The notes under the pieces were generated by a model. It saw nothing but the letters and a program-made list of their open reading frames with translations. It ran no database searches and was not told the DNA's origin. Shown here piece after piece: positions 1-64,000 of a stretch of DNA of 64,000 bases (the first letter of the stretch is position 1; each line of letters starts with the position of its first letter). Origin of the DNA: Leisingera sp. JC1 (GTDB lineage: Bacteria > Pseudomonadota > Alphaproteobacteria > Rhodobacterales > Rhodobacteraceae); assembly GCF_001679925.1 (NCBI RefSeq), contig NZ_LYUZ01000092.1:811-64810 (forward strand). The letters run 5' to 3'. The position numbers and the translations under genes were made by a program.

Positions 1-772
1 GCGTCGGATCGACGAACAGTTCCTGGAAACGCCGTTCTTCGGTGTGCGGCAGATGACTTGGCATCTGCGCAATGAGGGGCATTTGGTGAACGAAAAGCGG
101 ATCAGGCGGCTGATGAGGGTGATGGGGCTCATGCCGATCTACCAGAAGCCCAACACCAGCAAGGCAGCGAAGGGACACAAGACCTACCCCTATCTGCTGC
201 GTGGTCTGCGGGTGGGGCGCCCGAACCAGGTCTGGGCGGCAGACATCACTTATCTGCCAATGCGCAAGGGGTTCCTGTATCTGGTGGCGATCATTGACTG
301 GCACACCCGCAAGGTGCTGGCCTGGCGCATCTCGAACACGCTGGAAGCGGACTTCTGTGTCGAGGCGCTGAACGAGGCCATCCACAAGTTCGGCCCGCCC
401 GAGATCATGAATACAGATCAGGGCAGCCAGTTCACGTCCTTCGTCTGGACGGACAGGCTGCGGCGATCCGATGTGCGCATCTCGATGGATGGCAAAGGCC
501 GGTTCCTCGATAACATCTTCGTCGAGCGGCTCTGGCGGAGTCTGAAATACGAGTGCGTCTACCTGCACGCTTGGGAGACTGGATCAGAGGCGAAGGCAGG
601 CGTCGGCAGATGGATCGAGTTCTATAATCGAAAACGCCCACATTCCGCCCTTGGCGGCAAGCCTCCTGCCATGGTCTATTGGCTGAGAAAAGACGAAACC
701 CAACCTGGTCAGCAGCGGCAGAGAGTAGCTTAAACTACGCCAGATCCTGTCCAACGATCGGGGAGTAGCTCA
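1..772 (+). mobile_element. IS3-family insertion sequence, right-hand part
   Basis: The transposase frame enters from outside the window, so only the right part of the element is visible. The right terminus is placed about 40 bp after the transposase stop, near 772, where the sequence ends in a CA dinucleotide as IS3-family termini usually do. The left end is not available, so the terminal repeat and any target duplication could not be checked. The element lies just downstream of the XRE/cupin regulator that starts the amino-acid module. The exact endpoint is an inference. Confidence 0.6.
2..733 (+). CDS. IS3-family transposase OrfB (DDE/rve integrase core), 5' end outside window
   Basis: Catalyses transposition of the element. 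The frame is open from base 2, with family-like residues upstream of the first internal Met at 44 (RRIDEQFLETPFFGVRQM), so the gene begins before the window. The visible part has an HTH_21-like segment, then the rve integrase core. The DDE residues are the Asp of ADITYLP, the Asp of NTDQGSQFTS and the Glu of DNIFVERLWRSLKYE, and the usual C-terminal FYNRKRPHSALGGKPP block is present. The core is intact and reads to a normal stop, so it does not look decayed. OrfA and the programmed frameshift region would lie to the left. Family assignment is firm; the subgroup is not assigned. Confidence 0.93.
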   Translation, partial: RRIDEQFLETPFFGVRQMTWHLRNEGHLVNEKRIRRLMRVMGLMPIYQKPNTSKAAKGHKTYPYLLRGLRVGRPNQVWAADITYLPMRKGFLYLVAIIDWHTRKVLAWRISNTLEADFCVEALNEAIHKFGPPEIMNTDQGSQFTSFVWTDRLRRSDVRISMDGKGRFLDNIFVERLWRSLKYECVYLHAWETGSEAKAGVGRWIEFYNRKRPHSALGGKPPAMVYWLRKDETQPGQQRQRVA

Positions 773-904
773 CAGACAGCTGTTCCTGTGCCACGCAGCA
801 TCCTCAGAGAACCGGGGCCCAGGCTACGTGACATAGTTAACATTCGGCACAATTCTATGAACTGTCTGAAACCAAAGGTTTGGATACAGGGGCCGGAACC
901 ACCT

Positions 905-961
905 GAAAAAATCATCTTGGAACATCGTTGCCCCGGACACTCGCCCCGGCCTAGAACGATG
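905..961 (-). terminator. possible terminator hairpin of the XRE/cupin gene
   Basis: On the minus strand a perfect 7-bp inverted repeat (CATCGTT at 923-929, AACGATG at 955-961) straddles the stop codon of the regulator. Its loop is GC-rich, and a run of six T (minus strand) lies about 12 nt downstream. The distance between stem and T-run is longer than in a classical intrinsic terminator, so the call is tentative. Confidence 0.35.
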
Positions 962-1517
962 AAGGCGTACACGCGCTGATGACTTTGCACACCTTGTCCC
1001 CGGCGTTGCGGAACCGGTGTGGCAGGATGCTGGAAAAGTAATAAGCGTCTCCTGGGCCAAGAATTCGGGATTGTCCATCTACCGTTACTTCCAGACGCCC
1101 CTCAATTACGACCGCACATTCTTCGCCCTCATGCGACAGGGCTCCACGGCCTGAGTCTGCACCGACACCGTACTCTTCAATCAGCATCTGCAGCTTTCGA
1201 TTCCGCCGCTCACCTGCGACCAGCAGGTAGGATACGCCCGGCGACCCCAGGTCCCGCATGCCGCTGTGAGGAAAGAAAAAGTTGTCCTCGTTCTTCAGTT
1301 CGAAGCTGAAGAAAAAGCCCAGGTTAACATCAACACCTGCGAGAATTTTCTTGAGCAGAGCCACTGAAGGCTGGGTTGATCCGCTCTCGATCTGGGAAAT
1401 CGTACCGCTTCCCACCCCCGCGCGCTTGGCCATCTCGCGTTGGCTGAGACCTTTTGAGGTTCGAATCAATCGCAGGCGCCTTGCGGTTTCCAGATCGGGT
1501 GCCGAAGAGTCGCCCAT
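951..1517 (-). CDS. XRE-family regulator with C-terminal cupin sensor domain
   Basis: 188-residue cytoplasmic DNA-binding regulator. Residues about 10-65 form an XRE helix-turn-helix (GLSQREMAKRAGVGSGTISQIE) and residues about 110-185 a cupin_2 beta-barrel (EGEECAVVIEGRLEV, then a GPGDAYYF turn), the usual effector-binding fold. A GCAGGA Shine-Dalgarno precedes the ATG at 1517. It is divergent from the aminotransferase operon across about 150 bp, which suggests that it controls those genes and perhaps itself, with an amino acid or aldehyde as likely ligand. The architecture resembles PuuR/SutR-type regulators of amine and amino-acid catabolism. The ligand is inferred from context only. Confidence 0.88.
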   Translation of the reverse strand: MGDSSAPDLETARRLRLIRTSKGLSQREMAKRAGVGSGTISQIESGSTQPSVALLKKILAGVDVNLGFFFSFELKNEDNFFFPHSGMRDLGSPGVSYLLVAGERRNRKLQMLIEEYGVGADSGRGALSHEGEECAVVIEGRLEVTVDGQSRILGPGDAYYFSSILPHRFRNAGDKVCKVISACTPSSF

Positions 1518-1532
1518 TGTGATTTCCTGCTT

Positions 1533-1565
1533 CTGATCGAAAGCACCTTAGGCTGGCCCGATCAG
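1533..1565. promoter_or_regulatory. inverted repeat in the divergent promoter region, candidate operator
   Basis: A perfect inverted repeat, CTGATCG (1533-1539) and CGATCAG (1559-1565), is separated by 19 bp. It lies between the XRE/cupin gene and the aminotransferase operon. Centre-to-centre spacing of the half sites is 26 bp. Position and symmetry make it a candidate binding site for the neighbouring regulator; there is no direct evidence of binding. Confidence 0.4.
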
Positions 1566-1667
1566 TTTTTCAATGACTTACACATTCCTACAAAGCCGGG
1601 TGTGCGAAAAGCTGAAACTTTGCAAGTATCTCTCATCAAATAATAATCTGCCTTGCGAGGAATGGAC

Positions 1668-2984
1668 ATGCCCGTTCAGTCAAATACCATGTCGTCTTTC
1701 TGGATGCCGTTTTCGGCCAATCGTGATTTCCTTCGCGAGCCCCGCATGGTCCAGTCTGCCGAAGGGATGTATTACACCAGCTCGGACGGCCGCCGGATTA
1801 TGGACGGCACCGCGGGGTTGTGGTGCGTTAATGCAGGCCATCGTGATCCGCTGATTGTAGAGGCAGTGCAGAAGCAGGTTCACGAGCTGGACTACGCTCC
1901 GAATTTCCAGTTTGCCCACCCACAGGCGTTCGAGCTGGCGGGTAAGCTGACGGCGATGATGCCCGAGGGGATGAGCCATGCGTTCTTTACCAACTCGGGG
2001 TCCGAGTCGGTCGACACCGCGCTCAAGATTGCGCTGCATTACCACCGGATGCGCGGCGACAGCGCCCGCACACGTCTGATCGGGCGCGAACGCGGTTACC
2101 ATGGCACCGGCTTCGGCGGCATCTCGGTCGGGGGCATCGTGAAAAACCGCATGCATTTCGGCACTCTCCTGGCCGGTACCGATCACCTTCGTCATACTCA
2201 TGATCTGGAAAAGAACGCATTCACCCGCGGCTGCCCCGCGCATGGCGCCGAACTGGCCGATGATCTGGAGCGCATCGTTGCGCTGCATGATGCCTCGACC
2301 ATCGCGGCCGTCATCGTCGAGCCGATGGCAGGGTCCACCGGAGTGCTGCTGCCGCCCAAGGGGTATCTGCAACGGCTGCGCGAGATCTGTGACCGGCATG
2401 GCATCCTGCTTATCTTTGACGAGGTCATCACCGCCTTCGGCCGGCTGGGTGCATCGACCGCGTCGGAATACTTCGGCGTTACTCCGGACATCATCACCAC
2501 CGCCAAAGGGCTAACAAACGGCGTCATCCCGATGGGCGCGGTCATCGTGTCCGACGCGATCTACAATTCCGCCATGGAAAATGCAGACGCGCCGATCGAA
2601 TTGTTCCACGGCTACACCTACTCGGCCAACCCGGTGTCCTGCGCAGCCGCACTGGCGGCGCTGGAAAGCTACGAACAGAACGACCTGTTCCGCCGCGCCG
2701 CTCTGCTGTCGCAACCGTGGGAGGATCAGCTCCACAGCCTGAGGGATCTGCCCAATGTCATCGACATCCGGAACCTGGGGCTGGTCGGCGCCATCGAACT
2801 GGCGCCGCGCGAAGGCGCGCCGGGCGAGCGGGCCTATGAGGCGATGAAACGCGCCTGGGACGCTGGGATTATGATCCGGGTAACCGGCGACATCATCGCA
2901 CTTTCTCCGCCGCTGATCATCTCGGAACCTGAAATCAACACGCTTGTTCAGACACTTGGCAAAGTTCTGGCTGAGCTTCCGTGA
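1668..2984 (+). CDS. class III omega-amino acid:pyruvate aminotransferase (beta-alanine:pyruvate type)
   Basis: 438-residue PLP enzyme that moves the terminal amino group of an omega-amino acid to pyruvate, giving a semialdehyde and L-alanine. Class III hallmarks are present: the SFWMPF N-terminus, GTAGLWCVNAGH, NSGSESVDTALK for phosphate binding, IFDEVITAFGR with the PLP Asp, and TAKGLTNG with the Schiff-base Lys near residue 280. Start chosen at 1668 because GCGAGGA ends 6 bp before it; an ATG at 1662 and a TTG at 1653 overlap or lack that site. First gene of an operon with malonate-semialdehyde and alanine dehydrogenases, which favours beta-alanine (or 3-aminoisobutyrate) over taurine. Substrate specificity is an inference. 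Confidence 0.9.
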   Translation: MPVQSNTMSSFWMPFSANRDFLREPRMVQSAEGMYYTSSDGRRIMDGTAGLWCVNAGHRDPLIVEAVQKQVHELDYAPNFQFAHPQAFELAGKLTAMMPEGMSHAFFTNSGSESVDTALKIALHYHRMRGDSARTRLIGRERGYHGTGFGGISVGGIVKNRMHFGTLLAGTDHLRHTHDLEKNAFTRGCPAHGAELADDLERIVALHDASTIAAVIVEPMAGSTGVLLPPKGYLQRLREICDRHGILLIFDEVITAFGRLGASTASEYFGVTPDIITTAKGLTNGVIPMGAVIVSDAIYNSAMENADAPIELFHGYTYSANPVSCAAALAALESYEQNDLFRRAALLSQPWEDQLHSLRDLPNVIDIRNLGLVGAIELAPREGAPGERAYEAMKRAWDAGIMIRVTGDIIALSPPLIISEPEINTLVQTLGKVLAELP

Positions 2985-3016
2985 CCTTTCCCCTCTAAAT
3001 CCAAAGGACTGCAATC

Positions 3017-4528
3017 ATGAAAGATGCTGCCCCGATCGCTTCGATCGGCCACTATATCTGTGGCCAAAACACAGCTCCCGACGGCGAAAACACCCAGGCT
3101 GTCTACAACCCTGCAACCGGCGAACACACCGGCGATGTGTCCCTGGCAACCGTCGAAACCGTGAACGCTGCGGTCGCCGCGGCCAAGGCGGCCTTTCCTG
3201 CGTGGTCGAACACGCCGCCGATCCGCCGGGCCCGGCTGATGAACAATTTCCTGGCGCTGGTGCGTCAGCACAAGGACGACCTGGCCCGCGCCATCACTGT
3301 CGAGCACGGCAAGGTCTTCACCGATGCTCAGGGCGAGGTCGAGCGCGGCATTGATATCATCGAGTTTGCCTGCGGCATCCCGCAGCTCCTTAAGGGTGAT
3401 TACACGGAGCAGGTGTCCACCGGCATGGACAACTGGACCACACGCCAGGCCCTGGGCGTCGTGGCCGGGATCACGCCCTTCAATTTCCCGGTCATGGTGC
3501 CGATGTGGATGTTCCCGATCGCCATCGCCGCAGGCAATACCTTCATTCTGAAACCGTCGCCGACCGATCCTTCGGCTTCGCTGCTCTATGCCGACCTGAT
3601 GAAACAGGCAGGCTTCCCCGATGGCGTGTTCAACGTCGTTCAGGGCGACAAGGTGGCCGTGGATGCGCTGCTTGAAAATGACGATGTCAAGGCTGTGTCC
3701 TTTGTCGGCTCGACCCCGATTGCCAACTACATCTACGAAGTCGGCGCCCGCCACGGCAAGCGCGTCCAGGCCCTGGGCGGGGCCAAGAACCACATGCTGG
3801 TGATGCCTGATGCCGACATGAACAAGGCCGCCGACGCGTTGATCGGTGCAGCCTATGGCTCGGCCGGAGAGCGCTGCATGGCCATCTCGGTTGCTCTGCT
3901 GGTTGGCGATGCCGCGGATAAGCTGATGCCGGTGCTGAAAGAACGCGCCGAGACCCTGAAGATCAAGAACGGTCTCGAACTGGACGCAGAAATGGGCCCG
4001 ATCGTCACCGCCGCCGCGCGCGACCGGATCAAGGGCTATATCGATAGCGGCGTCGAAGAAGGAGCTGACCTGCTGGTCGATGGCCGCGGCTACACCGTCG
4101 AAGGGCACGAAGGCGGCTACTTCCTGGGCGGCACCCTGTTCGACAACGTTACCCCGGAAATGAAGATCTACCGCGAAGAGATCTTTGGCCCGGTTCTGGC
4201 CTGTGTCCGCGTGCCGAACTTTGCCGAAGGCCTGCAGCTGATCAACGACCACGAGTTCGGCAACGGCGTGTCGCTGTTCACCCGGGACGGCAACGTTGCG
4301 CGTGAGTTCGGCAAACAGGTTCAGGTCGGCATGGTCGGCGTCAACGTTCCGATCCCGGTGCCGATGGCGTGGCATGGCTTCGGCGGCTGGAAAAAGAGCC
4401 TGTTCGGCGACATGCACGCCTATGGCGAAGAGGGCGTCCGTTTCTACACCAAGCAGAAATCCATCATGCAGCGCTGGCCTGAAAGCATCTCGGAAGGTGC
4501 TGAATTCGTCATGCCAACGGCCAAGTGA
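3017..4528 (+). CDS. mmsA: CoA-acylating methylmalonate/malonate-semialdehyde dehydrogenase
   Basis: 503-residue NAD- and CoA-dependent aldehyde dehydrogenase that converts malonate semialdehyde to acetyl-CoA and CO2, or methylmalonate semialdehyde to propionyl-CoA. The MmsA/IolA signature is clear: [16 protein letters not shown], then [23 protein letters not shown], and [12 protein letters not shown] with catalytic Cys287. Length is typical. AAAGGA lies 8 bp before the ATG, 32 bp downstream of the aminotransferase stop, so the two are almost certainly co-transcribed. In this context it would consume the semialdehyde made by the aminotransferase. A similar enzyme also serves valine and inositol catabolism, but no genes of those pathways are adjacent. 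Confidence 0.93.
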
Positions 4529-4553
4529 GCCTCTCTTTCCTGGAGTGAAGACA

Positions 4554-5669
4554 ATGTACATCGGTGTACCCAAGGAAATCAAAAACCACGAATACCGCGT
4601 CGGGCTGACGCCCGAGAGCGTGGCTGAGCTGATCACGAACGGTCATGCGGTGCTGGTCGAAACCGGTGCGGGCCTGGGCATTGGCGCGGATGACGATGCG
4701 TATCGTGCTGCTGGTGCGGAGATCGCAACAAACGCAGCCGAGGTGTTTGCCCACGCCGAAATGATCGTAAAGGTGAAGGAGCCGCAAGCAGCGGAGCGTG
4801 CGATGCTGCGCGAGGGGCAGATCCTCTATACCTATCTGCACCTGGCTCCAGATCCGGAGCAGACCAAAGATCTGGTGAACTCTGGCGCGGTCTGCATCGC
4901 CTATGAAACAGTAACGGACGACAATGGCGGTCTGCCGCTCCTGAAGCCGATGAGCCAGGTTGCAGGCCGGATGTCGATCCAGGCCGGTGCCGGTGCCCTG
5001 GAAAAGGCCCAGGGCGGGCGCGGGGTTCTCCTGGGCGGTGTGCCTGGGGTGAAGCCCGGCAAGGTTGTTGTCATCGGCGGCGGTGTTGTCGGTTTCAACG
5101 CGGCGCAGATGGCCGTTGGCCTGCACGCTGACGTCACCATTCTGGACCGTAACCCGGCCGTTCTGGAAAAGCTCGAAAACCATTTTGAGGCATCCGCCAA
5201 GGTGGTTTACTCAACCCAGGCCGCGCTGGAGGAAGAGGTTTCCAATGCCGACCTCGTGATCGGGGCGGTTCTGATCCCCGGCGCCGCCGCACCCAAGCTT
5301 GTTTCGCGTGATCTGATTGCGAAAATGAAACCCGGTGCAGTGGTCGTGGATGTTGCCATTGACCAGGGCGGCTGCTTTGCGACCTCCAAGACAACGACAC
5401 ACGCAGACCCGACCTATGTCGTTGATGATGTTGTGCATTACTGCGTCGCCAATATGCCCGGCGCGGTGGCCCGGACTTCGACCTATGCGCTGAACAACGT
5501 GACCCTGCCGCATGCCATCGCCATTGCGAACAAGGGCTGGCAGCAAGCGCTGGCCGACAACCATCACCTGCTGAATGGCCTGAACGTGGCCTGCGGCGAG
5601 GTGACCTGCAAGGCTGTGGCCGATGACCTCGGATACGGCTTCGAGGATCCCAGAAATTTGCTGACTTAA
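4554..5669 (+). CDS. ald: alanine dehydrogenase
   Basis: 371-residue NAD-dependent enzyme that oxidatively deaminates L-alanine to pyruvate and ammonium. It begins [20 protein letters not shown], the conserved Ald N-terminus with substrate-contacting residues. A Rossmann motif near residue 170 ([17 protein letters not shown]) and the active-site block ([25 protein letters not shown]) follow. The open frame runs 258 bp further upstream, but that part overlaps mmsA and is not Ald-like; GGAG precedes the ATG at 4554. In this operon it would regenerate the pyruvate used as amino acceptor by the upstream aminotransferase, so the net product is free ammonium. Identification is firm. Confidence 0.96.
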
Positions 5670-5678
5670 GCAAATCCG

Positions 5679-5708
5679 CGCCCGCAACAGCATACCGCTG
5701 TGCGGGCG
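5679..5708 (+). other. intercistronic stem-loop between ald and dctP
   Basis: CGCCCGCA (5679-5686) pairs perfectly with TGCGGGCG (5701-5708), and inside it CAGC (5688-5691) pairs with GCTG (5697-5700). Only TT follows, so it is a weak terminator at best. It could partly separate expression of the enzymes from the transporter or protect an mRNA end. The function is inferred. Confidence 0.6.
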
Positions 5709-5738
5709 TTATTCGTCAAACAGGAGGAGAACTACCCG

Positions 5739-6746
5739 ATGAGTTTCAACAAGATTACCAAAGGTCTGGCCGCTGGCGCGCTGAGCACTCTGATGTCGAC
5801 CGCGGCTTTCGCCGAAGACATGACCCTGCGTTTTGCAGGCGTGTTCCCGATCGACCACCAGGGCACAAAAATGATGGAACAGGTTGCCGCAGATGTTGCA
5901 GCAGCCAATGTTGGCCTGAAGATCGACGTGTTCCCTGCAAACCAGCTCGGTTCTGGTGAAGCCTTGTTCGAAGATGTCGCCCGCGGCAACATCGATCTGG
6001 CTTCCGCTTTTATCTACGCCGACACCGATCCGCGCCTTGAGTTCCTGTCCATGCCGTTCCTGCTGGGAGGATGGGATGACATGGAAAATACGCTGCTCAA
6101 CATGGATTCCGAGTTCAACACCATCCTGCAGGAGATCACCGACGAATACGGCGTCCGGGTGATGGCTCAAAACCCTGAAGGGTTCATCGGCATCGTTGCT
6201 TCGCAAGAGCCTCAGAACTGGAGCAGCTTTGAAGACAAAGGCATGAACATTCGTGTCTGGTCGTCCAGCGTTGTGAAGTCGATGGTTGAAGAACTGGGCT
6301 ACCAGGCAACAACCATGGCATGGGGGGACATCTTCCCCGCGCTTCAAGCCGGTATCGTCGATGGTGCGATCTGCTGCACCAAAACCGCGACCTACTCCAT
6401 CTTCGCCAAGTCGGATGTCGGCACCCACTTCGTCGAGTACAACTCGATCTCCGAACTGACAACGTTCTATGCATCGCAGCGGACGCTGGACAAGCTGAAT
6501 GACGCACAGCGTGACGCGTTGCAGGCAGCTCTGACCAAAGCGTCGAATGATTTCTTCAGCTACAACCGAGAAAACGACGAGGTTTTCGGTCAGAAGCTGC
6601 TTGATAAGGGCTACACCATCCTTCGCCTGAACGATGAAGAACAGGCTGCGATGGCCGCGCATGTTCAGGAAACGGTCTGGCCGCAGATGGCAAAAAGCGT
6701 TGGTCAGGACATCATCGACCGCCTGCTGGCAGCCAAGAACAACTGA
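5739..6746 (+). CDS. dctP: TRAP transporter periplasmic substrate-binding protein (DctP family)
   Basis: 335-residue secreted receptor of a tripartite ATP-independent periplasmic transporter. Residues 1 to about 25 form a signal peptide (basic start, hydrophobic core, cleavage after AAFA). The mature part shows the DctP fold: FPANQLGSGEALFEDVARGNIDLA, the conserved Arg region NIRVWSSSVVKSMVEELG, and ALQAGIVDGAICC near the ligand hinge. AGGAGGAG lies 9 bp before the chosen ATG; a GTG 39 bp upstream would damage the signal peptide. Membrane partners follow directly. Context suggests that the ligand is the omega-amino acid degraded by the upstream enzymes, but the binding-pocket residues do not prove it. 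Confidence 0.92.
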   Translation: MSFNKITKGLAAGALSTLMSTAAFAEDMTLRFAGVFPIDHQGTKMMEQVAADVAAANVGLKIDVFPANQLGSGEALFEDVARGNIDLASAFIYADTDPRLEFLSMPFLLGGWDDMENTLLNMDSEFNTILQEITDEYGVRVMAQNPEGFIGIVASQEPQNWSSFEDKGMNIRVWSSSVVKSMVEELGYQATTMAWGDIFPALQAGIVDGAICCTKTATYSIFAKSDVGTHFVEYNSISELTTFYASQRTLDKLNDAQRDALQAALTKASNDFFSYNRENDEVFGQKLLDKGYTILRLNDEEQAAMAAHVQETVWPQMAKSVGQDIIDRLLAAKNN

Positions 6747-6751
6747 TCAGG

Positions 6752-6783
6752 AAAAGGGCCGGCAGACCAGCTGGCCCTTTTTT
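6752..6783 (+). terminator. intrinsic terminator or attenuator between dctP and dctQ
   Basis: AAAAGGGCC (6752-6760) pairs with GGCCCTTTT (6773-6781), and the downstream arm runs into a T-tract. Placed between the binding-protein gene and its membrane subunits, it would let more dctP than dctQM message accumulate, matching the usual excess of receptor over permease. The structure is seen directly; its efficiency is inferred. Confidence 0.75.
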
Positions 6784-6814
6784 GTTCTTGAGCGAAACAA
6801 TGGGAGGGAGAAAG

Positions 6815-7429
6815 ATGTCCGTTTCGGTAAGCGAACAACCACCAGCCGCCGGGAACGAAGTTCACGGCATTCGGAACAAAATAACCGACGAATTGCCGGT
6901 CATCATTGGCTACCCGATGAAGGCGATCGCATTTGTCATGAGACAGATTGTAATGGTGTCAGGGTTCCTGATGGCATTCACCTTTGGCGCGGTTGTTGTC
7001 ATCAGATACGGCTTTGGCGGCGATCTTTTCGCCTACGAAGAATGGCTGTTGGGCATTAGCATCGTGGGCTTCTTTGCAGGCGCTGTTCTGGCCTCTGCGC
7101 GCAATCTGCATATCAACGCGGATATTCTGGGCATCGTCATCCAAAACCCGCGGATGATCTGGTGGCGCGGGTTCATCGTGCTGACGGTCGAGCTGCTGGT
7201 GATCCTGTTTCTCATGTACGCGTGCTATGTCTCGCTGCTTGACGACTTCTCGTTCCCGCGGCTGCGCGCAACCCCTGTGCTGCGCATCCCCTTTGTTACC
7301 TGGCGGATCGGAATCATGATCGCCTTTGGCTTCATGGCGATGTTCACCACCGCGTATCTGTACGTGCATATCCGTCAGGGTCTCGGTCTCCCGCTCAAAT
7401 CAGCTGCTGCCAAGGAGGCTGCAAAATGA
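6815..7429 (+). CDS. dctQ: TRAP transporter small permease subunit (DctQ family)
   Basis: 204-residue inner-membrane protein with four hydrophobic helices (about residues 45-70, 85-105, 125-150 and 165-190). The short motif containing a Trp-Arg pair in the third helix region (IWWRGFIVLTVELLVI) is typical of DctQ. GGGAGGGAG sits 5-7 bp before the ATG at 6815; a TTG at 6782 lies inside the terminator stem and was rejected. The C-terminus overlaps dctM by four bases (ATGA), so translation of the two is probably coupled. It pairs with the large subunit to form the sodium-driven permease. Sequence conservation in this family is low, so the call rests on topology and position. Confidence 0.85.
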   Translation: MSVSVSEQPPAAGNEVHGIRNKITDELPVIIGYPMKAIAFVMRQIVMVSGFLMAFTFGAVVVIRYGFGGDLFAYEEWLLGISIVGFFAGAVLASARNLHINADILGIVIQNPRMIWWRGFIVLTVELLVILFLMYACYVSLLDDFSFPRLRATPVLRIPFVTWRIGIMIAFGFMAMFTTAYLYVHIRQGLGLPLKSAAAKEAAK

Positions 7430-8718
7430 TCATCACCGGTAGTCTTCTTATCGTCTGCGCCATGCTGCTTCTTGGGGTCAGCGTTTTTGTGGCCTTCGGG
7501 GCCGTCCTGATTTTCATTGCCATGGTCGGTGATCAGTCGATCACAGGGTACTTGCCGACGGGGTCCACGGGAATCCGGTCACTGGTTCTGCTGGCCATCC
7601 CGCTTTTCATGATTGCGGGCGGCATCATGGAAAAAGGGCGGATCGCGGCGCCTCTGGTTTCACTCGCCGAAATGTTCATTGGCCATATCAAGGGCGGGCT
7701 AAGCGCCGCGGGCGTCCTGGCCTGCGGGGTCTTTGGCTCGATTTCCGGCAGCGCCAACGCCACCCTGACCTGCATCGGCGGCATCATGATGCCGCACTTG
7801 AAAAAGGCCAACTATCCCGGCGGGCAGTCGGCTGCTCTGATCGTGGCGGCAAGCCCTCTGGGCCTCCTGATCCCGCCAAGCTCGTCGCACATACTGTATG
7901 GCTGGGTGGCACAGCAGCACGTGCTGAAATGCTTTCTGTCCACCGTGATCCCCGCGTTCATCCTGATCACCCTGCTGATCGTCGTGAACCAGTTCATGCT
8001 GCGGAAATACGATGGCATTAACCTGACAGAACGCCCCAGGCCTTTTTTGCCCACCTTTGGCCGCCAGGCGCGCCTGGCGGGACCTGCGCTGATGATGCCG
8101 CTGATCATTCTGGGAGGGATCTACGGCGGTATCATGACCCCGACCGAAGCCGCTGGCATCGCCGTGGTCTATTCGATCCCGATTGCGATCTACTTCTACC
8201 GCGGCCTGACCTGGAAAACGCTGGCCCAGACCATCCAGAATTCCGGCGTCACAATCGGCGTGGTGATGGTCATGATCTTCATGGTTCTGATCGTGTCGGA
8301 CAACCTGATCTCGCAGGGCGCACCGCAACTGGCCAAAGATCTTGTTTATTCCGTATCTGACAACCCGATTGTGATCCTGCTGATGATCAACATCGTGATG
8401 ATCCTGATCGGGATGCTGATGGATGATATCTCGGGCCTGCTTCTGGCGACCCCGATCCTGTTGCCCATCGCGCAGAGCACCGGAATGGACCCGATCCATT
8501 TTGCTGCCGTGATCGGCGTGAACCTGGGCATGGCGAACATCACACCACCCACGGCGCCGCTTCTCTATCTTGGTGCCCAGGTCTGTGACGAACCGGTCTC
8601 GCGCATGCTGTGGCCGACGCTGATCTTTATCATCTTCGCCTGGCTGCCGACGCTGATGCTGACGACCTTTGTCCCGGAACTGGCGCTCTTCCTGCCCGAC
8701 CTCCTGCTCAGCAAATAA
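7426..8718 (+). CDS. dctM: TRAP transporter large permease subunit (DctM family)
   Basis: 430-residue multi-helix membrane protein, the ion-coupled translocation subunit. Family signatures are GSISGSANATLTCIGGIMMPHLKKANY, ASPLGLLIPPSS, GIYGGIMTPTEAAGIAVVYS, and GMLMDDISGLLLATPILLPI near the C-terminal repeat, followed by GVNLGMANITPPTAP. It is hydrophobic throughout with about 12 segments, and its length is normal. The start overlaps the dctQ stop by ATGA. Together with DctP and DctQ it completes the transporter. Confidence 0.95.
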   Translation: MIITGSLLIVCAMLLLGVSVFVAFGAVLIFIAMVGDQSITGYLPTGSTGIRSLVLLAIPLFMIAGGIMEKGRIAAPLVSLAEMFIGHIKGGLSAAGVLACGVFGSISGSANATLTCIGGIMMPHLKKANYPGGQSAALIVAASPLGLLIPPSSSHILYGWVAQQHVLKCFLSTVIPAFILITLLIVVNQFMLRKYDGINLTERPRPFLPTFGRQARLAGPALMMPLIILGGIYGGIMTPTEAAGIAVVYSIPIAIYFYRGLTWKTLAQTIQNSGVTIGVVMVMIFMVLIVSDNLISQGAPQLAKDLVYSVSDNPIVILLMINIVMILIGMLMDDISGLLLATPILLPIAQSTGMDPIHFAAVIGVNLGMANITPPTAPLLYLGAQVCDEPVSRMLWPTLIFIIFAWLPTLMLTTFVPELALFLPDLLLSK

Positions 8719-8736
8719 GGGGGCCACCTATTCCTG

Positions 8737-8755
8737 CGCCCCCGGACCGGGGGCG
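8737..8755 (+). other. GC-rich hairpin between dctM and the stress-protein gene
   Basis: CGCCCCC (8737-8743) and GGGGGCG (8749-8755) form a perfect stem with a 5-base loop. No T-run follows, so it is more likely an mRNA-stabilising or pausing structure than a terminator. Confidence 0.45.
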
Positions 8756-8831
8756 TTCCCCTGCCGGCGGCGGATGCCGGACAGGCAGCCGCGAACCTTC
8801 AGCCCCAGAAACTGAACACAAGAGGAACACC

Positions 8832-9242
8832 ATGTATAGCAACATACTCGTAGCGCTGTCCCTGGAACATGGCATCAGCGAACAGGCACTCTCCACAGCA
8901 CGTGCCCTCCTGTCCGAGGGTGGAAAGATCACCGCAGCCCATATTCACGAGCCGCCGAACAAGCAGATCATGTATTACATGGAGCAAAATGTTGTCGAAA
9001 AATCCTACCAGAAAGCCCAGGCAAGCCTGGCTGACCGGTTGCAGGGTGAAGCGGATGTGAACTCCGTCATTCTGGAAAGCCAGTCAGCGGGCCGCGCGAT
9101 AACGGAATATGCCAACAAACACAAAATCGACTGTATCGTCCTTGCCTCGCACAAACCGGGGATGAAGGAGTTCTTTTTGGGCTCGACCGCCGCGCTGGTC
9201 GTCCGCCACGCTCATTGTTCGGTTCATGTCCTCCGCCTGTAA
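8832..9242 (+). CDS. universal stress protein (UspA family), TRAP-associated
   Basis: 136-residue cytoplasmic protein with the Usp Rossmann-like fold. It starts MYSNILVALSLEHGISEQALS and ends in the nucleotide-binding block IDCIVLASHKPGMKEFFLGSTAALVVRHAHCSVHVLR (G-2x-G-9x-G[ST] type). An AGAGGAAC site precedes the ATG at 8832; the open frame extends 222 bp upstream into dctM and is not Usp-like. Usp proteins encoded with TRAP operons are known from Halomonas, where TeaD regulates the ectoine transporter TeaABC, so a regulatory role on this transporter is plausible. Last gene of the module. Confidence 0.9.
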   Translation: MYSNILVALSLEHGISEQALSTARALLSEGGKITAAHIHEPPNKQIMYYMEQNVVEKSYQKAQASLADRLQGEADVNSVILESQSAGRAITEYANKHKIDCIVLASHKPGMKEFFLGSTAALVVRHAHCSVHVLRL

Positions 9243-10194
9243 CGGCTTATAACGGCCGCAGATCGAACAGCCAGCCCTGTGCAAATGGTTTGCAGTCAAA
9301 GCAGCGTTGGAGCTTACTTAGGAGCGCCGGTTGGACCATTTTGCTGCCACCTGATTTGGGGCAACTAGAAAATGAGTGTGCCTGCGATGCTCACCGGAGC
9401 GCTGTCCGCAACTGTCGCATGGTCGTGTCGCGATATTCTGCCCGGTCTTTTGGGGTTGGCCTGAATGAGGACGCTCATGGAAGCGGTCGTTGGAAAAAGC
9501 TTGGCCGCCAGAGATACTGTTCGCAGCAATCGCGAAGCGCCTAAACCGGCCATAGGCGCACGAGCAGCTATTTCACACTTCTTCCCGCTCTTTGACGGTC
9601 GAGCCCGGTCGCGGCGAAAGGGCGGTTTGGATTTGGCCGAAATTCACACCGATGAAAGACCGCAACTGGGAAATCCGCTGCGTCGCCGCAGACACCCGAC
9701 CGCAGGGGCGAAGGCTTTCTGCATCAGCAGTAGCGGCGTGAGCGAAAGGCTGGTTTGTCCCGTCAGCAACCGTTAGGTAGACGGGCCCCGAACGCTCGTG
9801 TGCTACTCTGATCCCCTGGTGGGCTTGCCAAGGTTTGCTTGGCAACCGACAACCGTCAGGCGCTCTGAGAAGGCGCCAAACAGTCGTGGAGGGGCGGGAA
9901 GCTCCATCTGAGCCGCATAGGGCGTCCTGAGCGCCCTATAGGGCCTGCATTGCGCCTGGAACCTTTAACCCACACCGACAAACCACAGTTCGCCCCGCTC
10001 ATGGCGAGTACAACAGCCTGAACAGAAGTCACGAAAAGCCAGTAGATCAAGAAACCCAGCTATCAACTCAAGCAGGAGATTTTAGCAGCCTTCGGCTTCT
10101 ACTTCTCCCCTAGCGTGTGCGAGAACCAAAACTATGAGCAATTTGCGCAAAAGTATGGGTCAAAAACACGCTTTTGGGCGATCCTACAAAAATC
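9243..10194. other. gene-poor intergenic region of about 950 bp
   Basis: No convincing protein or RNA gene was seen on either strand. The short open frames are unlike known families, have no good ribosome-binding sites and overlap one another. The tract lies between the convergent ends of the amino-acid module and gyrB. It contains one clean inverted repeat (9917-9939) and becomes AT-richer near 10040-10190. It may hold decayed sequence at the boundary of an acquired segment. Confidence 0.6.
9917..9939. repeat. perfect 8-bp inverted repeat in gene-poor region
   Basis: ATAGGGCG (9917-9924) and CGCCCTAT (9932-9939) flank a 7-base loop. No T-tract follows on either strand. It could be a protein-binding site or a small hairpin; no function is assigned. 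Confidence 0.5.
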
Positions 10195-12612
<2,418 letters not shown>

Positions 12613-12640
12613 TCACATCTTCCTGTCTTTGCTTCGGGAT

Positions 12641-12669
12641 TTTATACGAAACCTGACCGGGATTGTCAC
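12641..12669 (-). promoter_or_regulatory. sigma70-type promoter of gyrB
   Basis: On the minus strand GTGACA (12669-12664) and TATAAA (12646-12641) each match the -35 and -10 consensus at five of six positions with a 17-bp spacer. The -10 box lies about 28 bp upstream of the gyrB ATG, giving a short leader. Promoter activity itself is inferred. Confidence 0.65.
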
Positions 12670-12705
12670 GCGCAAGCCCCCTTTTTTCATGGGCCTATTA
12701 GACGA

Positions 12706-13296
12706 TTATGCACCCAGCGCTCCAAGTTCAGCAGCCAAGCGGAGCCAGGCTTCGCGCTCCTCGCTGCTTGACCCCTGCAAAGCGCCGAAATGGCAGGTCT
12801 CAACCGGGTCAATTCCGACAAAATTCAGGATCTGGCGTTCCATCTGAACATGCGCGGCATTGTCGTAGTACTTCGCCATCAAATCGGGCGGCGTGTCTGA
12901 CGCAATCAGGACCCGCCCTGACTTTCCTGACAGAAGCGGCTTGGGCAGGCCGTCGGTGACAATGCGGGGATCAAAGGTGCGGCCTGGCAGCAGGATCCGG
13001 TCGAAAAGCCCCTTCAGCTTGGCCGGCAGGCCACCCCACCACAGGGGAAATGCAATGACCACATGGTCCGCCCATTCGAAATCCGAAAGCACTGCTTCAA
13101 TTTGGGGTTCCGGCTTCTTTGCCCCGGAGAACCCGGCCTGCCCGAAGTCCGCATCAAACTCCAGTTGGGACAGTTTGTGCATGCGCACTTCGTGACCGGC
13201 GCTGTCAGCGGCAGACGCATAACTGCCGCAAAGCGCCCCAGTAAAGGTATTGGCAGCCGGATGGCCGTTCAGAATTATGATTTTCCGGGCAGACAT
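12706..13296 (-). CDS. NAD(P)H-dependent flavodoxin-fold oxidoreductase (quinone reductase / KefF-like)
   Basis: 196-residue cytoplasmic FMN enzyme of the Flavodoxin_2 family. It has the N-terminal strand and phosphate loop (KIIILNGHPAANTFTGALCGSY), the FPLWWGGLPAKLKGLFDRILLPG flavin and quinone loop, and a C-terminal block HFGALQGSS. GGAGAG ends 5 bp before the ATG at 13296; an ATG 12 bp further out has no site. It is divergent from a TetR gene, and three identical-type palindromes fill the gap, so it is almost certainly the TetR target. The likely role is reductive detoxification of quinones or electrophiles; the substrate is unknown. Confidence 0.88.
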   Translation of the reverse strand: MSARKIIILNGHPAANTFTGALCGSYASAADSAGHEVRMHKLSQLEFDADFGQAGFSGAKKPEPQIEAVLSDFEWADHVVIAFPLWWGGLPAKLKGLFDRILLPGRTFDPRIVTDGLPKPLLSGKSGRVLIASDTPPDLMAKYYDNAAHVQMERQILNFVGIDPVETCHFGALQGSSSEEREAWLRLAAELGALGA

Positions 13297-13317
13297 TTCA
13301 CTCTCCATTAGCTAAGT

Positions 13318-13379
13318 TGACCGCGGTCACTTTATTGAATCAAAAATGACCACGGTCAACTAAAAAATGACCACGGTCA
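13318..13379. promoter_or_regulatory. three TGACCRCGGTCA palindromic operators between oxidoreductase and TetR genes
   Basis: Three 12-bp sites are seen: TGACCGCGGTCA at 13318-13329 (perfect palindrome) and TGACCACGGTCA at 13347-13358 and 13368-13379. The last two start 21 bp apart, two helical turns; the first two are 29 bp apart. On the minus strand a TTGACC box in the middle site with a 17-bp spacer and AATAAA could be the promoter of the oxidoreductase, so a bound repressor would block it. The sites are seen directly; assignment to the adjacent TetR is inference. Confidence 0.8.
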
Positions 13380-13400
13380 AAATTACTCGTGAGGCTGAAA

Positions 13401-13994
13401 ATGACACGTGCACCGCAGAAACGGCGGCTGGAAACCCGGGCGAAACTGCTGGAGGTGGCAAAGGCCATCGTGCAGGAACAGGGCTACAGCGGATTGCGGG
13501 TGGAGGATGTGGTCGCCCGCGCCGGTGTGGCCAAAGGCACCCTGTTTTCGCATTTCAAGGACAAGGACGGGCTGCTGGCCGTGCTGATCGGGGATGAGGT
13601 CATGCGTCTGCTGGACGGGATGGAGGCAGGGGACCCTCCTCAGGATGCGGATGAACTGACCGCCCGACTGGCGCCGCACCTGGACTACGTCGGCCAGGAC
13701 CGAGTGATCTTTGACCTGCTTTTGCGCTACTCCGGCACCACGGCGGCAGAACCGGATGAGGTGGTCACCGCCGGTTTCATCCGGCAGGTCACGCTGCTGA
13801 CGCGCTGGCTGCAGGTTCTGCAGACGGCAGGCCAAATTCGCCAGGATCAGCAGCCGGAACTGCTGGCAGAAGGCATTCAGGCCTTCTTGAACCACGTTCT
13901 GGGCGTGTGGTTTTGCATGGAACACGATGATGAAACGCCGCCTGCCCGGGCGCTGGCGCCATACCTGCAAGCCTGGCTGCAGCCCGCCCCTTAG
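13401..13994 (+). CDS. TetR/AcrR-family transcriptional regulator
   Basis: 197-residue repressor with an N-terminal TetR helix-turn-helix (residues about 10-57: LLEVAKAIVQEQGYSGLRVEDVVARAGVAKGTLFSHFKDKDGLL) and an all-helical ligand-binding domain. GAGG lies 6 bp before the ATG at 13401; a GTG at 13389 overlaps that site and was rejected. It is divergent from the flavodoxin-fold reductase with shared operators, the typical layout of an autoregulated TetR and its target. The stop overlaps the convergent LysE gene by four bases. The ligand is unknown, perhaps a quinone or electrophile detoxified by the target enzyme. Confidence 0.92.
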   Translation: MTRAPQKRRLETRAKLLEVAKAIVQEQGYSGLRVEDVVARAGVAKGTLFSHFKDKDGLLAVLIGDEVMRLLDGMEAGDPPQDADELTARLAPHLDYVGQDRVIFDLLLRYSGTTAAEPDEVVTAGFIRQVTLLTRWLQVLQTAGQIRQDQQPELLAEGIQAFLNHVLGVWFCMEHDDETPPARALAPYLQAWLQPAP

Positions 13995-14611
13995 GTGAAG
14001 GGGATAACCAGCCCGACGCAGATCAGCAGCCCGCCGGACACCAGGTTGATCCGCCGCCGGATCCGAGTGGAGGTCACCGCCCGGCGCACGCGGTGCACCA
14101 TCCCCGCCAGCGCTAGGTTGCCCAAAAGCGGAACCAGGAAGGACAGGGTCACAATTGCAGCGATGTCGCTCCCGGAGATGCCCGACAGGTCAAAGAACCC
14201 GGGCAGCACGCCCATGTAGAACAGGATCGCCTTGGGGTTGCCGAGGATCACCGCGATACCGGCCATGAAACCGGCCCAAATACCGGGACGGGTCAGGGCG
14301 CGGTTTTCCTCCACCGCGTCGCCGGCATGGCGGATCAGCAGGTACCCCATACCCAGGAACATCGCGCAGGCCACCCAACGCAGCACGGCCATGATGCCCT
14401 CGATTTCCGAGACCACCCAGGACATTCCCGCAACCGCAATCAGAGGCCAGAAGATGTCCCCGCAGGCAACGCCAAGCGCCAGCGGCCAAGCCGCCGTGAA
14501 CCCGCCGGAAACAGAGCGCGCCATCAGCGCCAGCCAGACCGGGCCGGGGGTCAGGAACAGGATCAGCAAGGCACCGGCATAAAGCGCAAGGTCCCAAGGC
14601 GTAACTGTCAT
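13991..14611 (-). CDS. LysE/RhtB-family amino-acid exporter
   Basis: 206-residue inner-membrane protein with five to six hydrophobic helices. The LysE-family N-terminal motif is clear (LFLTPGPVWLALMARSVSGGFTAAWPLALGVACGD), and the central GFMAGIAVILGNPKAILFYMGVLPGFF matches the conserved NPK segment. The start codon overlaps the recF stop (ATGA), so it is translationally coupled to recF, an unusual partnership probably arising from insertion of this gene behind recF. Family members export amino acids or related metabolites; the substrate cannot be told from sequence. Confidence 0.88.
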   Translation of the reverse strand: MTVTPWDLALYAGALLILFLTPGPVWLALMARSVSGGFTAAWPLALGVACGDIFWPLIAVAGMSWVVSEIEGIMAVLRWVACAMFLGMGYLLIRHAGDAVEENRALTRPGIWAGFMAGIAVILGNPKAILFYMGVLPGFFDLSGISGSDIAAIVTLSFLVPLLGNLALAGMVHRVRRAVTSTRIRRRINLVSGGLLICVGLVIPFT

Positions 14612-15705
14612 TTCTGCGCCACCTCCGACACACCTTCGTTTTCAGTCACTTCCAGAACCTGCGCCCGGTCTCCCAGCTCCGAAAACTGCTCCGGGCCGGT
14701 ACCTGTCATCCAGGCTTGGGCACTCAGCGCACAGATTTCGTCATAAAGTGCGGCGCGGCGGGGAGCGTCCAGATGCGCTGCGACCTCATCCAGCAGCAAG
14801 ATCGGAGGCGCGCCCTCGCGCTCAGCCAAAGCCCGCGCATTGGCCAGAATCAGGGATACTAGCAGCGCCTTCTGTTCGCCGGTGGAGCAATCCTTGGCCT
14901 GGATGCCTTTGGCCCGGTATGTTCCAATGAGATCAGTTCGGTGCGGCCCCACCAAGGTTCGGCCAACGGCCAGATCGCGGAACCGGCTTTCCTCCAGCGC
15001 CTCTTTGAAATCGGCTTCTGTGGACGGCATGCTGCCCTCCGACTGAATCAATTCCAGTTCCGCAGCGGGAAAGGCGGTTTCCGCCTCTGCTTGTGCCTGC
15101 TGCAGAAGCTCCACCGCCTGCACCCGCGCGGCATTAATCCGGTGCCCGGCGGCTGCCATCCGGTCTTCCAGCACCTTGTACCAGGCCGCATCGCGGATTT
15201 GCTCCTTCAGCAGCCGGTTGCGCTCGCGCATGGCCTTTTCATAAGCCAGCGAAGCCTCGGCATGACCGGGCTCAAAGCTCAGCGCGATCCGGTCCAGAAA
15301 CCGCCGCCGCCCCTCGGCCGCCTCAATCCACAGCCGGTCCATCGCCGGGATTAGCCAGACAACACGCGCCACCTGCCCCAACGCCAATTGGCTGGAGGAC
15401 TTGTTGTCAATCTTCACCTGCCGGGCGTTGCCGCCTTCGGACCAGGTTTCCACCTCATAAGCCTGCGACAGCGCCTGCAGCTCGCCTCTCAGCTTCCAGC
15501 CAAGCGCCTCCGGCTGGCGGGCCATTTCGGCGGCGCTGGCCCGGCGCAGCCCGCGGCCGGGGGAGAACAGCGACACCGCTTCCAGGATATTGGTCTTGCC
15601 CGCACCGTTGTTGCCGTGGATAGCCACGGGACGCCCGTCCAAACGCAATTCCGCCCGCAAATGCGAGCGGAAATGCGAAAGGGTCAATGCGGTCAGAGCC
15701 AGCAC
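14608..15705 (-). CDS. recF: DNA replication and repair protein RecF
   Basis: 365-residue SMC-like ATPase that loads RecA at gaps together with RecO and RecR. It shows the Walker A GNNGAGKTNILEAV near residue 35, the RecF motif SLFSPGRGLR, the signature region CSTGEQKALLVSLILANA and Walker B PILLLDEVAAHLD. The N-terminus LTALTLSHFRSH is family-typical. It follows dnaN by 93 bp on the same strand. The 3' end is coupled to the lysE-like gene, whereas gyrB often follows in related genomes; here three genes intervene. Confidence 0.96.
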   Translation of the reverse strand: MLALTALTLSHFRSHLRAELRLDGRPVAIHGNNGAGKTNILEAVSLFSPGRGLRRASAAEMARQPEALGWKLRGELQALSQAYEVETWSEGGNARQVKIDNKSSSQLALGQVARVVWLIPAMDRLWIEAAEGRRRFLDRIALSFEPGHAEASLAYEKAMRERNRLLKEQIRDAAWYKVLEDRMAAAGHRINAARVQAVELLQQAQAEAETAFPAAELELIQSEGSMPSTEADFKEALEESRFRDLAVGRTLVGPHRTDLIGTYRAKGIQAKDCSTGEQKALLVSLILANARALAEREGAPPILLLDEVAAHLDAPRRAALYDEICALSAQAWMTGTGPEQFSELGDRAQVLEVTENEGVSEVAQK

Positions 15706-15798
15706 GCAGGCGCCCTCTTCCTCTTGCTAAAAAAATCTCCATCCCGCTGCCCGGCAGGCGGCTTTGCCGCCGAGCGAGGAGGCATCGCCGTCAGGCGA

Positions 15799-16920
15799 TC
15801 AAACCCGCATCGGCATCACGACGTAGACAGCGCTTTCGTCGTTTCCTTCTCGCATCAGAGTCGGATCACCGGAGGAGTTAAACATGAACACGGCGTTCTC
15901 GCGGTCCACCTGATTGGCGATTTCCAGCAGGTACTTTGCGTTAAAGCCGATTTCCAGCCGCTCGTCATTGTAAGCGACGGCCAGCTCTTCCTCGGCGGCA
16001 CCGCTGTCCGGCGCGTTCACCGACAGGATCAAGCGGTCCTCTTCCAGCTGCAGCTTCACCGCGCGGGACCGCTCGGAGGAAACGGTGGCAACCCGGTCAA
16101 CGGCCTGTGCGAACTCGGCTGCATCCACTTCCAGGCGGCGGGTGTTGCCGGCCGGGATCACGCGGGTGTAGTCGGGGAAGGTGCCGTCGATCACCTTGGA
16201 AGTGAGGGTGATGTTCGGAGTGGCAAAGCGCACCTTGGTTTCCGAGACCGAGACCGCGATGTCCATGTCGTCATCATCCAGCAGCTTGCGCAGCTCGCCC
16301 ACGGTCTTGCGTGGCACGATCACGCCGGGCATGTCCTCGGCGCCCAGCGGCAGCTCGGCATCGATACGGGCCAAGCGGTGGCCGTCGGTGGCCACGGCGC
16401 GCAGCGCCTTGCCGCCTTCGGCACCGGCGGAGACGTGCAGGTAGACACCGTTCAGGTAATAGCGGGTCTCCTCAGTGGAGATCGCGAATTTCGACTTGTC
16501 GAACAGGCGGCGCAACACCGCAGCCTTGGCGGCAAAGTTGGAGTGATACTCCGATGAGGCCATGACCGGGAAATCCTCGCGCGGGAGGGTCGCCAGCGAG
16601 AAGTTGGAGCGTCCGGCCTCGACCGCCAGACGGCCGGTTGCGGCATCGGCGGTCAGAGTGACCAGCGCGCCGTCGGGCAGCTTGCGGACAATCTCGTGCA
16701 GGGTGGTGGCGGCCACGGTAGTAGCACCGGCGCGTTCGACCTGGGCGGGGGCCTTGTCGACCACCTCGATATCCAGGTCTGTGGCGCGGAACTGGACGCT
16801 GTCGCCTTCGGCTTCGATCAGCACATTCGCCAGGATCGGAATAGTGTTGCGGCGCTCGACCACAGACTGCGCTTGGGCCACGGCCTTAAGAAGCGTGCCG
16901 CGTTCGATGCTGATCTTCAT
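15799..16920 (-). CDS. dnaN: DNA polymerase III beta sliding clamp
   Basis: 373-residue ring-forming processivity clamp for DNA polymerase III; two subunits encircle DNA. It begins MKISIERGTLLKAVAQAQSVVERRNTIPILANVLIEA, the conserved clamp start, and ends VYVVMPMRV, matching the family C-terminus that contacts the polymerase. Three repeated clamp domains fill the length. The gene normally upstream, dnaA, is absent, and the 259 bp upstream show no DnaA-box cluster, so the replication initiator lies elsewhere or the locus was rearranged. Confidence 0.97.
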   Translation of the reverse strand: MKISIERGTLLKAVAQAQSVVERRNTIPILANVLIEAEGDSVQFRATDLDIEVVDKAPAQVERAGATTVAATTLHEIVRKLPDGALVTLTADAATGRLAVEAGRSNFSLATLPREDFPVMASSEYHSNFAAKAAVLRRLFDKSKFAISTEETRYYLNGVYLHVSAGAEGGKALRAVATDGHRLARIDAELPLGAEDMPGVIVPRKTVGELRKLLDDDDMDIAVSVSETKVRFATPNITLTSKVIDGTFPDYTRVIPAGNTRRLEVDAAEFAQAVDRVATVSSERSRAVKLQLEEDRLILSVNAPDSGAAEEELAVAYNDERLEIGFNAKYLLEIANQVDRENAVFMFNSSGDPTLMREGNDESAVYVVMPMRV

Positions 16921-17114
16921 GTCCCAAATCCTCTTCGTCAGGCGCCCGTGTCACATGCCGGGACAAGCAACCTACCTGTTTACCCCTGCCGCACAAGGCT
17001 TTTTATGGATTTCTCCAAGGGATTTCAGGCGGGGTCAAGAGGGGCTGCGCGGCTGGGCCGCGAAACCGGGGTAAACGTTGCAGCAGAACCCGGGTCTGTC
17101 CGGGCGGCGACAGA

Positions 17115-17147
17115 TATAAAAGACGCCCCGGCACAGGGCCGGGACGT
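17115..17147 (-). terminator. intrinsic terminator ending the demethylation gene run
   Basis: On the minus strand CCCGGC and GCCGGG (17143-17138 and 17132-17127) form the core stem, extended by three outer pairs past one mismatch. The stem is followed by TCTTTTATA. It lies 33 bp after the stop of the DMGDH-like gene and marks the 3' end of the seven-gene run. Confidence 0.75.
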
Positions 17148-17179
17148 GATACGGGCAGGTAAATGCACTGGAGAGGTGC

Positions 17180-19630
17180 TTAGGCCTTCACCCGCTCCGA
17201 TTTCGGATCGTACATCGGCTTCAGCGAAGCCTCGGCCTGCACCTTCACGCCGCAGACGTCGATCTCGTAGGTCGAACCCAGCACATCCGCCGCGCTTTCG
17301 TCCTCGCAAGGCACGTAGCCCATGCCGATGGCGGCACCCAGAGTGTGGCCGTAGTTGCCGGAACTGAGATAGCCCACATATTTGCCGTCGCGGATGATCG
17401 GCTCGTTGTGGAACAAGAGCGGCTCGGGATCGGTCAGCTTGAACTGAACCATGCGGTTCTTGGGGCCGCTCTCCTTGCGCTCCAGCACCGCGGCCTTGCC
17501 GATGAAGTCGTCCTTGTTGGTGGCAACCGCAAAGCCGAGGCCCGCGTCGATCACATTGTCCTCGCAAGTGATGTCGTGGCCGAAGTGGCGGAACCCCTTC
17601 TCGATCCGGCAGCTGTCCATCATGTGCATACCGCAGAGTTTGAGGCCCATGTCCTGGCCTGCTTCCCACAGGGTTTCGAATGCGTGGCCGGCCATGTCGG
17701 CGCCGACATAGATTTCCCAGCCCAGTTCGCCAACATAGGTCACGCGATGGACGCGGGCGAGGCCCATGCCCAGCTCGATCTCCTGCGCGGTGCCGAAGGG
17801 GTTCACCTCGTTTGAAAAGTCGTTCGGCGAGACCTTCTGCAGCAGCTCGCGGGAGTTCGGGCCCATCACGGCCAGCACGCCCTCGCCCGCGGTCACATCG
17901 GTGATCACCACGCGGTGGTCGCCCACATGGCGCATCATCCAGGTCTGGTCGGCCAAACGGGTTACCGCCGGGGTCACCACAAGATAGGCGGTCTCGCTCA
18001 AACGGGTGACCGTCACGTCGGCCTCGATGCCGCCACGGGAGTTCAGGAACTGGGTGTAGACGATCTTGCCTGCGGGTGCCGAGACATTGGCGCCGCAGAT
18101 GTAGTTCAGGAACTTTTCCGCATCCGGGCCTTCGACGCGGATCTTGCCGAAGGAGGACATGTCGTACATGCCGACGTTTTCGCGGACGGCCTTGTGTTCA
18201 GCTGCCGAGTTCTCAAACCAGTTCTGGCGCTTCCAGCTGTACTGGTACTCACGCTCCTGGCCTTCATTGGCAAACCAGTTGGCGCGCTCCCAGCCGCCGA
18301 TTTCGCCGAACACGGCGCCCTGTTCCTTGAGGTGGTGGTGGAACGGGGTACGGCGCACGCCGCGGGCAGTGGCCTTTTGGCGGTAGGGGAAGTGGTCGGC
18401 GTAGAGAAGACCCAGAGTCTCTTTGGAGCGCTCGAACAGGTAATGCTTGTTGCCCTGGAACGGGTGCATGCGGGAGATGTCCACATCACCAAGGTCAAAC
18501 GGTTTCTGGCCGTCCTCCATCCACTGCGCCAGCGCCATGCCGGCGCCGCCTGCAGACTGGATGCCGATCGAATTGAAGCCGGCGGCGACCCAAAAGTTAT
18601 CCATCTCTGGCGCCAGACCGAGATGGTAGGCGTCGTCCGGGGTAAAGGACTCAGGGCCATTGAAGAAGGTGTGGATACCCGCCTCCGCCAGCATCGGCAT
18701 ACGGTTGCAGGCGGCCTCCAGGATCGGCTCAAAGTGGTCGAAGTCCTCGGGCAGCTGGTCAAATTCGAAGCTGTCGGGGATACCGTTCATTGCCCAGGGC
18801 TTGGCGTTGGGTTCAAAGGCACCCAGCAGGATTTTACCTGCGTCTTCCTTGTAGTAGGCGCATTCATCCGGCACCCGCAGCACCGGCATCTGGGCCAGGC
18901 CTTCGATGCCTTCGGTCACAATGTAGAAGTGCTCGCAGGCGTGCAGAGGAACGTTGACGCCTGCCATGCGGCCGACCTCGTGCCCCCACATGCCGGCACA
19001 GTTCACCACCATATCCGCCTCGATGTGGCCCTGGGACTGGCCATCATCGCTGGCCCAGTCAACACCGGTGACGCGGCGGCCGTTTTTGGAGATGCCGGTG
19101 ACCTTGATGCGCTCTTTGACCAACGCACCGCGCTGGCGGGCGCCCTTGGCCAGGGCCAGCGCGATGTTGGCCGGATCCGCCTGTCCGTCGGTCGGCAGCC
19201 AGACACCGCCGGTCACGCCGTCCAGATTGATGTGCTCGTAGCGCTCCTTGACCTCCTTGGGCGACAACTCCTCCACCGGCACGCCAAAGGCGCGGGCCAT
19301 TGCGGCGTTGCGATAGAGTTCTTCAAGCCGCTCATTTGTCAGCGCTGCGGACACTGAGCCGACCTGGCGCAAGCCAGTGGCGACACCGGTTTCTTCCTCA
19401 AGCCCCAGGTAAAGCTCTGCTGAATAACGCGCGAGCTTAGTCATGTTGGAGGACGCGCGCAGCTGGCCGATCAGGCCCGCGGCGTGCCAGGTGGTACCGG
19501 AGGTCAGCTGTTTGCGCTCCAGCAGAACCACATCCTTCCAGCCGAGCTTGGTCAGGTGGTAGGCTACCGAACAGCCGATTACGCCGCCGCCAATAATCAC
19601 CACGCGGGCCTTGTTGGGAAGATCGCTCAT
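17180..19630 (-). CDS. FAD-dependent dimethylglycine/sarcosine dehydrogenase-like protein with GcvT domain (paralogue 1)
   Basis: 816-residue fusion enzyme. Residues about 8-370 are a DAO-type FAD oxidoreductase (VVIIGGGVIGCSVAYHL). It has the SGTTWHAAGL motif whose His carries covalent FAD in DMGDH and sarcosine dehydrogenase. An FAO_M linker follows, then GcvT and GcvT_C folate domains (about residues 430-810; MGPNSRELLQ, YVGELGWEIYV, RIEKGFRHFGHDI). Such enzymes remove an N-methyl group and pass the one-carbon unit to tetrahydrofolate. AGGAG lies 7 bp before the ATG at 19630. Last gene before a terminator. The second paralogue (815 residues) is in the same run. Exact substrate unknown. Confidence 0.9.
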   Translation of the reverse strand: MSDLPNKARVVIIGGGVIGCSVAYHLTKLGWKDVVLLERKQLTSGTTWHAAGLIGQLRASSNMTKLARYSAELYLGLEEETGVATGLRQVGSVSAALTNERLEELYRNAAMARAFGVPVEELSPKEVKERYEHINLDGVTGGVWLPTDGQADPANIALALAKGARQRGALVKERIKVTGISKNGRRVTGVDWASDDGQSQGHIEADMVVNCAGMWGHEVGRMAGVNVPLHACEHFYIVTEGIEGLAQMPVLRVPDECAYYKEDAGKILLGAFEPNAKPWAMNGIPDSFEFDQLPEDFDHFEPILEAACNRMPMLAEAGIHTFFNGPESFTPDDAYHLGLAPEMDNFWVAAGFNSIGIQSAGGAGMALAQWMEDGQKPFDLGDVDISRMHPFQGNKHYLFERSKETLGLLYADHFPYRQKATARGVRRTPFHHHLKEQGAVFGEIGGWERANWFANEGQEREYQYSWKRQNWFENSAAEHKAVRENVGMYDMSSFGKIRVEGPDAEKFLNYICGANVSAPAGKIVYTQFLNSRGGIEADVTVTRLSETAYLVVTPAVTRLADQTWMMRHVGDHRVVITDVTAGEGVLAVMGPNSRELLQKVSPNDFSNEVNPFGTAQEIELGMGLARVHRVTYVGELGWEIYVGADMAGHAFETLWEAGQDMGLKLCGMHMMDSCRIEKGFRHFGHDITCEDNVIDAGLGFAVATNKDDFIGKAAVLERKESGPKNRMVQFKLTDPEPLLFHNEPIIRDGKYVGYLSSGNYGHTLGAAIGMGYVPCEDESAADVLGSTYEIDVCGVKVQAEASLKPMYDPKSERVKA

Positions 19631-19651
19631 ATCATCGCTCCTGAATGAGGG

Positions 19652-19685
19652 TTTGCGCCTGATTATCACGAACAGGCGGCGCAAA
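19652..19685. promoter_or_regulatory. inverted repeat upstream of DMGDH-like gene 1
   Basis: TTTGCGCC (19652-19659) and GGCGCAAA (19678-19685) are perfect inverted arms around 18 bp, with a further partly matching TG/CA extension. It lies in the 83-bp gap between the GlxA/AraC regulator and the dehydrogenase. It could be an activator site for that regulator or an mRNA hairpin; this is not resolved by sequence. Confidence 0.4.
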
Positions 19686-19713
19686 ATGCATCAAAAACGT
19701 CAGGCTGCCGGGG

Positions 19714-20727
19714 CTATTCTCCGGCCTTGAGGATTTTTTCTGAACCATCCTCACCCAGCCGGCGGCGTTTGCGCAGGGCAAAAGGGGTGATGCCGAAGAA
19801 GCTTTTGTAGAGGCTGGAGAATCCGTTGGGAAAGCCGCAGGCAAGACCGATCTCGCGGACGCTCATCGTGGTATTGAGTAGGAGATTATTGGCCTTGGAG
19901 AGCCGCATTTCCCGGTAAAACCCATTGGGAGTAGTTCCTAGGAAGGTCTTGAACTTGCGTTCCAGCGAACGGGTGGAAATGCCCAGTTCATCGACGATGT
20001 CGCTGATCGGCACCGGTTCCTCGATGTTGTCCTGCATGATGCGGATGCAATGGTCCAGGTCACTGTCACCGGTGATGGTCGGCTTGGCCCCGGCAAAGGG
20101 CTGCAGCGAGGAGAAATCGCGCACCTGCTCATGCAGCATGATGTTCGCAACGGTCATCTGCGCCGCAGCGGAAGTGAGCCGCCCGACAAGCGCCAGAATG
20201 ATGTCGACAGTGGAACCCATGCCTGCACAGGTCACCACCATCCCGTCCTCGCTGGCCAGCGCGTGACTGGAGTCGTTCAGCCCCATCCGCTCTCGCAGCA
20301 AGGCAGAGTTTTCCCAATGGGTCGTCAGCCGCCCGGCCGCCCCACCCTGGTCGCGGATATAGCGCGCCGCGGCCTCGGCTAACAGGTAGACCTTGATATC
20401 GCGGCAAGTGTAGCTGGAGATTACCCGGCCCAGGCTGAGACCCGGATGGTCCGGGTCCGAGTTGCCAAGAAAGAAGGCGAAATCCGCATCCGGCTTGGCC
20501 GCGAAGGGTTCAGTATCCACGCTGAGGCCCGCCCGGCAGCCCACCCGGCCGCCCTGCAGAGAGCGGACGGTCCATTTGAATGGCGGCTGGGCCAGCACAC
20601 GGTTGGCGATCCGCAGCACCTCAAGGATTGCGGACATTTCGATCAGCACAAAACCTTCGGTGACGATGATGTCGATGTGCCAGACCCGGGCCGGGTCTGC
20701 CGCTTTGAGTTTTTCCGGTGCCGCCAT
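19714..20727 (-). CDS. GlxA-family AraC-type regulator (DJ-1/PfpI domain plus AraC HTH)
   Basis: 337-residue activator. The N-terminal DJ-1/PfpI-like domain (about residues 17-200) includes the block VVTCAGMGSTVDIILALVGR where the family keeps its elbow residue. The C-terminal AraC domain has two helix-turn-helix units (DIVDELGISTRSLERKFKTFLGTTPNGFYREMRLSKA, and VREIGLACGFPNGFSSLYKSFFGITPFALRKRRR). GGGGAGGGG precedes the ATG. The same architecture is found in GbdR, CdhR and ArgR-type activators of glycine betaine, carnitine and arginine catabolism in Pseudomonas, which fits its place between methyltransferase and DMGDH-like genes. Inducer not known. Confidence 0.9.
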   Translation of the reverse strand: MAAPEKLKAADPARVWHIDIIVTEGFVLIEMSAILEVLRIANRVLAQPPFKWTVRSLQGGRVGCRAGLSVDTEPFAAKPDADFAFFLGNSDPDHPGLSLGRVISSYTCRDIKVYLLAEAAARYIRDQGGAAGRLTTHWENSALLRERMGLNDSSHALASEDGMVVTCAGMGSTVDIILALVGRLTSAAAQMTVANIMLHEQVRDFSSLQPFAGAKPTITGDSDLDHCIRIMQDNIEEPVPISDIVDELGISTRSLERKFKTFLGTTPNGFYREMRLSKANNLLLNTTMSVREIGLACGFPNGFSSLYKSFFGITPFALRKRRRLGEDGSEKILKAGE

Positions 20728-20745
20728 GCTGATCCCCTCCCCTGG

Positions 20746-21642
20746 TCAGATGATCCGATGCCCGGCCGCGCGCAAGCAGCGGGCCAGTTCGGCAATATGG
20801 TCCGGGCCGACTTCACAGCAGCCCCCGACGATAGCAGCGCCTTGGGCAACCCAGCCCATAGCGAATTCCGCGTAGGCTCTGGGCCCCAGATCCTGGCGCT
20901 GCTCCAGCGCGTCCACGGTCGGCGCATCTTTCAGGAAGCCCTCTGAAATCCGGGTAAAGCCGTTGGCATAGGCCCCGTATGGTTTGCCGAAACTCTTCAC
21001 GATTTCCAGGCCGGCACCGATAACCTCCGGACGCGAGCAATTGAGCAGAACCGCCTCCGGCTGGAATTCCTCAACCAGCGGCGCGAGGTCTGCCAGCGGC
21101 TCGCCGGAACGCAGCAGCGTTCCGTCTTCATCGGAAACCGAGACTGACAGCCACACCGGTTTGACTGTCCCGGCGCAGCCGAGCAAGGCGCCCTTGGCCT
21201 GTTCGACAGAGGACACAGTTTCGATCAGGAACAGATCAGCCTGCGGCTCCAGCAGCTGAACAAGCTCTGCGTAGACCGGTGCGGCCTCCTGGTGCGGCGG
21301 GCAGATATCCGGGCGGTAAGAGGCATTCAGCGGACCCAGCGCAGCGGCAACGCGGCCCGATCCGTGGGCGTCCCGTGCAGCGGTTGCCTGTGCAGCGGCC
21401 TTGGCCAGCAGTTCTTCAAAATGCTCCTCGATCCCGGCACGGGCCAAACGGTCGCGCAGCACGGCATAGGTGTTCATGGTGGCGATTGTGGCCCCGGCAG
21501 CAAAGTAGTCCGCGTGAATACCGCCGACCACATCCGGCTTTTCGATCATCACGGAGGTTGACCACAGCGGCGTCGCCCGGTCGCCCGACCTTTTGACCAC
21601 CTCCTGCCCGATCGAGCCGTCAAGAAGGATGATATCTGTCAT
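20746..21642 (-). CDS. homocysteine S-methyltransferase family protein
   Basis: 298-residue zinc-dependent TIM-barrel methyltransferase of the MmuM/BHMT family, which moves a methyl group from a sulfonium or ammonium donor to homocysteine. It starts ILLDGSIGQEVVKR, and the zinc ligands are present: the Cys of LLNCSRPE and the Cys pair in VGGCCEVGPDHIAEL. It is shorter than canonical BHMT, so the methyl donor may be S-methylmethionine or another small donor and not betaine. AGGAGG precedes the ATG. It overlaps the upstream MDR gene by ATGA and ends 18 bp before the regulator, so it is tightly operonic. Confidence 0.88.
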   Translation of the reverse strand: MTDIILLDGSIGQEVVKRSGDRATPLWSTSVMIEKPDVVGGIHADYFAAGATIATMNTYAVLRDRLARAGIEEHFEELLAKAAAQATAARDAHGSGRVAAALGPLNASYRPDICPPHQEAAPVYAELVQLLEPQADLFLIETVSSVEQAKGALLGCAGTVKPVWLSVSVSDEDGTLLRSGEPLADLAPLVEEFQPEAVLLNCSRPEVIGAGLEIVKSFGKPYGAYANGFTRISEGFLKDAPTVDALEQRQDLGPRAYAEFAMGWVAQGAAIVGGCCEVGPDHIAELARCLRAAGHRII

Positions 21643-22709
21643 GGGACCTCCTGCGGTGGAATAAGGACCAGTTTGCCCGGAAACGCCTTGCTCATGAAAT
21701 CGGCTTGCGCCCGAGCGATGTCCTGCAGGGGATAGGTTGCCGAGACCAAGGGACGGATTGCGCCGGAATTGATCAGCTCCACCAGTTCAGCAAAGACCGT
21801 ACGGGGGGAGAAGGTGCAACCGTGGATGGTGATGTCGCGCAGGTAAATCTCGCGCAGATCCGCGGTAACGATCGGGCCGGCAATGGCGCCGGAGACCGCA
21901 TAATGCCCGCCGGGCCGCAGCGCCTGTATCAGGGCAGCCCATGCCGGGCCGCCGACCACGTCGATGACGGCATCGAAACTGCCTGGTTCAGGGGATTCCT
22001 CGCGTCCGATGATCCTGCCCGCGCCCATCGCGGTCACCGCCTCCGCCTTGGCGGGTGATGTCTGGCCGGTCACTTGCGCACCGAGATGGGCCGCCAGCTG
22101 CACCGCAGCCAGCCCGACTCCACCGGAAGCGCCGGTCACCAGAACCCGCTGGCCACCGGAGACACCGGCACGGTGCAGCAGGTTCCAGGCGGTTCCATAG
22201 GCACAGGGCATCGCCGCGATCTCGGTATCGGACAAGGGAGAGGCGCTGACATCGAACAGCTCTGCCGCCTGCATGAGGCAGTATTGCGCGAAAGCGCCAT
22301 CAAGTTCAGACCCCAGAGCAACGAAGGCCACCGGGTTGTCCGGCTGCAGCCGGGGAATATTGATCTGGCTTGTGACCCGCTGTCCGACGCGGATGGCGCC
22401 AACATCCGGGCCGGTCTGAACCACCAGGCCGCACAGGTCGCCGCCCTGGATACGGGGAAAAATCAGGGCGCCGCCCCAGCCGCCGGACTCGACCTCTGCG
22501 TCATCACCCACTGCATCCGTGGCCCCTGTCACATCTGACGAATACCAGCCGATTCGGGTGTTAATGTCAGTGTTGTTGACGCCGGCCGCCAGAACCTTGA
22601 CCAGCACCTGCCCCGGTCCAGAGACCGGAACAGGAATATCTTCACGCCATTCGAGCGCATCCGGCCCGCCATGCCGGGTCAAACAGACGCCTTTCATCAT
22701 CCGGGCCAT
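21639..22709 (-). CDS. MDR-family zinc-type alcohol dehydrogenase / quinone oxidoreductase
   Basis: 356-residue NAD(P)H-dependent reductase. The GroES-like domain carries GVNNTDINTRIGWYSS and GGDLCGLVVQTGPDVGAIRVGQRV. The Rossmann domain has VLVTGASGGVGLAAVQLAAHLGAQV, with a nucleotide-binding GxxGGVG turn. Catalytic zinc ligands are not evident, so it resembles the zinc-independent quinone-reductase branch. AGGAGG lies 8 bp before the start. It overlaps the methyltransferase gene by four bases and begins 45 bp after the DMGDH-like gene 2 stop, so it probably belongs to the same transcript. Its place in the pathway is unclear; it may reduce a side-chain carbonyl or enoyl product. Confidence 0.85.
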   Translation of the reverse strand: MARMMKGVCLTRHGGPDALEWREDIPVPVSGPGQVLVKVLAAGVNNTDINTRIGWYSSDVTGATDAVGDDAEVESGGWGGALIFPRIQGGDLCGLVVQTGPDVGAIRVGQRVTSQINIPRLQPDNPVAFVALGSELDGAFAQYCLMQAAELFDVSASPLSDTEIAAMPCAYGTAWNLLHRAGVSGGQRVLVTGASGGVGLAAVQLAAHLGAQVTGQTSPAKAEAVTAMGAGRIIGREESPEPGSFDAVIDVVGGPAWAALIQALRPGGHYAVSGAIAGPIVTADLREIYLRDITIHGCTFSPRTVFAELVELINSGAIRPLVSATYPLQDIARAQADFMSKAFPGKLVLIPPQEVP

Positions 22710-22754
22710 CGCTGAAGCCTCCTGAATTAAGCGTGACGGGCCGACCCTAGCACA

Positions 22755-25202
22755 TCAGGCGCGCAGGCGCTCGTTGGCCGGATCCCACAGCGGTTCGTCT
22801 TTCTGAACCACCGCGCGGCACTTCTCACCGTAGATCTCCACGTCAAGCTCGGTGCCCGGAACGGCCAGCTCAGGACGCACCATGCCCAGTGCGATGGAGG
22901 CGTTCACACGGTAGCCCCAATCACCGGAGGTGGTTTCGCCCACGATCTCTCCATCCTTCCAAATGCAGGACATGTAAGGCGCATCGGCGTCGCCAGCCTC
23001 TACGATCAGGGTCACAAAGGACTTTTTCACGCCTTGCTGCTTTTCGTTCTGAATCGCAGCTTTGCCTGGGAAGTCCTGCGGCTTATCCAGCTTGACGAAA
23101 CGCTCCAGCCCGCCTTCGAGCAGCGAGTAGTCGGTGCTGAGATCGCCCTTCCAGGTGCGGTAGCCCTTCTCGATACGCAGGGAATTCAGCGCATACATGC
23201 CAAAGGGCTTGGCACCGCCTGCGAGCAAGGCATCATAGATTGCCGGCTGGTGCTCATTGGCGCAATGCACCTCCCAGCCCAGCTCGCCGGCAAAGGACAC
23301 CCGCGCCAGGAAGGCGGGTTTGCCCGCGACGGTGGCTTCCTGATGGGTCAGCCAGCCAAGCGACAGGTCGGCGTCGGAGATGCCTGCAAACAGCTCACGC
23401 GATTTCGGACCGGTGACGATCATGGTCGCGAATTCGGTGGTGCGGTCGGTCAGGGAGAGGCCTGCGGGCAGCGCCTTCTTCAGGATCTCGAAGTCGTGCC
23501 ATTGGGCCGAGCCTGCGGTGATCATGGTGAAGTGGTCTTCGCCGTGACGGACACAGGACATCTCGGTCAGGATACGGCCGCGGTCGTCCGAGAAGTAGAC
23601 TAGGTTCATCCGGCCCACTTTCGGCAGGCCGCCGGTTACCAGGCCGCGCAGGAATTCCGCGGCGCCTTCGCCTTCGAGATTGAAGCGGGAGAAACCCGGC
23701 AGGTCCAGCACGCCGACGCCGTCGCGGACCGCTTCGCATTCTTCCTGGATGCGCTGCTGCCACGGGCCGGAGCGGCCCCAGGTGTGGGTGGCCTCCTCTG
23801 AGGTGTCGTCGCCGTCCTTGGCGAACCAGTTGGCGCGTTCCCAACCGTTATAGGCGCCCATCACGCCGCCCAGTTCCTTGATCTTGGCGTGGACCTGGCT
23901 GACCTTCTTGTCGCGCGCGGCCGGCCACTCGTGGTGCGGGAAGTGCATGGCATATTCGTTGCCGTAAACTTCCATGCCTTTCTGGTTGCAGTAGTCCTGG
24001 TCGGTGTAGTCGGTGTAACGGCGCGGATCGACAGCCCACATATCCCACTCAGTATGGCCATCGACGATCCATTCGGCCAGCACCTTGCCGGCGCCGCCGC
24101 CCTGGGCAATGCCGAAGGTGAAGCTGTGGGCCTCAAATGCGTTTTTCACACCCGGCATCGGGCCGATCATCGGCAGGCCATCGGGCGCATAGGGGATCGG
24201 GCCATTGATCACGCTGGAAACACCGGAGGTCGCCATCAGCGGCACCCGCTCCATCGCATCGGTGACAATATCCTCGATCCGGTCCAGGTCTTCCTGCCAC
24301 AGCTGGAACGAGAAGTCCTCGGGCATCGGATCGTCTTCGGTCAGCCAGTGGCCTTTGCAGTTCGGCTCGTAGGGGCCGAGGTTGTAGCCGTGCTTTTCCT
24401 GACGCAGGTAGTAGGACACGTCCACGTCGCGGATCAGGGGCAGCTTGCCGCCGTGCTCCTTGGACCAGGCTTCGACCTCGGGGATCTGTTCGGTCAGCAG
24501 GTACTGGTGCTCCATCACCATGGCAGGCACGGTCCGGCCACCGTAGGGCTTGAACATCTCGCCCACGCGCTGCGCATAGTAACCGGCGGCGTTCACCACA
24601 TAGTCGCAGTCGATGTCGCCCTTTTCTGTCTGCACGGTCCAGGTGCCGTCTTCGTGCTGGGTCACACCGGTCGCCGGGGTGAAGCGCAGGATCTTTGCGC
24701 CCATGTCGCGCGCACCCTTTGCCAGAGCCTGCGTCAGCTGCGCCGGGTCGATATCACCATCGGTCGGGTCATAAAGAACCCCTGCCAGGTCATGGGTTTC
24801 CAGGAACGGATAGTGTTCCTTGGTTTCTTCCGGGGTCCACATTTCCATCGGGATGCCCTGGTAGCGGCCCATGGACATAGCGCGTTCGAATTCCTGCATC
24901 CGCTCTTTTGTGTGTGCCAGACGGATCGATCCCGAAACATGGTAGTTCATCGGGTAGTCGACCTCTTCAGCCAAGCCTGAATACAGCTCGGTCGAGTAGC
25001 GCTGCATGTTCATGATCGCCCAGGAGGTCGAAAAAGTCGGCACGTTGCCGGCCGCATGCCAGGTCGAACCGGCAGTCAGCTCGTTCTTCTCCAGCAGCAC
25101 ACAATCGGTCCAGCCTTTCTTGGCCAGATGATAAAGCGACGAGCAGCCGACGACGCCGCCGCCGATGATGACCACACGGGCCTTGGTTGGAAAATCAGAC
25201 AT
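22755..25202 (-). CDS. FAD-dependent dimethylglycine/sarcosine dehydrogenase-like protein with GcvT domain (paralogue 2)
   Basis: 815-residue relative of the protein at 17180-19630, with the same order: DAO-type FAD domain (ARVVIIGGGVVGCSSLYHLAKKGW), the covalent-flavin motif LTAGSTWHAAGN, FAO_M, then GcvT and GcvT_C domains (VTGPKSRELFAG, SFAGELGWEVHC, RIEKGYRTWKGDL). After the flavin His it reads GNVPTFSTSWAIMNMQRYS, unlike paralogue 1, a difference expected to reshape the substrate side. GGGAGCG precedes the ATG. It starts 15 bp after the GFA gene stop. The likely reaction is oxidative N-demethylation with transfer to tetrahydrofolate; the substrate is inferred only as an N-methylated amino acid. 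Confidence 0.9.
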   Translation of the reverse strand: MSDFPTKARVVIIGGGVVGCSSLYHLAKKGWTDCVLLEKNELTAGSTWHAAGNVPTFSTSWAIMNMQRYSTELYSGLAEEVDYPMNYHVSGSIRLAHTKERMQEFERAMSMGRYQGIPMEMWTPEETKEHYPFLETHDLAGVLYDPTDGDIDPAQLTQALAKGARDMGAKILRFTPATGVTQHEDGTWTVQTEKGDIDCDYVVNAAGYYAQRVGEMFKPYGGRTVPAMVMEHQYLLTEQIPEVEAWSKEHGGKLPLIRDVDVSYYLRQEKHGYNLGPYEPNCKGHWLTEDDPMPEDFSFQLWQEDLDRIEDIVTDAMERVPLMATSGVSSVINGPIPYAPDGLPMIGPMPGVKNAFEAHSFTFGIAQGGGAGKVLAEWIVDGHTEWDMWAVDPRRYTDYTDQDYCNQKGMEVYGNEYAMHFPHHEWPAARDKKVSQVHAKIKELGGVMGAYNGWERANWFAKDGDDTSEEATHTWGRSGPWQQRIQEECEAVRDGVGVLDLPGFSRFNLEGEGAAEFLRGLVTGGLPKVGRMNLVYFSDDRGRILTEMSCVRHGEDHFTMITAGSAQWHDFEILKKALPAGLSLTDRTTEFATMIVTGPKSRELFAGISDADLSLGWLTHQEATVAGKPAFLARVSFAGELGWEVHCANEHQPAIYDALLAGGAKPFGMYALNSLRIEKGYRTWKGDLSTDYSLLEGGLERFVKLDKPQDFPGKAAIQNEKQQGVKKSFVTLIVEAGDADAPYMSCIWKDGEIVGETTSGDWGYRVNASIALGMVRPELAVPGTELDVEIYGEKCRAVVQKDEPLWDPANERLRA

Positions 25203-25217
25203 GTTCGCTCCCTAGTC

Positions 25218-25589
25218 TCAGTCTTCTTGCGGCACGCCGTCCGCAATCCGGTAGTAGTCGCCCTTGGAGGCGGTAAAGATGTGCTTTTCGACGCTGAGAC
25301 CGGTGTTCCCGTCGACAGCGCCCAAAGCAAAACTGGTGGTGTCTTCCCCTGCCCCTTTCCAGAACAGGAAGGAGCCGCAGCGGGGGCAACTGCCGCGCTT
25401 GGCCTGCGGCGTTGCCTCGAACCAGCTCACCGGTCCGGTGATCGTGAGGTCTGCGTCGCGCACCTGCGCAGAGGCCCAGATGCCGCCCGACTGCTTGCGG
25501 CACTGGCTGCAATGACACATCGAGGCATTCTGCGGTTTGGCCGCAGTTTCAAAACGGATGTCGCCGCAGAGACAGGAACCCTTGATCAT
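25218..25589 (-). CDS. GFA-family (CENP-V/GFA) zinc protein
   Basis: 123-residue cytoplasmic zinc protein of the family named after glutathione-dependent formaldehyde-activating enzyme. The ligand pattern is intact: GSCLCGDI, MCHCSQCRKQSG, and SCPRCGSFLFW. AGGAGAAAG lies 7 bp before the ATG. It sits 10 bp after the regulator and 15 bp before a dehydrogenase that would release formaldehyde when tetrahydrofolate is short, so a formaldehyde-capture role is attractive here. Many GFA-fold proteins do not act on formaldehyde, so the function is inference from context. Confidence 0.87.
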   Translation of the reverse strand: MIKGSCLCGDIRFETAAKPQNASMCHCSQCRKQSGGIWASAQVRDADLTITGPVSWFEATPQAKRGSCPRCGSFLFWKGAGEDTTSFALGAVDGNTGLSVEKHIFTASKGDYYRIADGVPQED

Positions 25590-25599
25590 CGTCTTTCTC

Positions 25600-26169
25600 C
25601 TAGTAGACCGGCGGCGCGATCACCCAGACAGCCACCGCGGGCTCGTCGTAAGGATTCGACCACTGATACGGTTCATGCTTGATCCGGAAGCTGTCGCCGG
25701 GACCGACGGTAAAGCTACGGCCGCCGATCATCAGGTCCAGTTTGCCTGAGATCATGTAGCCGACTTCCTGCGTCGGCCGGTTTGCCGGGGTCTGCATCTT
25801 TGAGCGCGGGCGGAAAGTGGAATGCACCATCTCAAAATCGTCGGTCAGGTCCGGCGACAGCAATTCCTCGATGAGCCCCTCCTCGCCGGAGCCCATCGGG
25901 CGGCGGGAGCCGGCACGCACGATGTAGCCATGCTCTTCTGCCGGGGCGCCGGAATGGGCAAACAACATCGACATCGGCACGCCCAGCGCCTCGGCAATCT
26001 GCCGCAGGTCGGAGATCGAGGGCTCGGACATGTCGCGCTCCACCTGGCTCAGCCAGCCGACCGAGCGGTTCAGCATCGCGGCAATATCCGTCAGGGTCAG
26101 CCCGCGGGCCTTGCGCAAGGCCCGGATATCCGCCCCCAGAGTCGCCGTTGCCACCGTCTGATCGTTCAC
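25600..26169 (-). CDS. XRE-family regulator with cupin domain, first gene of the demethylation run
   Basis: 189-residue regulator with an N-terminal XRE helix-turn-helix (residues about 14-68: RALRKARGLTLTDIAAMLNRSVGWLSQVERDMSEPSISDLRQIAEALGV) and a C-terminal cupin_2 domain (about 115-185: TQEVGYMISGKLDLMIGG, VGPGDSFRIKHEPYQW). It starts with GTG at 26169 behind GGGGAGAGAG. It opens a tight set with the GFA and DMGDH-like genes and has two inverted repeats in its own upstream region, so autoregulation together with the catabolic genes is likely. It shares architecture with, but is not close to, the regulator at 951-1517. Ligand not known. Confidence 0.9.
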   Translation of the reverse strand: MNDQTVATATLGADIRALRKARGLTLTDIAAMLNRSVGWLSQVERDMSEPSISDLRQIAEALGVPMSMLFAHSGAPAEEHGYIVRAGSRRPMGSGEEGLIEELLSPDLTDDFEMVHSTFRPRSKMQTPANRPTQEVGYMISGKLDLMIGGRSFTVGPGDSFRIKHEPYQWSNPYDEPAVAVWVIAPPVY

Positions 26170-26185
26170 CGGCTCTCTCCCCGCT

Positions 26186-26254
26186 TCGTGAAAAAATACT
26201 CTCGTTTTTCACGATGGACCGAGCTCGTGAAATTTCCAAGTCATTTTTCACGAG
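26186..26254. promoter_or_regulatory. two inverted-repeat operators upstream of the XRE/cupin regulator
   Basis: Repeat 1 is TCGTGAAAAA (26186-26195) with TTTTTCACGA (26205-26214), spacer 9 bp. Repeat 2 is CTCGTGAAA (26224-26232) with TTTCACGAG (26246-26254), spacer 13 bp. All four half sites share CGTGAAA. They lie 17-85 bp upstream of the regulator start, where they would overlap its promoter. The repeats are seen directly; binding by the cupin regulator is inferred. Confidence 0.75.
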
Positions 26255-26270
26255 ACGGAAGGATGCTATG

Positions 26271-26298
26271 AAAAAACCCAGCGCCATCAGGCGCCGGG
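26271..26298 (-). terminator. intrinsic terminator downstream of msrC
   Basis: On the minus strand CCCGGCGCC pairs with GGCGCTGGG around a TGAT loop with one mismatch, followed by six T. It closes the msrC transcript about 70 bp after its stop and insulates the demethylation operon whose operators begin at 26254. Confidence 0.8.
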
Positions 26299-26368
26299 CG
26301 GATTTTTCTGGTCGATTGCCCCTTGGAAGAAGGCTGCAAGGCCGGGGGCAAAGCCCCGAATATGCGAA

Positions 26369-26824
26369 TCAGCCGCGGCTGAACACCTGCCGCAGGATTG
26401 CCCCCAGCTGGCCAGCGTCTTCCTGGGTGAAGGCATCAGGCTGGTCGCTGTCAATGTCAAACACCCCGATCAGTTCTCCGGCACCGTTCCAAACCGGCAG
26501 CACCAGCTCCGAGCGTGTGGAGGAGGCACAGGCGATGTGGCCGGGAAAGGCATCGACATCCGGTACCAGTTGCACCTCGCCAGTGCGCGCCGCCGCGCCG
26601 CAAACACCGCGGGAGAACGGTATCTGCAAGCAGCCATGGCCGCCTTGATAGGGGCCGATCTTCAGCAGTTCCGGCGCGACTGCACGGTAGAAGCCGGTCC
26701 AGTTGAAGCGGTCGTCCGCGTGGTGGACCTCGCAGGCCACAGTAGCCATCAGCGCCACTTCATCCGTTTCGCCTTCGGTCAGCGCCGCGATGGTCTTGGC
26801 CAGGGTTGCGTATTCAACCTGCAT
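26369..26824 (-). CDS. msrC: free methionine-(R)-sulfoxide reductase (GAF domain)
   Basis: 151-residue cytoplasmic GAF-fold enzyme that reduces free methionine-R-sulfoxide with thioredoxin. Three cysteines are at residues 65, 75 and 99, in GGHGCLQIP, SRGVCGAAA and PGHIACASS. Their spacing (10 and 24) equals that of the catalytic and resolving cysteines of E. coli fRMsr (84, 94, 118). The sequence also has FNWTGFYR and the GVFDIDSDQPDAF GAF core. AGGAG lies 8 bp before the ATG at 26824; the open frame runs 84 bp further upstream without a site. It has its own terminator downstream. Strong assignment. Confidence 0.93.
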   Translation of the reverse strand: MQVEYATLAKTIAALTEGETDEVALMATVACEVHHADDRFNWTGFYRAVAPELLKIGPYQGGHGCLQIPFSRGVCGAAARTGEVQLVPDVDAFPGHIACASSTRSELVLPVWNGAGELIGVFDIDSDQPDAFTQEDAGQLGAILRQVFSRG

Positions 26825-26917
26825 GTGCAGCTCTCCTGAAACGTATTGAGGGGGCTGTCTGCCCCCTCTTGACCTCGCGGTCAATTCACCCCCGTGAGTA
26901 TTTTGCAAAGGTGAAGA

Positions 26918-28090
26918 TCACGCCCGCTCGATCGCAATGGCCGTGCCTTCGCCGCCTCCGATGCAAATCGCAGCGACGCCGCGTTTCAGTCCGCGCTTTT
27001 CCAGAGCGTTCAGCAGGGTGACCATGATCCGCGCGCCGGAGGCGCCGATCGGGTGACCCAGCGCGCAGGCACCGCCGTTCACATTCACCTTGTCACGGGA
27101 GAGGCCCATTTCGTGCATGAAGGCCATCGGCACCACGGCAAAAGCCTCGTTCACTTCCCATAGGTCTACGTCTTCAACCGCCCAGCCGATGGATTTGAGC
27201 AGCTTCTGAGCTGCCGGCACCGGTGCAGTGGTGAACCAACCTGGCGCCTGGGCGTGGCTGGCGTGCCCAAGAATACGGGCGCGGATTTGCAGGCCCTGTG
27301 CCTCTGCAGCTTCGGACGAAGCAAGAACCAGAGCCGCCGCGCCATCCGAGATCGAAGAGGCATTGGCTGCGGTTACGGTACCATCCTTGCGGAACGCCGG
27401 CTTCAGCGTCGGGATCTTTTCCGGACGTGCAGATTTCGGCTGCTCATCAGCATCCATGACCACATCGCCCTTGCGGGTTTTCACGGTCACTGACGCGATT
27501 TCACCATCAAAAGCGCCGCTTTCCTGCGCCTCCAGAGCATTGGACAGCGATTTCAGCGCATATTCGTCCTGCGCCTCGCGGGTGAACTGGTACTTTTCGG
27601 CGCAGTCCTCGGCAAAGGTGCCCATCAGGCGGCCCTTGTCATAGGCGTCTTCCAGCCCGTCCAAGAACATGTGGTCAATCACCTGTCCGTGGCCGATGCG
27701 GGCGCCACCGCGCATCTTCGGCAGCATGTAGGGCGCATTGGTCATGCTCTCCATACCGCCGGCAACCATCGTGTCCGCGTGGCCCAGCGCGATCTGATCG
27801 AAGGCGATCATTGCCGCCTTCATGCCAGAACCGCACATCTTGTTGAGGGTCGTGGCCGGCACTTCTTCGCTCAGTCCTGCAGCAAACCCAGCCTGGCGCG
27901 CGGGCGCCTGCCCCTGCCCCGCCGGCAGAACGCAGCCCATCAGCACTTCATCCACGGTGGCAATTCCGGCCCCTTCCAGGGCCGCGCGGATTGCAGCACC
28001 ACCCAGTTCCGCAGCCGTCACCCCGTCATACATGCCCTGGAACCCGCCCATGGGCGTCCGGGCCGCTCCGGCGATAACAACATCTTTCAT
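26918..28090 (-). CDS. acetyl-CoA C-acetyltransferase (thiolase)
   Basis: 390-residue thiolase that condenses two acetyl-CoA to acetoacetyl-CoA or runs in the degradative direction. The catalytic residues are visible: Cys in NKMCGSGMKA, His and the GHPIGASGARI block, and the terminal Cys motif CIGGGEGTAIAIE. The length matches the PhaA/AtoB group. GGAGGAAAA precedes the ATG at 28090; a TTG 15 bp upstream lies over that site. It lies 93 bp upstream of msrC on the same strand and is divergent from the STAS gene. Its direction in vivo cannot be told. Confidence 0.93.
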   Translation of the reverse strand: MKDVVIAGAARTPMGGFQGMYDGVTAAELGGAAIRAALEGAGIATVDEVLMGCVLPAGQGQAPARQAGFAAGLSEEVPATTLNKMCGSGMKAAMIAFDQIALGHADTMVAGGMESMTNAPYMLPKMRGGARIGHGQVIDHMFLDGLEDAYDKGRLMGTFAEDCAEKYQFTREAQDEYALKSLSNALEAQESGAFDGEIASVTVKTRKGDVVMDADEQPKSARPEKIPTLKPAFRKDGTVTAANASSISDGAAALVLASSEAAEAQGLQIRARILGHASHAQAPGWFTTAPVPAAQKLLKSIGWAVEDVDLWEVNEAFAVVPMAFMHEMGLSRDKVNVNGGACALGHPIGASGARIMVTLLNALEKRGLKRGVAAICIGGGEGTAIAIERA

Positions 28091-28185
28091 GCAATTTTCC
28101 TCCAATCGTCAAAATTATACCTACAGAAAAGTAAGCTTTGCGGTCTAGAGTGCTGCCTAATGACGTTACATCCCGGGGGATCACA

Positions 28186-28530
28186 ATGAGCCTGACGACC
28201 ACCATGACGGACGGTGCACAGATCGTCAAAGTCAATGCTGAGCGCATTGATGCCGCCATGGCTATCCAGTTCAAGGAAGACATGCGCACGGAAACCGAAG
28301 CTGGACCGGAGCGCGTCATTCTGGACCTGTCCGAAGTGCAATTTATTGATTCCAGCGGGCTTGGAGCAATTGTCGCGGCCATGAAACAGCTGGGCGGCAG
28401 CCGCAGGCTGGACCTGGCCGGTTTGACCCCAATGGTGGAGAAAGTTTTCCGGCTGACGCGTATGGACACGATCTTTGACCTCTACAGTTCGCTGAGTGAA
28501 GCAACCGCCCCGGCCAGCGCAAACTCTTGA
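28186..28530 (+). CDS. STAS-domain anti-sigma factor antagonist
   Basis: 114-residue cytoplasmic STAS protein of the SpoIIAA/RsbV type. The phosphorylation motif is present (VQFIDSSGLGAIVAAMKQL, with Ser in DSSGLG), flanked by VILDLSE and LAGLTPMVEKVFRLTRMD, the normal order. GGGGGA lies 5 bp before the ATG at 28186. Its stop overlaps or is close to the following HATPase gene, the classical antagonist/anti-sigma kinase pair. No sigma factor or PP2C phosphatase gene is adjacent, so the output of the switch is not shown here. Confidence 0.9.
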   Translation: MSLTTTMTDGAQIVKVNAERIDAAMAIQFKEDMRTETEAGPERVILDLSEVQFIDSSGLGAIVAAMKQLGGSRRLDLAGLTPMVEKVFRLTRMDTIFDLYSSLSEATAPASANS

Positions 28531-28565
28531 AGACGACTGCGCTGGCGGCGCAAAGCGAGAAATTG

Positions 28566-29015
28566 ATGGTAAAAACCTTTGCCTGCTCGTTCACGGCCAC
28601 TAATCTGGATGCCCGCTCCGGCGTCTCATCCGTTGTGGACCGGTTGCGGACCCTGGGAATTCCAGCGGCCCGGGCGGACGAGGTGCAAATTGCACTGACT
28701 GAAGCTGTCAACAACGTGGTCGAGCATGCTTATGCGGAGAATGACCCCGGGGATGTCCGCATCCAGGCAGAACTTTCTCCAGAACGCTTGTGGGTCAGTA
28801 TTCAGGACGCTGGCGCCCCCTACCCGGACGGAGAACTGCCCGAAGGCAAGCCAGCTGACGTCAATGTTCCTGCCAAAAATTTACCTGAAGGCGGCTTCGG
28901 CTGGTTCTTGATCCGGGAACTCGCGAGCCAGGTTCAGTATGAGCGTTCCGAAGGCAGCAACAACCTGTCACTCTGTTTTGAGATCCAAGTCACAAGCCCT
29001 TCGGCTGAGGCTTGA
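28566..29015 (+). CDS. RsbW-like anti-sigma factor / HATPase_c_2 serine kinase
   Basis: 149-residue GHKL-ATPase protein with the N box (IALTEAVNNVVEHAYAE), the G1 motif (WVSIQDAGAPYP) and the G2 region (LPEGGFGWFLIRELASQVQYE). These kinases sequester a partner protein and phosphorylate the STAS antagonist. The ATG at 28566 was taken as start; a TTG at 28527 overlapping the STAS stop by ATGA-like geometry would add 13 residues, but neither has a strong Shine-Dalgarno. It is co-directional with the STAS gene and certainly its partner. Target unknown. Confidence 0.87.
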   Translation: MVKTFACSFTATNLDARSGVSSVVDRLRTLGIPAARADEVQIALTEAVNNVVEHAYAENDPGDVRIQAELSPERLWVSIQDAGAPYPDGELPEGKPADVNVPAKNLPEGGFGWFLIRELASQVQYERSEGSNNLSLCFEIQVTSPSAEA

Positions 29016-29140
29016 AAATATCTTGCGGAAATCGCAGGTGAGTAGGCGCAAATTTAACGCTTCGCCACAATTGCGCCGCATTCCCGGCCCACCGCGGCCC
29101 AATAGAAATGCGAAACCTTACCTGTAGCTGAAACGAGCTT

Positions 29141-29187
29141 CCCCTGGTGCCGTGTGTTCTTGCCCCCACCAGAGCACGGCACCGGGG
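29141..29187 (+). other. long stem-loop after the STAS/HATPase pair
   Basis: GGTGCCGTG (29146-29154) pairs perfectly with CACGGCACC (29175-29183), and CCCC (29141-29144) with GGGG (29184-29187) extends the stem to 13 bp past one bulged T. No T-run follows. It lies in the 301-bp gap before the GGT gene and may be an end-protecting or factor-assisted termination structure. Confidence 0.55.
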
Positions 29188-29316
29188 ACATCTCTCTTAC
29201 AGCCTTCGCTTTTCTTTCACTGCTGTGACGCGCCGTCTGCTCCGGGCAGGCTGCAATTTGATTTGCCTTCAGGCCGCCCGTCTCTAGGCTTTGCGAGTCA
29301 AAACGGAAAGAGAGCC

Positions 29317-30891
29317 ATGCGAGACTTCCATTTACCTGGCCGTTCGGCTGTTTTTGCAGTTTCCGGGATGTGCGCCACCTCGCACCCGCTGGCGGCCCGC
29401 GTGGCCCTGGACATTCTGCAGCGCGGGGGCAATGCCATGGACGCGGCTTTGGCCGGAGCTGTACTGCTCGGTATCTGCGAACCGCAAATGACCGGTATCG
29501 GCGGAGACTGCTTTGTACTGTATTCGAGGCCCGGGAATGGTATCCAGGCATTGAACGGGTCAGGCTGCGCACCTGCAGATGCCTGTGCTGCGGATCTGCG
29601 AGCGCGGGGCTTGGGGGCAGTGCCATTGAACAGCGCGGACGCAATTACCATTCCATGCGCCATAGATGCTTTTTGCCGCCTTGCAGAGACAGAAGGACAA
29701 TTAGGGCTGGACACCCTGCTGCAGCCTGCCATCCATTACGCTGAACATGGCGTTCCTGTTGCTCCCCGTACCGCTTTTGACTGGAAAAACAGTGCCAAAA
29801 CCCTGCAAGGCGCAGCGCGTAAGCATTTTCTGAAGGACGGCCGCCCCCTAGGTAACGGAGAGATTTTCCGTGCACCGGGTCAAGCCGAAGTGCTGCGCCG
29901 GATCGCGAGACACGGGCGTGATGCCTTTTACTCAGGGGAAGTGGCGGAGGACATGACTGCAGCATTGTCAGCTTACGGCGGCACACACACTATGCAGGAC
30001 TTTGAAGCCGCAGGCAGCTTTGCCACGTGTCCGGTTGAAGGCCGCTACAAGGGCAGCCGTCTGGCCGAACACCCGCCCAATGGGCAAGGTGCGACGGCGA
30101 TCCTGCTCCTCAACATCCTCAAGCACTTCGATCTTGGCAGCTTGGATCCTTTCGGGGCTGAGCGCGCGCATCTCGAAGCCGAGGCTGCCAAACTAGCCTA
30201 TGACGCACGTAACCGGTTCCTAGCCGACCCGGATCACACCGCACGGCTCGGCCACATGCTTTCGCCTGAAACCGCGGCGCAGCTTGCGGCTTTGATTGAC
30301 CCAAAGCACGCGATGCCCGCCGCTGAACCGCTGACCGAAGCCGTGCACAAAGACACCGTGTATATTACCGTGGTAGACAAGGACCGGATGTCAGTGTCGC
30401 TGATTTATTCGATCTTCCACGGGTTCGGCTCTGGTATCGCTTCGGAGAAGTTTGGAATTTTGCTGCAAAACCGCGGTGCGGGCTTTACGCTTGAGGAAGG
30501 TCATCCGAACGAGTTCGGTCCCGGAAAGCGGCCGATGCACACGATCATTCCTGCCATGCTGAAGCAAGGTGAAGACGTGATCATGCCATTCGGCGTGATG
30601 GGCGGCGGATACCAGCCGACCGGCCACGCGAGGCTGGTATCAAACCTTTTGGATTTCGGTATGGACCTGCAATCCGCAATCGATGCCCCGCGATGCTTCA
30701 CCGACAGTGGCACTTTGAAAGTTGAGCGCGGCTATTCTGATGCGGTCCGGCGGCAGCTGAGCGAAATGGGGCACAACATTGAAACGCCGGACACACCGCT
30801 AGGCGGTGCGCAGGCGATCCGCATCAATGATTCTGGTGTGCTGGAAGGCGGCAGTGATCCGCGTAAGGACGGCTGTGCTTTGGGCTACTGA
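29317..30891 (+). CDS. gamma-glutamyltransferase family protein, cytoplasmic type
   Basis: 524-residue Ntn-hydrolase homologue that would self-cleave into two subunits and hydrolyse or transfer gamma-glutamyl groups. Family blocks are GGNAMDAALAGAVLLGICEPQMTGIGGDCF, the HPPNGQGAT segment, and MGGGYQPTGHARLVSNLLD. The nucleophile position is Thr347 in KDTVYITVVDKD, where canonical enzymes read TTHxxVVD, so the second Thr is Val and the His is Tyr. GGAAAGAGAG precedes the ATG at 29317. No signal peptide is seen, unlike E. coli GGT, so it acts in the cytoplasm. The true substrate may differ from glutathione. Confidence 0.87.
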   Translation: MRDFHLPGRSAVFAVSGMCATSHPLAARVALDILQRGGNAMDAALAGAVLLGICEPQMTGIGGDCFVLYSRPGNGIQALNGSGCAPADACAADLRARGLGAVPLNSADAITIPCAIDAFCRLAETEGQLGLDTLLQPAIHYAEHGVPVAPRTAFDWKNSAKTLQGAARKHFLKDGRPLGNGEIFRAPGQAEVLRRIARHGRDAFYSGEVAEDMTAALSAYGGTHTMQDFEAAGSFATCPVEGRYKGSRLAEHPPNGQGATAILLLNILKHFDLGSLDPFGAERAHLEAEAAKLAYDARNRFLADPDHTARLGHMLSPETAAQLAALIDPKHAMPAAEPLTEAVHKDTVYITVVDKDRMSVSLIYSIFHGFGSGIASEKFGILLQNRGAGFTLEEGHPNEFGPGKRPMHTIIPAMLKQGEDVIMPFGVMGGGYQPTGHARLVSNLLDFGMDLQSAIDAPRCFTDSGTLKVERGYSDAVRRQLSEMGHNIETPDTPLGGAQAIRINDSGVLEGGSDPRKDGCALGY

Positions 30892-30928
30892 TGCCTGCGG
30901 TTCAACCCGCAAGAACCGGGTTCGGATT

Positions 30929-31255
30929 TCAGTTCAGCTGGTAGTGCAGAGAATAGGCGCCACCGTCAAAACTGCCAAACATTTCAGGAACATCCGGATG
31001 TCCAACTGGCTCTCCCGAGTAATCCGCAACGAGGTTTTGTTCGGAAACATAAGCGACGTAGTAGCTTTGGTCGTTCTCGGCCAGGAGATGATAAAACGGC
31101 TGATCCTTGACCGGCCGGCTGTCTTCGGGAATCGCTTCATACCATTCTTCGGTATTCGAGAATTCAGGATCCACATCAAAGACGACACCGCGGAAGGGAT
31201 GCTTCCGGTGGCGGACGACCTGCCCAAGATTGTATTTTGCGCGTGTTCTCATCAT
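30929..31255 (-). CDS. hspQ: heat shock protein HspQ (YccV-like hemimethylated-DNA-binding fold)
   Basis: 108-residue cytoplasmic protein. HspQ in E. coli is a Lon-protease specificity factor that also promotes degradation of denatured DnaA. The YccV-like core is plain: FRGVVFDVDPEFSNTEEW, QPFYHLLAENDQSYYVAYVSEQNL and VADYSGEPVGHPDVPEMF. Two consecutive Met codons could serve as start (31255 or 31252). It is convergent with the GGT gene across 37 bp. Strong family match; the role as Lon factor is by homology. Confidence 0.92.
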   Translation of the reverse strand: MMRTRAKYNLGQVVRHRKHPFRGVVFDVDPEFSNTEEWYEAIPEDSRPVKDQPFYHLLAENDQSYYVAYVSEQNLVADYSGEPVGHPDVPEMFGSFDGGAYSLHYQLN

Positions 31256-31587
31256 GGTCTTTTAGCCCCCGTACTATCTAAATAGCGCGTGCGCCGGGGG
31301 AAAGTCCAACTCTTGAGGCAAATTATCGGGGAAACAGACTGTGGAGGCCGCTTTAACAGTGGCAAAAGCGCTCACTTTGCCGGGTTCTGCCCGTCGTCTG
31401 GTAAATCGGTTACCGCATGCTCCGGAACGTCCTCGAACGGTGCGAATGAATTTGCGGGAATTTAGCGATCCGGTTCGGGGTTTTCCCGCAACTGCAGCGG
31501 CAACCGTTTCTGGAAATGTGATTTCCTCGCCTGCTGCAATCCGCTAAAGTTGCCCAAAACAAACCCAAAACAAAATGGGCAGAGGCA
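31256..31587. other. 332-bp intergenic region between hspQ and a lipoprotein gene
   Basis: The two flanking genes diverge, so both promoters should lie here. No convincing open frame, RNA gene, repeat or clear -35/-10 pair was recognised. Confidence 0.5.
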
Positions 31588-32175
31588 ATGAGCAGACTCA
31601 TCAGCGCCCTCGTTCTCCTCATGGCGGTTGCGTCTTGCGGAGGCGGGCACAAAGCGCCACCGCGCAACTTGGACAATGCCTGCAGCATTATCCAGCAGCG
31701 CCCTGAATACCTGAAAGCCTTCCGCGCAACCCAGCGCCGCTGGGGCGTGCCGGTGCATGTGCAAATGGCAACGATCTATCACGAAAGCCGCTTTCGGGGC
31801 GATGCCAGGACACCGCATCAGTATTTGCTGGGAGTGATTCCGGTCGGACGGCAATCCAGCGCGTATGGTTACAGTCAGGCCCTGGACGGCACCTGGGACG
31901 ATTACCGCCAAGACACCGGGCGGCGTCGTGCAAAACGCGACCGTATTGGCGATGCCGCAGACTTCATGGGCTGGTACATGCGCAAGAGTCTCGAGAAGAA
32001 CGGCATCCCTCTTTATGATGCGCGGAACCAGTATCTTGCCTACCACGAAGGCCACAGCGGCTATGCCCGCGGCAGTTACCGCTCCAAGGCCTGGCTGATG
32101 CGCGTTGCCGGTCAGGTCGAGACCCGGGCCCAGACATACCAGGCGCAGCTCGCGACTTGCCGCAAGTTCCGCTGA
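31588..32175 (+). CDS. lytic transglycosylase-like (SLT domain) lipoprotein
   Basis: 195-residue predicted lipoprotein. A hydrophobic signal with lipobox VASC (Cys near residue 17) points to outer-membrane or periplasmic anchoring. Residues about 45-190 resemble the lysozyme-like SLT fold: MATIYHESRFRGDA contains the catalytic-type Glu, and SSAYGYSQALDGTWDDYRQDTG resembles the conserved GLMQ/YGYSQ motif. The C-terminal YLAYHEGHSGY is typical of this family. The expected reaction is cleavage of peptidoglycan glycan strands with 1,6-anhydro product. The start at 31588 follows AGAGGCA. No operon partner is obvious. Confidence 0.85.
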   Translation: MSRLISALVLLMAVASCGGGHKAPPRNLDNACSIIQQRPEYLKAFRATQRRWGVPVHVQMATIYHESRFRGDARTPHQYLLGVIPVGRQSSAYGYSQALDGTWDDYRQDTGRRRAKRDRIGDAADFMGWYMRKSLEKNGIPLYDARNQYLAYHEGHSGYARGSYRSKAWLMRVAGQVETRAQTYQAQLATCRKFR

Positions 32176-32237
32176 TTTTGACACAGGCTGGATTTTCGTC
32201 CCCTCCCCCCTAACATTCAGGGGGGAGGACACAGCGC

Positions 32238-33629
32238 ATGGAACGCAGGCTCGCTGCCATTCTGGTCGCCGACATGGCCGGTTACTCCCGTTTGATGGAA
32301 GACGATGAAGAAGGGGTGCTGACCCGGCAAAAAGGGCATCGTAAAAATTTAATCGACCCGCAAATCATAGCCAACCGCGGCCATACAATAAAAACCACCG
32401 GCGATGGCATGCTGGTGGAGTTCGCCTCGGCTCATGATGCTGTCAGCTGCGCCCTGGAAATCCAAAAGGCAATGGCGGAACGCGAGGCAGACACGCCAGA
32501 GCAACTGCGCATCCGGTACCGCGTTGGGATCAACATCGGTGATGTGATTTTCGACGGTGCAGACATCTTCGGTGACGGCGTAAATGTTGCAGCCCGGCTC
32601 GAAGGGTTGGCGGAACCTGGCGGCATTTACATCTCCGGCATCGTGCATGAAACCGTTGCAGGGCGGCAAAGCGAAAGTTTCCAGGACATGGGATCTCAGC
32701 GGGTCAAGAATATTTCGCGCCCGGTCCGGGTCTGGCAGTGGGTCCCTGAGGCCCGCCCAGAACGCAAACCTCCGGAAGCAGCGCTGCAGCAACGTGTCAA
32801 ATACTGCTCCTCCTCCGATGGAACTCATTTGGCCTACACGACAATCGGAGACGGTCCGCCTGTTCTCAAGGCGCCAAACTGGATTAACCACATTGAATAT
32901 GAATGGAAAAGCCCCGTGTGGGGGCAGTTTCTGTCTGAGTTTGCCAGCAATTGCAGCCTGACCCGCTTTGATCAGCGCGGCAACGGGCTGTCAGACTGGG
33001 AAGCGGAAGAAATATCCGAAGACCGGATGATTGACGACATGCTCTCGGTTGCCGATGCTGCAGGGCTGCATCGCTTTGCCTTGTTCGGAATCAGCCAAGG
33101 CGCTGCCTTCTCCATGCGATTTGCGGCAAAACACCCTGAGAGAGTCAAATGTCTGGTTCTGCTTGGCGGATACGTGCGCGGGCGCCTGCAGCGCGGGGAC
33201 CCAGAGGCAGACCGGTTTTATCAGATCGGCTACAACATGATCCGGGACGGATGGGGGTCACCGAACTCCATTTACCGGCATTTCTTCACCACTACTTACA
33301 TTCCCGACGCCACAGCGGAGGAAGGAGAATCATTTGACGAACTGCAGCGGCTGTCCACCAATACGGAAAACGCGCTGCGGATCATGGAAATGAATGCCGC
33401 GATAGATGCCACGCCGCATGCAGAAAACGTCAGGGTCCCCACCCTGGTTCTGCACTGCCGCGGTGACCGTGCGGTGCCTATTGAGGAAGGCCGACTGGCG
33501 GCGCGGCTGATCCCCGGCGCCAGCTTTGTTGAGCTGCCCGGCAACAACCACGGCATGGTTGGCGGGCACCCGGGTTTTCAAGAGTTCTTTGACGAAGCCG
33601 TCCCCTTCATTCGCCACCACGCAGAATGA
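32238..33629 (+). CDS. class III adenylate cyclase fused to an alpha/beta hydrolase domain
   Basis: 463-residue two-domain protein. Residues 1-170 are a class III cyclase homology domain with metal-binding Asp12 (VADMAGYSR) and Asp56 (TTGDGML), the Lys52 and Asp109 positions expected for ATP, and transition-state Asn116 and Arg120 (GDGVNVAARLE). Residues about 188-460 are an alpha/beta hydrolase with nucleophile elbow GISQGAA (Ser286), an Asp in HCRGDRAVP and a His in GNNHGM. All catalytic positions of both domains look intact. There is no membrane segment. It could couple cAMP synthesis to a small ligand or ester bound by the hydrolase domain; this coupling is inference. Single gene, convergent with lolA. 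Confidence 0.9.
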   Translation: MERRLAAILVADMAGYSRLMEDDEEGVLTRQKGHRKNLIDPQIIANRGHTIKTTGDGMLVEFASAHDAVSCALEIQKAMAEREADTPEQLRIRYRVGINIGDVIFDGADIFGDGVNVAARLEGLAEPGGIYISGIVHETVAGRQSESFQDMGSQRVKNISRPVRVWQWVPEARPERKPPEAALQQRVKYCSSSDGTHLAYTTIGDGPPVLKAPNWINHIEYEWKSPVWGQFLSEFASNCSLTRFDQRGNGLSDWEAEEISEDRMIDDMLSVADAAGLHRFALFGISQGAAFSMRFAAKHPERVKCLVLLGGYVRGRLQRGDPEADRFYQIGYNMIRDGWGSPNSIYRHFFTTTYIPDATAEEGESFDELQRLSTNTENALRIMEMNAAIDATPHAENVRVPTLVLHCRGDRAVPIEEGRLAARLIPGASFVELPGNNHGMVGGHPGFQEFFDEAVPFIRHHAE

Positions 33630-33642
33630 GCTGCTTTTTCCT

Positions 33643-34227
33643 TCAGCGAGACCGGCCAGTGGTGACGAAAAGGCTTGAGGACAGCTTAACACCAGTTTCC
33701 ATCGCCCCCAGGATAACGGTCGTCTGGCCTCCGGCGCCGTCATGGATCACCCATTTGCGCAGTTCGACTGGACTGCCGGTGAACATCATCTCGATGCTGC
33801 CATAGTCGGGGTTTTCCGGATCCTGCGCCCGGACGATTGTCGATGTGCCGTCAAAACTGTGCCCAACCACCATATTGGCGCGGCCCAGATCAACCCTGCG
33901 GTCCAGAATAATAGAAAGAGGTGTCCGCTTCAGCGGGTAGGTTTCGGGTGGCTGGTTCGACTTCGGATCGTGGATCACTACCGCGCCGCCTCCGGCTACA
34001 ACGGTACCGCCGCCTTTGCCGTCATATTCAAAACGCATCCTGCCAGGCCGGTGCATGTACAGCTTGCCGGTGGACAGGCTGCCGTCATCGTTGATTTGGG
34101 TAAAGGGTGACGACGCCGTTGAGATCCCATTCAGGTAACGGGAAATCTCATTGAGGCTCAGTTTCTCTGCCGCCCAAGACGCGGGGGCCATGAAGGTCAG
34201 CGCAAGCGCAAGTGCAATCCGTTTCAT
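33643..34227 (-). CDS. lolA: outer-membrane lipoprotein carrier LolA
   Basis: 194-residue periplasmic chaperone that takes lipoproteins from LolCDE to the outer membrane. The signal peptide spans residues 1-19 (MKRIALALALTFMAPASWA, cleavage before AEKL). The mature part shows the LolA barrel: FTQINDDGSLSTGKLYMHRPGRMRFEYD, then VVIHDPKSNQ and ETYPLKRTPLSIIL. It is encoded downstream of ftsK on the same strand, 80 bp away, an order common in alphaproteobacteria. Strong assignment. Confidence 0.93.
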   Translation of the reverse strand: MKRIALALALTFMAPASWAAEKLSLNEISRYLNGISTASSPFTQINDDGSLSTGKLYMHRPGRMRFEYDGKGGGTVVAGGGAVVIHDPKSNQPPETYPLKRTPLSIILDRRVDLGRANMVVGHSFDGTSTIVRAQDPENPDYGSIEMMFTGSPVELRKWVIHDGAGGQTTVILGAMETGVKLSSSLFVTTGRSR

Positions 34228-34261
34228 GGGTTCAACATAGGAGTGCTGCTGCAGAAGTGAA

Positions 34262-34290
34262 GATGCCGGAGCCTTCGCGGCCCCGGCATC
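34262..34290. other. stem-loop between ftsK and lolA
   Basis: GATGCCGGAGCC (34262-34273) and GGCCCCGGCATC (34279-34290) form a 12-bp stem with one mismatch and a 5-base loop. No T-run follows on the minus strand, so lolA may still be reached by ftsK transcription. Possible partial terminator or mRNA processing site. Confidence 0.55.
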
Positions 34291-34307
34291 GGCAGAAATT
34301 CGTCAGC

Positions 34308-37300
34308 TTACTGTTCGGGGACCAGAATTTCCCGCTTGCCCACATGGTTCGCAGCTGAAACGACACCCTCATCCTCCATCTGCTCGACCAGCCGGGCGGC
34401 CTTGTTGTAGCCGATCGCCAGCTTGCGCTGGATGTAGGAGGTGGAGCACTTGCGGTCCTTGATCACAATGGCAACCGCCGTGTCATAGAGAGCGTCCTCG
34501 GTGTCGGTATTGCCGCCACTGTTCAAACCTAGAACGGCGTCAATATTGTCAGCCTTGTCCTCATCCGGGCCGTCCAGCACACCGCCCACATAATCCGGCG
34601 GGCCGAATTGCTTCAGGTGGTTTACCACCTCTTCAACCTCTTCATCCGAACAGAACGGACCATGGCAGCGGGTGATCTTGGCGCCGCCCGCCATGTAGAG
34701 CATGTCGCCCATGCCAAGGAGCTGCTCTGCACCCATCTCGCCCAGGATGGTGCGACTGTCGACCTTGGAAGTCACCTGGAAGGAAATCCGGGTCGGGAAG
34801 TTGGCCTTGATGGTGCCGGTGATCACATCGACCGAGGGACGCTGGGTTGCCATGATCAAGTGAATGCCCGAAGCACGCGCCATCTGCGCCAAGCGCTGGA
34901 TGCAGGCTTCGATCTCCTTGCCTGCGACCATCATCAAATCCGCCATCTCATCAACGATCACAACGATGTAAGGCAGCGCCTTCGGTTCGAACTCTTCGGT
35001 CTCGAACACCGGTTCGCCGGTGTCGTCGTCAAAACCGGTCTGCACCGTGCGCGAGAACATCTCGCCCTTGGCCAGCGCTTCCTTCACACGGCCGTTGTAG
35101 CCGGCGATGTTGCGCACGCCCATCTTGGACATCTTGCGGTAGCGGTCCTCCATCTCGCCCACCACCCACTTGAGGGCAACGACCGCCTTCTTAGGGTCGG
35201 TCACAACGGGCGAGAGCAGATGCGGGATGCCGTCATAGACGGACAGTTCCAGCATCTTGGGGTCGATCATGATCAGGCGGCATTCGTCCGGTGTCAGCTT
35301 ATAAAGCAGCGACAGGATCATCGTGTTGATCGCCACCGACTTACCGGAACCAGTGGTACCCGCAATCAGCAGGTGGGGCATCTTAGCGAGGTTTGCCACC
35401 ATGGCATCACCGCCGATGTCCTTGCCCAGTGCCAGCGGCAGCGCGTGATTGCCGTCGCCGAAATCGCGTGATGACAGGATCTCGCGCAGCACAACCTTCT
35501 CCCGCCTCTCGTTCGGCAGTTCGATACCAATCACGGTGCGGCCCGGCACAGTGGAAACCCGTGCGGACAGCGCAGACATGGAACGGGCGATGTCATCCGC
35601 CAGACCGATCACGCGGGAGGCCTTGAGGCCCGGCGCAGGCTCAAGCTCATACATGGTGACAACAGGGCCAGGGCGGACCGAGACGATCTCACCTTTCACG
35701 CCATAGTCGTCCAGCACCGTCTCCAGCATCCGGGCGTTTTCTTCCAGCGCCTCATCGCTCAAGTGGTGGCGCTCAATGCTGACCGGGTTGGTCAGCAGGT
35801 TCAGCGGCGGCAGTTCAAAATCGCTTTGGCTGTCGTCAAAAGCCAGGTTCGGCTGGGCTTCGGCCTTGGCGCGTGCAGAAGGCTGTACCGGCTTTCGCAC
35901 CGTTTTTTCCACCACCGCCTTGCGCGGCTCTGCTACCGGCAGATCAACCGTCAGCCGTGGCCCCGGTGCCTTGGCTGCCTCGGAAGCCTCCTCAACGAAC
36001 ACCGCTGCATCAGGCCAGGTCTCGGCCGGCACATGGTCCGGAGTCAGCGTTTGGGGTGCATCACCAACCCCGCTGCTGCTGATTTCCGGCTGAACATTTG
36101 CATCCGGCGCCTGAGGGACAAATGCCCCTTCCTCAGGAGCCTGCCAGGACAGCGGCGGCTCTGCTCTCAGAGGTTGCGCGGGGTCATGGATCGAAGTCAG
36201 GGGAGGTTCAGCAGGCAAGCCGCTTTGGGCGGCTGCGGGATTAAAGATCAGCGGAGCCGGGCGCTGGCCGCGCCCCTTGGTCAGCGGCAGGTTCGGATCC
36301 AGCTCTGGCGGGGTATCAGCCGCTCGGCGAATTCTTACTGCATTGGCGATTTTCCTGGAAATGCGGTCTTCGCCGTCGACGCTTTCGCCTTCTGCCTCCT
36401 CTTCACCCTCAAAACCCGCCTCAGTGGCATAGGCGTTTTCCGAAGCGGCGGCAGAAGGCGCCGCACGGCGGATCAGGCTAGGCACACGCGACAGCAAGCC
36501 GCCCTTGGCCGGGGCTTCAGGCTCTTCTTCAAAGGCACCGGCTGAATAGGTTTCTTCCGGATAGTCCTCGAACATTTCAGGATCGGCTTCGTCACTGACA
36601 TAAGCGCCATCGTCATGCACGCGTTCTGCCCGCTCCCGGCGGTAGGTCATTGCAGCCTGCAGACCACTGGAAGCACCACGGCCAAGCAGGGCGGCCACTG
36701 CACCATATCCCAGAATGAGGCCAATCATCACCTTGTTCAGCCCCTTCTTCACCTCGGGCCAGGTGAAACCCAGCACCGCGCAGCCAAGCGCCAGCATGCC
36801 TGCCGCACTCAGCAGAGACATGATCTTAACCATAAAATGCAGCCCGACCGGCAACAGCGCCAGCAGCGCGCCCAGGAAGGTGTAGCCAACCATGCCGCCA
36901 AGGCCGAAATCATAGTTCTGCTGCCAGCTGGTGCTGGCGTTCAATGTCTCCATGTGCAGGGCTACCACAAGCAGCCATGGCACTGACAGCAAAAGCGGCC
37001 AGACCACGCGGTCCTCGCCCTTGTGCAGCACAAACCGCAGGCCCCAGACCGACAGGAACAGCGGCATTGCCCAGCTGGCCTTGCCAAACAGGGTTATCAG
37101 GATGAAAGAGACAGACGCGCCCGGGCGGCCCAGCCAGTTCTGCACCGGCGCGTCGGTGGACACCGTCCAGTTCGGGTCCTCTGGCGTGTAGGAACCGAGC
37201 ATGGCCGCAACCATCAGCCCCACCAGAATCAGAGCAATCCCGATCAGTTCCATGCCGCGCTTTTCAATGGCCGCCTGCATATTGCTGTCGAGCAGCGGAT

Positions 37301-37325
37301 CGCGGCTGCGGGTTTGAAATGCCAT
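34308..37325 (-). CDS. ftsK: DNA translocase FtsK
   Basis: 1005-residue septal DNA pump that clears the chromosome terminus and activates XerCD recombination. Residues about 25-210 hold the membrane helices. A Pro/Glu/Ala-rich linker runs to about 510. The motor follows with Walker A ([19 protein letters not shown]), Walker B ([15 protein letters not shown]) and [16 protein letters not shown]. The gamma winged-helix domain at the C-terminus ([25 protein letters not shown]) would read KOPS sequences. It is co-directional with the upstream aminotransferase and downstream lolA. Length and all domains are normal. Confidence 0.97.
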
Positions 37326-37408
37326 GCCTACCTCAGTTCCGTTTCATTTACCCCTGCCCCGCTGTTCACCGCGGGGTCACAGGCCTGTCCGTTCTTGGTT
37401 TTGGCTGC

Positions 37409-37430
37409 GCGGCCCTCAGCCAAGGGCCGC
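37409..37430 (-). other. hairpin after the aminotransferase gene
   Basis: GCGGCCCT (37409-37416) and AGGGCCGC (37423-37430) form a perfect 8-bp stem with a 6-base loop, starting 10 bp after the aminotransferase stop. It has no T-run, so termination would be weak. Confidence 0.45.
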
Positions 37431-37440
37431 TCAGCAGAAT

Positions 37441-38619
37441 TCAGTAAAGACAGCCGCGCAGCGTGCTCAGCGCTTTGCGGGTGTCCTCAGCGGGGGCGAC
37501 CAGCGCCACCCGGATATACGTCTCGCCCGGGTTCTGGCCCGGCACGCCTTGCGCCAGATAGGCGCCGGGCAGCACCCGCACTCCGGTTTCCTTCCACAGC
37601 TTCAGCGCGGCCTGCTCGCCGTTGTCCACCGGAAGCCAAAGGAAGAAGCCCGCCTCGGGCGCCATGTAGCCATTGAGGCCGTCAAAGACCTCATCCGCAA
37701 TTTTGTATTTTTCCTGATAGAGCGCACGGTTCTCCGCCACATGCGCCTCATCCGCCCAGACCCTGGCGGCGGCGGCCTGCAAGGGACCCGGCAGCGGAGC
37801 CCCGGAATAAGCCCGCAGCTGCTTCACCCGCTTGATGGTTTCCGGCCCGCCTGCAATCAGCCCTGAGCGCAGCCCCGGCAGGTTCGAACGTTTCGAGAGC
37901 GAGTTGAACAGCACCACCCGTTCGGGGTCGGCACCCCGTTCCTGCGCAACGGTCAGCGCACCCACGGGGGCCTCATCGCGGTAGATTTCGGAGTAGCATT
38001 CATCCGCGAAGATGCGGAAATCGTATTTTTCCGCCAGCTCGATCAGCCGGGTCCAATAACCGCGCGAAGCCACAGCGCCCTGCGGATTGGCGGGTGAGCA
38101 GATGTAGGCGACCGCCGTACGGTTCAGAACATCCTCGGGCAGATTTTCGTAATCCGGCAAATGGCCGGTGGCGGCGGTTGCAGGCACGAACACAGGCTCT
38201 GCACCGACAGAAATCGTCGCCACCATATAGACTTGGTAAAAGGGGTTCGGGATCAGAACCACGGGTTTCTGACCGTTCTTCTGCTCCGGGCACAGTGCCA
38301 TCGCGGCGTTGTACAGCCCCTCGCGGGTGCCATTCAACGCCATGATCTGCGTCTCGGGGTCCGTGGTCACGCCATAGCGGCGATGGATCCATTCCGAAAT
38401 CGCACCGCGCAGCTCCGGCGTGCCGTCGTTGTTCGGGTACTGGTTAAACCCGGCGGCATTTTCGGCGATGACATCGGTGACCCAGGCCGGAAACGCATGT
38501 TTCGGCTCGCCAATGGTCATATGCACCACATCCCCGCCGGGGGTGTGATGGTCCAATAACGCCCGCAGGCGCGGAAACGCATAGGCTGGCAGGTTCGAAA
38601 ACCGCTCAGGAAAATCCAT
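37441..38619 (-). CDS. class I/II aminotransferase, DapC-like
   Basis: 392-residue PLP enzyme of fold type I. It starts MDFPERFSNLPAYAFPRLRALLD. It has HMTIGEPKHAFPAW, the ALNGTREGLYNAAMAL phosphate region, SPANPQGAVASRGYW with the PLP Asn, and SLSKRSNLPGLRSG with the Schiff-base Lys, ending in the Arg block TYIRVALV. The start at 38619 follows GAGG; 138 bp of open frame upstream overlap the amidase 3' end region and are not aminotransferase-like. Close relatives in alphaproteobacteria are annotated as succinyldiaminopimelate aminotransferase (lysine and peptidoglycan synthesis); that specificity is by homology only. Confidence 0.85.
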   Translation of the reverse strand: MDFPERFSNLPAYAFPRLRALLDHHTPGGDVVHMTIGEPKHAFPAWVTDVIAENAAGFNQYPNNDGTPELRGAISEWIHRRYGVTTDPETQIMALNGTREGLYNAAMALCPEQKNGQKPVVLIPNPFYQVYMVATISVGAEPVFVPATAATGHLPDYENLPEDVLNRTAVAYICSPANPQGAVASRGYWTRLIELAEKYDFRIFADECYSEIYRDEAPVGALTVAQERGADPERVVLFNSLSKRSNLPGLRSGLIAGGPETIKRVKQLRAYSGAPLPGPLQAAAARVWADEAHVAENRALYQEKYKIADEVFDGLNGYMAPEAGFFLWLPVDNGEQAALKLWKETGVRVLPGAYLAQGVPGQNPGETYIRVALVAPAEDTRKALSTLRGCLY

Positions 38620-38728
38620 ATCTTGTGCCTCGGTCACGGGATCATTGGCGCCCCGTTTGCGCCTCAGATTACAGGGGGCGGGCGGACGCGTCCACCCGGT
38701 GATGAGGCCGTTGGGCCGAATGTGGCTT

Positions 38729-40060
38729 TCAGGCCAAGGCACACTCGATCGCGGCACCGGTGCGCAGCAGCGCCTCTTCGCAGTCCGGCTGTCCGAGCAC
38801 CTGAAGCCCGCAGCTTGGGATGCCGGTGGGCAACGACAGGCCGCACAGCCCCATCAGGTTGCCGATCCGGGTGTTGCGCAGCGCCATCAGGTTGGAACGG
38901 ACGTAATAGTCGTGGTCGCTCTGCAGCCGCTCTAGGTTGGGCGGCAGGATCGGCGAGACAGGGCTGAGTACCGCTTCAAACCCGGCCACCGCCTGATCCC
39001 AGGCCATCCGGCATTGCTCCAGCTTGGCCCATGCCGCGACATAATCCGCTCCGCTGAACTGCGCGCCGGAGTGGAAGCGTTCCAGAATCTCAGCATACAT
39101 CAGCTGCGGAGATGCCTCGATCACTTCTTTCCACAGGCCATAGGCCTCAGTCGTGTAGAGAATAGGGCTCAGGCCCATCGCTTCGTCGAGCGCAGGCACT
39201 TCAAGCGGCACGATCTCTGCGCCGGCGTCTTTCAGCCTCTGCAGCGTTTCACGGTGGGCAGTGGCAACTTTAGGATCGAGATCGTCCTGCGCCACATTCT
39301 GGAGATCGGCAAACCGGCAGCCCTTTAAGGATCCGGGGCTACGCAGGTCGGGGCCTGCAGTCCCTTCCAGCACGCCCAGCAACAGCCCGGCATCTTCCAC
39401 CGACCGGGCCAGCGGGCCGACAGTGTCGAACTTCAGGCACAGGGGCACGACGCCCTCCAGCGTGATCCGGCCAGAGGTTGTCTTGAGTCCAACAAGATCA
39501 TTCCAAGCCGAAGGAATACGTACCGAACCGCCCGTGTCAGAGCCGATTCCGCCGACTGCCAGCCCGTAGGCCACAGAGGCAGCCGCGCCGGAGGACGACC
39601 CGCCCGGAGCGGCGTCCTGATCGTTCACGCAGGGCGGTGTTTCCTTGACCGGGTTGAAGCCAAGGCCGGAGAATGCCAGCTCGCTCATGTGGGTTTTGCC
39701 GAGGCAGACCGTGCCCATAAGCGTTGCATTGGACAGCACGGCGGCATCCTGATCCGGCACCCGCCCCTTGAGCAGGTCCGAACCGGATTCGGTTGCGGTG
39801 CCGGCGCTGTCGAACAGGTCCTTCCAGCTGATCGGCACCCCATCCAAGAGCGAGCAGCGCAAGCCCAAACCGGCGCGCTGCTCAGCCGCTTCCGCCTCCG
39901 CCAGCGCACGGTCGTGGGTGACTTGGGTGTAAATCCGGTCTTTCAGGGGATGCGCGTCGATGGCGTCCAGATAGCGGCGGGTCAGCGCCACCGGGCCGAT
40001 TTCACCCGCCTCAATCCCTCGTCCCAGATCGGCGGCCCTCATCGTCAGCCAGTCTTGCAT
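38729..40060 (-). CDS. amidase signature family protein
   Basis: 443-residue amidase with the Ser-cisSer-Lys triad: Lys in VPISWKDLFDS, cis-Ser in GGSSSGAAASVAYGLA, and nucleophilic Ser in IGSDTGGSVRIPSAW. Family members hydrolyse small amides, or form the GatA subunit; with no gatB or gatC nearby and only the core fold, this is more likely a stand-alone amidase. The start at 40060 (MQDWLTMRAADLGRGI) has GGGGAG upstream; a much longer frame to 40471 is antisense to the hydroxylase gene and was discarded. The substrate is unknown. It is encoded upstream of the DapC-like gene. Confidence 0.9.
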   Translation of the reverse strand: MQDWLTMRAADLGRGIEAGEIGPVALTRRYLDAIDAHPLKDRIYTQVTHDRALAEAEAAEQRAGLGLRCSLLDGVPISWKDLFDSAGTATESGSDLLKGRVPDQDAAVLSNATLMGTVCLGKTHMSELAFSGLGFNPVKETPPCVNDQDAAPGGSSSGAAASVAYGLAVGGIGSDTGGSVRIPSAWNDLVGLKTTSGRITLEGVVPLCLKFDTVGPLARSVEDAGLLLGVLEGTAGPDLRSPGSLKGCRFADLQNVAQDDLDPKVATAHRETLQRLKDAGAEIVPLEVPALDEAMGLSPILYTTEAYGLWKEVIEASPQLMYAEILERFHSGAQFSGADYVAAWAKLEQCRMAWDQAVAGFEAVLSPVSPILPPNLERLQSDHDYYVRSNLMALRNTRIGNLMGLCGLSLPTGIPSCGLQVLGQPDCEEALLRTGAAIECALA

Positions 40061-40171
40061 AAGCCCGTCTCCCCTTAAGCAGTTGCCGGAGACGGTAGCG
40101 GCACCAGGACGCAGGCACAATCCCGCGCTTCCCGCATGGACAATCCCGCCAGCAGGCGCATATTGCGGGGC

Positions 40172-41398
40172 ATGAAAAATGCGTCCGATATCCTGATCGT
40201 GGGCGGCGGGCTGAACGGTCCCGCACTGGCCCTGGCCCTGGCACAGACCGGCCATAGCGTCACCGTGGTCGACTCGCTGACCCCGGACAAACTGGCTGAT
40301 GAAGGCTTCGACGGCCGAGGCTACGCGCTGGCGCTCGCCTCGCAGCGGCTGCTGCAGCAGACCGGCGTCTGGCAGCATGCCGGGGACAACGCGCAACCCA
40401 TGCTGGAGATCAAGGTGACCGACGGCCACGCGGGCCACGGACCGTCGCCGTTTTTCATCCACTTCGACCACGCGGAGCTGGAAGAAGGCCCGATGGGATA
40501 TATGGTCGAAGACCGCTTCCTTCGCCGCGCCTTTCTGCAGGCCATGGAGGAAGCGCCCGGGATTACCCTAGTGTCCGGACGCACCGTGACCGCACAGGCA
40601 CCGGATCAGACCGGTGTGACAGTCACGCTGGATGACGGCGGGGAGCTGCGCGGCCAGGTTCTGGTCGGCTCCGACGGGCGCCGCAGCGGTACTGCGCAGC
40701 GGGCGGGGATCAAACGCACAGGTTGGGACTATGGCCAGACTGCGCTGGTCTGCGCCATCGACCATGAAAAGCCGCACCACGGCATTGCCCATCAGTTCTT
40801 CATGCCGCCAGGACCGCTGGCGATCCTGCCGCTGCCGGGCAACCGGTCGTCGATTGTGTGGAGCGAACGGACCGAAACCGCCAAGGCGATCCACGCACTG
40901 GATGACGCAGACTACATCCAGGCGCTGCGGCCCCGGTTCGGCGATTTCCTGGGGGAAATTTCCCTGGCAGGAAAACGTTTCACCTACCCGTTGAATCTGA
41001 CCATCGCTAACAGTTTCATCGGCGACCGGATGGCGCTGATCGGCGATGCCGCTCACGGCATGCACCCGATTGCCGGTCAGGGCCTGAACGCGGGTCTGCG
41101 CGATGTGGGCGCGCTGGCAGAGGTGATCACCGAGGCCACCCGGCGGGGCGAGGACATCGGATCCTCCCTGGTGATGGAGCGTTATCAGCAATGGCGCCGT
41201 TTCGACACCGCGTCGCTTGCGGCGGCGACTGACGTGTTCAACCGGCTGTTCTCCAACGACAACCCGCTGCTGCGGCTGGGCCGGGACATCGGCATGGGAC
41301 TTGCGGGCGCCGTCCCCGGCCTGCGCCGCGGTTTCGTGCGCGAGGCGGCAGGCCTGACCGGCGATCTGCCGCGGCTGCTGAAAGGGCAAGCGATTTAA
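40172..41398 (+). CDS. UbiH/UbiF/VisC-family FAD-dependent hydroxylase
   Basis: 408-residue flavoprotein monooxygenase of ubiquinone biosynthesis. Motifs in order: the Rossmann fingerprint LIVGGGLNGPALALALAQTG, the DG motif [17 protein letters not shown], and the second FAD motif IGDAAHGMHPIAGQGLNAGLRD, which marks the UbiH/Coq6 family. It adds a hydroxyl group to the quinone ring with O2 and NADPH. Start at 40172 chosen because MKNASDILIVGGG matches the family; an ATG at 40136 has no Shine-Dalgarno. It is divergent from the amidase. Which ring position is hydroxylated cannot be told, so no symbol is given. Confidence 0.92.
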   Translation: MKNASDILIVGGGLNGPALALALAQTGHSVTVVDSLTPDKLADEGFDGRGYALALASQRLLQQTGVWQHAGDNAQPMLEIKVTDGHAGHGPSPFFIHFDHAELEEGPMGYMVEDRFLRRAFLQAMEEAPGITLVSGRTVTAQAPDQTGVTVTLDDGGELRGQVLVGSDGRRSGTAQRAGIKRTGWDYGQTALVCAIDHEKPHHGIAHQFFMPPGPLAILPLPGNRSSIVWSERTETAKAIHALDDADYIQALRPRFGDFLGEISLAGKRFTYPLNLTIANSFIGDRMALIGDAAHGMHPIAGQGLNAGLRDVGALAEVITEATRRGEDIGSSLVMERYQQWRRFDTASLAAATDVFNRLFSNDNPLLRLGRDIGMGLAGAVPGLRRGFVREAAGLTGDLPRLLKGQAI

Positions 41399-41423
41399 TA
41401 TTGGGCAGACGCCGCCCGCCGGA

Positions 41424-41612
41424 TTAGTCCAGCTCGCGCGCCTCATCCACCAGCATCACCGGGATGCCGTTGCGGATCGGGAAGGCCAGATTGGCCGCAC
41501 GCGAAACCAATTCCTGCGCCTGGGCGTCGTATTCCAGCACCGCCTGGGTCAACGGGCAGACCAGTGCTTCCAGCATCCGCCGGTCAAAGGCTGGCGCCTG
41601 TGTCTCGGTCAT
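41424..41612 (-). CDS. Trm112-family protein
   Basis: 62-residue small protein of the Trm112/YcaR family ([16 protein letters not shown], then [21 protein letters not shown]). Eukaryotic Trm112 activates several methyltransferases; the bacterial role is poorly known. Only one Cys of the zinc-finger type remains (CPLT), as in many bacterial members. Its start overlaps the preceding LON-domain gene by ATGA, so the two are coupled. A firm family match despite its size. Confidence 0.88.
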
Positions 41613-42253
41613 TGCAGGGTTTCCTCCTGAGAGCCGCCGCGCAGGGCAAACTCAATCAAAGTGACAAGCGTTTCCCGCCTTGTGGCAAGGCAAGGCGCCT
41701 CGAGCAAGGCCTGTTTGTCCTCGGGATCGAATTCGAGCAGCATCGCTAGCGAATTGATCAGCAATTCGTCATCCGCATCCTTCAGCGCCTCCCAGTCGGT
41801 CGACAGGTTCCGGGCGGAAAAGAAACGGTCAAGGAGATCCAGGAAGGAAGGGCGGTCCAGGGATTCATCCGCCTCGCAGCGCCCCAGATCCCTGTCAAAC
41901 CCAGCCCAGCTGACATCACAGCGCCGGTAAGGTGTGAACCCGTTTGTCTCACGGGTGATCCTGAACCGGGAGACCCCCGACAGAGTGACAAGGTAGCGGC
42001 CGTCTTCTGTTTCAGAGAACTGCGTCACCCGGCCGGCGCAGCCGATGCTGTGGAGTTCCTCTCCATTGCCGTGCGGAGGAGGGCACGGCTGCACCATACC
42101 GATCAGCCGTTGCCGCGTTTTCAGCGTATCTTCAAGCATTTGCAGGTATCGCGGCTCAAAGATGTGCAAGGGCAGGCGGGACCGGGGCAGCAGAAGCGCC
42201 CCTGGCAAGGGAAACACGGCGATTGTGTCCGGCAAATCGGCAGGCTGGATCAT
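41609..42253 (-). CDS. LON N-terminal (substrate-binding) domain protein
   Basis: 214-residue protein made only of the LON_substr_bdg domain: [34 protein letters not shown], then [30 protein letters not shown]. There is no ATPase or protease part, as usual for this stand-alone family (PUA-like fold). Biochemical role unknown; a substrate-recognition role is often assumed. It lies 28 bp after cnoX and is coupled to the Trm112 gene by a four-base overlap. These three genes form a probable operon. Confidence 0.9.
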
Positions 42254-42280
42254 GGGACAGAGTGTAGTGCTGCCCCGGTC

Positions 42281-43207
42281 TTAGGCAAATATCATCGAGC
42301 TGAGTTTTCGGCGCCCGTTCAGCACCACCGGGTCATTCGGTTTGAGTGCATCGAAGATTGTAAACAGCTGAGTCTTGGCGGCGCCGTCATTCCACTCGCG
42401 GTCTCGGCGGAACAGCTCCAGCAGCTCCGTCACCGCTGCCTCTGCATCGCCAGCCGCATGCAGCGCCTGTGCCAGGTCGAAACGGGCTTGGTGGTCTTCC
42501 GGACTGGCGTCCACCGCAGCACGCAGTTCTGCCACCGGACCAGCATTCTCTGCTTGCCGCGCCAGCTCGATCTGCGCGTGAGCCGCCTCAATCTCAGCCG
42601 CGCCGGATATCTCTGCAGGCGCGCCGTTCAGAACCGCTTCGGCCTGATCCATATCACCCAGGGCGATATGGGCGCGAGCAAGACCGCCATAGGCAGCAGC
42701 ATTCTTATCATCTTCACCGAGGATCGCCGCAAAGGTCTGGGCCGCATCTGCGACCGCGCCTTCAGCCAGCATCTGCTCCGCTGCTTCCAGCGCCTCTCCC
42801 AGGCCGCCGTCGGCAGTGCCGCCTGCGGCCTCGATCACCTTTTTCACAAAGGCATCGATTTCGGACGCAGGCAGCGCACCCTGGAACATGTCGACCGGAC
42901 GCCCCTGCACGAATGCCACCACGGTCGGGATCGACTGCAGCGGCAGGCCCTGCTGTGCCAGGGCCTGTGCCAGGCGCTGGTTCTCATCCACGTTGATCTT
43001 GGCCATGGTGGCCGCGCCCTTGGCTTTGGTAACAGCAGCCTCCAGCATCGGGCCGAGGGTCTTGCACGGGCCGCACCAGGGGGCCCAGAAATCCACGATC
43101 ACGGGCGCCTGCATGGAAGCATCCACGACATCCTGCATAAAGGTGGCTTCGGTCACGTCTTTGATCAGGTCATCCGCCGGTGCGGCGCTGCCAAGAATTT
43201 CACTCAT
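42281..43207 (-). CDS. cnoX: thioredoxin-fold co-chaperone CnoX (YbbN)
   Basis: 308-residue protein. Residues about 15-120 form a thioredoxin domain with the active site WAPWCGPCK (Cys45, Cys48). Residues about 130-290 hold TPR-like helices. CnoX protects proteins from oxidative aggregation and hands them to GroEL. E. coli CnoX lacks the second active-site Cys, but alphaproteobacterial members such as this one keep CGPC and are redox active. The start at 43207 has GGAGAAC; 156 bp of upstream open frame overlap the divergent gene. First gene of cnoX-LON-trm112. Confidence 0.92.
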   Translation of the reverse strand: MSEILGSAAPADDLIKDVTEATFMQDVVDASMQAPVIVDFWAPWCGPCKTLGPMLEAAVTKAKGAATMAKINVDENQRLAQALAQQGLPLQSIPTVVAFVQGRPVDMFQGALPASEIDAFVKKVIEAAGGTADGGLGEALEAAEQMLAEGAVADAAQTFAAILGEDDKNAAAYGGLARAHIALGDMDQAEAVLNGAPAEISGAAEIEAAHAQIELARQAENAGPVAELRAAVDASPEDHQARFDLAQALHAAGDAEAAVTELLELFRRDREWNDGAAKTQLFTIFDALKPNDPVVLNGRRKLSSMIFA

Positions 43208-43281
43208 CAGATTGTTCTCCGCTAGGAACTTGCCCCCTATATGGAATCCTGCGCGCCGGAAACCAAGAGAGGAGTTTGCCA

Positions 43282-43803
43282 TTGGCACACCGCCGGTTCG
43301 ATCTGTTTGCTGCATCAGAGCGCCTGATGAAGATGGATGACGCCGCCTGGGCGCGGCATGCAAACCCGTGGAGCGTCTACAGCCGGATGTCGGTGCTGCC
43401 GCTCATGACCCTGGCCATCTGGTCGCGGATCTGGCTGGGCTGGTGTGCCCTGCTGCCGGTTATGCTGGTGCTGGCATGGATCTGGTGGAACCCGCGCGCC
43501 TTTGCCAGACCTGCCAGCACGGACAACTGGGCTTCCCGTGGCACCTTTGGCGAAAGGGTTTTTCTGAATCGGGAGCAGGTGCCTGTCCCGCACCATCACG
43601 TGACTTGGGCAAAAGGGCTGGCTTGGGTGTCAGGCATTGGTGTTATCCCCTGGGTTTACGGCCTGTGGGCATTGGACCCGGGTACCACCCTGGCCGGGCT
43701 GATCCTGATGATTGGCGGTAAACTGTGGTTCGTCGACCGGATGGCCTGGCTGTATCAAGACATGCAGGACAAACATCCTGACTATGCCCGTTGGCTGCGC
43801 TGA
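43282..43803 (+). CDS. DUF6653-like membrane protein
   Basis: 173-residue predicted inner-membrane protein of unknown function. It contains the conserved block MDDAAWARHANPWSVYSRM, two hydrophobic segments at about residues 45-75 (LPLMTLAIWSRIWLGWCALL) and two more at about 115-150, and a final FVDRMAWLYQDM. A TTG start at 43282 was chosen because GAGAGGAG lies 7 bp upstream and the frame further upstream runs into the divergent cnoX leader. An internal ATG (43327) lacks a good site. Function not known. Confidence 0.75.
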   Translation: MAHRRFDLFAASERLMKMDDAAWARHANPWSVYSRMSVLPLMTLAIWSRIWLGWCALLPVMLVLAWIWWNPRAFARPASTDNWASRGTFGERVFLNREQVPVPHHHVTWAKGLAWVSGIGVIPWVYGLWALDPGTTLAGLILMIGGKLWFVDRMAWLYQDMQDKHPDYARWLR

Positions 43804-43888
43804 CCCGGGCGGCTCCCGCCTTCGCTGAGGGCCCCGGCCTTGCCGGTTCCTCTGCGGCATTGGGCCCGGTGCCGCTCCCAATTGATTT

Positions 43889-43906
43889 GGGCATCTGAAG
43901 ATGCCC
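43889..43906. other. small hairpin between convergent genes
   Basis: GGGCATC (43889-43895) and GATGCCC (43900-43906) pair perfectly around TGAA. It lies between the convergent ends of the DUF6653-like gene and xthA and may take part in ending both transcripts, though no T-run is attached. Confidence 0.45.
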
Positions 43907-43935
43907 GGAAACAGGAGGGAGCGTTGCGCCGGAGA

Positions 43936-44724
43936 TTAAAGATCGAAAGTTGCAAAGACCGGCGCATGATCGCTGGGCTTCTCCCAGCCGCGCGCATCGC
44001 GCAGGATCTTGCTGGAGTGGGCAGCGTTCCTGATGTCTGGGGTCGCCCAGACATGGTCAAGCCGGCGCCCCTTGTCGGCCGCGTCCCAGTCTTTGGCCCG
44101 GTAGCTCCACCAGCTGTACAAACGGCCGTCAGGGATGTCGGAGCGGGTCACGTCTGACCATCCGCCTGCTTCCATCACCGCCCCGAAATGCTCCACTTCT
44201 ACCGGAGTATGGCTGACAACCTTCAGCAATTTCTTGTGATCCCAGACATCATCCTCTCGCGGGGCAATATTGAGGTCGCCAACCAAGATGGATTTTTCCG
44301 GCTTCTCGGCCCGGAACCAGTCGCGCATGTCCGTCAAGTAGTCCAGTTTCTGGCCGAATTTTTCGTTCTGCTCCCGGTCCGGCACATCGCCGCCCGCAGG
44401 CACATAGAAATTGTGGATCACAACCCCGTTCTCCAGCCGCCCTGCCACATGGCGCGCATGCCCAAGGCCGGCGAAATCCTTGTCACCGATATCCTCAATT
44501 GGCAGCCGCGACAGGATAGCCACTCCGTTGTAACCCTTCTGACCACGGGCAATCATATGCGTGTAACCCAGTGCCGTGAAGCCTTCCATCGGGATCTTGT
44601 CCACAGGGCTCTTGCATTCCTGCAGGCACAGCACATCCGGCCCTTCCTCCTGCAGCAGCTTCTGCACAATCGGCTCGCGCAAGCGGACAGAGTTGATGTT
44701 CCAAGTGGCAAGAGTAAATGGCAT
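43936..44724 (-). CDS. xthA: exodeoxyribonuclease III
   Basis: 262-residue AP endonuclease and 3'-5' exonuclease of base-excision repair. The metal-dependent EEP fold is complete: TLATWNINSVRLRE, CLQECKSPVDKIP (metal Glu), GYNGVAILSR, VHNFYVPAGG-type block, LVGDLNIAPREDDVWD and KGRRLDHVWAT, ending in KPSDHAPVFATF with catalytic Asp and His. GAGG lies 6 bp before the ATG at 44724; the longer frame to 44874 crosses the terminator of the neighbour. Single gene. Firm. Confidence 0.95.
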   Translation of the reverse strand: MPFTLATWNINSVRLREPIVQKLLQEEGPDVLCLQECKSPVDKIPMEGFTALGYTHMIARGQKGYNGVAILSRLPIEDIGDKDFAGLGHARHVAGRLENGVVIHNFYVPAGGDVPDREQNEKFGQKLDYLTDMRDWFRAEKPEKSILVGDLNIAPREDDVWDHKKLLKVVSHTPVEVEHFGAVMEAGGWSDVTRSDIPDGRLYSWWSYRAKDWDAADKGRRLDHVWATPDIRNAAHSSKILRDARGWEKPSDHAPVFATFDL

Positions 44725-44818
44725 CGCGCGCCTCGTGAAAAAATGCATATTTGGCGGCGATACTGCATGCGTGAGCCCGGAAGTGCCAGAGGCGTTTTCC
44801 GGCCAAGCAGTCAAGCGC

Positions 44819-44849
44819 AAAAAAAATGGCCGGACATAGAGCCCGGCCA
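44819..44849 (-). terminator. intrinsic terminator of the response-regulator gene
   Basis: TGGCCGG (44849-44843) pairs with CCGGCCA (44833-44827) on the minus strand and is followed by eight T. It lies about 107 bp after the stop of the OmpR-type regulator and upstream of xthA. Confidence 0.85.
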
Positions 44850-44955
44850 AGTCCAACAGGGAGGTGCATATCATGACCCGGATATGCGCGGGTTTTGGGC
44901 CACTCCAAAGATGAACCTAAAATCCCTCTTTGATTTGGCTCAACGCCGAGCAGCA

Positions 44956-45642
44956 TCAGGCAACCAAGCGGTATCCGCCTGACTCCGTCACCAGCAGGCG
45001 CGCATTCGAGGGGTCAGGTTCAATCTTTTGACGCAAGCGGTAGATATGGGTTTCCAGCGTATGGGTGGTCACACCTGCATTGTATCCCCAGACCTCATGC
45101 AAAAGCACATCACGCGGCACTACACCGTCACTGGAGCGGTACAGGAACTTGAGAATGTTGGTTTCCTTCTCAGTCAGCCGGATCTTGCGCTCATCTTCGG
45201 TGATCAGCAGTTTCATCGAAGGCTTGAAAGTATAGGGCCCAAGCGCAAAGACGGCATCTTCCGATTGCTCGTGCTGGCGCAGCTGGGCACGGATTCTGGC
45301 CAGTAGAACCGGGAATTTGAAGGGTTTGGAGACATAGTCGTTTGCGCCCGCATCCAGACCCAGGATCGTATCTGCATCAGTGTCGTGGCCAGTCAGCATC
45401 AGAATCGGTGACTTCACCCCTTGTTTGCGCATCAGGCGGCACAACTCACGGCCATCGGTATCAGGCAGACCAACGTCCAGGATAATCAGGTCGTACAGGG
45501 CTTCCTTGGCGCGCTCCATAGCGCTTTGACCATTCTCTGCTTCGAACACGTCAAAGTCTTCGGTCATCACTAGCTGTTCGCTCAAGGCCTCGCGCAGGTC
45601 CTCGTCGTCATCAACCAGCAGAATTTTTTTCAGTTGCGCCAT
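44956..45642 (-). CDS. OmpR/PhoB-family response regulator, CenR-like
   Basis: 228-residue two-component regulator. The receiver domain (residues 1-120) has the acidic cluster VDDDEDL, the phosphoacceptor Asp in LIILDVGLPDTDG, the Thr of LMLTGHD and the Lys of YVSKPFKF. The winged-helix output domain (about 130-225) has EKETNILKFLYR and TTHTLETHIYRLRQKIEPDPSNARLLVTESGGYRL. GGAGGG precedes the ATG at 45642. There is no adjacent histidine kinase. The sequence resembles CenR, the essential envelope regulator of alphaproteobacteria, but that is from memory of the family and not proven. Divergent from ribA. Confidence 0.9.
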   Translation of the reverse strand: MAQLKKILLVDDDEDLREALSEQLVMTEDFDVFEAENGQSAMERAKEALYDLIILDVGLPDTDGRELCRLMRKQGVKSPILMLTGHDTDADTILGLDAGANDYVSKPFKFPVLLARIRAQLRQHEQSEDAVFALGPYTFKPSMKLLITEDERKIRLTEKETNILKFLYRSSDGVVPRDVLLHEVWGYNAGVTTHTLETHIYRLRQKIEPDPSNARLLVTESGGYRLVA

Positions 45643-45805
45643 CGGCTCGCCCTCCTGTTCTCCTGACCGCACATGCGCATCCCTTGCGCCCGCGGCAAGA
45701 TTTGCTGCAAAACTCTCACGCCGACGTGTCCATGGCATGGAAATTGTTTCACATCCGTTGCATTTAGGCGTAAAGACAGCAAGCCTTGTTACAAAATAAC
45801 ATCGG

Positions 45806-46903
45806 ATGCCCCGCATGAGCCTGATGCCCACAATGATCGAACTGCTGGCCCGCGCCCGGGTCGATCTGCGGATGGGACTGCCGGTTGTCTTGACCGATGG
45901 AAGCGAGACCGCGCTGGCAATTGCCGTGGAAACTCTGACTGATGCACGCCTTACGGACATGCGGTCTCTGGGGGCTTTGTCTCTGGCTCTGACAGCCCGT
46001 CGCGCAGAAACCCTGAAGGCGCGAGTATATGACGAGGACACCGCACGTGTGGAAGTGCCTGCGTCCGAGGGGCGAAACTGGATTCAAGCGATGGCAGACC
46101 CGTCGGGTGATCTGAACACACCGATGAAGGGACCGCTGACCAGCCTGCGCGGCGGTAGTGCAGACTTGCACAGGCTCGCCATTGCCTTGGCAAAGTCTGC
46201 CCGCATGCTGCCTGCTGCTGTGCTTGTGCCTCTGAACGATCCGGCGACTTTTGCGGCAAGTCACGGCCTGACTCTCATTTCACGCACCGCGGCAGAACCG
46301 CTGCTGAGCAAGAGCTCCCCGCTGCACCCGGTGGCCGCTGCCCGACTGCCGATGACGGCTGCTGAGGCCGGGCGGCTCCACATCTATCGGCCCGAAGATG
46401 GCGCAGAAGAACACTATGCGGTGGAAATCGGCCGGCCCGACCGCAGCAAGCCAGTGCTTGCCAGGCTGCATTCGGCATGTTTCACCGGTGACGTTCTGGG
46501 ATCCCTCAAATGCGACTGCGGCCCGCAGCTGCATGGAGCGCTAGCCCAAATGGGAGCGGAAGGCGCAGGCGTGCTCCTGTACCTCAATCAGGAAGGCCGC
46601 GGCATTGGCCTCGCCAACAAGATGCGGGCTTATTCGCTGCAAGACCAAGGCTTTGACACCGTAGAAGCTAACCACCGCCTTGGCTTTGAAGATGATGAAC
46701 GGGACTTCCGCCTGGGCGCAGCTATCCTGATGAAGATGGGTTTTTCAAAAGTAAGGCTGCTGACCAACAACCCGAACAAAATCGCAATGATGGAGAAAAC
46801 GGGCATTCAAGTGGCTGAACGGGTGCCACTGAAAGTGGGGGAAAACGCCCACAACCAGCATTACCTTGCCACCAAAGCCCGCAAGTCCGGGCATATGCTG
46901 TAA
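45806..46903 (+). CDS. ribA: GTP cyclohydrolase II (with degenerate N-terminal domain)
   Basis: 365-residue enzyme for the first step of riboflavin synthesis. The catalytic domain covers about residues 170-365: the zinc motif HSACFTGDVLGSLKCDCGPQLH (three Cys), EGRGIGLANKMRAYSLQD and NNPNKIAMMEKTGI. Residues 1-165 resemble the DHBP synthase (RibB) fold but without its usual acidic active-site motif, as in the alphaproteobacterial RibA group. Start 45806 is used; an ATG at 45818 is equally possible as no strong Shine-Dalgarno is seen. The stop overlaps the next gene by one base (TAATG). Confidence 0.92.
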   Translation: MPRMSLMPTMIELLARARVDLRMGLPVVLTDGSETALAIAVETLTDARLTDMRSLGALSLALTARRAETLKARVYDEDTARVEVPASEGRNWIQAMADPSGDLNTPMKGPLTSLRGGSADLHRLAIALAKSARMLPAAVLVPLNDPATFAASHGLTLISRTAAEPLLSKSSPLHPVAAARLPMTAAEAGRLHIYRPEDGAEEHYAVEIGRPDRSKPVLARLHSACFTGDVLGSLKCDCGPQLHGALAQMGAEGAGVLLYLNQEGRGIGLANKMRAYSLQDQGFDTVEANHRLGFEDDERDFRLGAAILMKMGFSKVRLLTNNPNKIAMMEKTGIQVAERVPLKVGENAHNQHYLATKARKSGHML

Positions 46904-47412
46904 TGACTCCTGCGGATTTGGTCCTGACTCCGGCAGGCGTCCGGTTCATGGGCCGTGTGCTGCCCTGCACAATCGGCGAAGGCGGCTTGTCAGTTAACAA
47001 ACGCGAGGGCGATGGCGCAACGCCAGTGGGCACTCACAGAATTGCCGGAATGCTCTACCGGGCGGACCGCCTGCCCCGGCCGGCACCATGGGCGGCTCCC
47101 ATCGGACCCGGGGACTTGTGGTCAGATGACGCTGCCGACTGCCGCTATAACCTTCAGGTGCGGGCCCCTTATGGTTTCAGCCACGAAAAACTGCGCCGTG
47201 CAGACCCGCTGTACGATCTGATTTTGATCACCGACTGGAACTGGCCGGACGCAACTGCCGGCAAGGGGTCTGCGATTTTCCTCCATCAATGGCGCCGGCC
47301 CGGTTTCCCCACCGAGGGCTGTATCGCCTTCTCCAGAACGGACCTGCACTGGCTTGCTGCCCGGGTGCAGATTGGCACACGCATCATTGTTCCGGAACTG
47401 GCTGCAGCCTGA
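46903..47412 (+). CDS. L,D-transpeptidase-like (YkuD domain) protein
   Basis: 169-residue protein with a YkuD catalytic block near the C-terminus: SAIFLHQWRRPGFPTEGCIAFSRTDL, which matches the HxxxxxxxxxxTxGC pattern with catalytic His and Cys. L,D-transpeptidases cross-link peptidoglycan or attach lipoproteins, but no signal peptide is visible here, so it may be exported differently or act inside the cell. Its start codon shares the A of the ribA stop (TAATG), so the two are translationally coupled. Family call is good; cellular role uncertain. Confidence 0.87.
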   Translation: MTPADLVLTPAGVRFMGRVLPCTIGEGGLSVNKREGDGATPVGTHRIAGMLYRADRLPRPAPWAAPIGPGDLWSDDAADCRYNLQVRAPYGFSHEKLRRADPLYDLILITDWNWPDATAGKGSAIFLHQWRRPGFPTEGCIAFSRTDLHWLAARVQIGTRIIVPELAAA

Positions 47413-47466
47413 CCCCGCCAAGTCGTTCTCAAACGTGTTGAAAAATTTTCTGAAAACTTTTGCGCC

Positions 47467-48117
47467 TCAGTACGTGCGATCTCCAAAGATTGCCGATCCG
47501 ACCCTCACATGCGTCGCGCCAAGGGCAATCGCTTTCTCGAAATCCCCGCTCATCCCCATGGATAGGCCCTGCAAGCCGTTACGCTCTGCAATCTTGGCAA
47601 GCAGCGCGAAATGCAGGCTCGGCTCCTCATCCACTGGCGGGATGCACATCAGGCCCTTCACGGGCAGATCCAGCTTGCGGCACTCGGCAATGAAGGCATC
47701 CGCATCGGCCGGCATCACGCCTGCTTTCTGCTCCTCCTCACCGGTGTTCACCTGAACAAACAGGTCCGGGCATTTCCCCAGCTCCTGCGCCAGCCGCGCA
47801 ATTGTGTTGGCCAGTTTGGGACGGTCCACCGAATGGATGCTGTCAAACAGCTCCATCGCCTGGCGCGCCTTGTTGGTTTGCAGGGGACCGATCAAATGCA
47901 GGTCGATACCTTTGAACTGCTCAGAAAAACCCGGCCATTTGCCGACCGCCTCCTGCACCTTGTTCTCACCAAAACAGCGTTGCCCCTCCTCCAGCACCGC
48001 CTGAACCCGCTTGTTCGGCTGCACCTTGGACACTGCAATAAGCTGCACGCTGCCCGGTTCACGGCCGACCTTTGCTTCAGCCTTGGCAATTCTCGATTTG
48101 ATCTCTTCAAGCGGCAT
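47467..48117 (-). CDS. yggS: YggS-family PLP homeostasis protein
   Basis: 216-residue single-domain PLP-binding TIM-barrel protein related to alanine racemase N-terminal domains and YBL036C/PLPBP. It has LIAVSKVQPNKRVQAVLEEG with the PLP Lys, RCFGENKVQEAVGKW, HLIGPLQTNKARQAMELFDSIHSVDRP and LSMGMSGDFEKAIALGATHVRVGSAIFG, where the Ser/Gly/Thr bind the phosphate. GAGG precedes the ATG at 48117. It buffers PLP and affects amino-acid and keto-acid metabolism. It ends 54 bp from the convergent YkuD gene. Confidence 0.95.
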   Translation of the reverse strand: MPLEEIKSRIAKAEAKVGREPGSVQLIAVSKVQPNKRVQAVLEEGQRCFGENKVQEAVGKWPGFSEQFKGIDLHLIGPLQTNKARQAMELFDSIHSVDRPKLANTIARLAQELGKCPDLFVQVNTGEEEQKAGVMPADADAFIAECRKLDLPVKGLMCIPPVDEEPSLHFALLAKIAERNGLQGLSMGMSGDFEKAIALGATHVRVGSAIFGDRTY

Positions 48118-48179
48118 GGGTCCGGCCTCATCACTGTTTGGCCGCAAAAAACACTGTTTGCTCGAAAATGTTAAGGGGC

Positions 48180-48214
48180 AAAAGAAAAGGGCGGGCCCCA
48201 AAGGAACCCGCCCC
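48180..48214 (-). terminator. intrinsic terminator of the porin gene
   Basis: On the minus strand GGGCGGG (48213-48207) pairs with CCCGCCC (48195-48189), with further wobble pairs inside, followed by TTTTCTTTT. It lies about 30 bp after the porin stop, as expected for a strongly expressed single gene. Confidence 0.85.
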
Positions 48215-48240
48215 GAAAGTCACGCTAGGCGCGCTTCAGC

Positions 48241-49263
48241 TTAGAAGCTGAAGTGCACACCTGCCTGCACGGAGTTCTCGTTGGTGTCGGCGCCGTTGTT
48301 CACGTAGCCAGCAACAAAGGTTGCGCCGCCGCCCAGGTCGTACTCGTAGTTGATGCCGAACGCGGTGTCGTCGTTGCCACCGGTGGTGTTTGCATCGCGA
48401 CCGCTGACCCAACCGATCAGAGTGGAGGCAGAGCCGATTTCAGCTTCGCCAACCAGGGTGATCGCGTCGGTTGCTTCGGTGGTACCGTAGGACAGGGTTG
48501 CACCGAACTGGCCGAAGTCAGCGCCAGCTGCCAGGAAGCCGACTTCGTCGTTGGCTGCAACGCTGGAGTCCTGGTAGGCACCAGTCACGAAGTAGTCGCC
48601 GAAGGAGTAGGACAGCATGATCGCGGTGCGCTCTTCACCTTCGGTCAGGGTAGTTGCGTCGACCGTGCCGGCGCCGGAGCCATCGGACACGTAGGTGTCG
48701 TTCTGCTTCGAGTAGGAGATGTGGCCGGTGAAGCCGCCTGCGGAGTAGATGGCTTCAACGCCGCCACGGCCAACGCCTGCGGAGGTGAAGGTGTCAAAGC
48801 CCGCGCCTTGGATGGCCAGGGAGTTGAAGCCCATGCCGTCGATGCCGGTGCCCACGGAGGTAGTGTTCAGGTACAGACCCGGTGCGGAGTCGATCGCGCC
48901 CCAGATGTTGCCAACGTTCACACGCAGGCCGCCGTATGCGACGTGGAACTGCGGGCTGGACCAGGAAGCTGCGCCCTGGGAACCGTCACGGTTTTCTGCT
49001 TGCGCGCGGATACGGCCACCCAGGGTCACGCCGCCGTCGGTTTCAGTCGAAACGTCGAACTGCAGACGGAAACGGCTGGTGATGTTGGTTTCGTCGGCAG
49101 AGTCCAGAACATCACCTGCGGTACCGGTGTTGGTCGGCAGGGTGCCGTCGTTTGCTTCGTTCCAGTCCAGACCAAAACGGGCGTAGCCGGACACTTTAAC
49201 TTCTGCCGCGGCCATGCCTGCGGTGGCGATCAGCGCGGTGGTCGCGAAGAGAACCTTTTTCAT
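48241..49263 (-). CDS. general porin (Rhodobacter-type outer-membrane channel)
   Basis: 340-residue outer-membrane beta-barrel. Signal peptide residues 1 to about 20 (MKKVLFATTALIATAGMAAA, cleavage before EVKVSGYARFG). The mature chain is acidic, Gly-rich and built of alternating amphipathic strands, and ends in Phe (AGVHFSF), the usual signal for barrel assembly. It resembles Rhodobacter porins of the porin_4 type (trimeric 16-stranded). GAGGG lies 7 bp before the ATG at 49263; a longer frame to 49509 has no signal. Own terminator. Probably one of the most abundant envelope proteins. Confidence 0.92.
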   Translation of the reverse strand: MKKVLFATTALIATAGMAAAEVKVSGYARFGLDWNEANDGTLPTNTGTAGDVLDSADETNITSRFRLQFDVSTETDGGVTLGGRIRAQAENRDGSQGAASWSSPQFHVAYGGLRVNVGNIWGAIDSAPGLYLNTTSVGTGIDGMGFNSLAIQGAGFDTFTSAGVGRGGVEAIYSAGGFTGHISYSKQNDTYVSDGSGAGTVDATTLTEGEERTAIMLSYSFGDYFVTGAYQDSSVAANDEVGFLAAGADFGQFGATLSYGTTEATDAITLVGEAEIGSASTLIGWVSGRDANTTGGNDDTAFGINYEYDLGGGATFVAGYVNNGADTNENSVQAGVHFSF

Positions 49264-49574
49264 AGTTTTTCCCTCGGTTTCTATTCCACTGCCCAAACCG
49301 GGGAATCCGGCGTGGGTATGCCAAGGGGTTTCGCTCTTTCCCCCCCGTTTTGGCAAGACTTGGGAAAGACAGGCGAAACGATGCGGCTCCGGATGGTGCA
49401 GCTTTGCCACAGTCCGCGCTGCCCGGGGTGCCTGAAACAGCCCCGATCCGTACTTCAGGCTGCCTCTAGCACGTGAAATCCTCCGCAGGAGCAGAGTCAT
49501 AGAGACCAAAGCCCTTGCTCCGTCGGCGCCGCTTGCGTTAGGTGTTCGCGCAGAAAATGGCTCCGGGAGCGGTT
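49264..49574. other. 311-bp divergent intergenic region between porin and DUF3576 genes
   Basis: Both flanking genes diverge, so their promoters should lie here. The porin leader side carries a C/G-homopolymer-rich stretch near 49342-49355. No open frame with a good start, RNA gene or clear operator was recognised. Confidence 0.5.
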
Positions 49575-50060
49575 ATGAAATACGGAAAGACCCTGCGGGT
49601 ATCAGTGATTGGCGCAATCTGCCTCAGCTTGGCGGCGTGCGGCGGCAACAGAAGCGGCAAGGCACCGGCAAGCACAGCCCGGACTACCAGCCACAAGGAA
49701 GAGATCCAGGGTGAAGCTACGAAATCCTCGGTATTTGACTTCCTGAATGCCAAGCCGGACCAGACTGTTCAGGTGAACCGTTACCTGTGGACTGCCAGCC
49801 TGGATGTGCTGAGCTTTCTTCCCGTTCAGTCCGTTGATCCGTTCACCGGTGTCATCGTGACCGGTTACGGCACCCCGCCCGGCGGCGGACGGTCGTACCG
49901 CGCAACCATTCACATCAAGGATCCGGCGCTGGACGCACGTTCCCTGAATGTTGCATTGCAATCCAAGGGCGGCCCGGTCAGCGCCAGCACCACCCGTGCG
50001 GTCGAGGATGCCATTCTGTCCCGGGCGCGCCAGCTGCGGATCGCGGACGGCAAACTCTGA
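49575..50060 (+). CDS. DUF3576 lipoprotein
   Basis: 161-residue predicted lipoprotein of a family found upstream of leuS in alphaproteobacteria. Signal with lipobox LAAC (Cys near 23), then a short disordered segment and the DUF3576 core ([48 protein letters not shown]). GGGAGCG precedes the ATG at 49575; a GTG 33 bp upstream was rejected. Function unknown; a link to LptE-dependent LPS assembly is suggested only by the neighbourhood. Followed at once by an intrinsic terminator. Confidence 0.87.
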
Positions 50061-50104
50061 CCCTGCGCCCTCTGGAATCGCCGACCAAACCCCATTATCA
50101 GAAG

Positions 50105-50129
50105 CGCCGGGCCACCAGCCCGGCGTTTT
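50105..50129 (+). terminator. intrinsic terminator directly before leuS
   Basis: CGCCGGG (50105-50111) and CCCGGCG (50119-50125) form a perfect stem with a 7-base loop and TTTT immediately after. The T-run ends 20 bp before the leuS start codon, so there is hardly room for a promoter between them. leuS is therefore reached by read-through or from a promoter upstream of this hairpin. Confidence 0.8.
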
Positions 50130-50148
50130 CATGCAAAGGACCGCTCTG

Positions 50149-52728
50149 ATGCCGCGTTACATAGCTCCTGAAATCGAAGCACGATGGCAGAAGGCCTGGG
50201 ACGAGGCTGGAATTTTCCAGGCCAAACGTACCGGCGGCAAGCCGAAGTATTATGTGCTGGAGATGTTCCCCTACCCGTCGGGCAAGCTGCACATGGGGCA
50301 TGTGCGCAATTACACGATGGGCGACGTGATCGCGCGCTATAAACTGTCCACCGGCCATAATGTGCTGCACCCGATGGGCTTCGACGCTTTCGGCATGCCG
50401 GCCGAGAACGCGGCTATGGCCTCGGGCGGGCACCCCAAGGACTGGACTTATTCGAACATTGACACGATGGTCGAACAGATGAAACCACTGGGCCTGTCGC
50501 TGGACTGGTCGCGCATGTTTGCCACCTGCGATCCGGAATATTACGGCCAGCAGCAGGCGCTGTTCCTCGACTTCCTGGAAAAGGGCCTCGTTTACCGCAA
50601 GAACGCCGTGGTGAACTGGGACCCCATCGACATGACCGTGCTAGCCAACGAGCAGGTTGAGAACGGCCGCGGCTGGCGTTCCGGCGCGCTGGTGGAACGG
50701 CGCGAGCTGACCCAGTGGTTCTTCAAGATCTCCGATTTCTCCGAAGAACTGCTGTCGGCGCTGGACACGCTGGAAAACTGGCCCGCCAAGGTCCGCCTGA
50801 TGCAGGAAAACTGGATCGGCAAGTCACGCGGGCTGCAATTCTCCTTTGAACGCACCGACGGCGGCGAAGCGATTGAGGTTTACACAACCCGCCCCGACAC
50901 GCTGATGGGCGCGTCCTTTGTCGGCATCTCGCCCGATCATCCCATTGCCAAGGCGCTGGAAGCCGAATCGGAGGAGGTCGCTGCGTTTGTTGCCGAGTGC
51001 CGCAAGGGCGGCACCACCGAGGAAGCCATCGAGACCGCCGAGAAGCTGGGCTATGACACCGGCATCCGCGTCAAACACCCGCTGAATCCAGAGTGGGAAC
51101 TGCCGGTCTGGATCGCCAACTTCATCCTGATGGACTACGGCACCGGCGCGATCTTTGCCTGCCCGGCGCATGACCAGCGCGACCTGGACTTCTGCCGCAA
51201 ATATAATCTGCCAGTCATCGACACGTTCTTTGCGCTGGACAATGACACTCCGGTTGCAAACGAAGCCTTTGTGCCAGCGAAAACCGAGAAGGTCCGCTGG
51301 GTCGACCATTTCGCCGGTCTGACCGAGGCCACCGGCGAGGCGGCCATCGACGCCACCGTTGACTACGCGGAAAAGGCCGGCTGGGGCCAGGGTGTCACCA
51401 AATACCGCCTGCGTGATTGGGGCCTGAGCCGCCAGCGCTACTGGGGCTGCCCTATCCCTGTGGTTCACTGCGAAGACTGCGGCGTGGTGCCGGAGAAGAA
51501 AGAGAACCTGCCGATTGCGCTGCCTTATGATGAGGGCGGCAAGGCCATCGACTTCTCGGTGCCCGGCAACCCGCTGGACCGCCACCCGACCTGGCGCAAC
51601 TGTGAATGCCCATCCTGCGGCAAGCCGGCCCAGCGCGAAACCGACACCATGGACACCTTCGTCGATTCGTCCTGGTACTTCGCCCGTTTCACCGCCCCGC
51701 GCGCCGAGACCCCGACCGACATGGCCGAGGCTGAATACTGGATGAACGTCGACCAGTACATCGGCGGCATCGAGCACGCGATTCTGCACCTGCTTTATTC
51801 GCGCTTCTTTGCCCGCGCGATGCAGATCTGCGGCCACCTGCCGGAGAAATCCATCGAACCGTTTGATGCGCTGTTCACCCAAGGCATGGTGACCCATGCT
51901 GCCTATTTGAATGCAGAGCGGAAGCAGCCCAATGGTCAAAAACTTTATCATTTCCCGGCTGACGTTCAAAGCGACGAGAATGGAAATTTTACCCTGCGTG
52001 AGACAGGCGAGAAGATTTTGGTTGAGCCCTCAACTAAGATGTCTAAATCAAAACTAAATGTCGTGGACCCGCTGCACATCATCTCATCCTTTGGCGCCGA
52101 CACCGCACGCTGGTTCGTACTGTCCGATTCGCCGCCCGAACGGGACGTGGAATGGACTGCCTCAGGCGCAGAGGCCGCTCATAAACACCTGAACCGGGTC
52201 TGGAACCTGTGCGACCGGATCGGGGAAATGGACCGTACCGCAGAAGGTGAAGGTGACGAGGACCTGCTGCGCGAGATGCACAAATGCATCCGCGACGTGA
52301 CACTGGGCATCGATTCCTTCGGCTTCAACGCGGCAATTGCCAAGCTCTACGCCTTCACTGGCACGCTCAGCAAATCCAAGGCCGGCTACAAGGTGCAGCG
52401 CAAAGCAGTAATGACCCTGGCCCAGCTGATGTCCCCGATGACCCCGCATTTGGCGGAGGACATCTGGAACCATCAGGGCGGCGAGGGCCTGTGTGCCACG
52501 GCACCCTGGCCGGAGGCAGACGAATCGATGCTGGTCGAGGACACTGTGACCCTGCCGATCCAGATCAACGGCAAACGCCGCGGCGAAATCGAAGTCGCCA
52601 AGGATCTGGACAAGGCAGAGGTTGAAAAACTCGCGCTGGCGCACGAAGCTGTGCAGAAGGCGCTGAATGGCGGCGCTCCGAAAAAGGTAATCGTGGTGCC
52701 GGGCCGGATTGTGAATGTCGTTGCTTGA
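50149..52728 (+). CDS. leuS: leucyl-tRNA synthetase
   Basis: 859-residue class I synthetase that charges tRNA-Leu. The HIGH-type motif is [15 protein letters not shown] (residues about 42-56), the CP1 editing domain has the [12 protein letters not shown] and [17 protein letters not shown] motifs, and WCGPI-like Trp-rich blocks precede the KMSKS loop ([10 protein letters not shown]). The C-terminal domain ends [18 protein letters not shown] lies 8 bp before the ATG at 50149; an in-frame ATG at 50131 precedes that site. Roughly 51901-52060 is AT-richer than the rest. The 3' end overlaps lptE by 14 bp. Confidence 0.97.
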
Positions 52729-53230
52729 TCGCAGAACCCTGCTGCTGGCCCTGCCCCTGGTGGCTTCGGCCTGCGGCTTTACACCGGTTTACGCTCCAGG
52801 CGGAACCGGGTCTGAGCTGTACGGCAAGATCGAAGTTCAAGACCCTGAGGAAATCAAGGGCGCCAGCGGGGCTGACGCCTATTTCTTGGTGCAGAACCTC
52901 GAGCAGCGCCTGGGCCGGGGCAGCAGCCCGGCATATACGCTTGATCTGACGCTCAGCACCCGGGAAGAAGGCCAGGCAATTACTGCGGACAACGAAATCA
53001 CCCGCTATTCCGTCGTCGGGACCGCAAGTTTTTCGCTGACCCGGATGTCTGACGGAAAGGTTGCATCCAGCGGTACTGTCCGTAACTTCTCCGGCTACTC
53101 CGCCACCGGCAGCACTATAGAAACGCTGGCAGGAGAACGGGATGCGCATGAACGGCTGATGGTTGTTCTGGCAGACCAGATCACTGCACAGATTCTGGCA
53201 ACCGCGGATCTCTCCGCTGCGGCTGAATGA
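52715..53230 (+). CDS. lptE: LPS-assembly lipoprotein LptE
   Basis: 171-residue outer-membrane lipoprotein that plugs the LptD channel for LPS export. Arg-rich start and signal with lipobox VASAC (Cys near 20), followed by [12 protein letters not shown], the mark of the alphaproteobacterial LptE group. The C-terminal part has [24 protein letters not shown]. It begins inside the last 14 bp of leuS in another frame and ends with an ATGA overlap with holA, so leuS-lptE-holA is one coupled operon, an order conserved in alphaproteobacteria. Confidence 0.92.
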
Positions 53231-54255
53231 AGCTCTCTCCGCGCGAAGCTGACGGCTATTTCGCCAAGCCCGATCCCGGCAAGACCGGCATCCTGATCTA
53301 TGGCGCCGACGCGATGCGCGTGTCCTTGAAGCGGCAGCAGGTGCTGGCCGCCCTGCTTGGCCCCGGCGCCGAGGAAGAAATGCGCCTGACCCGCCTGCCA
53401 GGCGGCGACCTGCGCAAGGATCCGGCGCAGCTGCTGGATGCGGTCAAGGCGGTCGGGTTCTTTCCCGGTGTCCGGGCGGTGTTTGTCGAAGGCGCCAACG
53501 ACACCGCCACCCCCGCCATTGCCGCAGCACTGGAGGAATGGCAGCCAGGCGATGCACAGATCGTAGTCACGGCCGGGCAGCTGAAAGCGTCCTCAAAGCT
53601 GCGCAAAGCATTTGAAAGCCACAATAATGCCTATGCCGCGGGCATCTACGACGACCCGCCCTCTCGTGCCGAGATTGAACGTATTCTGGGCGAGGCCGGC
53701 ATCCGCGACGTGCCCGGCGACAGCATGTCGGCACTGACCGATATCGCAAATGACATCGGCCCCGGCGACTTTTCCCGCATGATCGAGAAACTGGCGCTTT
53801 ATAAACACGGTGACAGCAGCCCGCTGTCGCTGGACGACATCGGTGCCGTCGCCCCGCAGTCGACCGAAGCCGCACTGGATGACGTGCTCAATGTGGTCGC
53901 CGAGGGCCGCAGCCCCGAAATCGGCCCGCTGATCCGCCGCCTGCAGGCGCAGGGCACCAACGCCGTGACCCTGTGCATCGGCGCCACCCGGCATTTCCGC
54001 ACGCTCTACACCATCGCCTCTGCTCCCGGCGGCCCTGCCCAAGGCATTGGCCAGCTGCGCCCGCCGCTTTACGGCAAACGCCGCGACCGGATGCTGCGGC
54101 AAGCGCAGAACTGGGGCGCAAACCGGCTAGAAACTGCGCTGACGATCATCACGGACACCGATCTGGCGCTGCGTTCTGCCGGCCAGACCGCGCCGGCGCT
54201 GGCCCTGATGGAACGGGCTTTGATCCGGCTAGCCATGCTCAGCCGCGCCCGCTGA
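53227..54255 (+). CDS. holA: DNA polymerase III delta subunit
   Basis: 342-residue clamp-loader subunit that opens the DnaN ring. The AAA-like domain starts with KTGILIYGADAMRVSLKRQQVLAALLG and continues with the family block FFPGVRAVFVEGAND. The C-terminal helical collar contains GRSPEIGPLIRRLQAQGTNAVTLCIGATRHFRTLY and PPLYGKRRDRMLRQAQNWG. The start overlaps lptE by four bases. The sequence is divergent but the length and motifs fit HolA, as does the conserved position after lptE. Confidence 0.93.
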   Translation: MKLSPREADGYFAKPDPGKTGILIYGADAMRVSLKRQQVLAALLGPGAEEEMRLTRLPGGDLRKDPAQLLDAVKAVGFFPGVRAVFVEGANDTATPAIAAALEEWQPGDAQIVVTAGQLKASSKLRKAFESHNNAYAAGIYDDPPSRAEIERILGEAGIRDVPGDSMSALTDIANDIGPGDFSRMIEKLALYKHGDSSPLSLDDIGAVAPQSTEAALDDVLNVVAEGRSPEIGPLIRRLQAQGTNAVTLCIGATRHFRTLYTIASAPGGPAQGIGQLRPPLYGKRRDRMLRQAQNWGANRLETALTIITDTDLALRSAGQTAPALALMERALIRLAMLSRAR

Positions 54256-54331
54256 TCCCGAAACGCACCGTCCCGCTTGATCCGCCTTGCAGCGCCGCCC
54301 ATCATGGCACGGTAAGAACAGGAGAAAGACG

Positions 54332-54922
54332 ATGTATACGGTCACCGGCATTCCGCTTACCCGCACCTTCCGGGTGCTGTGGGCGCTTGAAGAGCTTGGG
54401 CAGCCCTACAAGTTGAGTCAGCATGGCCCCCGCAGCCCGGAAGTGCAGGCGCTGAATGTATCTGGCAAGGTGCCGGTGCTGCAGGCGGAAGGTGAGGTCA
54501 TCACCGATTCGACTGCTATTCTCACCTACCTGGCTGACAAGCACGGCGCGCTGACGGCCCCCGCGGGCACAATTGCACGCGCCAAGCAGGACGCGATGAC
54601 CCATCTGTTGCTGGACGAAGTCGACGCCGTCCTGTGGGCCGCGGCCCGGCACAGCTTCATCCTGCCGGAGGAACTGCGGGTGCCAGAGGTGAAAGGCAGC
54701 CTGAAATGGGAGTTTGCCCACAACCTGTCGCGCCTTGAAAGCAAGATCACAGGCCCCTTCCTGATGGGAGAGGAGTTCACCATCGCCGATATCATCTGCA
54801 CCCATTGCCTGAATTGGGCGCGCAGCGCCAAGTTCCCTGTCGAGAGTGAAAAGCTGCAGGACTATGGCAAACGGATGCGGGAACGCCCGGCGTTTCAACG
54901 GGTGGCCGAACTCGCCAAGTAA
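54332..54922 (+). CDS. glutathione S-transferase family protein
   Basis: 196-residue cytosolic GST. Residues 1-75 are the thioredoxin-like domain (YTVTGIPLTRTFRVLWALEELG, VSGKVPVLQAEGEVITDSTAILTYLADKH, with cis-Pro and Ser for glutathione binding), and residues about 85-190 the helical domain (FLMGEEFTIADIICTHCLNWA, with the N-capping motif). AGGAGAAAG lies 6 bp before the ATG at 54332. Substrate unknown. It starts 77 bp after holA and its 3' end overlaps the convergent flavoprotein gene by 28 bp. Confidence 0.92.
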   Translation: MYTVTGIPLTRTFRVLWALEELGQPYKLSQHGPRSPEVQALNVSGKVPVLQAEGEVITDSTAILTYLADKHGALTAPAGTIARAKQDAMTHLLLDEVDAVLWAAARHSFILPEELRVPEVKGSLKWEFAHNLSRLESKITGPFLMGEEFTIADIICTHCLNWARSAKFPVESEKLQDYGKRMRERPAFQRVAELAK

Positions 54923-56094
54923 CCCGCCGCCGCCTGCCCTGCCCAGCGCCCGGTTGCCAGACAGGCGGTCAGAAGGTAACCGCCCGTCGGGGCTTCCCAG
55001 TCCAGCATCTCCCCGGCGCAGAAAACGCCTGGGATTTTCTTCAGCATCAGACTGCCATCCACAGCGTTCCGGCAAATGCCGCCGGCGGTCGATATCGCCT
55101 CGTCCATCGGGCGCAGGCCTGCATGTTTCACAGGCAGCGCCTTGATCAGACTTGCCAAGGCTTGCGCCTCCAGCGGCAGTGGGCGCCCGAATTCCTGCAG
55201 CAGCGCCGCCGCAGCCGGTGACAGCTTCAAGGCCTTGCGCAGGTGGTTGGAGAGACTCGCCTTGCCGCGGGGGCGCAACAGGCGGCGGGCAACTTCCGCC
55301 TCTGCCAGATCCGGAAACAGATCCATATGCAGCACCGCACCCTCCCGCACCGCTGCACAGATGGAATAGACGCCGCCGCCCTCCAGCCCGCGCTGCGAAA
55401 TTACTGCCTCTCCGCGCGAAACCAGGCCGCCCGCCCGCAGCGCAATCCCTTTGAGCGGCTGGCCGAATTGCGGTGCCATTTGCTTGGACCACTCCACCAG
55501 CAGCCCGGCATTGGCAGGCTTGAATGGGGAAACTTCTACCGCTCGTTCCTGCAACAGCGGCCGCCACGCCCCATCCGACCCCAGCCGCGCCCAGCTTGCG
55601 CCGCCAAGCGCCAGAACGGTGGTGCCTGCCTCAATCCGCACCGAACCGCCCGGCGTTTCAAAGACTAGGACCGTACCGTCCCAGCCTGCCCAGCGCCAGC
55701 GGGTGCGGATCTGCACGCCATACCCGTCCAAACGCCCCAGCCAGGCTCGCAAAAGCGGCGATGCTTTCATCACCTTCGGGAACACCCGGCCGGTGGAGCC
55801 GGTGAACAGCTCGCTCCCCAGCCCCTGCGCCCAGGCCTGCACTGCCTGCGCATCGAAGGCCCGGATCATCGGCGCCAGCCAGTCCGCCGCCTCACCGTAG
55901 CGGGTGAATAGCTGTTCAAAGGGTTCGTCCTTGGTCAGGTTCAAGCCGGATTTGCCCGCCATCAGGAACTTGCGGGCAGCTGACGGTTTGGCCTCAGCCA
56001 CCAGTACCCGGCGCCCGGCGCGGCCCAGTTCTTCGGCAGCCATCAGCCCGGCTGGCCCGGCTCCGATCACCACTGCATCCCACGCCTCTGTCAT
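54895..56094 (-). CDS. HI0933/YhiN-like NAD(P)/FAD-dependent oxidoreductase
   Basis: 399-residue flavoprotein. FAD motif near the N-terminus (AVVIGAGPAGLMAAEELGRAGRRVLVAEAK), then the family block KFLMAGKSGLNLTKDEP, TGSTGRVFPKVMKASPLL and VLALGGASWARLGSDG. The C-terminal GVFCAGEMLDWEAPTGGYLLTACLATGR is the second FAD-binding segment. The family (HI0933-like, TIGR03862 group) has no settled reaction; some members act on tRNA or thiols. Convergent overlap with GST of 28 bp. Family match firm, function unknown. Confidence 0.9.
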   Translation of the reverse strand: MTEAWDAVVIGAGPAGLMAAEELGRAGRRVLVAEAKPSAARKFLMAGKSGLNLTKDEPFEQLFTRYGEAADWLAPMIRAFDAQAVQAWAQGLGSELFTGSTGRVFPKVMKASPLLRAWLGRLDGYGVQIRTRWRWAGWDGTVLVFETPGGSVRIEAGTTVLALGGASWARLGSDGAWRPLLQERAVEVSPFKPANAGLLVEWSKQMAPQFGQPLKGIALRAGGLVSRGEAVISQRGLEGGGVYSICAAVREGAVLHMDLFPDLAEAEVARRLLRPRGKASLSNHLRKALKLSPAAAALLQEFGRPLPLEAQALASLIKALPVKHAGLRPMDEAISTAGGICRNAVDGSLMLKKIPGVFCAGEMLDWEAPTGGYLLTACLATGRWAGQAAAGYLASSATR

Positions 56095-56162
56095 GCCATC
56101 CCCTTGCCAGCCCTTGCCGCCGGCGTGTCTAGTGCCCGCACGAAACCAGCTGAGGCTTGTGC

Positions 56163-56456
56163 ATGTCTGATCCGAACTGCCCGCTGTGCGGCCGCCCTAT
56201 CCCAAAGGGCGCGCCGCAAAGCCTGCACCATCTGATCCCAAAACTGAAAGGAGGCAAGGGCGGACCAACGGTTCTGCTGCATGACATCTGCCATCGCGAG
56301 ATACACGCCACGCTGACAGAGGCGGAACTGGCCCGCGACTTCAACACACCGGAAGCACTGCAGGCCCATCCGCGGCTTACGAAATTCATCGCCTGGGTCC
56401 GGAAACGCCCGCCCGAATTCCGCTCCCGCGTGCCCGGCAAACGGCGCAAGCGCTAA
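56163..56456 (+). CDS. small HNH-type zinc protein (HNH endonuclease family)
   Basis: 97-residue protein with the zinc and HNH pattern: NCPLCGRPIP, then LHHLIPKLKGGKGG and LLHDICHREIHATL, so the three His/Asn-type positions and four possible zinc ligands are visible. The C-terminus is very basic (KRRKR). GAGG lies 7 bp before the ATG at 56163. Relatives are annotated as HNH endonucleases, but whether it cuts DNA is not known. It stands alone, divergent from the flavoprotein gene and convergent with the VOC gene (4-bp overlap). No phage genes are adjacent. Confidence 0.83.
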   Translation: MSDPNCPLCGRPIPKGAPQSLHHLIPKLKGGKGGPTVLLHDICHREIHATLTEAELARDFNTPEALQAHPRLTKFIAWVRKRPPEFRSRVPGKRRKR

Positions 56457-57145
56457 CTGATCTCCAGCCCCATGAAGGCAGGGCTGTCGCGCAACTGCGC
56501 CCCGGGAATGTGCTGAAATTCCAGCGTGGTATAGGGCCGTCGCCACAGCCATTCCCGGTTCGCCACCGACTGCAAGTCCGGATCCGGCGGCGTCTCTTCG
56601 GTAAAGGCGAGGAAATGCAAATCGAACCCGGACTCCGCCACGTCCTGAACTGACAGCAGTTTCATATCGGCACGCAGAGCAAGTTCAGCTGCGATATCCC
56701 CAGTCCGCAAGGTGATCTGTCCGACGTGCGCACCACCGCCCAGCGGCAAAGCAAGATCGCCCGCGCCGTCTGGCCGGTTTCCAAGAAAATCATGCTGCAG
56801 CAGTTCGATCGAAAACCCCTCAGGATCGTGCAGATGCGCCATATAGCCAATGTCACGGAACTGGTGCGGCGCTGAAACCTCCACCCCCTTTTGAAGCAGC
56901 TGCTCGCAGGCTAGGTCCAGATCGGGCAGGCAGATGCCAATTTTCCAAAAACGCTCATCTCGGTTATGCGATGCCTTGGTGCCGCCGGGCAGCAGGATCA
57001 GATCCGCGTCCTCACCTCCATATCCGGCACGCCAGGCGTCACCGTCCGCCAAGGCTTCCATGCCGAGCATTTTCGCATAGAAACCGGCCAGCCGCTCCGG
57101 ATCCTCGACCTGGAGCCGAAGCCCGGAAAGCCGCTTCACCGGCAC
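56453..57145 (-). CDS. VOC-family (glyoxalase/dioxygenase fold) protein
   Basis: 230-residue metalloprotein of the vicinal-oxygen-chelate superfamily with two beta-alpha-beta-beta-beta modules: residues 1-118 (LSGLRLQVEDPERLAGFYAKMLGM, then DIGYMAHLHDPEGFSIELLQHDF) and about 140-230 (GQITLRTGDIAAEL, LHFLAFTEETPP). Metal-ligand candidates are His of MAHLHDPEG and Glu of SIELLQ. The reaction (lyase, isomerase or dioxygenase) is unknown. Last gene of the SDR-crotonase-VOC run; its start overlaps the crotonase stop by 10 bp. Confidence 0.85.
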   Translation of the reverse strand: MPVKRLSGLRLQVEDPERLAGFYAKMLGMEALADGDAWRAGYGGEDADLILLPGGTKASHNRDERFWKIGICLPDLDLACEQLLQKGVEVSAPHQFRDIGYMAHLHDPEGFSIELLQHDFLGNRPDGAGDLALPLGGGAHVGQITLRTGDIAAELALRADMKLLSVQDVAESGFDLHFLAFTEETPPDPDLQSVANREWLWRRPYTTLEFQHIPGAQLRDSPAFMGLEIS

Positions 57146-57747
57146 ATCCTCAGGATACCTGCGGAAATCTCTCTCTTGGCCTCCAGCGAATGGCCAAGAA
57201 GATCCCGGGCAGTGTCCATCAGCGCGTCCGTCTCCACAATCCGGTCCACAAGGCCGTAATCATATGCTTCCTGCGCGGTGATCTTCTGCCCGGCAGCCAG
57301 GATCATTTTCGTACGGGCCGGCCCGATCAGCGCGGCCATCCGGCCGGCGTCAGAAGGCTGCGGCAGATAACCGAGCTTCATGACCGGGTAGAAAAACTTG
57401 GCCGAATGCACCGCGATGCGGATATCGCAAGCCAGCACCATGCCATTGGCACCCCCTGCCAGCGTGCCGTTCAGCGCGGCCACCTTAAGGCAGGGTATTG
57501 CGGCCATTGCCGCCGACAGCCGCTCCCACACCGGCGATGTCGCCAGGCCCGCCCGCGCCTCATCCAGGTCGGCTCCGGCGCTGAACACCTTGCCGGTTCC
57601 GGTCAGGATCAGCCCGCGGGCCTCCTGAGCGCGTTCAGCGACTTCCGCAAGTTCCGTCAGCATCGCCTCTGTCAGCGAATTCGCCTTATCGGGCCGGTTG
57701 ATGGTGATGGTCCACAGGCCGTTTTCCGCAATGTCCAGTCCGATCAT
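57136..57747 (-). CDS. enoyl-CoA hydratase/isomerase family protein, short form
   Basis: 203-residue crotonase-fold protein. Oxyanion-hole segments are present: GKVFSAGADLDEARAG and ALNGTLAGGANGMVLACDIRIAV, the latter with the Gly-rich turn. Canonical hydratases have about 260 residues and two catalytic Glu; here the C-terminal trimer helices are reduced, and the second Glu region reads KLGYLPQPSDAGRM, with no clear Glu, so isomerase or hydrolase activity is as likely as hydratase. It overlaps the SDR by ATGA and the VOC gene by 10 bp. Not obviously truncated, as the frame and neighbours are orderly. Confidence 0.86.
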   Translation of the reverse strand: MIGLDIAENGLWTITINRPDKANSLTEAMLTELAEVAERAQEARGLILTGTGKVFSAGADLDEARAGLATSPVWERLSAAMAAIPCLKVAALNGTLAGGANGMVLACDIRIAVHSAKFFYPVMKLGYLPQPSDAGRMAALIGPARTKMILAAGQKITAQEAYDYGLVDRIVETDALMDTARDLLGHSLEAKREISAGILRMCR

Positions 57748-58493
57748 ATCAGGCCAACCCGCTGGCGGATGCTATCCTCTCGCAGAGAAACTTCCTGACC
57801 AATGCAGTCATCCGCATCCGGCGTGCACATCCACATGAGGGTCCGGGCCGGCCATTCTGCGGGAATATGGTCCTCCCAGTCCAGCGCGCTCACCGGGTTT
57901 ATGCCGCTGGCCTTGATCTCCCGCTGCATCTGGGTCGCCACAGTGCCAGGAGACAGACCCATGGCGCGGATGCCGTGTTCGCGTTCCTCCAGATCAAGCG
58001 CAGAGGTCAGCATTGCTGCGCCTGCCTTGGAAGAGCAATAAGCGCTCCACCCCTCCAGCGGACGGTGCGCAGCGCCGGAACTGACGGTGATGATGGTCCC
58101 GCCGCCCGCCGGTTTCATCAACGGCAGAGCAGCCCGCATCCCGTTGAACACGCCTTTCAGGTTGATGTCGATCAGCTTGCCCCAGCCCTCCGGCGATGCG
58201 TCCTCTAACCGGGCAATCGGCTCGATCACACCGGCATTATTGATCAGAACGTCCAAGCTGCCAAATTCCTGCTGCGCCGCGCCCAACGCGGCCTCAATGG
58301 AAGCATAGTCAGAAACGTCGCAAGCAAATGTAAGCACATTTTTGCCGATCTCGCCCGCAAGGTCCTGCAGTGCTTCCGCACTCCTTGCCAGCAAGACCAA
58401 ATTGGCGCCCGCGGCGGCAAATACACGGGCGGCATCCGCCCCGATCCCGCGGCTGGCTCCTGTAATTGCAACTGTTTTTCCGTTGAATTCCAT
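57744..58493 (-). CDS. short-chain dehydrogenase/reductase
   Basis: 249-residue NAD(P)-dependent SDR. Cofactor motif TGASRGIGADAARV (TGxxxGxG), the NNAG stretch (LINNAGVIEPI), and the catalytic Ser-Tyr-Lys: VSSGAAHRPLEGWSAYCSSKAG with YxxxK. The start at 58493 follows GGAGG; a longer frame to 58559 lacks a site. First gene of a tight minus-strand run with a crotonase and a VOC protein (ATGA overlaps), which looks like a small acyl or hydroxyacid pathway. Substrate unknown. Confidence 0.92.
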   Translation of the reverse strand: MEFNGKTVAITGASRGIGADAARVFAAAGANLVLLARSAEALQDLAGEIGKNVLTFACDVSDYASIEAALGAAQQEFGSLDVLINNAGVIEPIARLEDASPEGWGKLIDINLKGVFNGMRAALPLMKPAGGGTIITVSSGAAHRPLEGWSAYCSSKAGAAMLTSALDLEEREHGIRAMGLSPGTVATQMQREIKASGINPVSALDWEDHIPAEWPARTLMWMCTPDADDCIGQEVSLREDSIRQRVGLI

Positions 58494-58612
58494 GCCCGCA
58501 ACCTCCAAGTGACTGATAACCCAAGTGGTAAAGCGGTTAGGGGGAACGGTCCAGCCCAAGGCCCCCTTGACGGCACCGCCCGCCGGGCCGACGATGTTTT
58601 CAATTATCTCTC

Positions 58613-58627
58613 AGAGAAAGGTTCTCT
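58613..58627 (+). promoter_or_regulatory. small hairpin presenting the ribosome-binding site of the DUF2125 gene
   Basis: AGAGAA (58613-58618) and TTCTCT (58622-58627) pair with AGG in the loop, and the start codon follows after one base. The AAAGG Shine-Dalgarno is thus partly in the stem and partly in the loop. It could modulate translation; the stem is short. Confidence 0.4.
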
Positions 58628-58628
58628 A

Positions 58629-60152
58629 ATGTCCGTTATTCTTGCGCGCGGCGGTGCCGCAGCGGCAATTTTGGTTGTTTCCGCTCAAGGCGCCCTCGCC
58701 GACCTGAGCGCCCAGGACGTCTGGGCCGACTGGAAGGCGTATCTGACCAGCACCGGCTACACCGTCTCCGGAACTGAAGCTGTTTCAGGCAATACCCTGA
58801 CCGTTTCCGATGTGTCCATGGCCATGCCGATCCCTGAAGAAGACGGTTCCGGCACCATCAGCTTCCCCGAAGTCCAGTTCGTTGAGAACGGCGACGGCAC
58901 CGTCAATGTACTGCTGCCCGCCGAGTTTCCGATGGGCTTTGAGTTCTCCGGTGACGGCGAAACCTTTGCGGGCAAACTGATCTATTCCCACGATGGCTCG
59001 CCGATGAAAGTCGCCGGTGATGCCGGGAACATGAGCTACGACTACAGCTCCTCCAAGGTGACCATGACGCTGAACGAGCTGTCAGCGGACGGTGAACCAG
59101 TGCCCGCAGAGGTGGCAAAGGTTCAGGTTGAGATGAACGACGTTGTCACCAAAAGCACCATGAAGGTTGACGGGGGGCGCAGCTACGACCAGACCATGAC
59201 CGCCTCCAGCCTCAGCTATGACATGGGTTTCAATGATCCCGAAGGCGACGGCACCGGCGCATTCAAGGGCGCGCTGCAGGGCCTGAGCTTCACCGGCACC
59301 GGCACCGTTCCCGAAGGGCTGAAAAGCCCCGACATGGCTGCGCTGCTGAAAGCTGGCTTTGCCTTCGACGGCACCTTCACCTTTACCGGCGGCAATGGTT
59401 CTATCTCCGGCGTGGATGGCAGCGAAAGCTTCGCCATGGAAAGCAACTCCCAAGGCGGCGCCTTCACCGTTTCGATGGACAAGCAGCATTTGACCTACGA
59501 CGTGTCGCAGGTTGCAACCAATGTGAACATCTCCGGCTCCGAGATCCCGTTCCCGCTGGCTCTGAGCATGGCGGAGACCGGCTTCAAGCTGATGATGCCG
59601 CTGGCCAAATCCGAAGAAGAGCAGGACTTCGCACTTGGCGTTACCCTGCGCGACTTTGCAGTGCCGGAAATGCTGTGGGGCATGGTCGATCCGACCGGCC
59701 AGCTGCCGCATGACCCGGCAACCGTCGTTCTGGACCTGGCCGGCAAAGGCAAAGTGCTGTTTGACCTGTTCGACCCGGAAGCCATGGAAGCTGTGGAAAA
59801 GGGTGAGGAACAACCGGGTGAGCTGAACGCGCTGACCGTGAAGCAGTTGCAGGTTTCCGCTGCGGGTGCCGAGCTGACCGGCACCGGCGATTTCACCTTC
59901 AACAATGAAGACCTGACCAGCTTTGATGGCATGCCGGCCCCGGCGGGCGAGGCCAACCTCAAACTGGTCGGCGCCAACACCCTGATCGACAAGCTGATCG
60001 GCATGGGCCTGATGTCCGACAGCGACGCCATGGGCGCGCGCATGATGATGGGCATGCTGGCAGTCCCGGGTGAAGGTGACGACACCCTGACCTCCAAGAT
60101 CGAAGTCACCGAAGACGGCCAGGTGCTCGCCAACGGCCAGCGCATCAAGTAA
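58629..60152 (+). CDS. DUF2125 domain periplasmic protein
   Basis: 507-residue exported protein. A signal peptide of about 25 residues (hydrophobic AAAAILVVSAQGALA, cleavage before DLSAQD) is followed by a long beta-rich chain with repeated Gly/Asp-containing strands. The DUF2125 family occurs in alphaproteobacteria and has no known function; some members resemble AsmA-like lipid-transport folds, but that link is weak. AAAGG lies 7 bp before the ATG at 58629; 120 bp of upstream open frame carry no signal. It is transcribed alone and ends in a strong terminator. Confidence 0.86.
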   Translation: MSVILARGGAAAAILVVSAQGALADLSAQDVWADWKAYLTSTGYTVSGTEAVSGNTLTVSDVSMAMPIPEEDGSGTISFPEVQFVENGDGTVNVLLPAEFPMGFEFSGDGETFAGKLIYSHDGSPMKVAGDAGNMSYDYSSSKVTMTLNELSADGEPVPAEVAKVQVEMNDVVTKSTMKVDGGRSYDQTMTASSLSYDMGFNDPEGDGTGAFKGALQGLSFTGTGTVPEGLKSPDMAALLKAGFAFDGTFTFTGGNGSISGVDGSESFAMESNSQGGAFTVSMDKQHLTYDVSQVATNVNISGSEIPFPLALSMAETGFKLMMPLAKSEEEQDFALGVTLRDFAVPEMLWGMVDPTGQLPHDPATVVLDLAGKGKVLFDLFDPEAMEAVEKGEEQPGELNALTVKQLQVSAAGAELTGTGDFTFNNEDLTSFDGMPAPAGEANLKLVGANTLIDKLIGMGLMSDSDAMGARMMMGMLAVPGEGDDTLTSKIEVTEDGQVLANGQRIK

Positions 60153-60176
60153 CCGTCAAATCCCGAACAGGATCAG

Positions 60177-60208
60177 AAAAGGGGCTGCTGCACGCGGCCC
60201 CTTTTTTT
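60177..60208 (+). terminator. intrinsic terminator of the DUF2125 gene
   Basis: AAAAGGGGC (60177-60185) pairs with GCCCCTTTT (60197-60205), giving a 9-bp stem, an 11-base loop and seven T. It lies 24 bp after the stop codon. Confidence 0.88.
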
Positions 60209-60274
60209 CACCCCGCACTTGCGGCATGGCGCTGCACTGGATAGCTCTTTTAAAGAGCAGAACAGAAGGTGCCC

Positions 60275-61621
60275 ATGACCCAGTCCCCCGAAGCGCTTTG
60301 CCACGCCCTGATCGACGCCGCCCGCAAGGCCGGCGCAGATGCCGCCGACGCCATGGCCGCTGAGGGCAGTTCTCTCAGCATCGAAGTGCGCGAGGGCAAG
60401 CTGGAACATGCGGAACGCTCCGAAGGCACCGATCTGGGCCTGCGGGTGTTTGTAGGCAAGCGCCAGGCGCTGGTTTCCTCGTCCGACATGCGGCCCGAAA
60501 CCATCGCGGCGATGGCCGAGCGCGCCGTTGCCATGGCCAAGGAGGCCCCGGAAGACCCTTATGCAGGCCTCGCTGACCCGTCTCAGCTAGCGAAGGATTG
60601 GAATTTGGCTGCGCTGGAGCTGGAAGACCCGAGCGGCGAGCCTGAGCCAGCAGCCCTGCAAGAGGACGCGCTTGCCGCCGAAACCGCCTGTCAAGCGGTG
60701 GACGGCATCACACAGGTGCAATCCGCGGCCGCCGGATATGGCCGTCATGTGGTGCATCTGGCAGCCACCAACGGTTTCTCAGGAGGCTATCAGCGCACCG
60801 GCCGGTCTCTATCCTGCACCGGGATCGCGGGCAAAGGTACCGGAATGGAGCGGGACCACGACGGCGATTCCTGCACCTTCCAGTCTGATCTGCGCAGCGC
60901 TGAGGAAATTGGCCGCACTGCAGGTGAGCGAGCAGTCGCCCGGCTGGGCGCCCGCAAGCCCAAGACCGGCAGCTTCCCTGTGTTGTATGATGAACGCATT
61001 TCCTCTTCGCTGATCGGCCATCTGATGTCAGCGGCCAACGGTGCCGCAATTGCCCGCGGCTCCTCCTGGCTGAAAGATTCGCTGGGCCAGCAAGTGCTGC
61101 CAGCGGCGCTCTCTGTAGTTGAGGATCCGCACCGCCCGAGGATTTCCGGCTCCCGCCCGTTTGACGGCGAGGGGCTGGCGACCCGCAGACGCACCGTGGT
61201 GGACAACGGCGTGCTGACCGGCTGGACACTGGACCTTGCTTCGGCTCGCAAGCTGGGGCTGGAAAGCACCGGCAACGCCGCCCGCGGCATCGGTGGGGTG
61301 CCGTCGCCTTCCACCTGGAATATCGCTTTGACCCAAAGCGAAGCCAGCCGCGAGGACCTGATCGCGCAGATGGGAACCGGCCTGCTGGTCACGTCGATGA
61401 TCGGCTCCACCATCAATCCCAACACGGGTGACTATTCCCGCGGCGCATCCGGTTTCTGGGTGGAAAACGGCGAGATTGCCTATCCGGTCAACGAATGCAC
61501 CATCGCAGGCAACCTGCACGAAATGCTGCGCCGGATCGTTCCAGCCAATGACGCCCGCACGCATCTGTCCTCCGTGGTGCCCTCACTGCTGGTCGAAGGA
61601 ATGACCCTTGCCGGCAACTGA
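60275..61621 (+). CDS. pmbA: PmbA/TldE metalloprotease subunit
   Basis: 448-residue member of the TldD/PmbA family, which with TldD cleaves small peptides, matures microcin B17 and degrades CcdA in E. coli. The N-terminal part has VREGKLEHAERSEGTDLGLRVFVGKRQALVSS. The middle has VLYDERISSSLIGHLMSAANG, and the C-terminal block is LGLESTGNAARG and GDYSRGASGFWVENGEI. The metal-binding motif HExxxH is absent, as expected for the PmbA (TldE) partner. AGAAGG lies 5 bp before the ATG at 60275. The 3' end overlaps cysQ by 14 bp. Confidence 0.94.
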   Translation: MTQSPEALCHALIDAARKAGADAADAMAAEGSSLSIEVREGKLEHAERSEGTDLGLRVFVGKRQALVSSSDMRPETIAAMAERAVAMAKEAPEDPYAGLADPSQLAKDWNLAALELEDPSGEPEPAALQEDALAAETACQAVDGITQVQSAAAGYGRHVVHLAATNGFSGGYQRTGRSLSCTGIAGKGTGMERDHDGDSCTFQSDLRSAEEIGRTAGERAVARLGARKPKTGSFPVLYDERISSSLIGHLMSAANGAAIARGSSWLKDSLGQQVLPAALSVVEDPHRPRISGSRPFDGEGLATRRRTVVDNGVLTGWTLDLASARKLGLESTGNAARGIGGVPSPSTWNIALTQSEASREDLIAQMGTGLLVTSMIGSTINPNTGDYSRGASGFWVENGEIAYPVNECTIAGNLHEMLRRIVPANDARTHLSSVVPSLLVEGMTLAGN

Positions 61622-62411
61622 CCTATCCCTGCTTGTAAAAGCGGCGGAACAGGCCGGAGACATCGCATGCCGCTACACCGGTCCCGACGCCAAGCGCTGG
61701 GACAAGCCCGGCGGTGCGGGCCCGGTGACCGAAGCTGACCTGGCCGTCAACACCATGCTCGAGGACATGCTGCAGCAGGCGCGGCCCGGTTACGGCTGGC
61801 TCTCGGAGGAGACCGAGGACAGCGATGCCCGTTTGACGTGCGAGCGGGTGTTCATCATCGACCCGATCGACGGCACCCGCAGCTTTGCCGAAGGCTCCCG
61901 CACCTGGGCGCATTCCATCGCTGTAGCGGAACACGGTGAAGTCATAGCGGCGGTGATCTATCTGCCCCAGCGGGAACTCATGTACACCGCCGCCAAGGGA
62001 CAGGGTGCAGCCTGTAACGGCAGCCCGGTAAGAATCTCTTCTGCGGCTGAGCTTGCGACCACCGAAATCCTGGCCGCCAAACCCAATCTGCTTCCGCACC
62101 ACTGGCAGGGCGGCACACCGCCTGCCTTCATCCGCAGTTACCGGCCATCGCTGGCTTACCGTCTGGCCAAGGTAGCAGACGGCCGGTTCGGTGCCATGCT
62201 GACGCTGCGCCCAAGCTGGGAGTGGGATATCGCCGCCGGAGATCTTCTGGTGCGCGAGGCTGGCGGCATCATCACGGACAGGTCAGGCAGCCTGCTGCGC
62301 TTCAACAACCCGCAACCCCGCCTGAACGGGGTGGTTGCCGGAAACACGCCCCTGCATACGGAGCTGATGGCGGCGCTGGACCCGGCCGGGCCTGGCATCG
62401 CTGGACATTGA
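61608..62411 (+). CDS. cysQ: 3'(2'),5'-bisphosphate nucleotidase / inositol-monophosphatase family protein
   Basis: 267-residue magnesium-dependent phosphatase. Motifs are GAGPVTEADLAVNTMLEDML, LSEETEDSD with metal Glu, IIDPIDGTRSFAEGSRTWAHSIA (the DPIDGT signature) and WEWDIAAGDLLVREAGG. CysQ removes phosphate from PAP during sulfate assimilation; inositol phosphatase activity cannot be excluded. The start is TTG at 61608 inside pmbA, with GAAGGA 7 bp upstream, so it is coupled to pmbA. Family firm, substrate by analogy. Confidence 0.92.
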   Translation: MPATDLSLLVKAAEQAGDIACRYTGPDAKRWDKPGGAGPVTEADLAVNTMLEDMLQQARPGYGWLSEETEDSDARLTCERVFIIDPIDGTRSFAEGSRTWAHSIAVAEHGEVIAAVIYLPQRELMYTAAKGQGAACNGSPVRISSAAELATTEILAAKPNLLPHHWQGGTPPAFIRSYRPSLAYRLAKVADGRFGAMLTLRPSWEWDIAAGDLLVREAGGIITDRSGSLLRFNNPQPRLNGVVAGNTPLHTELMAALDPAGPGIAGH

Positions 62412-62481
62412 ACCAGCTGCAGCTTATGCGGTCTGCGCCGCCCGCAAAGGCAAGACTCAAGTTTTTCACAGACAACCCCGC

Positions 62482-63717
62482 ATGTTGCAGCTACCTTTGG
62501 CCGGAAAAATCAAATCGAAACAGATGCAACGGCGAACCACAAATTCCAGCCGCCCTGCGGTGCTGCAGCCCCGGCCTCCGGGGGAGCTGCTCTGGGTGCA
62601 TGCGTCCACACCGGAACGCTACCTTGCGCTTTGCGACATCGGACGCCGTCTTAAGACCCTGCGCCCGGATCTGTCTGTGCTGGCCAGCTGGGAGCCGGGA
62701 TTGCATCTGACCGGCACTGTCGGCTGCGACGTTCCGGTCGGCCCGCTGGCAGAGGACACCCTGGCAGAGGCCCGCGAATTCGTCGCGCATTGGCAGCCCG
62801 ATGCCTGCATCTGGACCGGCGCGCCGGCCCGGCGCGTCATGCTGCGGCATTTGCGCGACCAGGGTACGGGCGTGCTTCTGGCCGACCTTCTGGACAATGA
62901 ACTGCCGCACCGCACCAGCCGCTGGCTGCCGGATCAGCGGCGCAGGATGCTGGAAAGCCTGACTGGCATTCTGACACCGTCCAAAACGGTTCGGGACCGG
63001 CTGATCAGGCTGGGCTTCCCCGCTGAAAGGCTGGAAGTGGCCGGAAAACTACGCGTGTCTGCCGTTCCCCCAGGCTGCAATGATGATGAACTGGCCTCCA
63101 TGCAGCAAACCCTGGGCAGCCGCCCGGTCTGGCTGGCAGCCCACGTCAAACTGGATGAGCTGCCCCGCGTACTGGATGCCCACCGGTCCGCGTTACGGCT
63201 GCTGCACCGCCTGCTGCTGGTGGTTGCTCTGGACAGAACCTCGGATCTGGGAGCGGCCCGCGGCCTGGTGCAGAACAGCGGGCTTTCCTTTGCTGATTGG
63301 GAAGCCGGCGATGAGCCTGAAGACTTCAATCAGGTTCTTCTCACTGCCGGCGAGGACCTTGGCCTCTGGTACCGCTTGTCGCCGGTTGCGCTGATCGCCA
63401 GCAGCCTGGACCCGGTGGCCCAGGGCCAGTCGCCGCTTGATGCCGCTGCCCTCGGGTCTGCGCTGATGCATGGCCCGGGCATCCACGCCCACCGGGAGCT
63501 TTACGACAGGCTGACCAAGGCCCACGCCGCGGTCAAGGTGCAGACACAAGGCGAGATGTCTGACGCTGTTGTTGCGCTTTCGGCACCGGACAAGGCAGCC
63601 GAAATGGCCCTTGCCGGCTGGCAAAGCGTTACCGAAAGTGCGGCCACAACAGACACACTTCTGGAAAAGGTCCAGGCTCTACTGGACCAGCGCGAGGACA
63701 GTGATGCGGGCACCTGA
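62482..63717 (+). CDS. Kdo-transferase-like glycosyltransferase (Glycos_transf_N domain)
   Basis: 411-residue protein of the 3-deoxy-D-manno-octulosonate transferase family, which adds Kdo to lipid A precursors. Recognisable parts are the [41 protein letters not shown]-terminal domain, [37 protein letters not shown], and [26 protein letters not shown]. The N-terminal membrane anchor of typical WaaA is absent, so this may be a soluble or secondary form. Start uncertain: ATG at 62482 has no clear site, and 62524 is possible. It lies immediately before lpxK, overlapping it by 14 bp. Confidence 0.85.
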
Positions 63718-64000
63718 TTTCTGGCACAAGCCGCCGGGAAAATTCGATCTGCGGTCAGCCCTGCTGGCACCCATGGGCTGGACCTATGCGCGCGCCACCG
63801 CATCCCGGCTGGCCAAAGGCAGACCGCAAGCTTTCGGTGTGCCGGTGATCTGCGTCGGCAACCTGAATGCCGGCGGCACCGGTAAAACGCCCACCGTGAT
63901 TTGGCTGCTCGAGACCCTGCGCAGCCTCGGGCATGAGCCGCATGTGGTCACCCGCGGCTATGGCGGCACGCTGGAAGGGCCGGTTCAGGTGTTTCCCGGC
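63704..64000 (+). CDS. lpxK: tetraacyldisaccharide 4'-kinase, cut by window end
   Basis: The first 99 codons of lpxK, running off the right edge. The frame starts [18 protein letters not shown] and shows the LpxK P-loop [22 protein letters not shown] near residues 51-72, followed by [14 protein letters not shown], the family VxRGYGG motif. The enzyme phosphorylates lipid A disaccharide at the inner membrane. It begins 14 bp inside the Kdo-transferase-like gene, in another frame, so the two are coupled. Identification is firm; the 3' part is not available. Confidence 0.94.

Follow-up and report, generated by a model that had tools for sequence, protein, structure and literature searches.

Glycine betaine, a nitrogen osmolyte, is abundant in the sea. 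Its first demethylation step was reported for marine bacteria of this group in 2025: in Ruegeria pomeroyi the first methyl is removed to folate by MtgBCD, with mtgC and mtgD shown by mutants, and the later demethylation steps are placed near mtgBCD in other marine bacteria (PMC12478193). The mtgB genes named in print are SPO2108 and SPO2134. The same paper describes increases of the predicted dimethylglycine- and sarcosine-step proteins of R. pomeroyi on glycine betaine, choline and carnitine, with the loci left unnamed in the text available (PMC12478193). Elsewhere SPO3400 is named as dimethylglycine dehydrogenase and SPO3396 as sarcosine dehydrogenase (PMC4744692), SPO3398 as homocysteine S-methyltransferase and SPO3402 as LysE (PMC4809877); names for SPO3397, SPO3399 and SPO3401 were not found in open-access main texts. 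In another study, dgcA and soxBDAG are given as the genes for the dimethylglycine and sarcosine steps of Rhodobacteraceae (PMC7574528).

The window analysed here, a stretch of 64,000 nucleotides from Leisingera sp. JC1, contains seven consecutive minus-strand genes, A to G, at 17180-26169 in its open reading frame list (Table 1). The intergenic gaps from A to G are 10, 15, 45, -4, 18 and 83 bp, the last counted from the ATG of G at 19630, with the longest G frame beginning at a TTG at 19684. A preliminary description had given this gene run with these gaps, and the open reading frames bear it out; its family names are backed by Pfam for 7/7 genes, the two inverted repeats that it placed at the head are both perfect dyads, and the terminator that it placed at the end is present as a terminator-like hairpin that recurs in relatives. 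We judge that it was right to read the run as a unit for demethylation that has operators and a terminator of its own. An Rfam search found no Rfam family in the unit. Presence counts per gene given below refer to the 71 named loci with enough flanking sequence.

Table 1. Features of the gene run and its flanks (positions in the window)
Feature	Coordinates	Strand	Basis
Intrinsic terminator-like hairpin after G, 10 pairs and T-rich tail	17123..17147	-	Pattern scan and recurrence
G: likely sarcosine dehydrogenase of the DMGDH type (FAD/folate), counterpart of SPO3396	17180..19630	-	Pfam; found in 68/71 named loci; His motif
Conserved block in F-G gap, TGACGTTTTTGATGCATTTT..., possible F site and second promoter (candidate)	19657..19702	-	Cross-locus alignment
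F: putative regulator of GlxA/AraC type that may act on G	19714..20727	-	Pfam HTH_18, HTH_AraC
E: accessory member of the homocysteine S-methyltransferase family, counterpart of SPO3398	20746..21642	-	PF02574, 199 bits
D: MDR-type reductase, accessory	21639..22709	-	Pfam ADH_N, ADH_zinc_N
C: likely dimethylglycine dehydrogenase of the DMGDH type (FAD/folate), counterpart of SPO3400	22755..25202	-	Pfam; 5l46 match; His motif
B: accessory protein of 123 aa with a GFA/CENP-V domain	25218..25589	-	Pfam GFA, 74.3 bits (cut-off 24.3)
A: XRE helix-turn-helix and cupin regulator, likely autorepressor of unit (putative)	25600..26169	-	Pfam HTH_31/HTH_3 and Cupin_2 above cut-off
Proximal operator dyad (candidate), TCGTGAAA-N13-TTTCACGA, 39 bp from distal	26186..26214	.	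Perfect inverted repeat
Putative promoter, TTGGAA (26239-26234), 17 bp, CATCGT (26216-26211)	26211..26239	-	Overlaps both dyads
Distal operator dyad (candidate), TCGTGAAA-N13-TTTCACGA	26225..26253	.	Perfect inverted repeat
Terminator-like hairpin between upstream GAF gene and dyads	26276..26299	-	Pattern match only

The two large enzymes each combine DAO, FAO_M, GCV_T and GCV_T_C in one chain (Pfam), domains that should give methylene-THF, so that the earlier assignment of two DMGDH-type enzymes with this product holds at the domain level. The motif WHAAG, whose histidine we take to be the site of the covalent FAD link, is present in 81/81 copies of C and 74/74 copies of G, and C matches the human DMGDH chain 5l46 with E 6e-171. 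We predict that C is likely a dimethylglycine dehydrogenase and G likely a sarcosine dehydrogenase. It is important to note that C cannot be picked out by similarity to human DMGDH: the same genome encodes 12 other full-length DMGDH-like paralogues, three of which (543, 551 and 570 bits) score as high as C (530 bits), as well as further sarcosine-oxidase-like matches.

Genomic context argues for these assignments. Outside the family, 13 loci carry a C orthologue (about 49% or more); 10 of them have an MtgB-like gene next to C or G, and 9 have G next to C; Pfam MTTB was checked, and found, in 4 of the 10 outside MtgB-like genes. As a small control, four of 13 lower-identity matches (L175-L178) were taken; none has G, and one has a distant MTTB (22%). 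Across 61 genomes of the family, one per genus, surveyed at E values up to 1e-220 for mtgB-like genes and 1e-250 for C and G, mtgB-like genes were found in 28, C in 35 and G in 36; mtgB-like and C occur together in 27/61 (Fisher 3e-9) and C and G in 34/61 (Fisher 1e-13), both tests ignoring shared descent, while C is found without an mtgB-like orthologue in 8/61. On the same strand and within 10 kb of C, an mtgB-like gene occurs in 9/61 genomes and G in 30. The window's own mtgB-like gene lies on another contig (C81), unlinked to the cluster, and is 63% identical to a gene (L167) whose protein has like scores to glycine betaine and trimethylamine methyltransferases; the C81 gene is a putative mtgB.

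Given the R. pomeroyi names and this linkage (10/13 loci; C in 27/28 mtgB-like genomes), the most likely role of the unit is to take dimethylglycine through sarcosine to glycine. The preliminary description had suggested that the substrate may be undescribed, which is probably not the case: R. pomeroyi, a marine relative, already has names for the main enzymes, its order SPO3396-SPO3402 matches and two of the counterparts are named for dimethylglycine and sarcosine, and MtgB-like genes adjoin C or G in relatives. It might still be argued that C and G have a different N-methylated substrate, perhaps an undescribed one, and that the true dimethylglycine and sarcosine enzymes are SoxBDAG or some of the other DMGDH-like paralogues; the 12 paralogues, three of them as near human DMGDH as C, the naming of dgcA and soxBDAG elsewhere (PMC7574528) and the lack of a set role for B, D and E in a glycine betaine path all speak for this. 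We consider it improbable in the face of the MtgB-like linkage in 10/13 outside loci and 9/61 family genomes, the tight co-occurrence and the published names of the counterparts (PMC4744692). Homarine was considered as an undescribed substrate and set aside, no paper on such a cluster being found by title in the open-access literature.

We hypothesize, with good confidence, that the unit encodes later steps of glycine betaine catabolism (C and G) under the control of A and F, accompanied by accessory genes B, D and E. In this genome MtgB, together with MtgC and MtgD, would remove the first methyl of glycine betaine to give dimethylglycine; judging from domains, counterpart names and neighbours, C would then oxidise dimethylglycine, giving sarcosine, which G would oxidise to glycine; in both reactions tetrahydrofolate would take up the methyl carbon as methylene-THF.

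At the sequence level, B, D and E come and go among relatives, and we class them as accessory genes. B (61/71 named loci) has a GFA domain and no NCBIfam match; its genome holds 8 matches of this type, B included, and the domain by itself does not establish a glutathione-dependent formaldehyde-activating function. D (44/71) has 4j6f as its closest solved relative (E 1e-70). E is a predicted homocysteine methyltransferase. The preliminary description had it passing a substrate methyl to homocysteine, so that the operon would split methyls between folate and methionine. E does retain its PF02574 domain and cysteine motifs (GGCC in 57/57 copies, NCS in 50/57) and sits within the unit, overlapping D by 4 bp, yet it falls below both the betaine-homocysteine methyltransferase model NF005718 (59.9 bits against a cut-off of 338) and the MmuM model NF007020 (131.3 against 215), whereas another PF02574 protein of the same genome reaches 605.7 bits with the former. 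At a required identity above 45%, E is found in 52/71 named loci and missing from 19/71, and no orthologue was found in the 13 loci outside the family that have a C orthologue; moreover, in R. pomeroyi the first methyl goes to folate by MtgBCD (PMC12478193). Transfer of substrate methyl to methionine by E thus seems very unlikely, and E is better left among the accessory genes.

At the head of the unit, A (70/71 named loci) is preceded by the twin dyads. No other site in the 5.19-Mb assembly matches at all 16 arm bases, the nearest having 2 mismatches. Among 77 rows (the window and 76 named loci), a dyad pair at 39 bp with at most 4/24 core mismatches occurs in 66, compared with a best of 6 mismatches in 200 shuffles. 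A consensus promoter scan found none at the head of the unit; the promoter-like columns CTTGGAA and CATCGTGAAAA are conserved in the 66-row alignment. Conserved dyads over its own predicted promoter, the arrangement expected of an XRE-cupin autorepressor, are thus seen for A in 66/77 rows. From this conservation we suggest that A binds the twin dyads astride the promoter and would keep the unit repressed as long as no pathway compound occupies its cupin domain. Of the 13 loci outside the family, 3 have A, and a clear twin pair is missing from all three. Neither the operator nor A as a regulator was found in open-access main texts, and the passages on trimethylamine control in another paper (PMC13390433) mention no XRE or cupin.

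Wide scans for the dyad at up to 3/16 mismatches are noise, because they return 10 sites and the reversed control 12; a wide regulon was rejected on this ground. The 12-base core behaves differently, with 11 sites at up to one mismatch against 1 in the control. Four of the 11 are exact copies of GTGAAA-N13-TTTCAC (0.07-0.3 expected in the genome): two at the cluster, one 203 bp before the start codon of the mtgB-like gene, and one other. With up to 2/12 mismatches, the dyad before the mtgB-like gene is found in 21/21 genomes of the genus and in 0/28 loci of other genera. The leader of the mtgB-like gene would encode a translated peptide, with the core RTIGAxRGRAARGRP, that is found in 16 genera; an Rfam search of the mtgB leader gave a single chance match far below cut-off, and the peptide was not found in open-access main texts. 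Since the operator dyad is repeated ahead of the unlinked mtgB-like gene, a single XRE-cupin repressor may link that gene to the unit. We tentatively propose, at somewhat less than even confidence, that A senses a glycine betaine intermediate and, through the shared dyad, would also repress the mtgB-like gene in this genus, with the leader peptide as a second layer. The competing possibility, to which we give similar if slightly less weight, is that the dyad ahead of the mtgB-like gene serves a regulator unrelated to A and that control is not shared. That site is a single dyad with different outer letters, confined to this genus, and other 25-bp pieces of the leader are about equally conserved (0.84-0.90 versus 0.89 for the dyad); the 12-base core is nevertheless exact in the window's genome, which has just four such sites. 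What is new here is the well-conserved pair of candidate operators, which may also control the distant mtgB-like gene.

The second regulator, F (67/71 named loci), is followed by a gap with a conserved block of its own. The core of this block is found in 40/74 rows with F (about 0.0008 expected per 110 bp) and in 0/12 loci with G but without F, five of the 17 loci lacking F being left out of the comparison as they also lack G; a 14-base form with up to 3 mismatches is present in 50/74 rows with F. The block is absent from the features listed in the preliminary description. An inverted repeat before G, TTTGCGCC-N18-GGCGCAAA, occurs in only 7/81 rows and was dropped for the wider block. F probably acts at the block. 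Transcription of A to G as the single operon described earlier is likely, though the conserved element before G makes it uncertain. The run may instead comprise two transcription units, one from A to F governed by the twin operators and the other of G alone, with a promoter in the 83-bp gap that F would drive. We would put this possibility somewhat short of even; it draws on the distribution of the block core (40/74 against 0/12) and on the gap being the widest of the run. The strict core is, however, missing in 34/74 rows with F, though 50/74 hold the 14-base form, the gap has no terminator pattern on the minus strand, and a second promoter is compatible with read-through. Terminator-like patterns in the region are barely above chance (11 found, 7.6 +/- 3.1 expected). 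The hairpin after G recurs, with changed stem letters, in 8/9 named loci with dnaN downstream; the ninth (L081) has a different hairpin after G.

The cluster would thus supply the two steps that follow MtgBCD, together with a candidate operator, a regulator and a testable tie to the mtgB-like gene; if that tie and the leader-peptide layer are true, they would form an undescribed two-layer control circuit for a major ocean osmolyte. In relation to the MtgBCD system (PMC12478193), C and G orthologues adjoin mtgB-like genes in relatives and the pathway needs both later steps, whereas the window's genome carries its mtgB-like gene on a separate contig; the available text of that paper contains the word 'operator' 0 times and 'regulator' once. 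F resembles GbdR-type regulators of Pseudomonas in its GlxA/AraC architecture, but it falls below the GbdR model NF052371 (123.9 bits against a cut-off of 480), and the best conserved sites here precede the XRE-cupin gene. C and G are like the Arthrobacter dimethylglycine oxidase and mitochondrial DMGDH in their FAD and folate parts and covalent-FAD histidine, G carrying the Asp of the Arthrobacter oxidase and C the Glu of the human enzyme, but differ from them in sharing just 28-38% identity. Finally, judged by the published names (3396, 3398, 3400 and 3402), SPO3396-SPO3402 of Ruegeria pomeroyi has the same order as the cluster; in keeping with the LysE name of SPO3402, Ruegeria copies of the cluster (L041) have a LysE gene between A and B, which the window lacks.

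The seven minus-strand genes, here lettered A to G (XRE-cupin, GFA, DMGDH-like, MDR reductase, homocysteine S-methyltransferase family, GlxA/AraC and a second DMGDH-like gene), are a genuine and well conserved cluster. Their strand and gaps, as first given in the preliminary description, are all borne out by open reading frames, and each family name is supported by Pfam. The assembly is 5.19 Mb, and its closest named relatives are Leisingera (98-99% identity in protein C). No tRNA was found in the 64-kb window, and SorX small RNA, distant from the seven-gene unit, is its sole RNA family at cut-off.

Across the named loci collected by a search with protein C (the best 80 of 438), the A-to-G order is largely preserved, G not being seen in five of these best 80 (L033, L037, L043, L045 and L089). 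In the 71 loci with sufficient flank, at identity limits of 40 to 60% depending on the gene, A is present in 70, G in 68, F in 67, B in 61, E in 52 and D in 44; median identity to the window copy is 86% for C, 85% for A and G, and 51-71% for B, D, E and F. Given these counts and identities, A, C, F and G make up the core of the cluster and B, D and E look accessory. Inserted genes were sought in the gaps of 13 named loci and L160, three being identified by Pfam: a LysE-type exporter gene lies between A and B (L021, L022, L030, L041, L059) or between B and C (L063, L160), and a small cupin gene between C and D (L028, L040).

Two inverted repeats upstream of A, candidate operators, follow a common plan, TCGTGAAA-N13-TTTCACGA, at a spacing of 39 bp. 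At up to 3/16 mismatches, at least one such dyad lies upstream of A in 74 of the 76 loci scanned (from the best 80 of 438) and was not found in L077 and L086. The pair at exactly 39 bp, with at most 4/24 core mismatches, occurs in 66 of 77 aligned rows, the window counted, and was not found at these limits in the other 11, many of them Aliiroseovarius or Halocynthiibacter types. In the 66 rows, CTTGGAA is conserved within the distal spacer and CATCGT 17 bp beyond it, at the proximal dyad edge; together they are likely to form a predicted promoter that bound A would cover, one not listed by a consensus promoter scan.

A second conserved block (TGACGTTTTTGATGCATTTT...) lies in the 83-bp gap upstream of G. 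Of the 74 rows with F, 40 contain the block's core (expectation about 0.0008 per 110 bp); it was seen in none of the 12 loci carrying G but no F. F is the natural, if putative, binder of this block. Because of this block and its candidate binder, the gap may hold a promoter, so that the single operon originally proposed for the seven genes is a prediction, if a likely one.

Protein C was also searched against 192 genomes of the class (27 with E <= 1e-200; 19 stretches examined). In 13 loci outside the family Rhodobacteraceae (L162-L174; C orthologue about 49% identity or more), an MttB-family methyltransferase gene adjoins C or G in 10, and G adjoins C in 9; MttB-family genes are absent from L166 and L171, and L169 is a contig of 6.5 kb. 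Pfam MTTB is matched by all four of the ten neighbours examined and by a distant protein of L175. For the L167 protein, the glycine betaine methyltransferase chain 9yce and 2qne each give 182 bits and a trimethylamine methyltransferase chain gives 183, scores too close to decide between the two substrates. The closest relative of this protein in the window's own genome (63% identity) is encoded on contig C81 by a stop-free open frame, and falls short of the pyrrolysine-type trimethylamine model (370 against a cut-off of 525); this gene is here called mtgB-like. Among 61 family genomes, one per genus, orthologues of mtgB-like, C and G number 28, 35 and 36; mtgB-like and C co-occur in 27 and C and G in 34, with mtgB-like lacking C in 1 and C lacking mtgB-like in 8. 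In 9 of the 61, the mtgB-like gene lies on the same strand as C and at most 10 kb away.

The whole genome has four exact copies of the core GTGAAA-N13-TTTCAC, where 0.07 to 0.3 would be expected: two at the cluster head, one 203 bp upstream of the mtgB-like start codon, and a GC-rich one on contig C98. Before the mtgB-like gene it is retained with at most 2/12 mismatches in all 21 genus genomes examined (8 exact, 12 with one mismatch, 1 with two). Compared with the window's genome, its arms there are 94% alike and the 480-bp leader 74%; as further 25-bp segments of that leader attain 84-90%, the dyad does not stand out by conservation alone. In this genus a shared operator may replace physical linkage of the mtgB-like gene to the cluster, since the dyad is missing (at most 2 mismatches) from all 28 other-genus loci, and nine of those genomes have the gene near C.

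The same leader contains a short open reading frame (21/21 genus genomes and 15/28 other-genus loci, 36/49 in total), about 28-30 codons long in most copies, whose stop lies 34-77 bases upstream of the start of the aligned mtgB-like gene. It looks translated, as third codon positions vary at 0.41 and the first two at 0.06 and 0.04. Of the 9 genomes with the mtgB-like gene near C, 8 lack the frame; no Rfam family reached cut-off in the leader region, and the literature searched yielded no description of the peptide. Two Zongyanglinia genomes (L033, L037) have a minus-strand copy of the peptide close to their C locus, where D, E, F and G were not seen beside C; L033 ends soon after C.

Features located in the window, in its genome (G000) and in relatives
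Feature	Location	Strand	Remarks
SorX small RNA (RF02784)	44822-44894	-	88.6 bits; overlaps start of listed ORF
Leader short ORF	G000:C81:160901-160987	+	upstream of mtgB-like gene; core RTIGAxRGRAARGRP
Leader ORF copies in relatives	L179, L204-L207, L209-L217, L219, L222, L232-L251
DMGDH-like gene adjoining MDR reductase (L006)	G000:C1:399005-401404		reductase 45% identical to D

In R. pomeroyi, according to PMC12478193, cobalamin-dependent MtgBCD converts glycine betaine to dimethylglycine, MtgE (SPO1884) is a separate homocysteine module, and predicted later-demethylation proteins are up on glycine betaine, choline and carnitine. The present genome encodes two PF02574 proteins, E and one on contig C68; the latter meets the betaine-homocysteine model at 605.7 bits, as expected for MtgE. 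E, which retains the cysteine motifs, fails the cut-off of that model; it may methylate homocysteine from a different donor. The earlier proposal that E sends methyl groups to methionine within the pathway finds no support here, nothing having been found that ties E to the path.

The substrate could not be read from similarity alone: the genome holds 14 full-length DMGDH-like enzymes, three others of which are as close to human DMGDH as C. Gene neighbourhood is more informative. With 11 MTTB-family matches the 14 enzymes make up a large demethylation repertoire, and contigs C2, C35, C89 and C106 each bear members of both families. Counting the L006 pair, the genome has at least two cases of a DMGDH-like gene next to an MDR gene. 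A contrary assignment of the later demethylation steps, to dgcA and soxBDAG, appears in PMC7574528. Dimethylglycine and sarcosine are the most likely substrates: the published R. pomeroyi names are dimethylglycine dehydrogenase for SPO3400 and sarcosine dehydrogenase for SPO3396 (PMC4744692). With these names and the MttB-family neighbours, the suggestion that the substrate might be undescribed gives way to a chemistry probably known in outline; what is new is the proposed control circuit and the putative peptide encoded in the mtgB-like leader. SPO3398 is listed as a homocysteine S-methyltransferase and SPO3402 as a LysE (PMC4809877), so that the names of SPO3396, SPO3398, SPO3400 and SPO3402 match G, E, C and the LysE of the Ruegeria copies in order and spacing, and it is on published names and gene order that the cluster's identification as the counterpart of SPO3396-SPO3402 rests.
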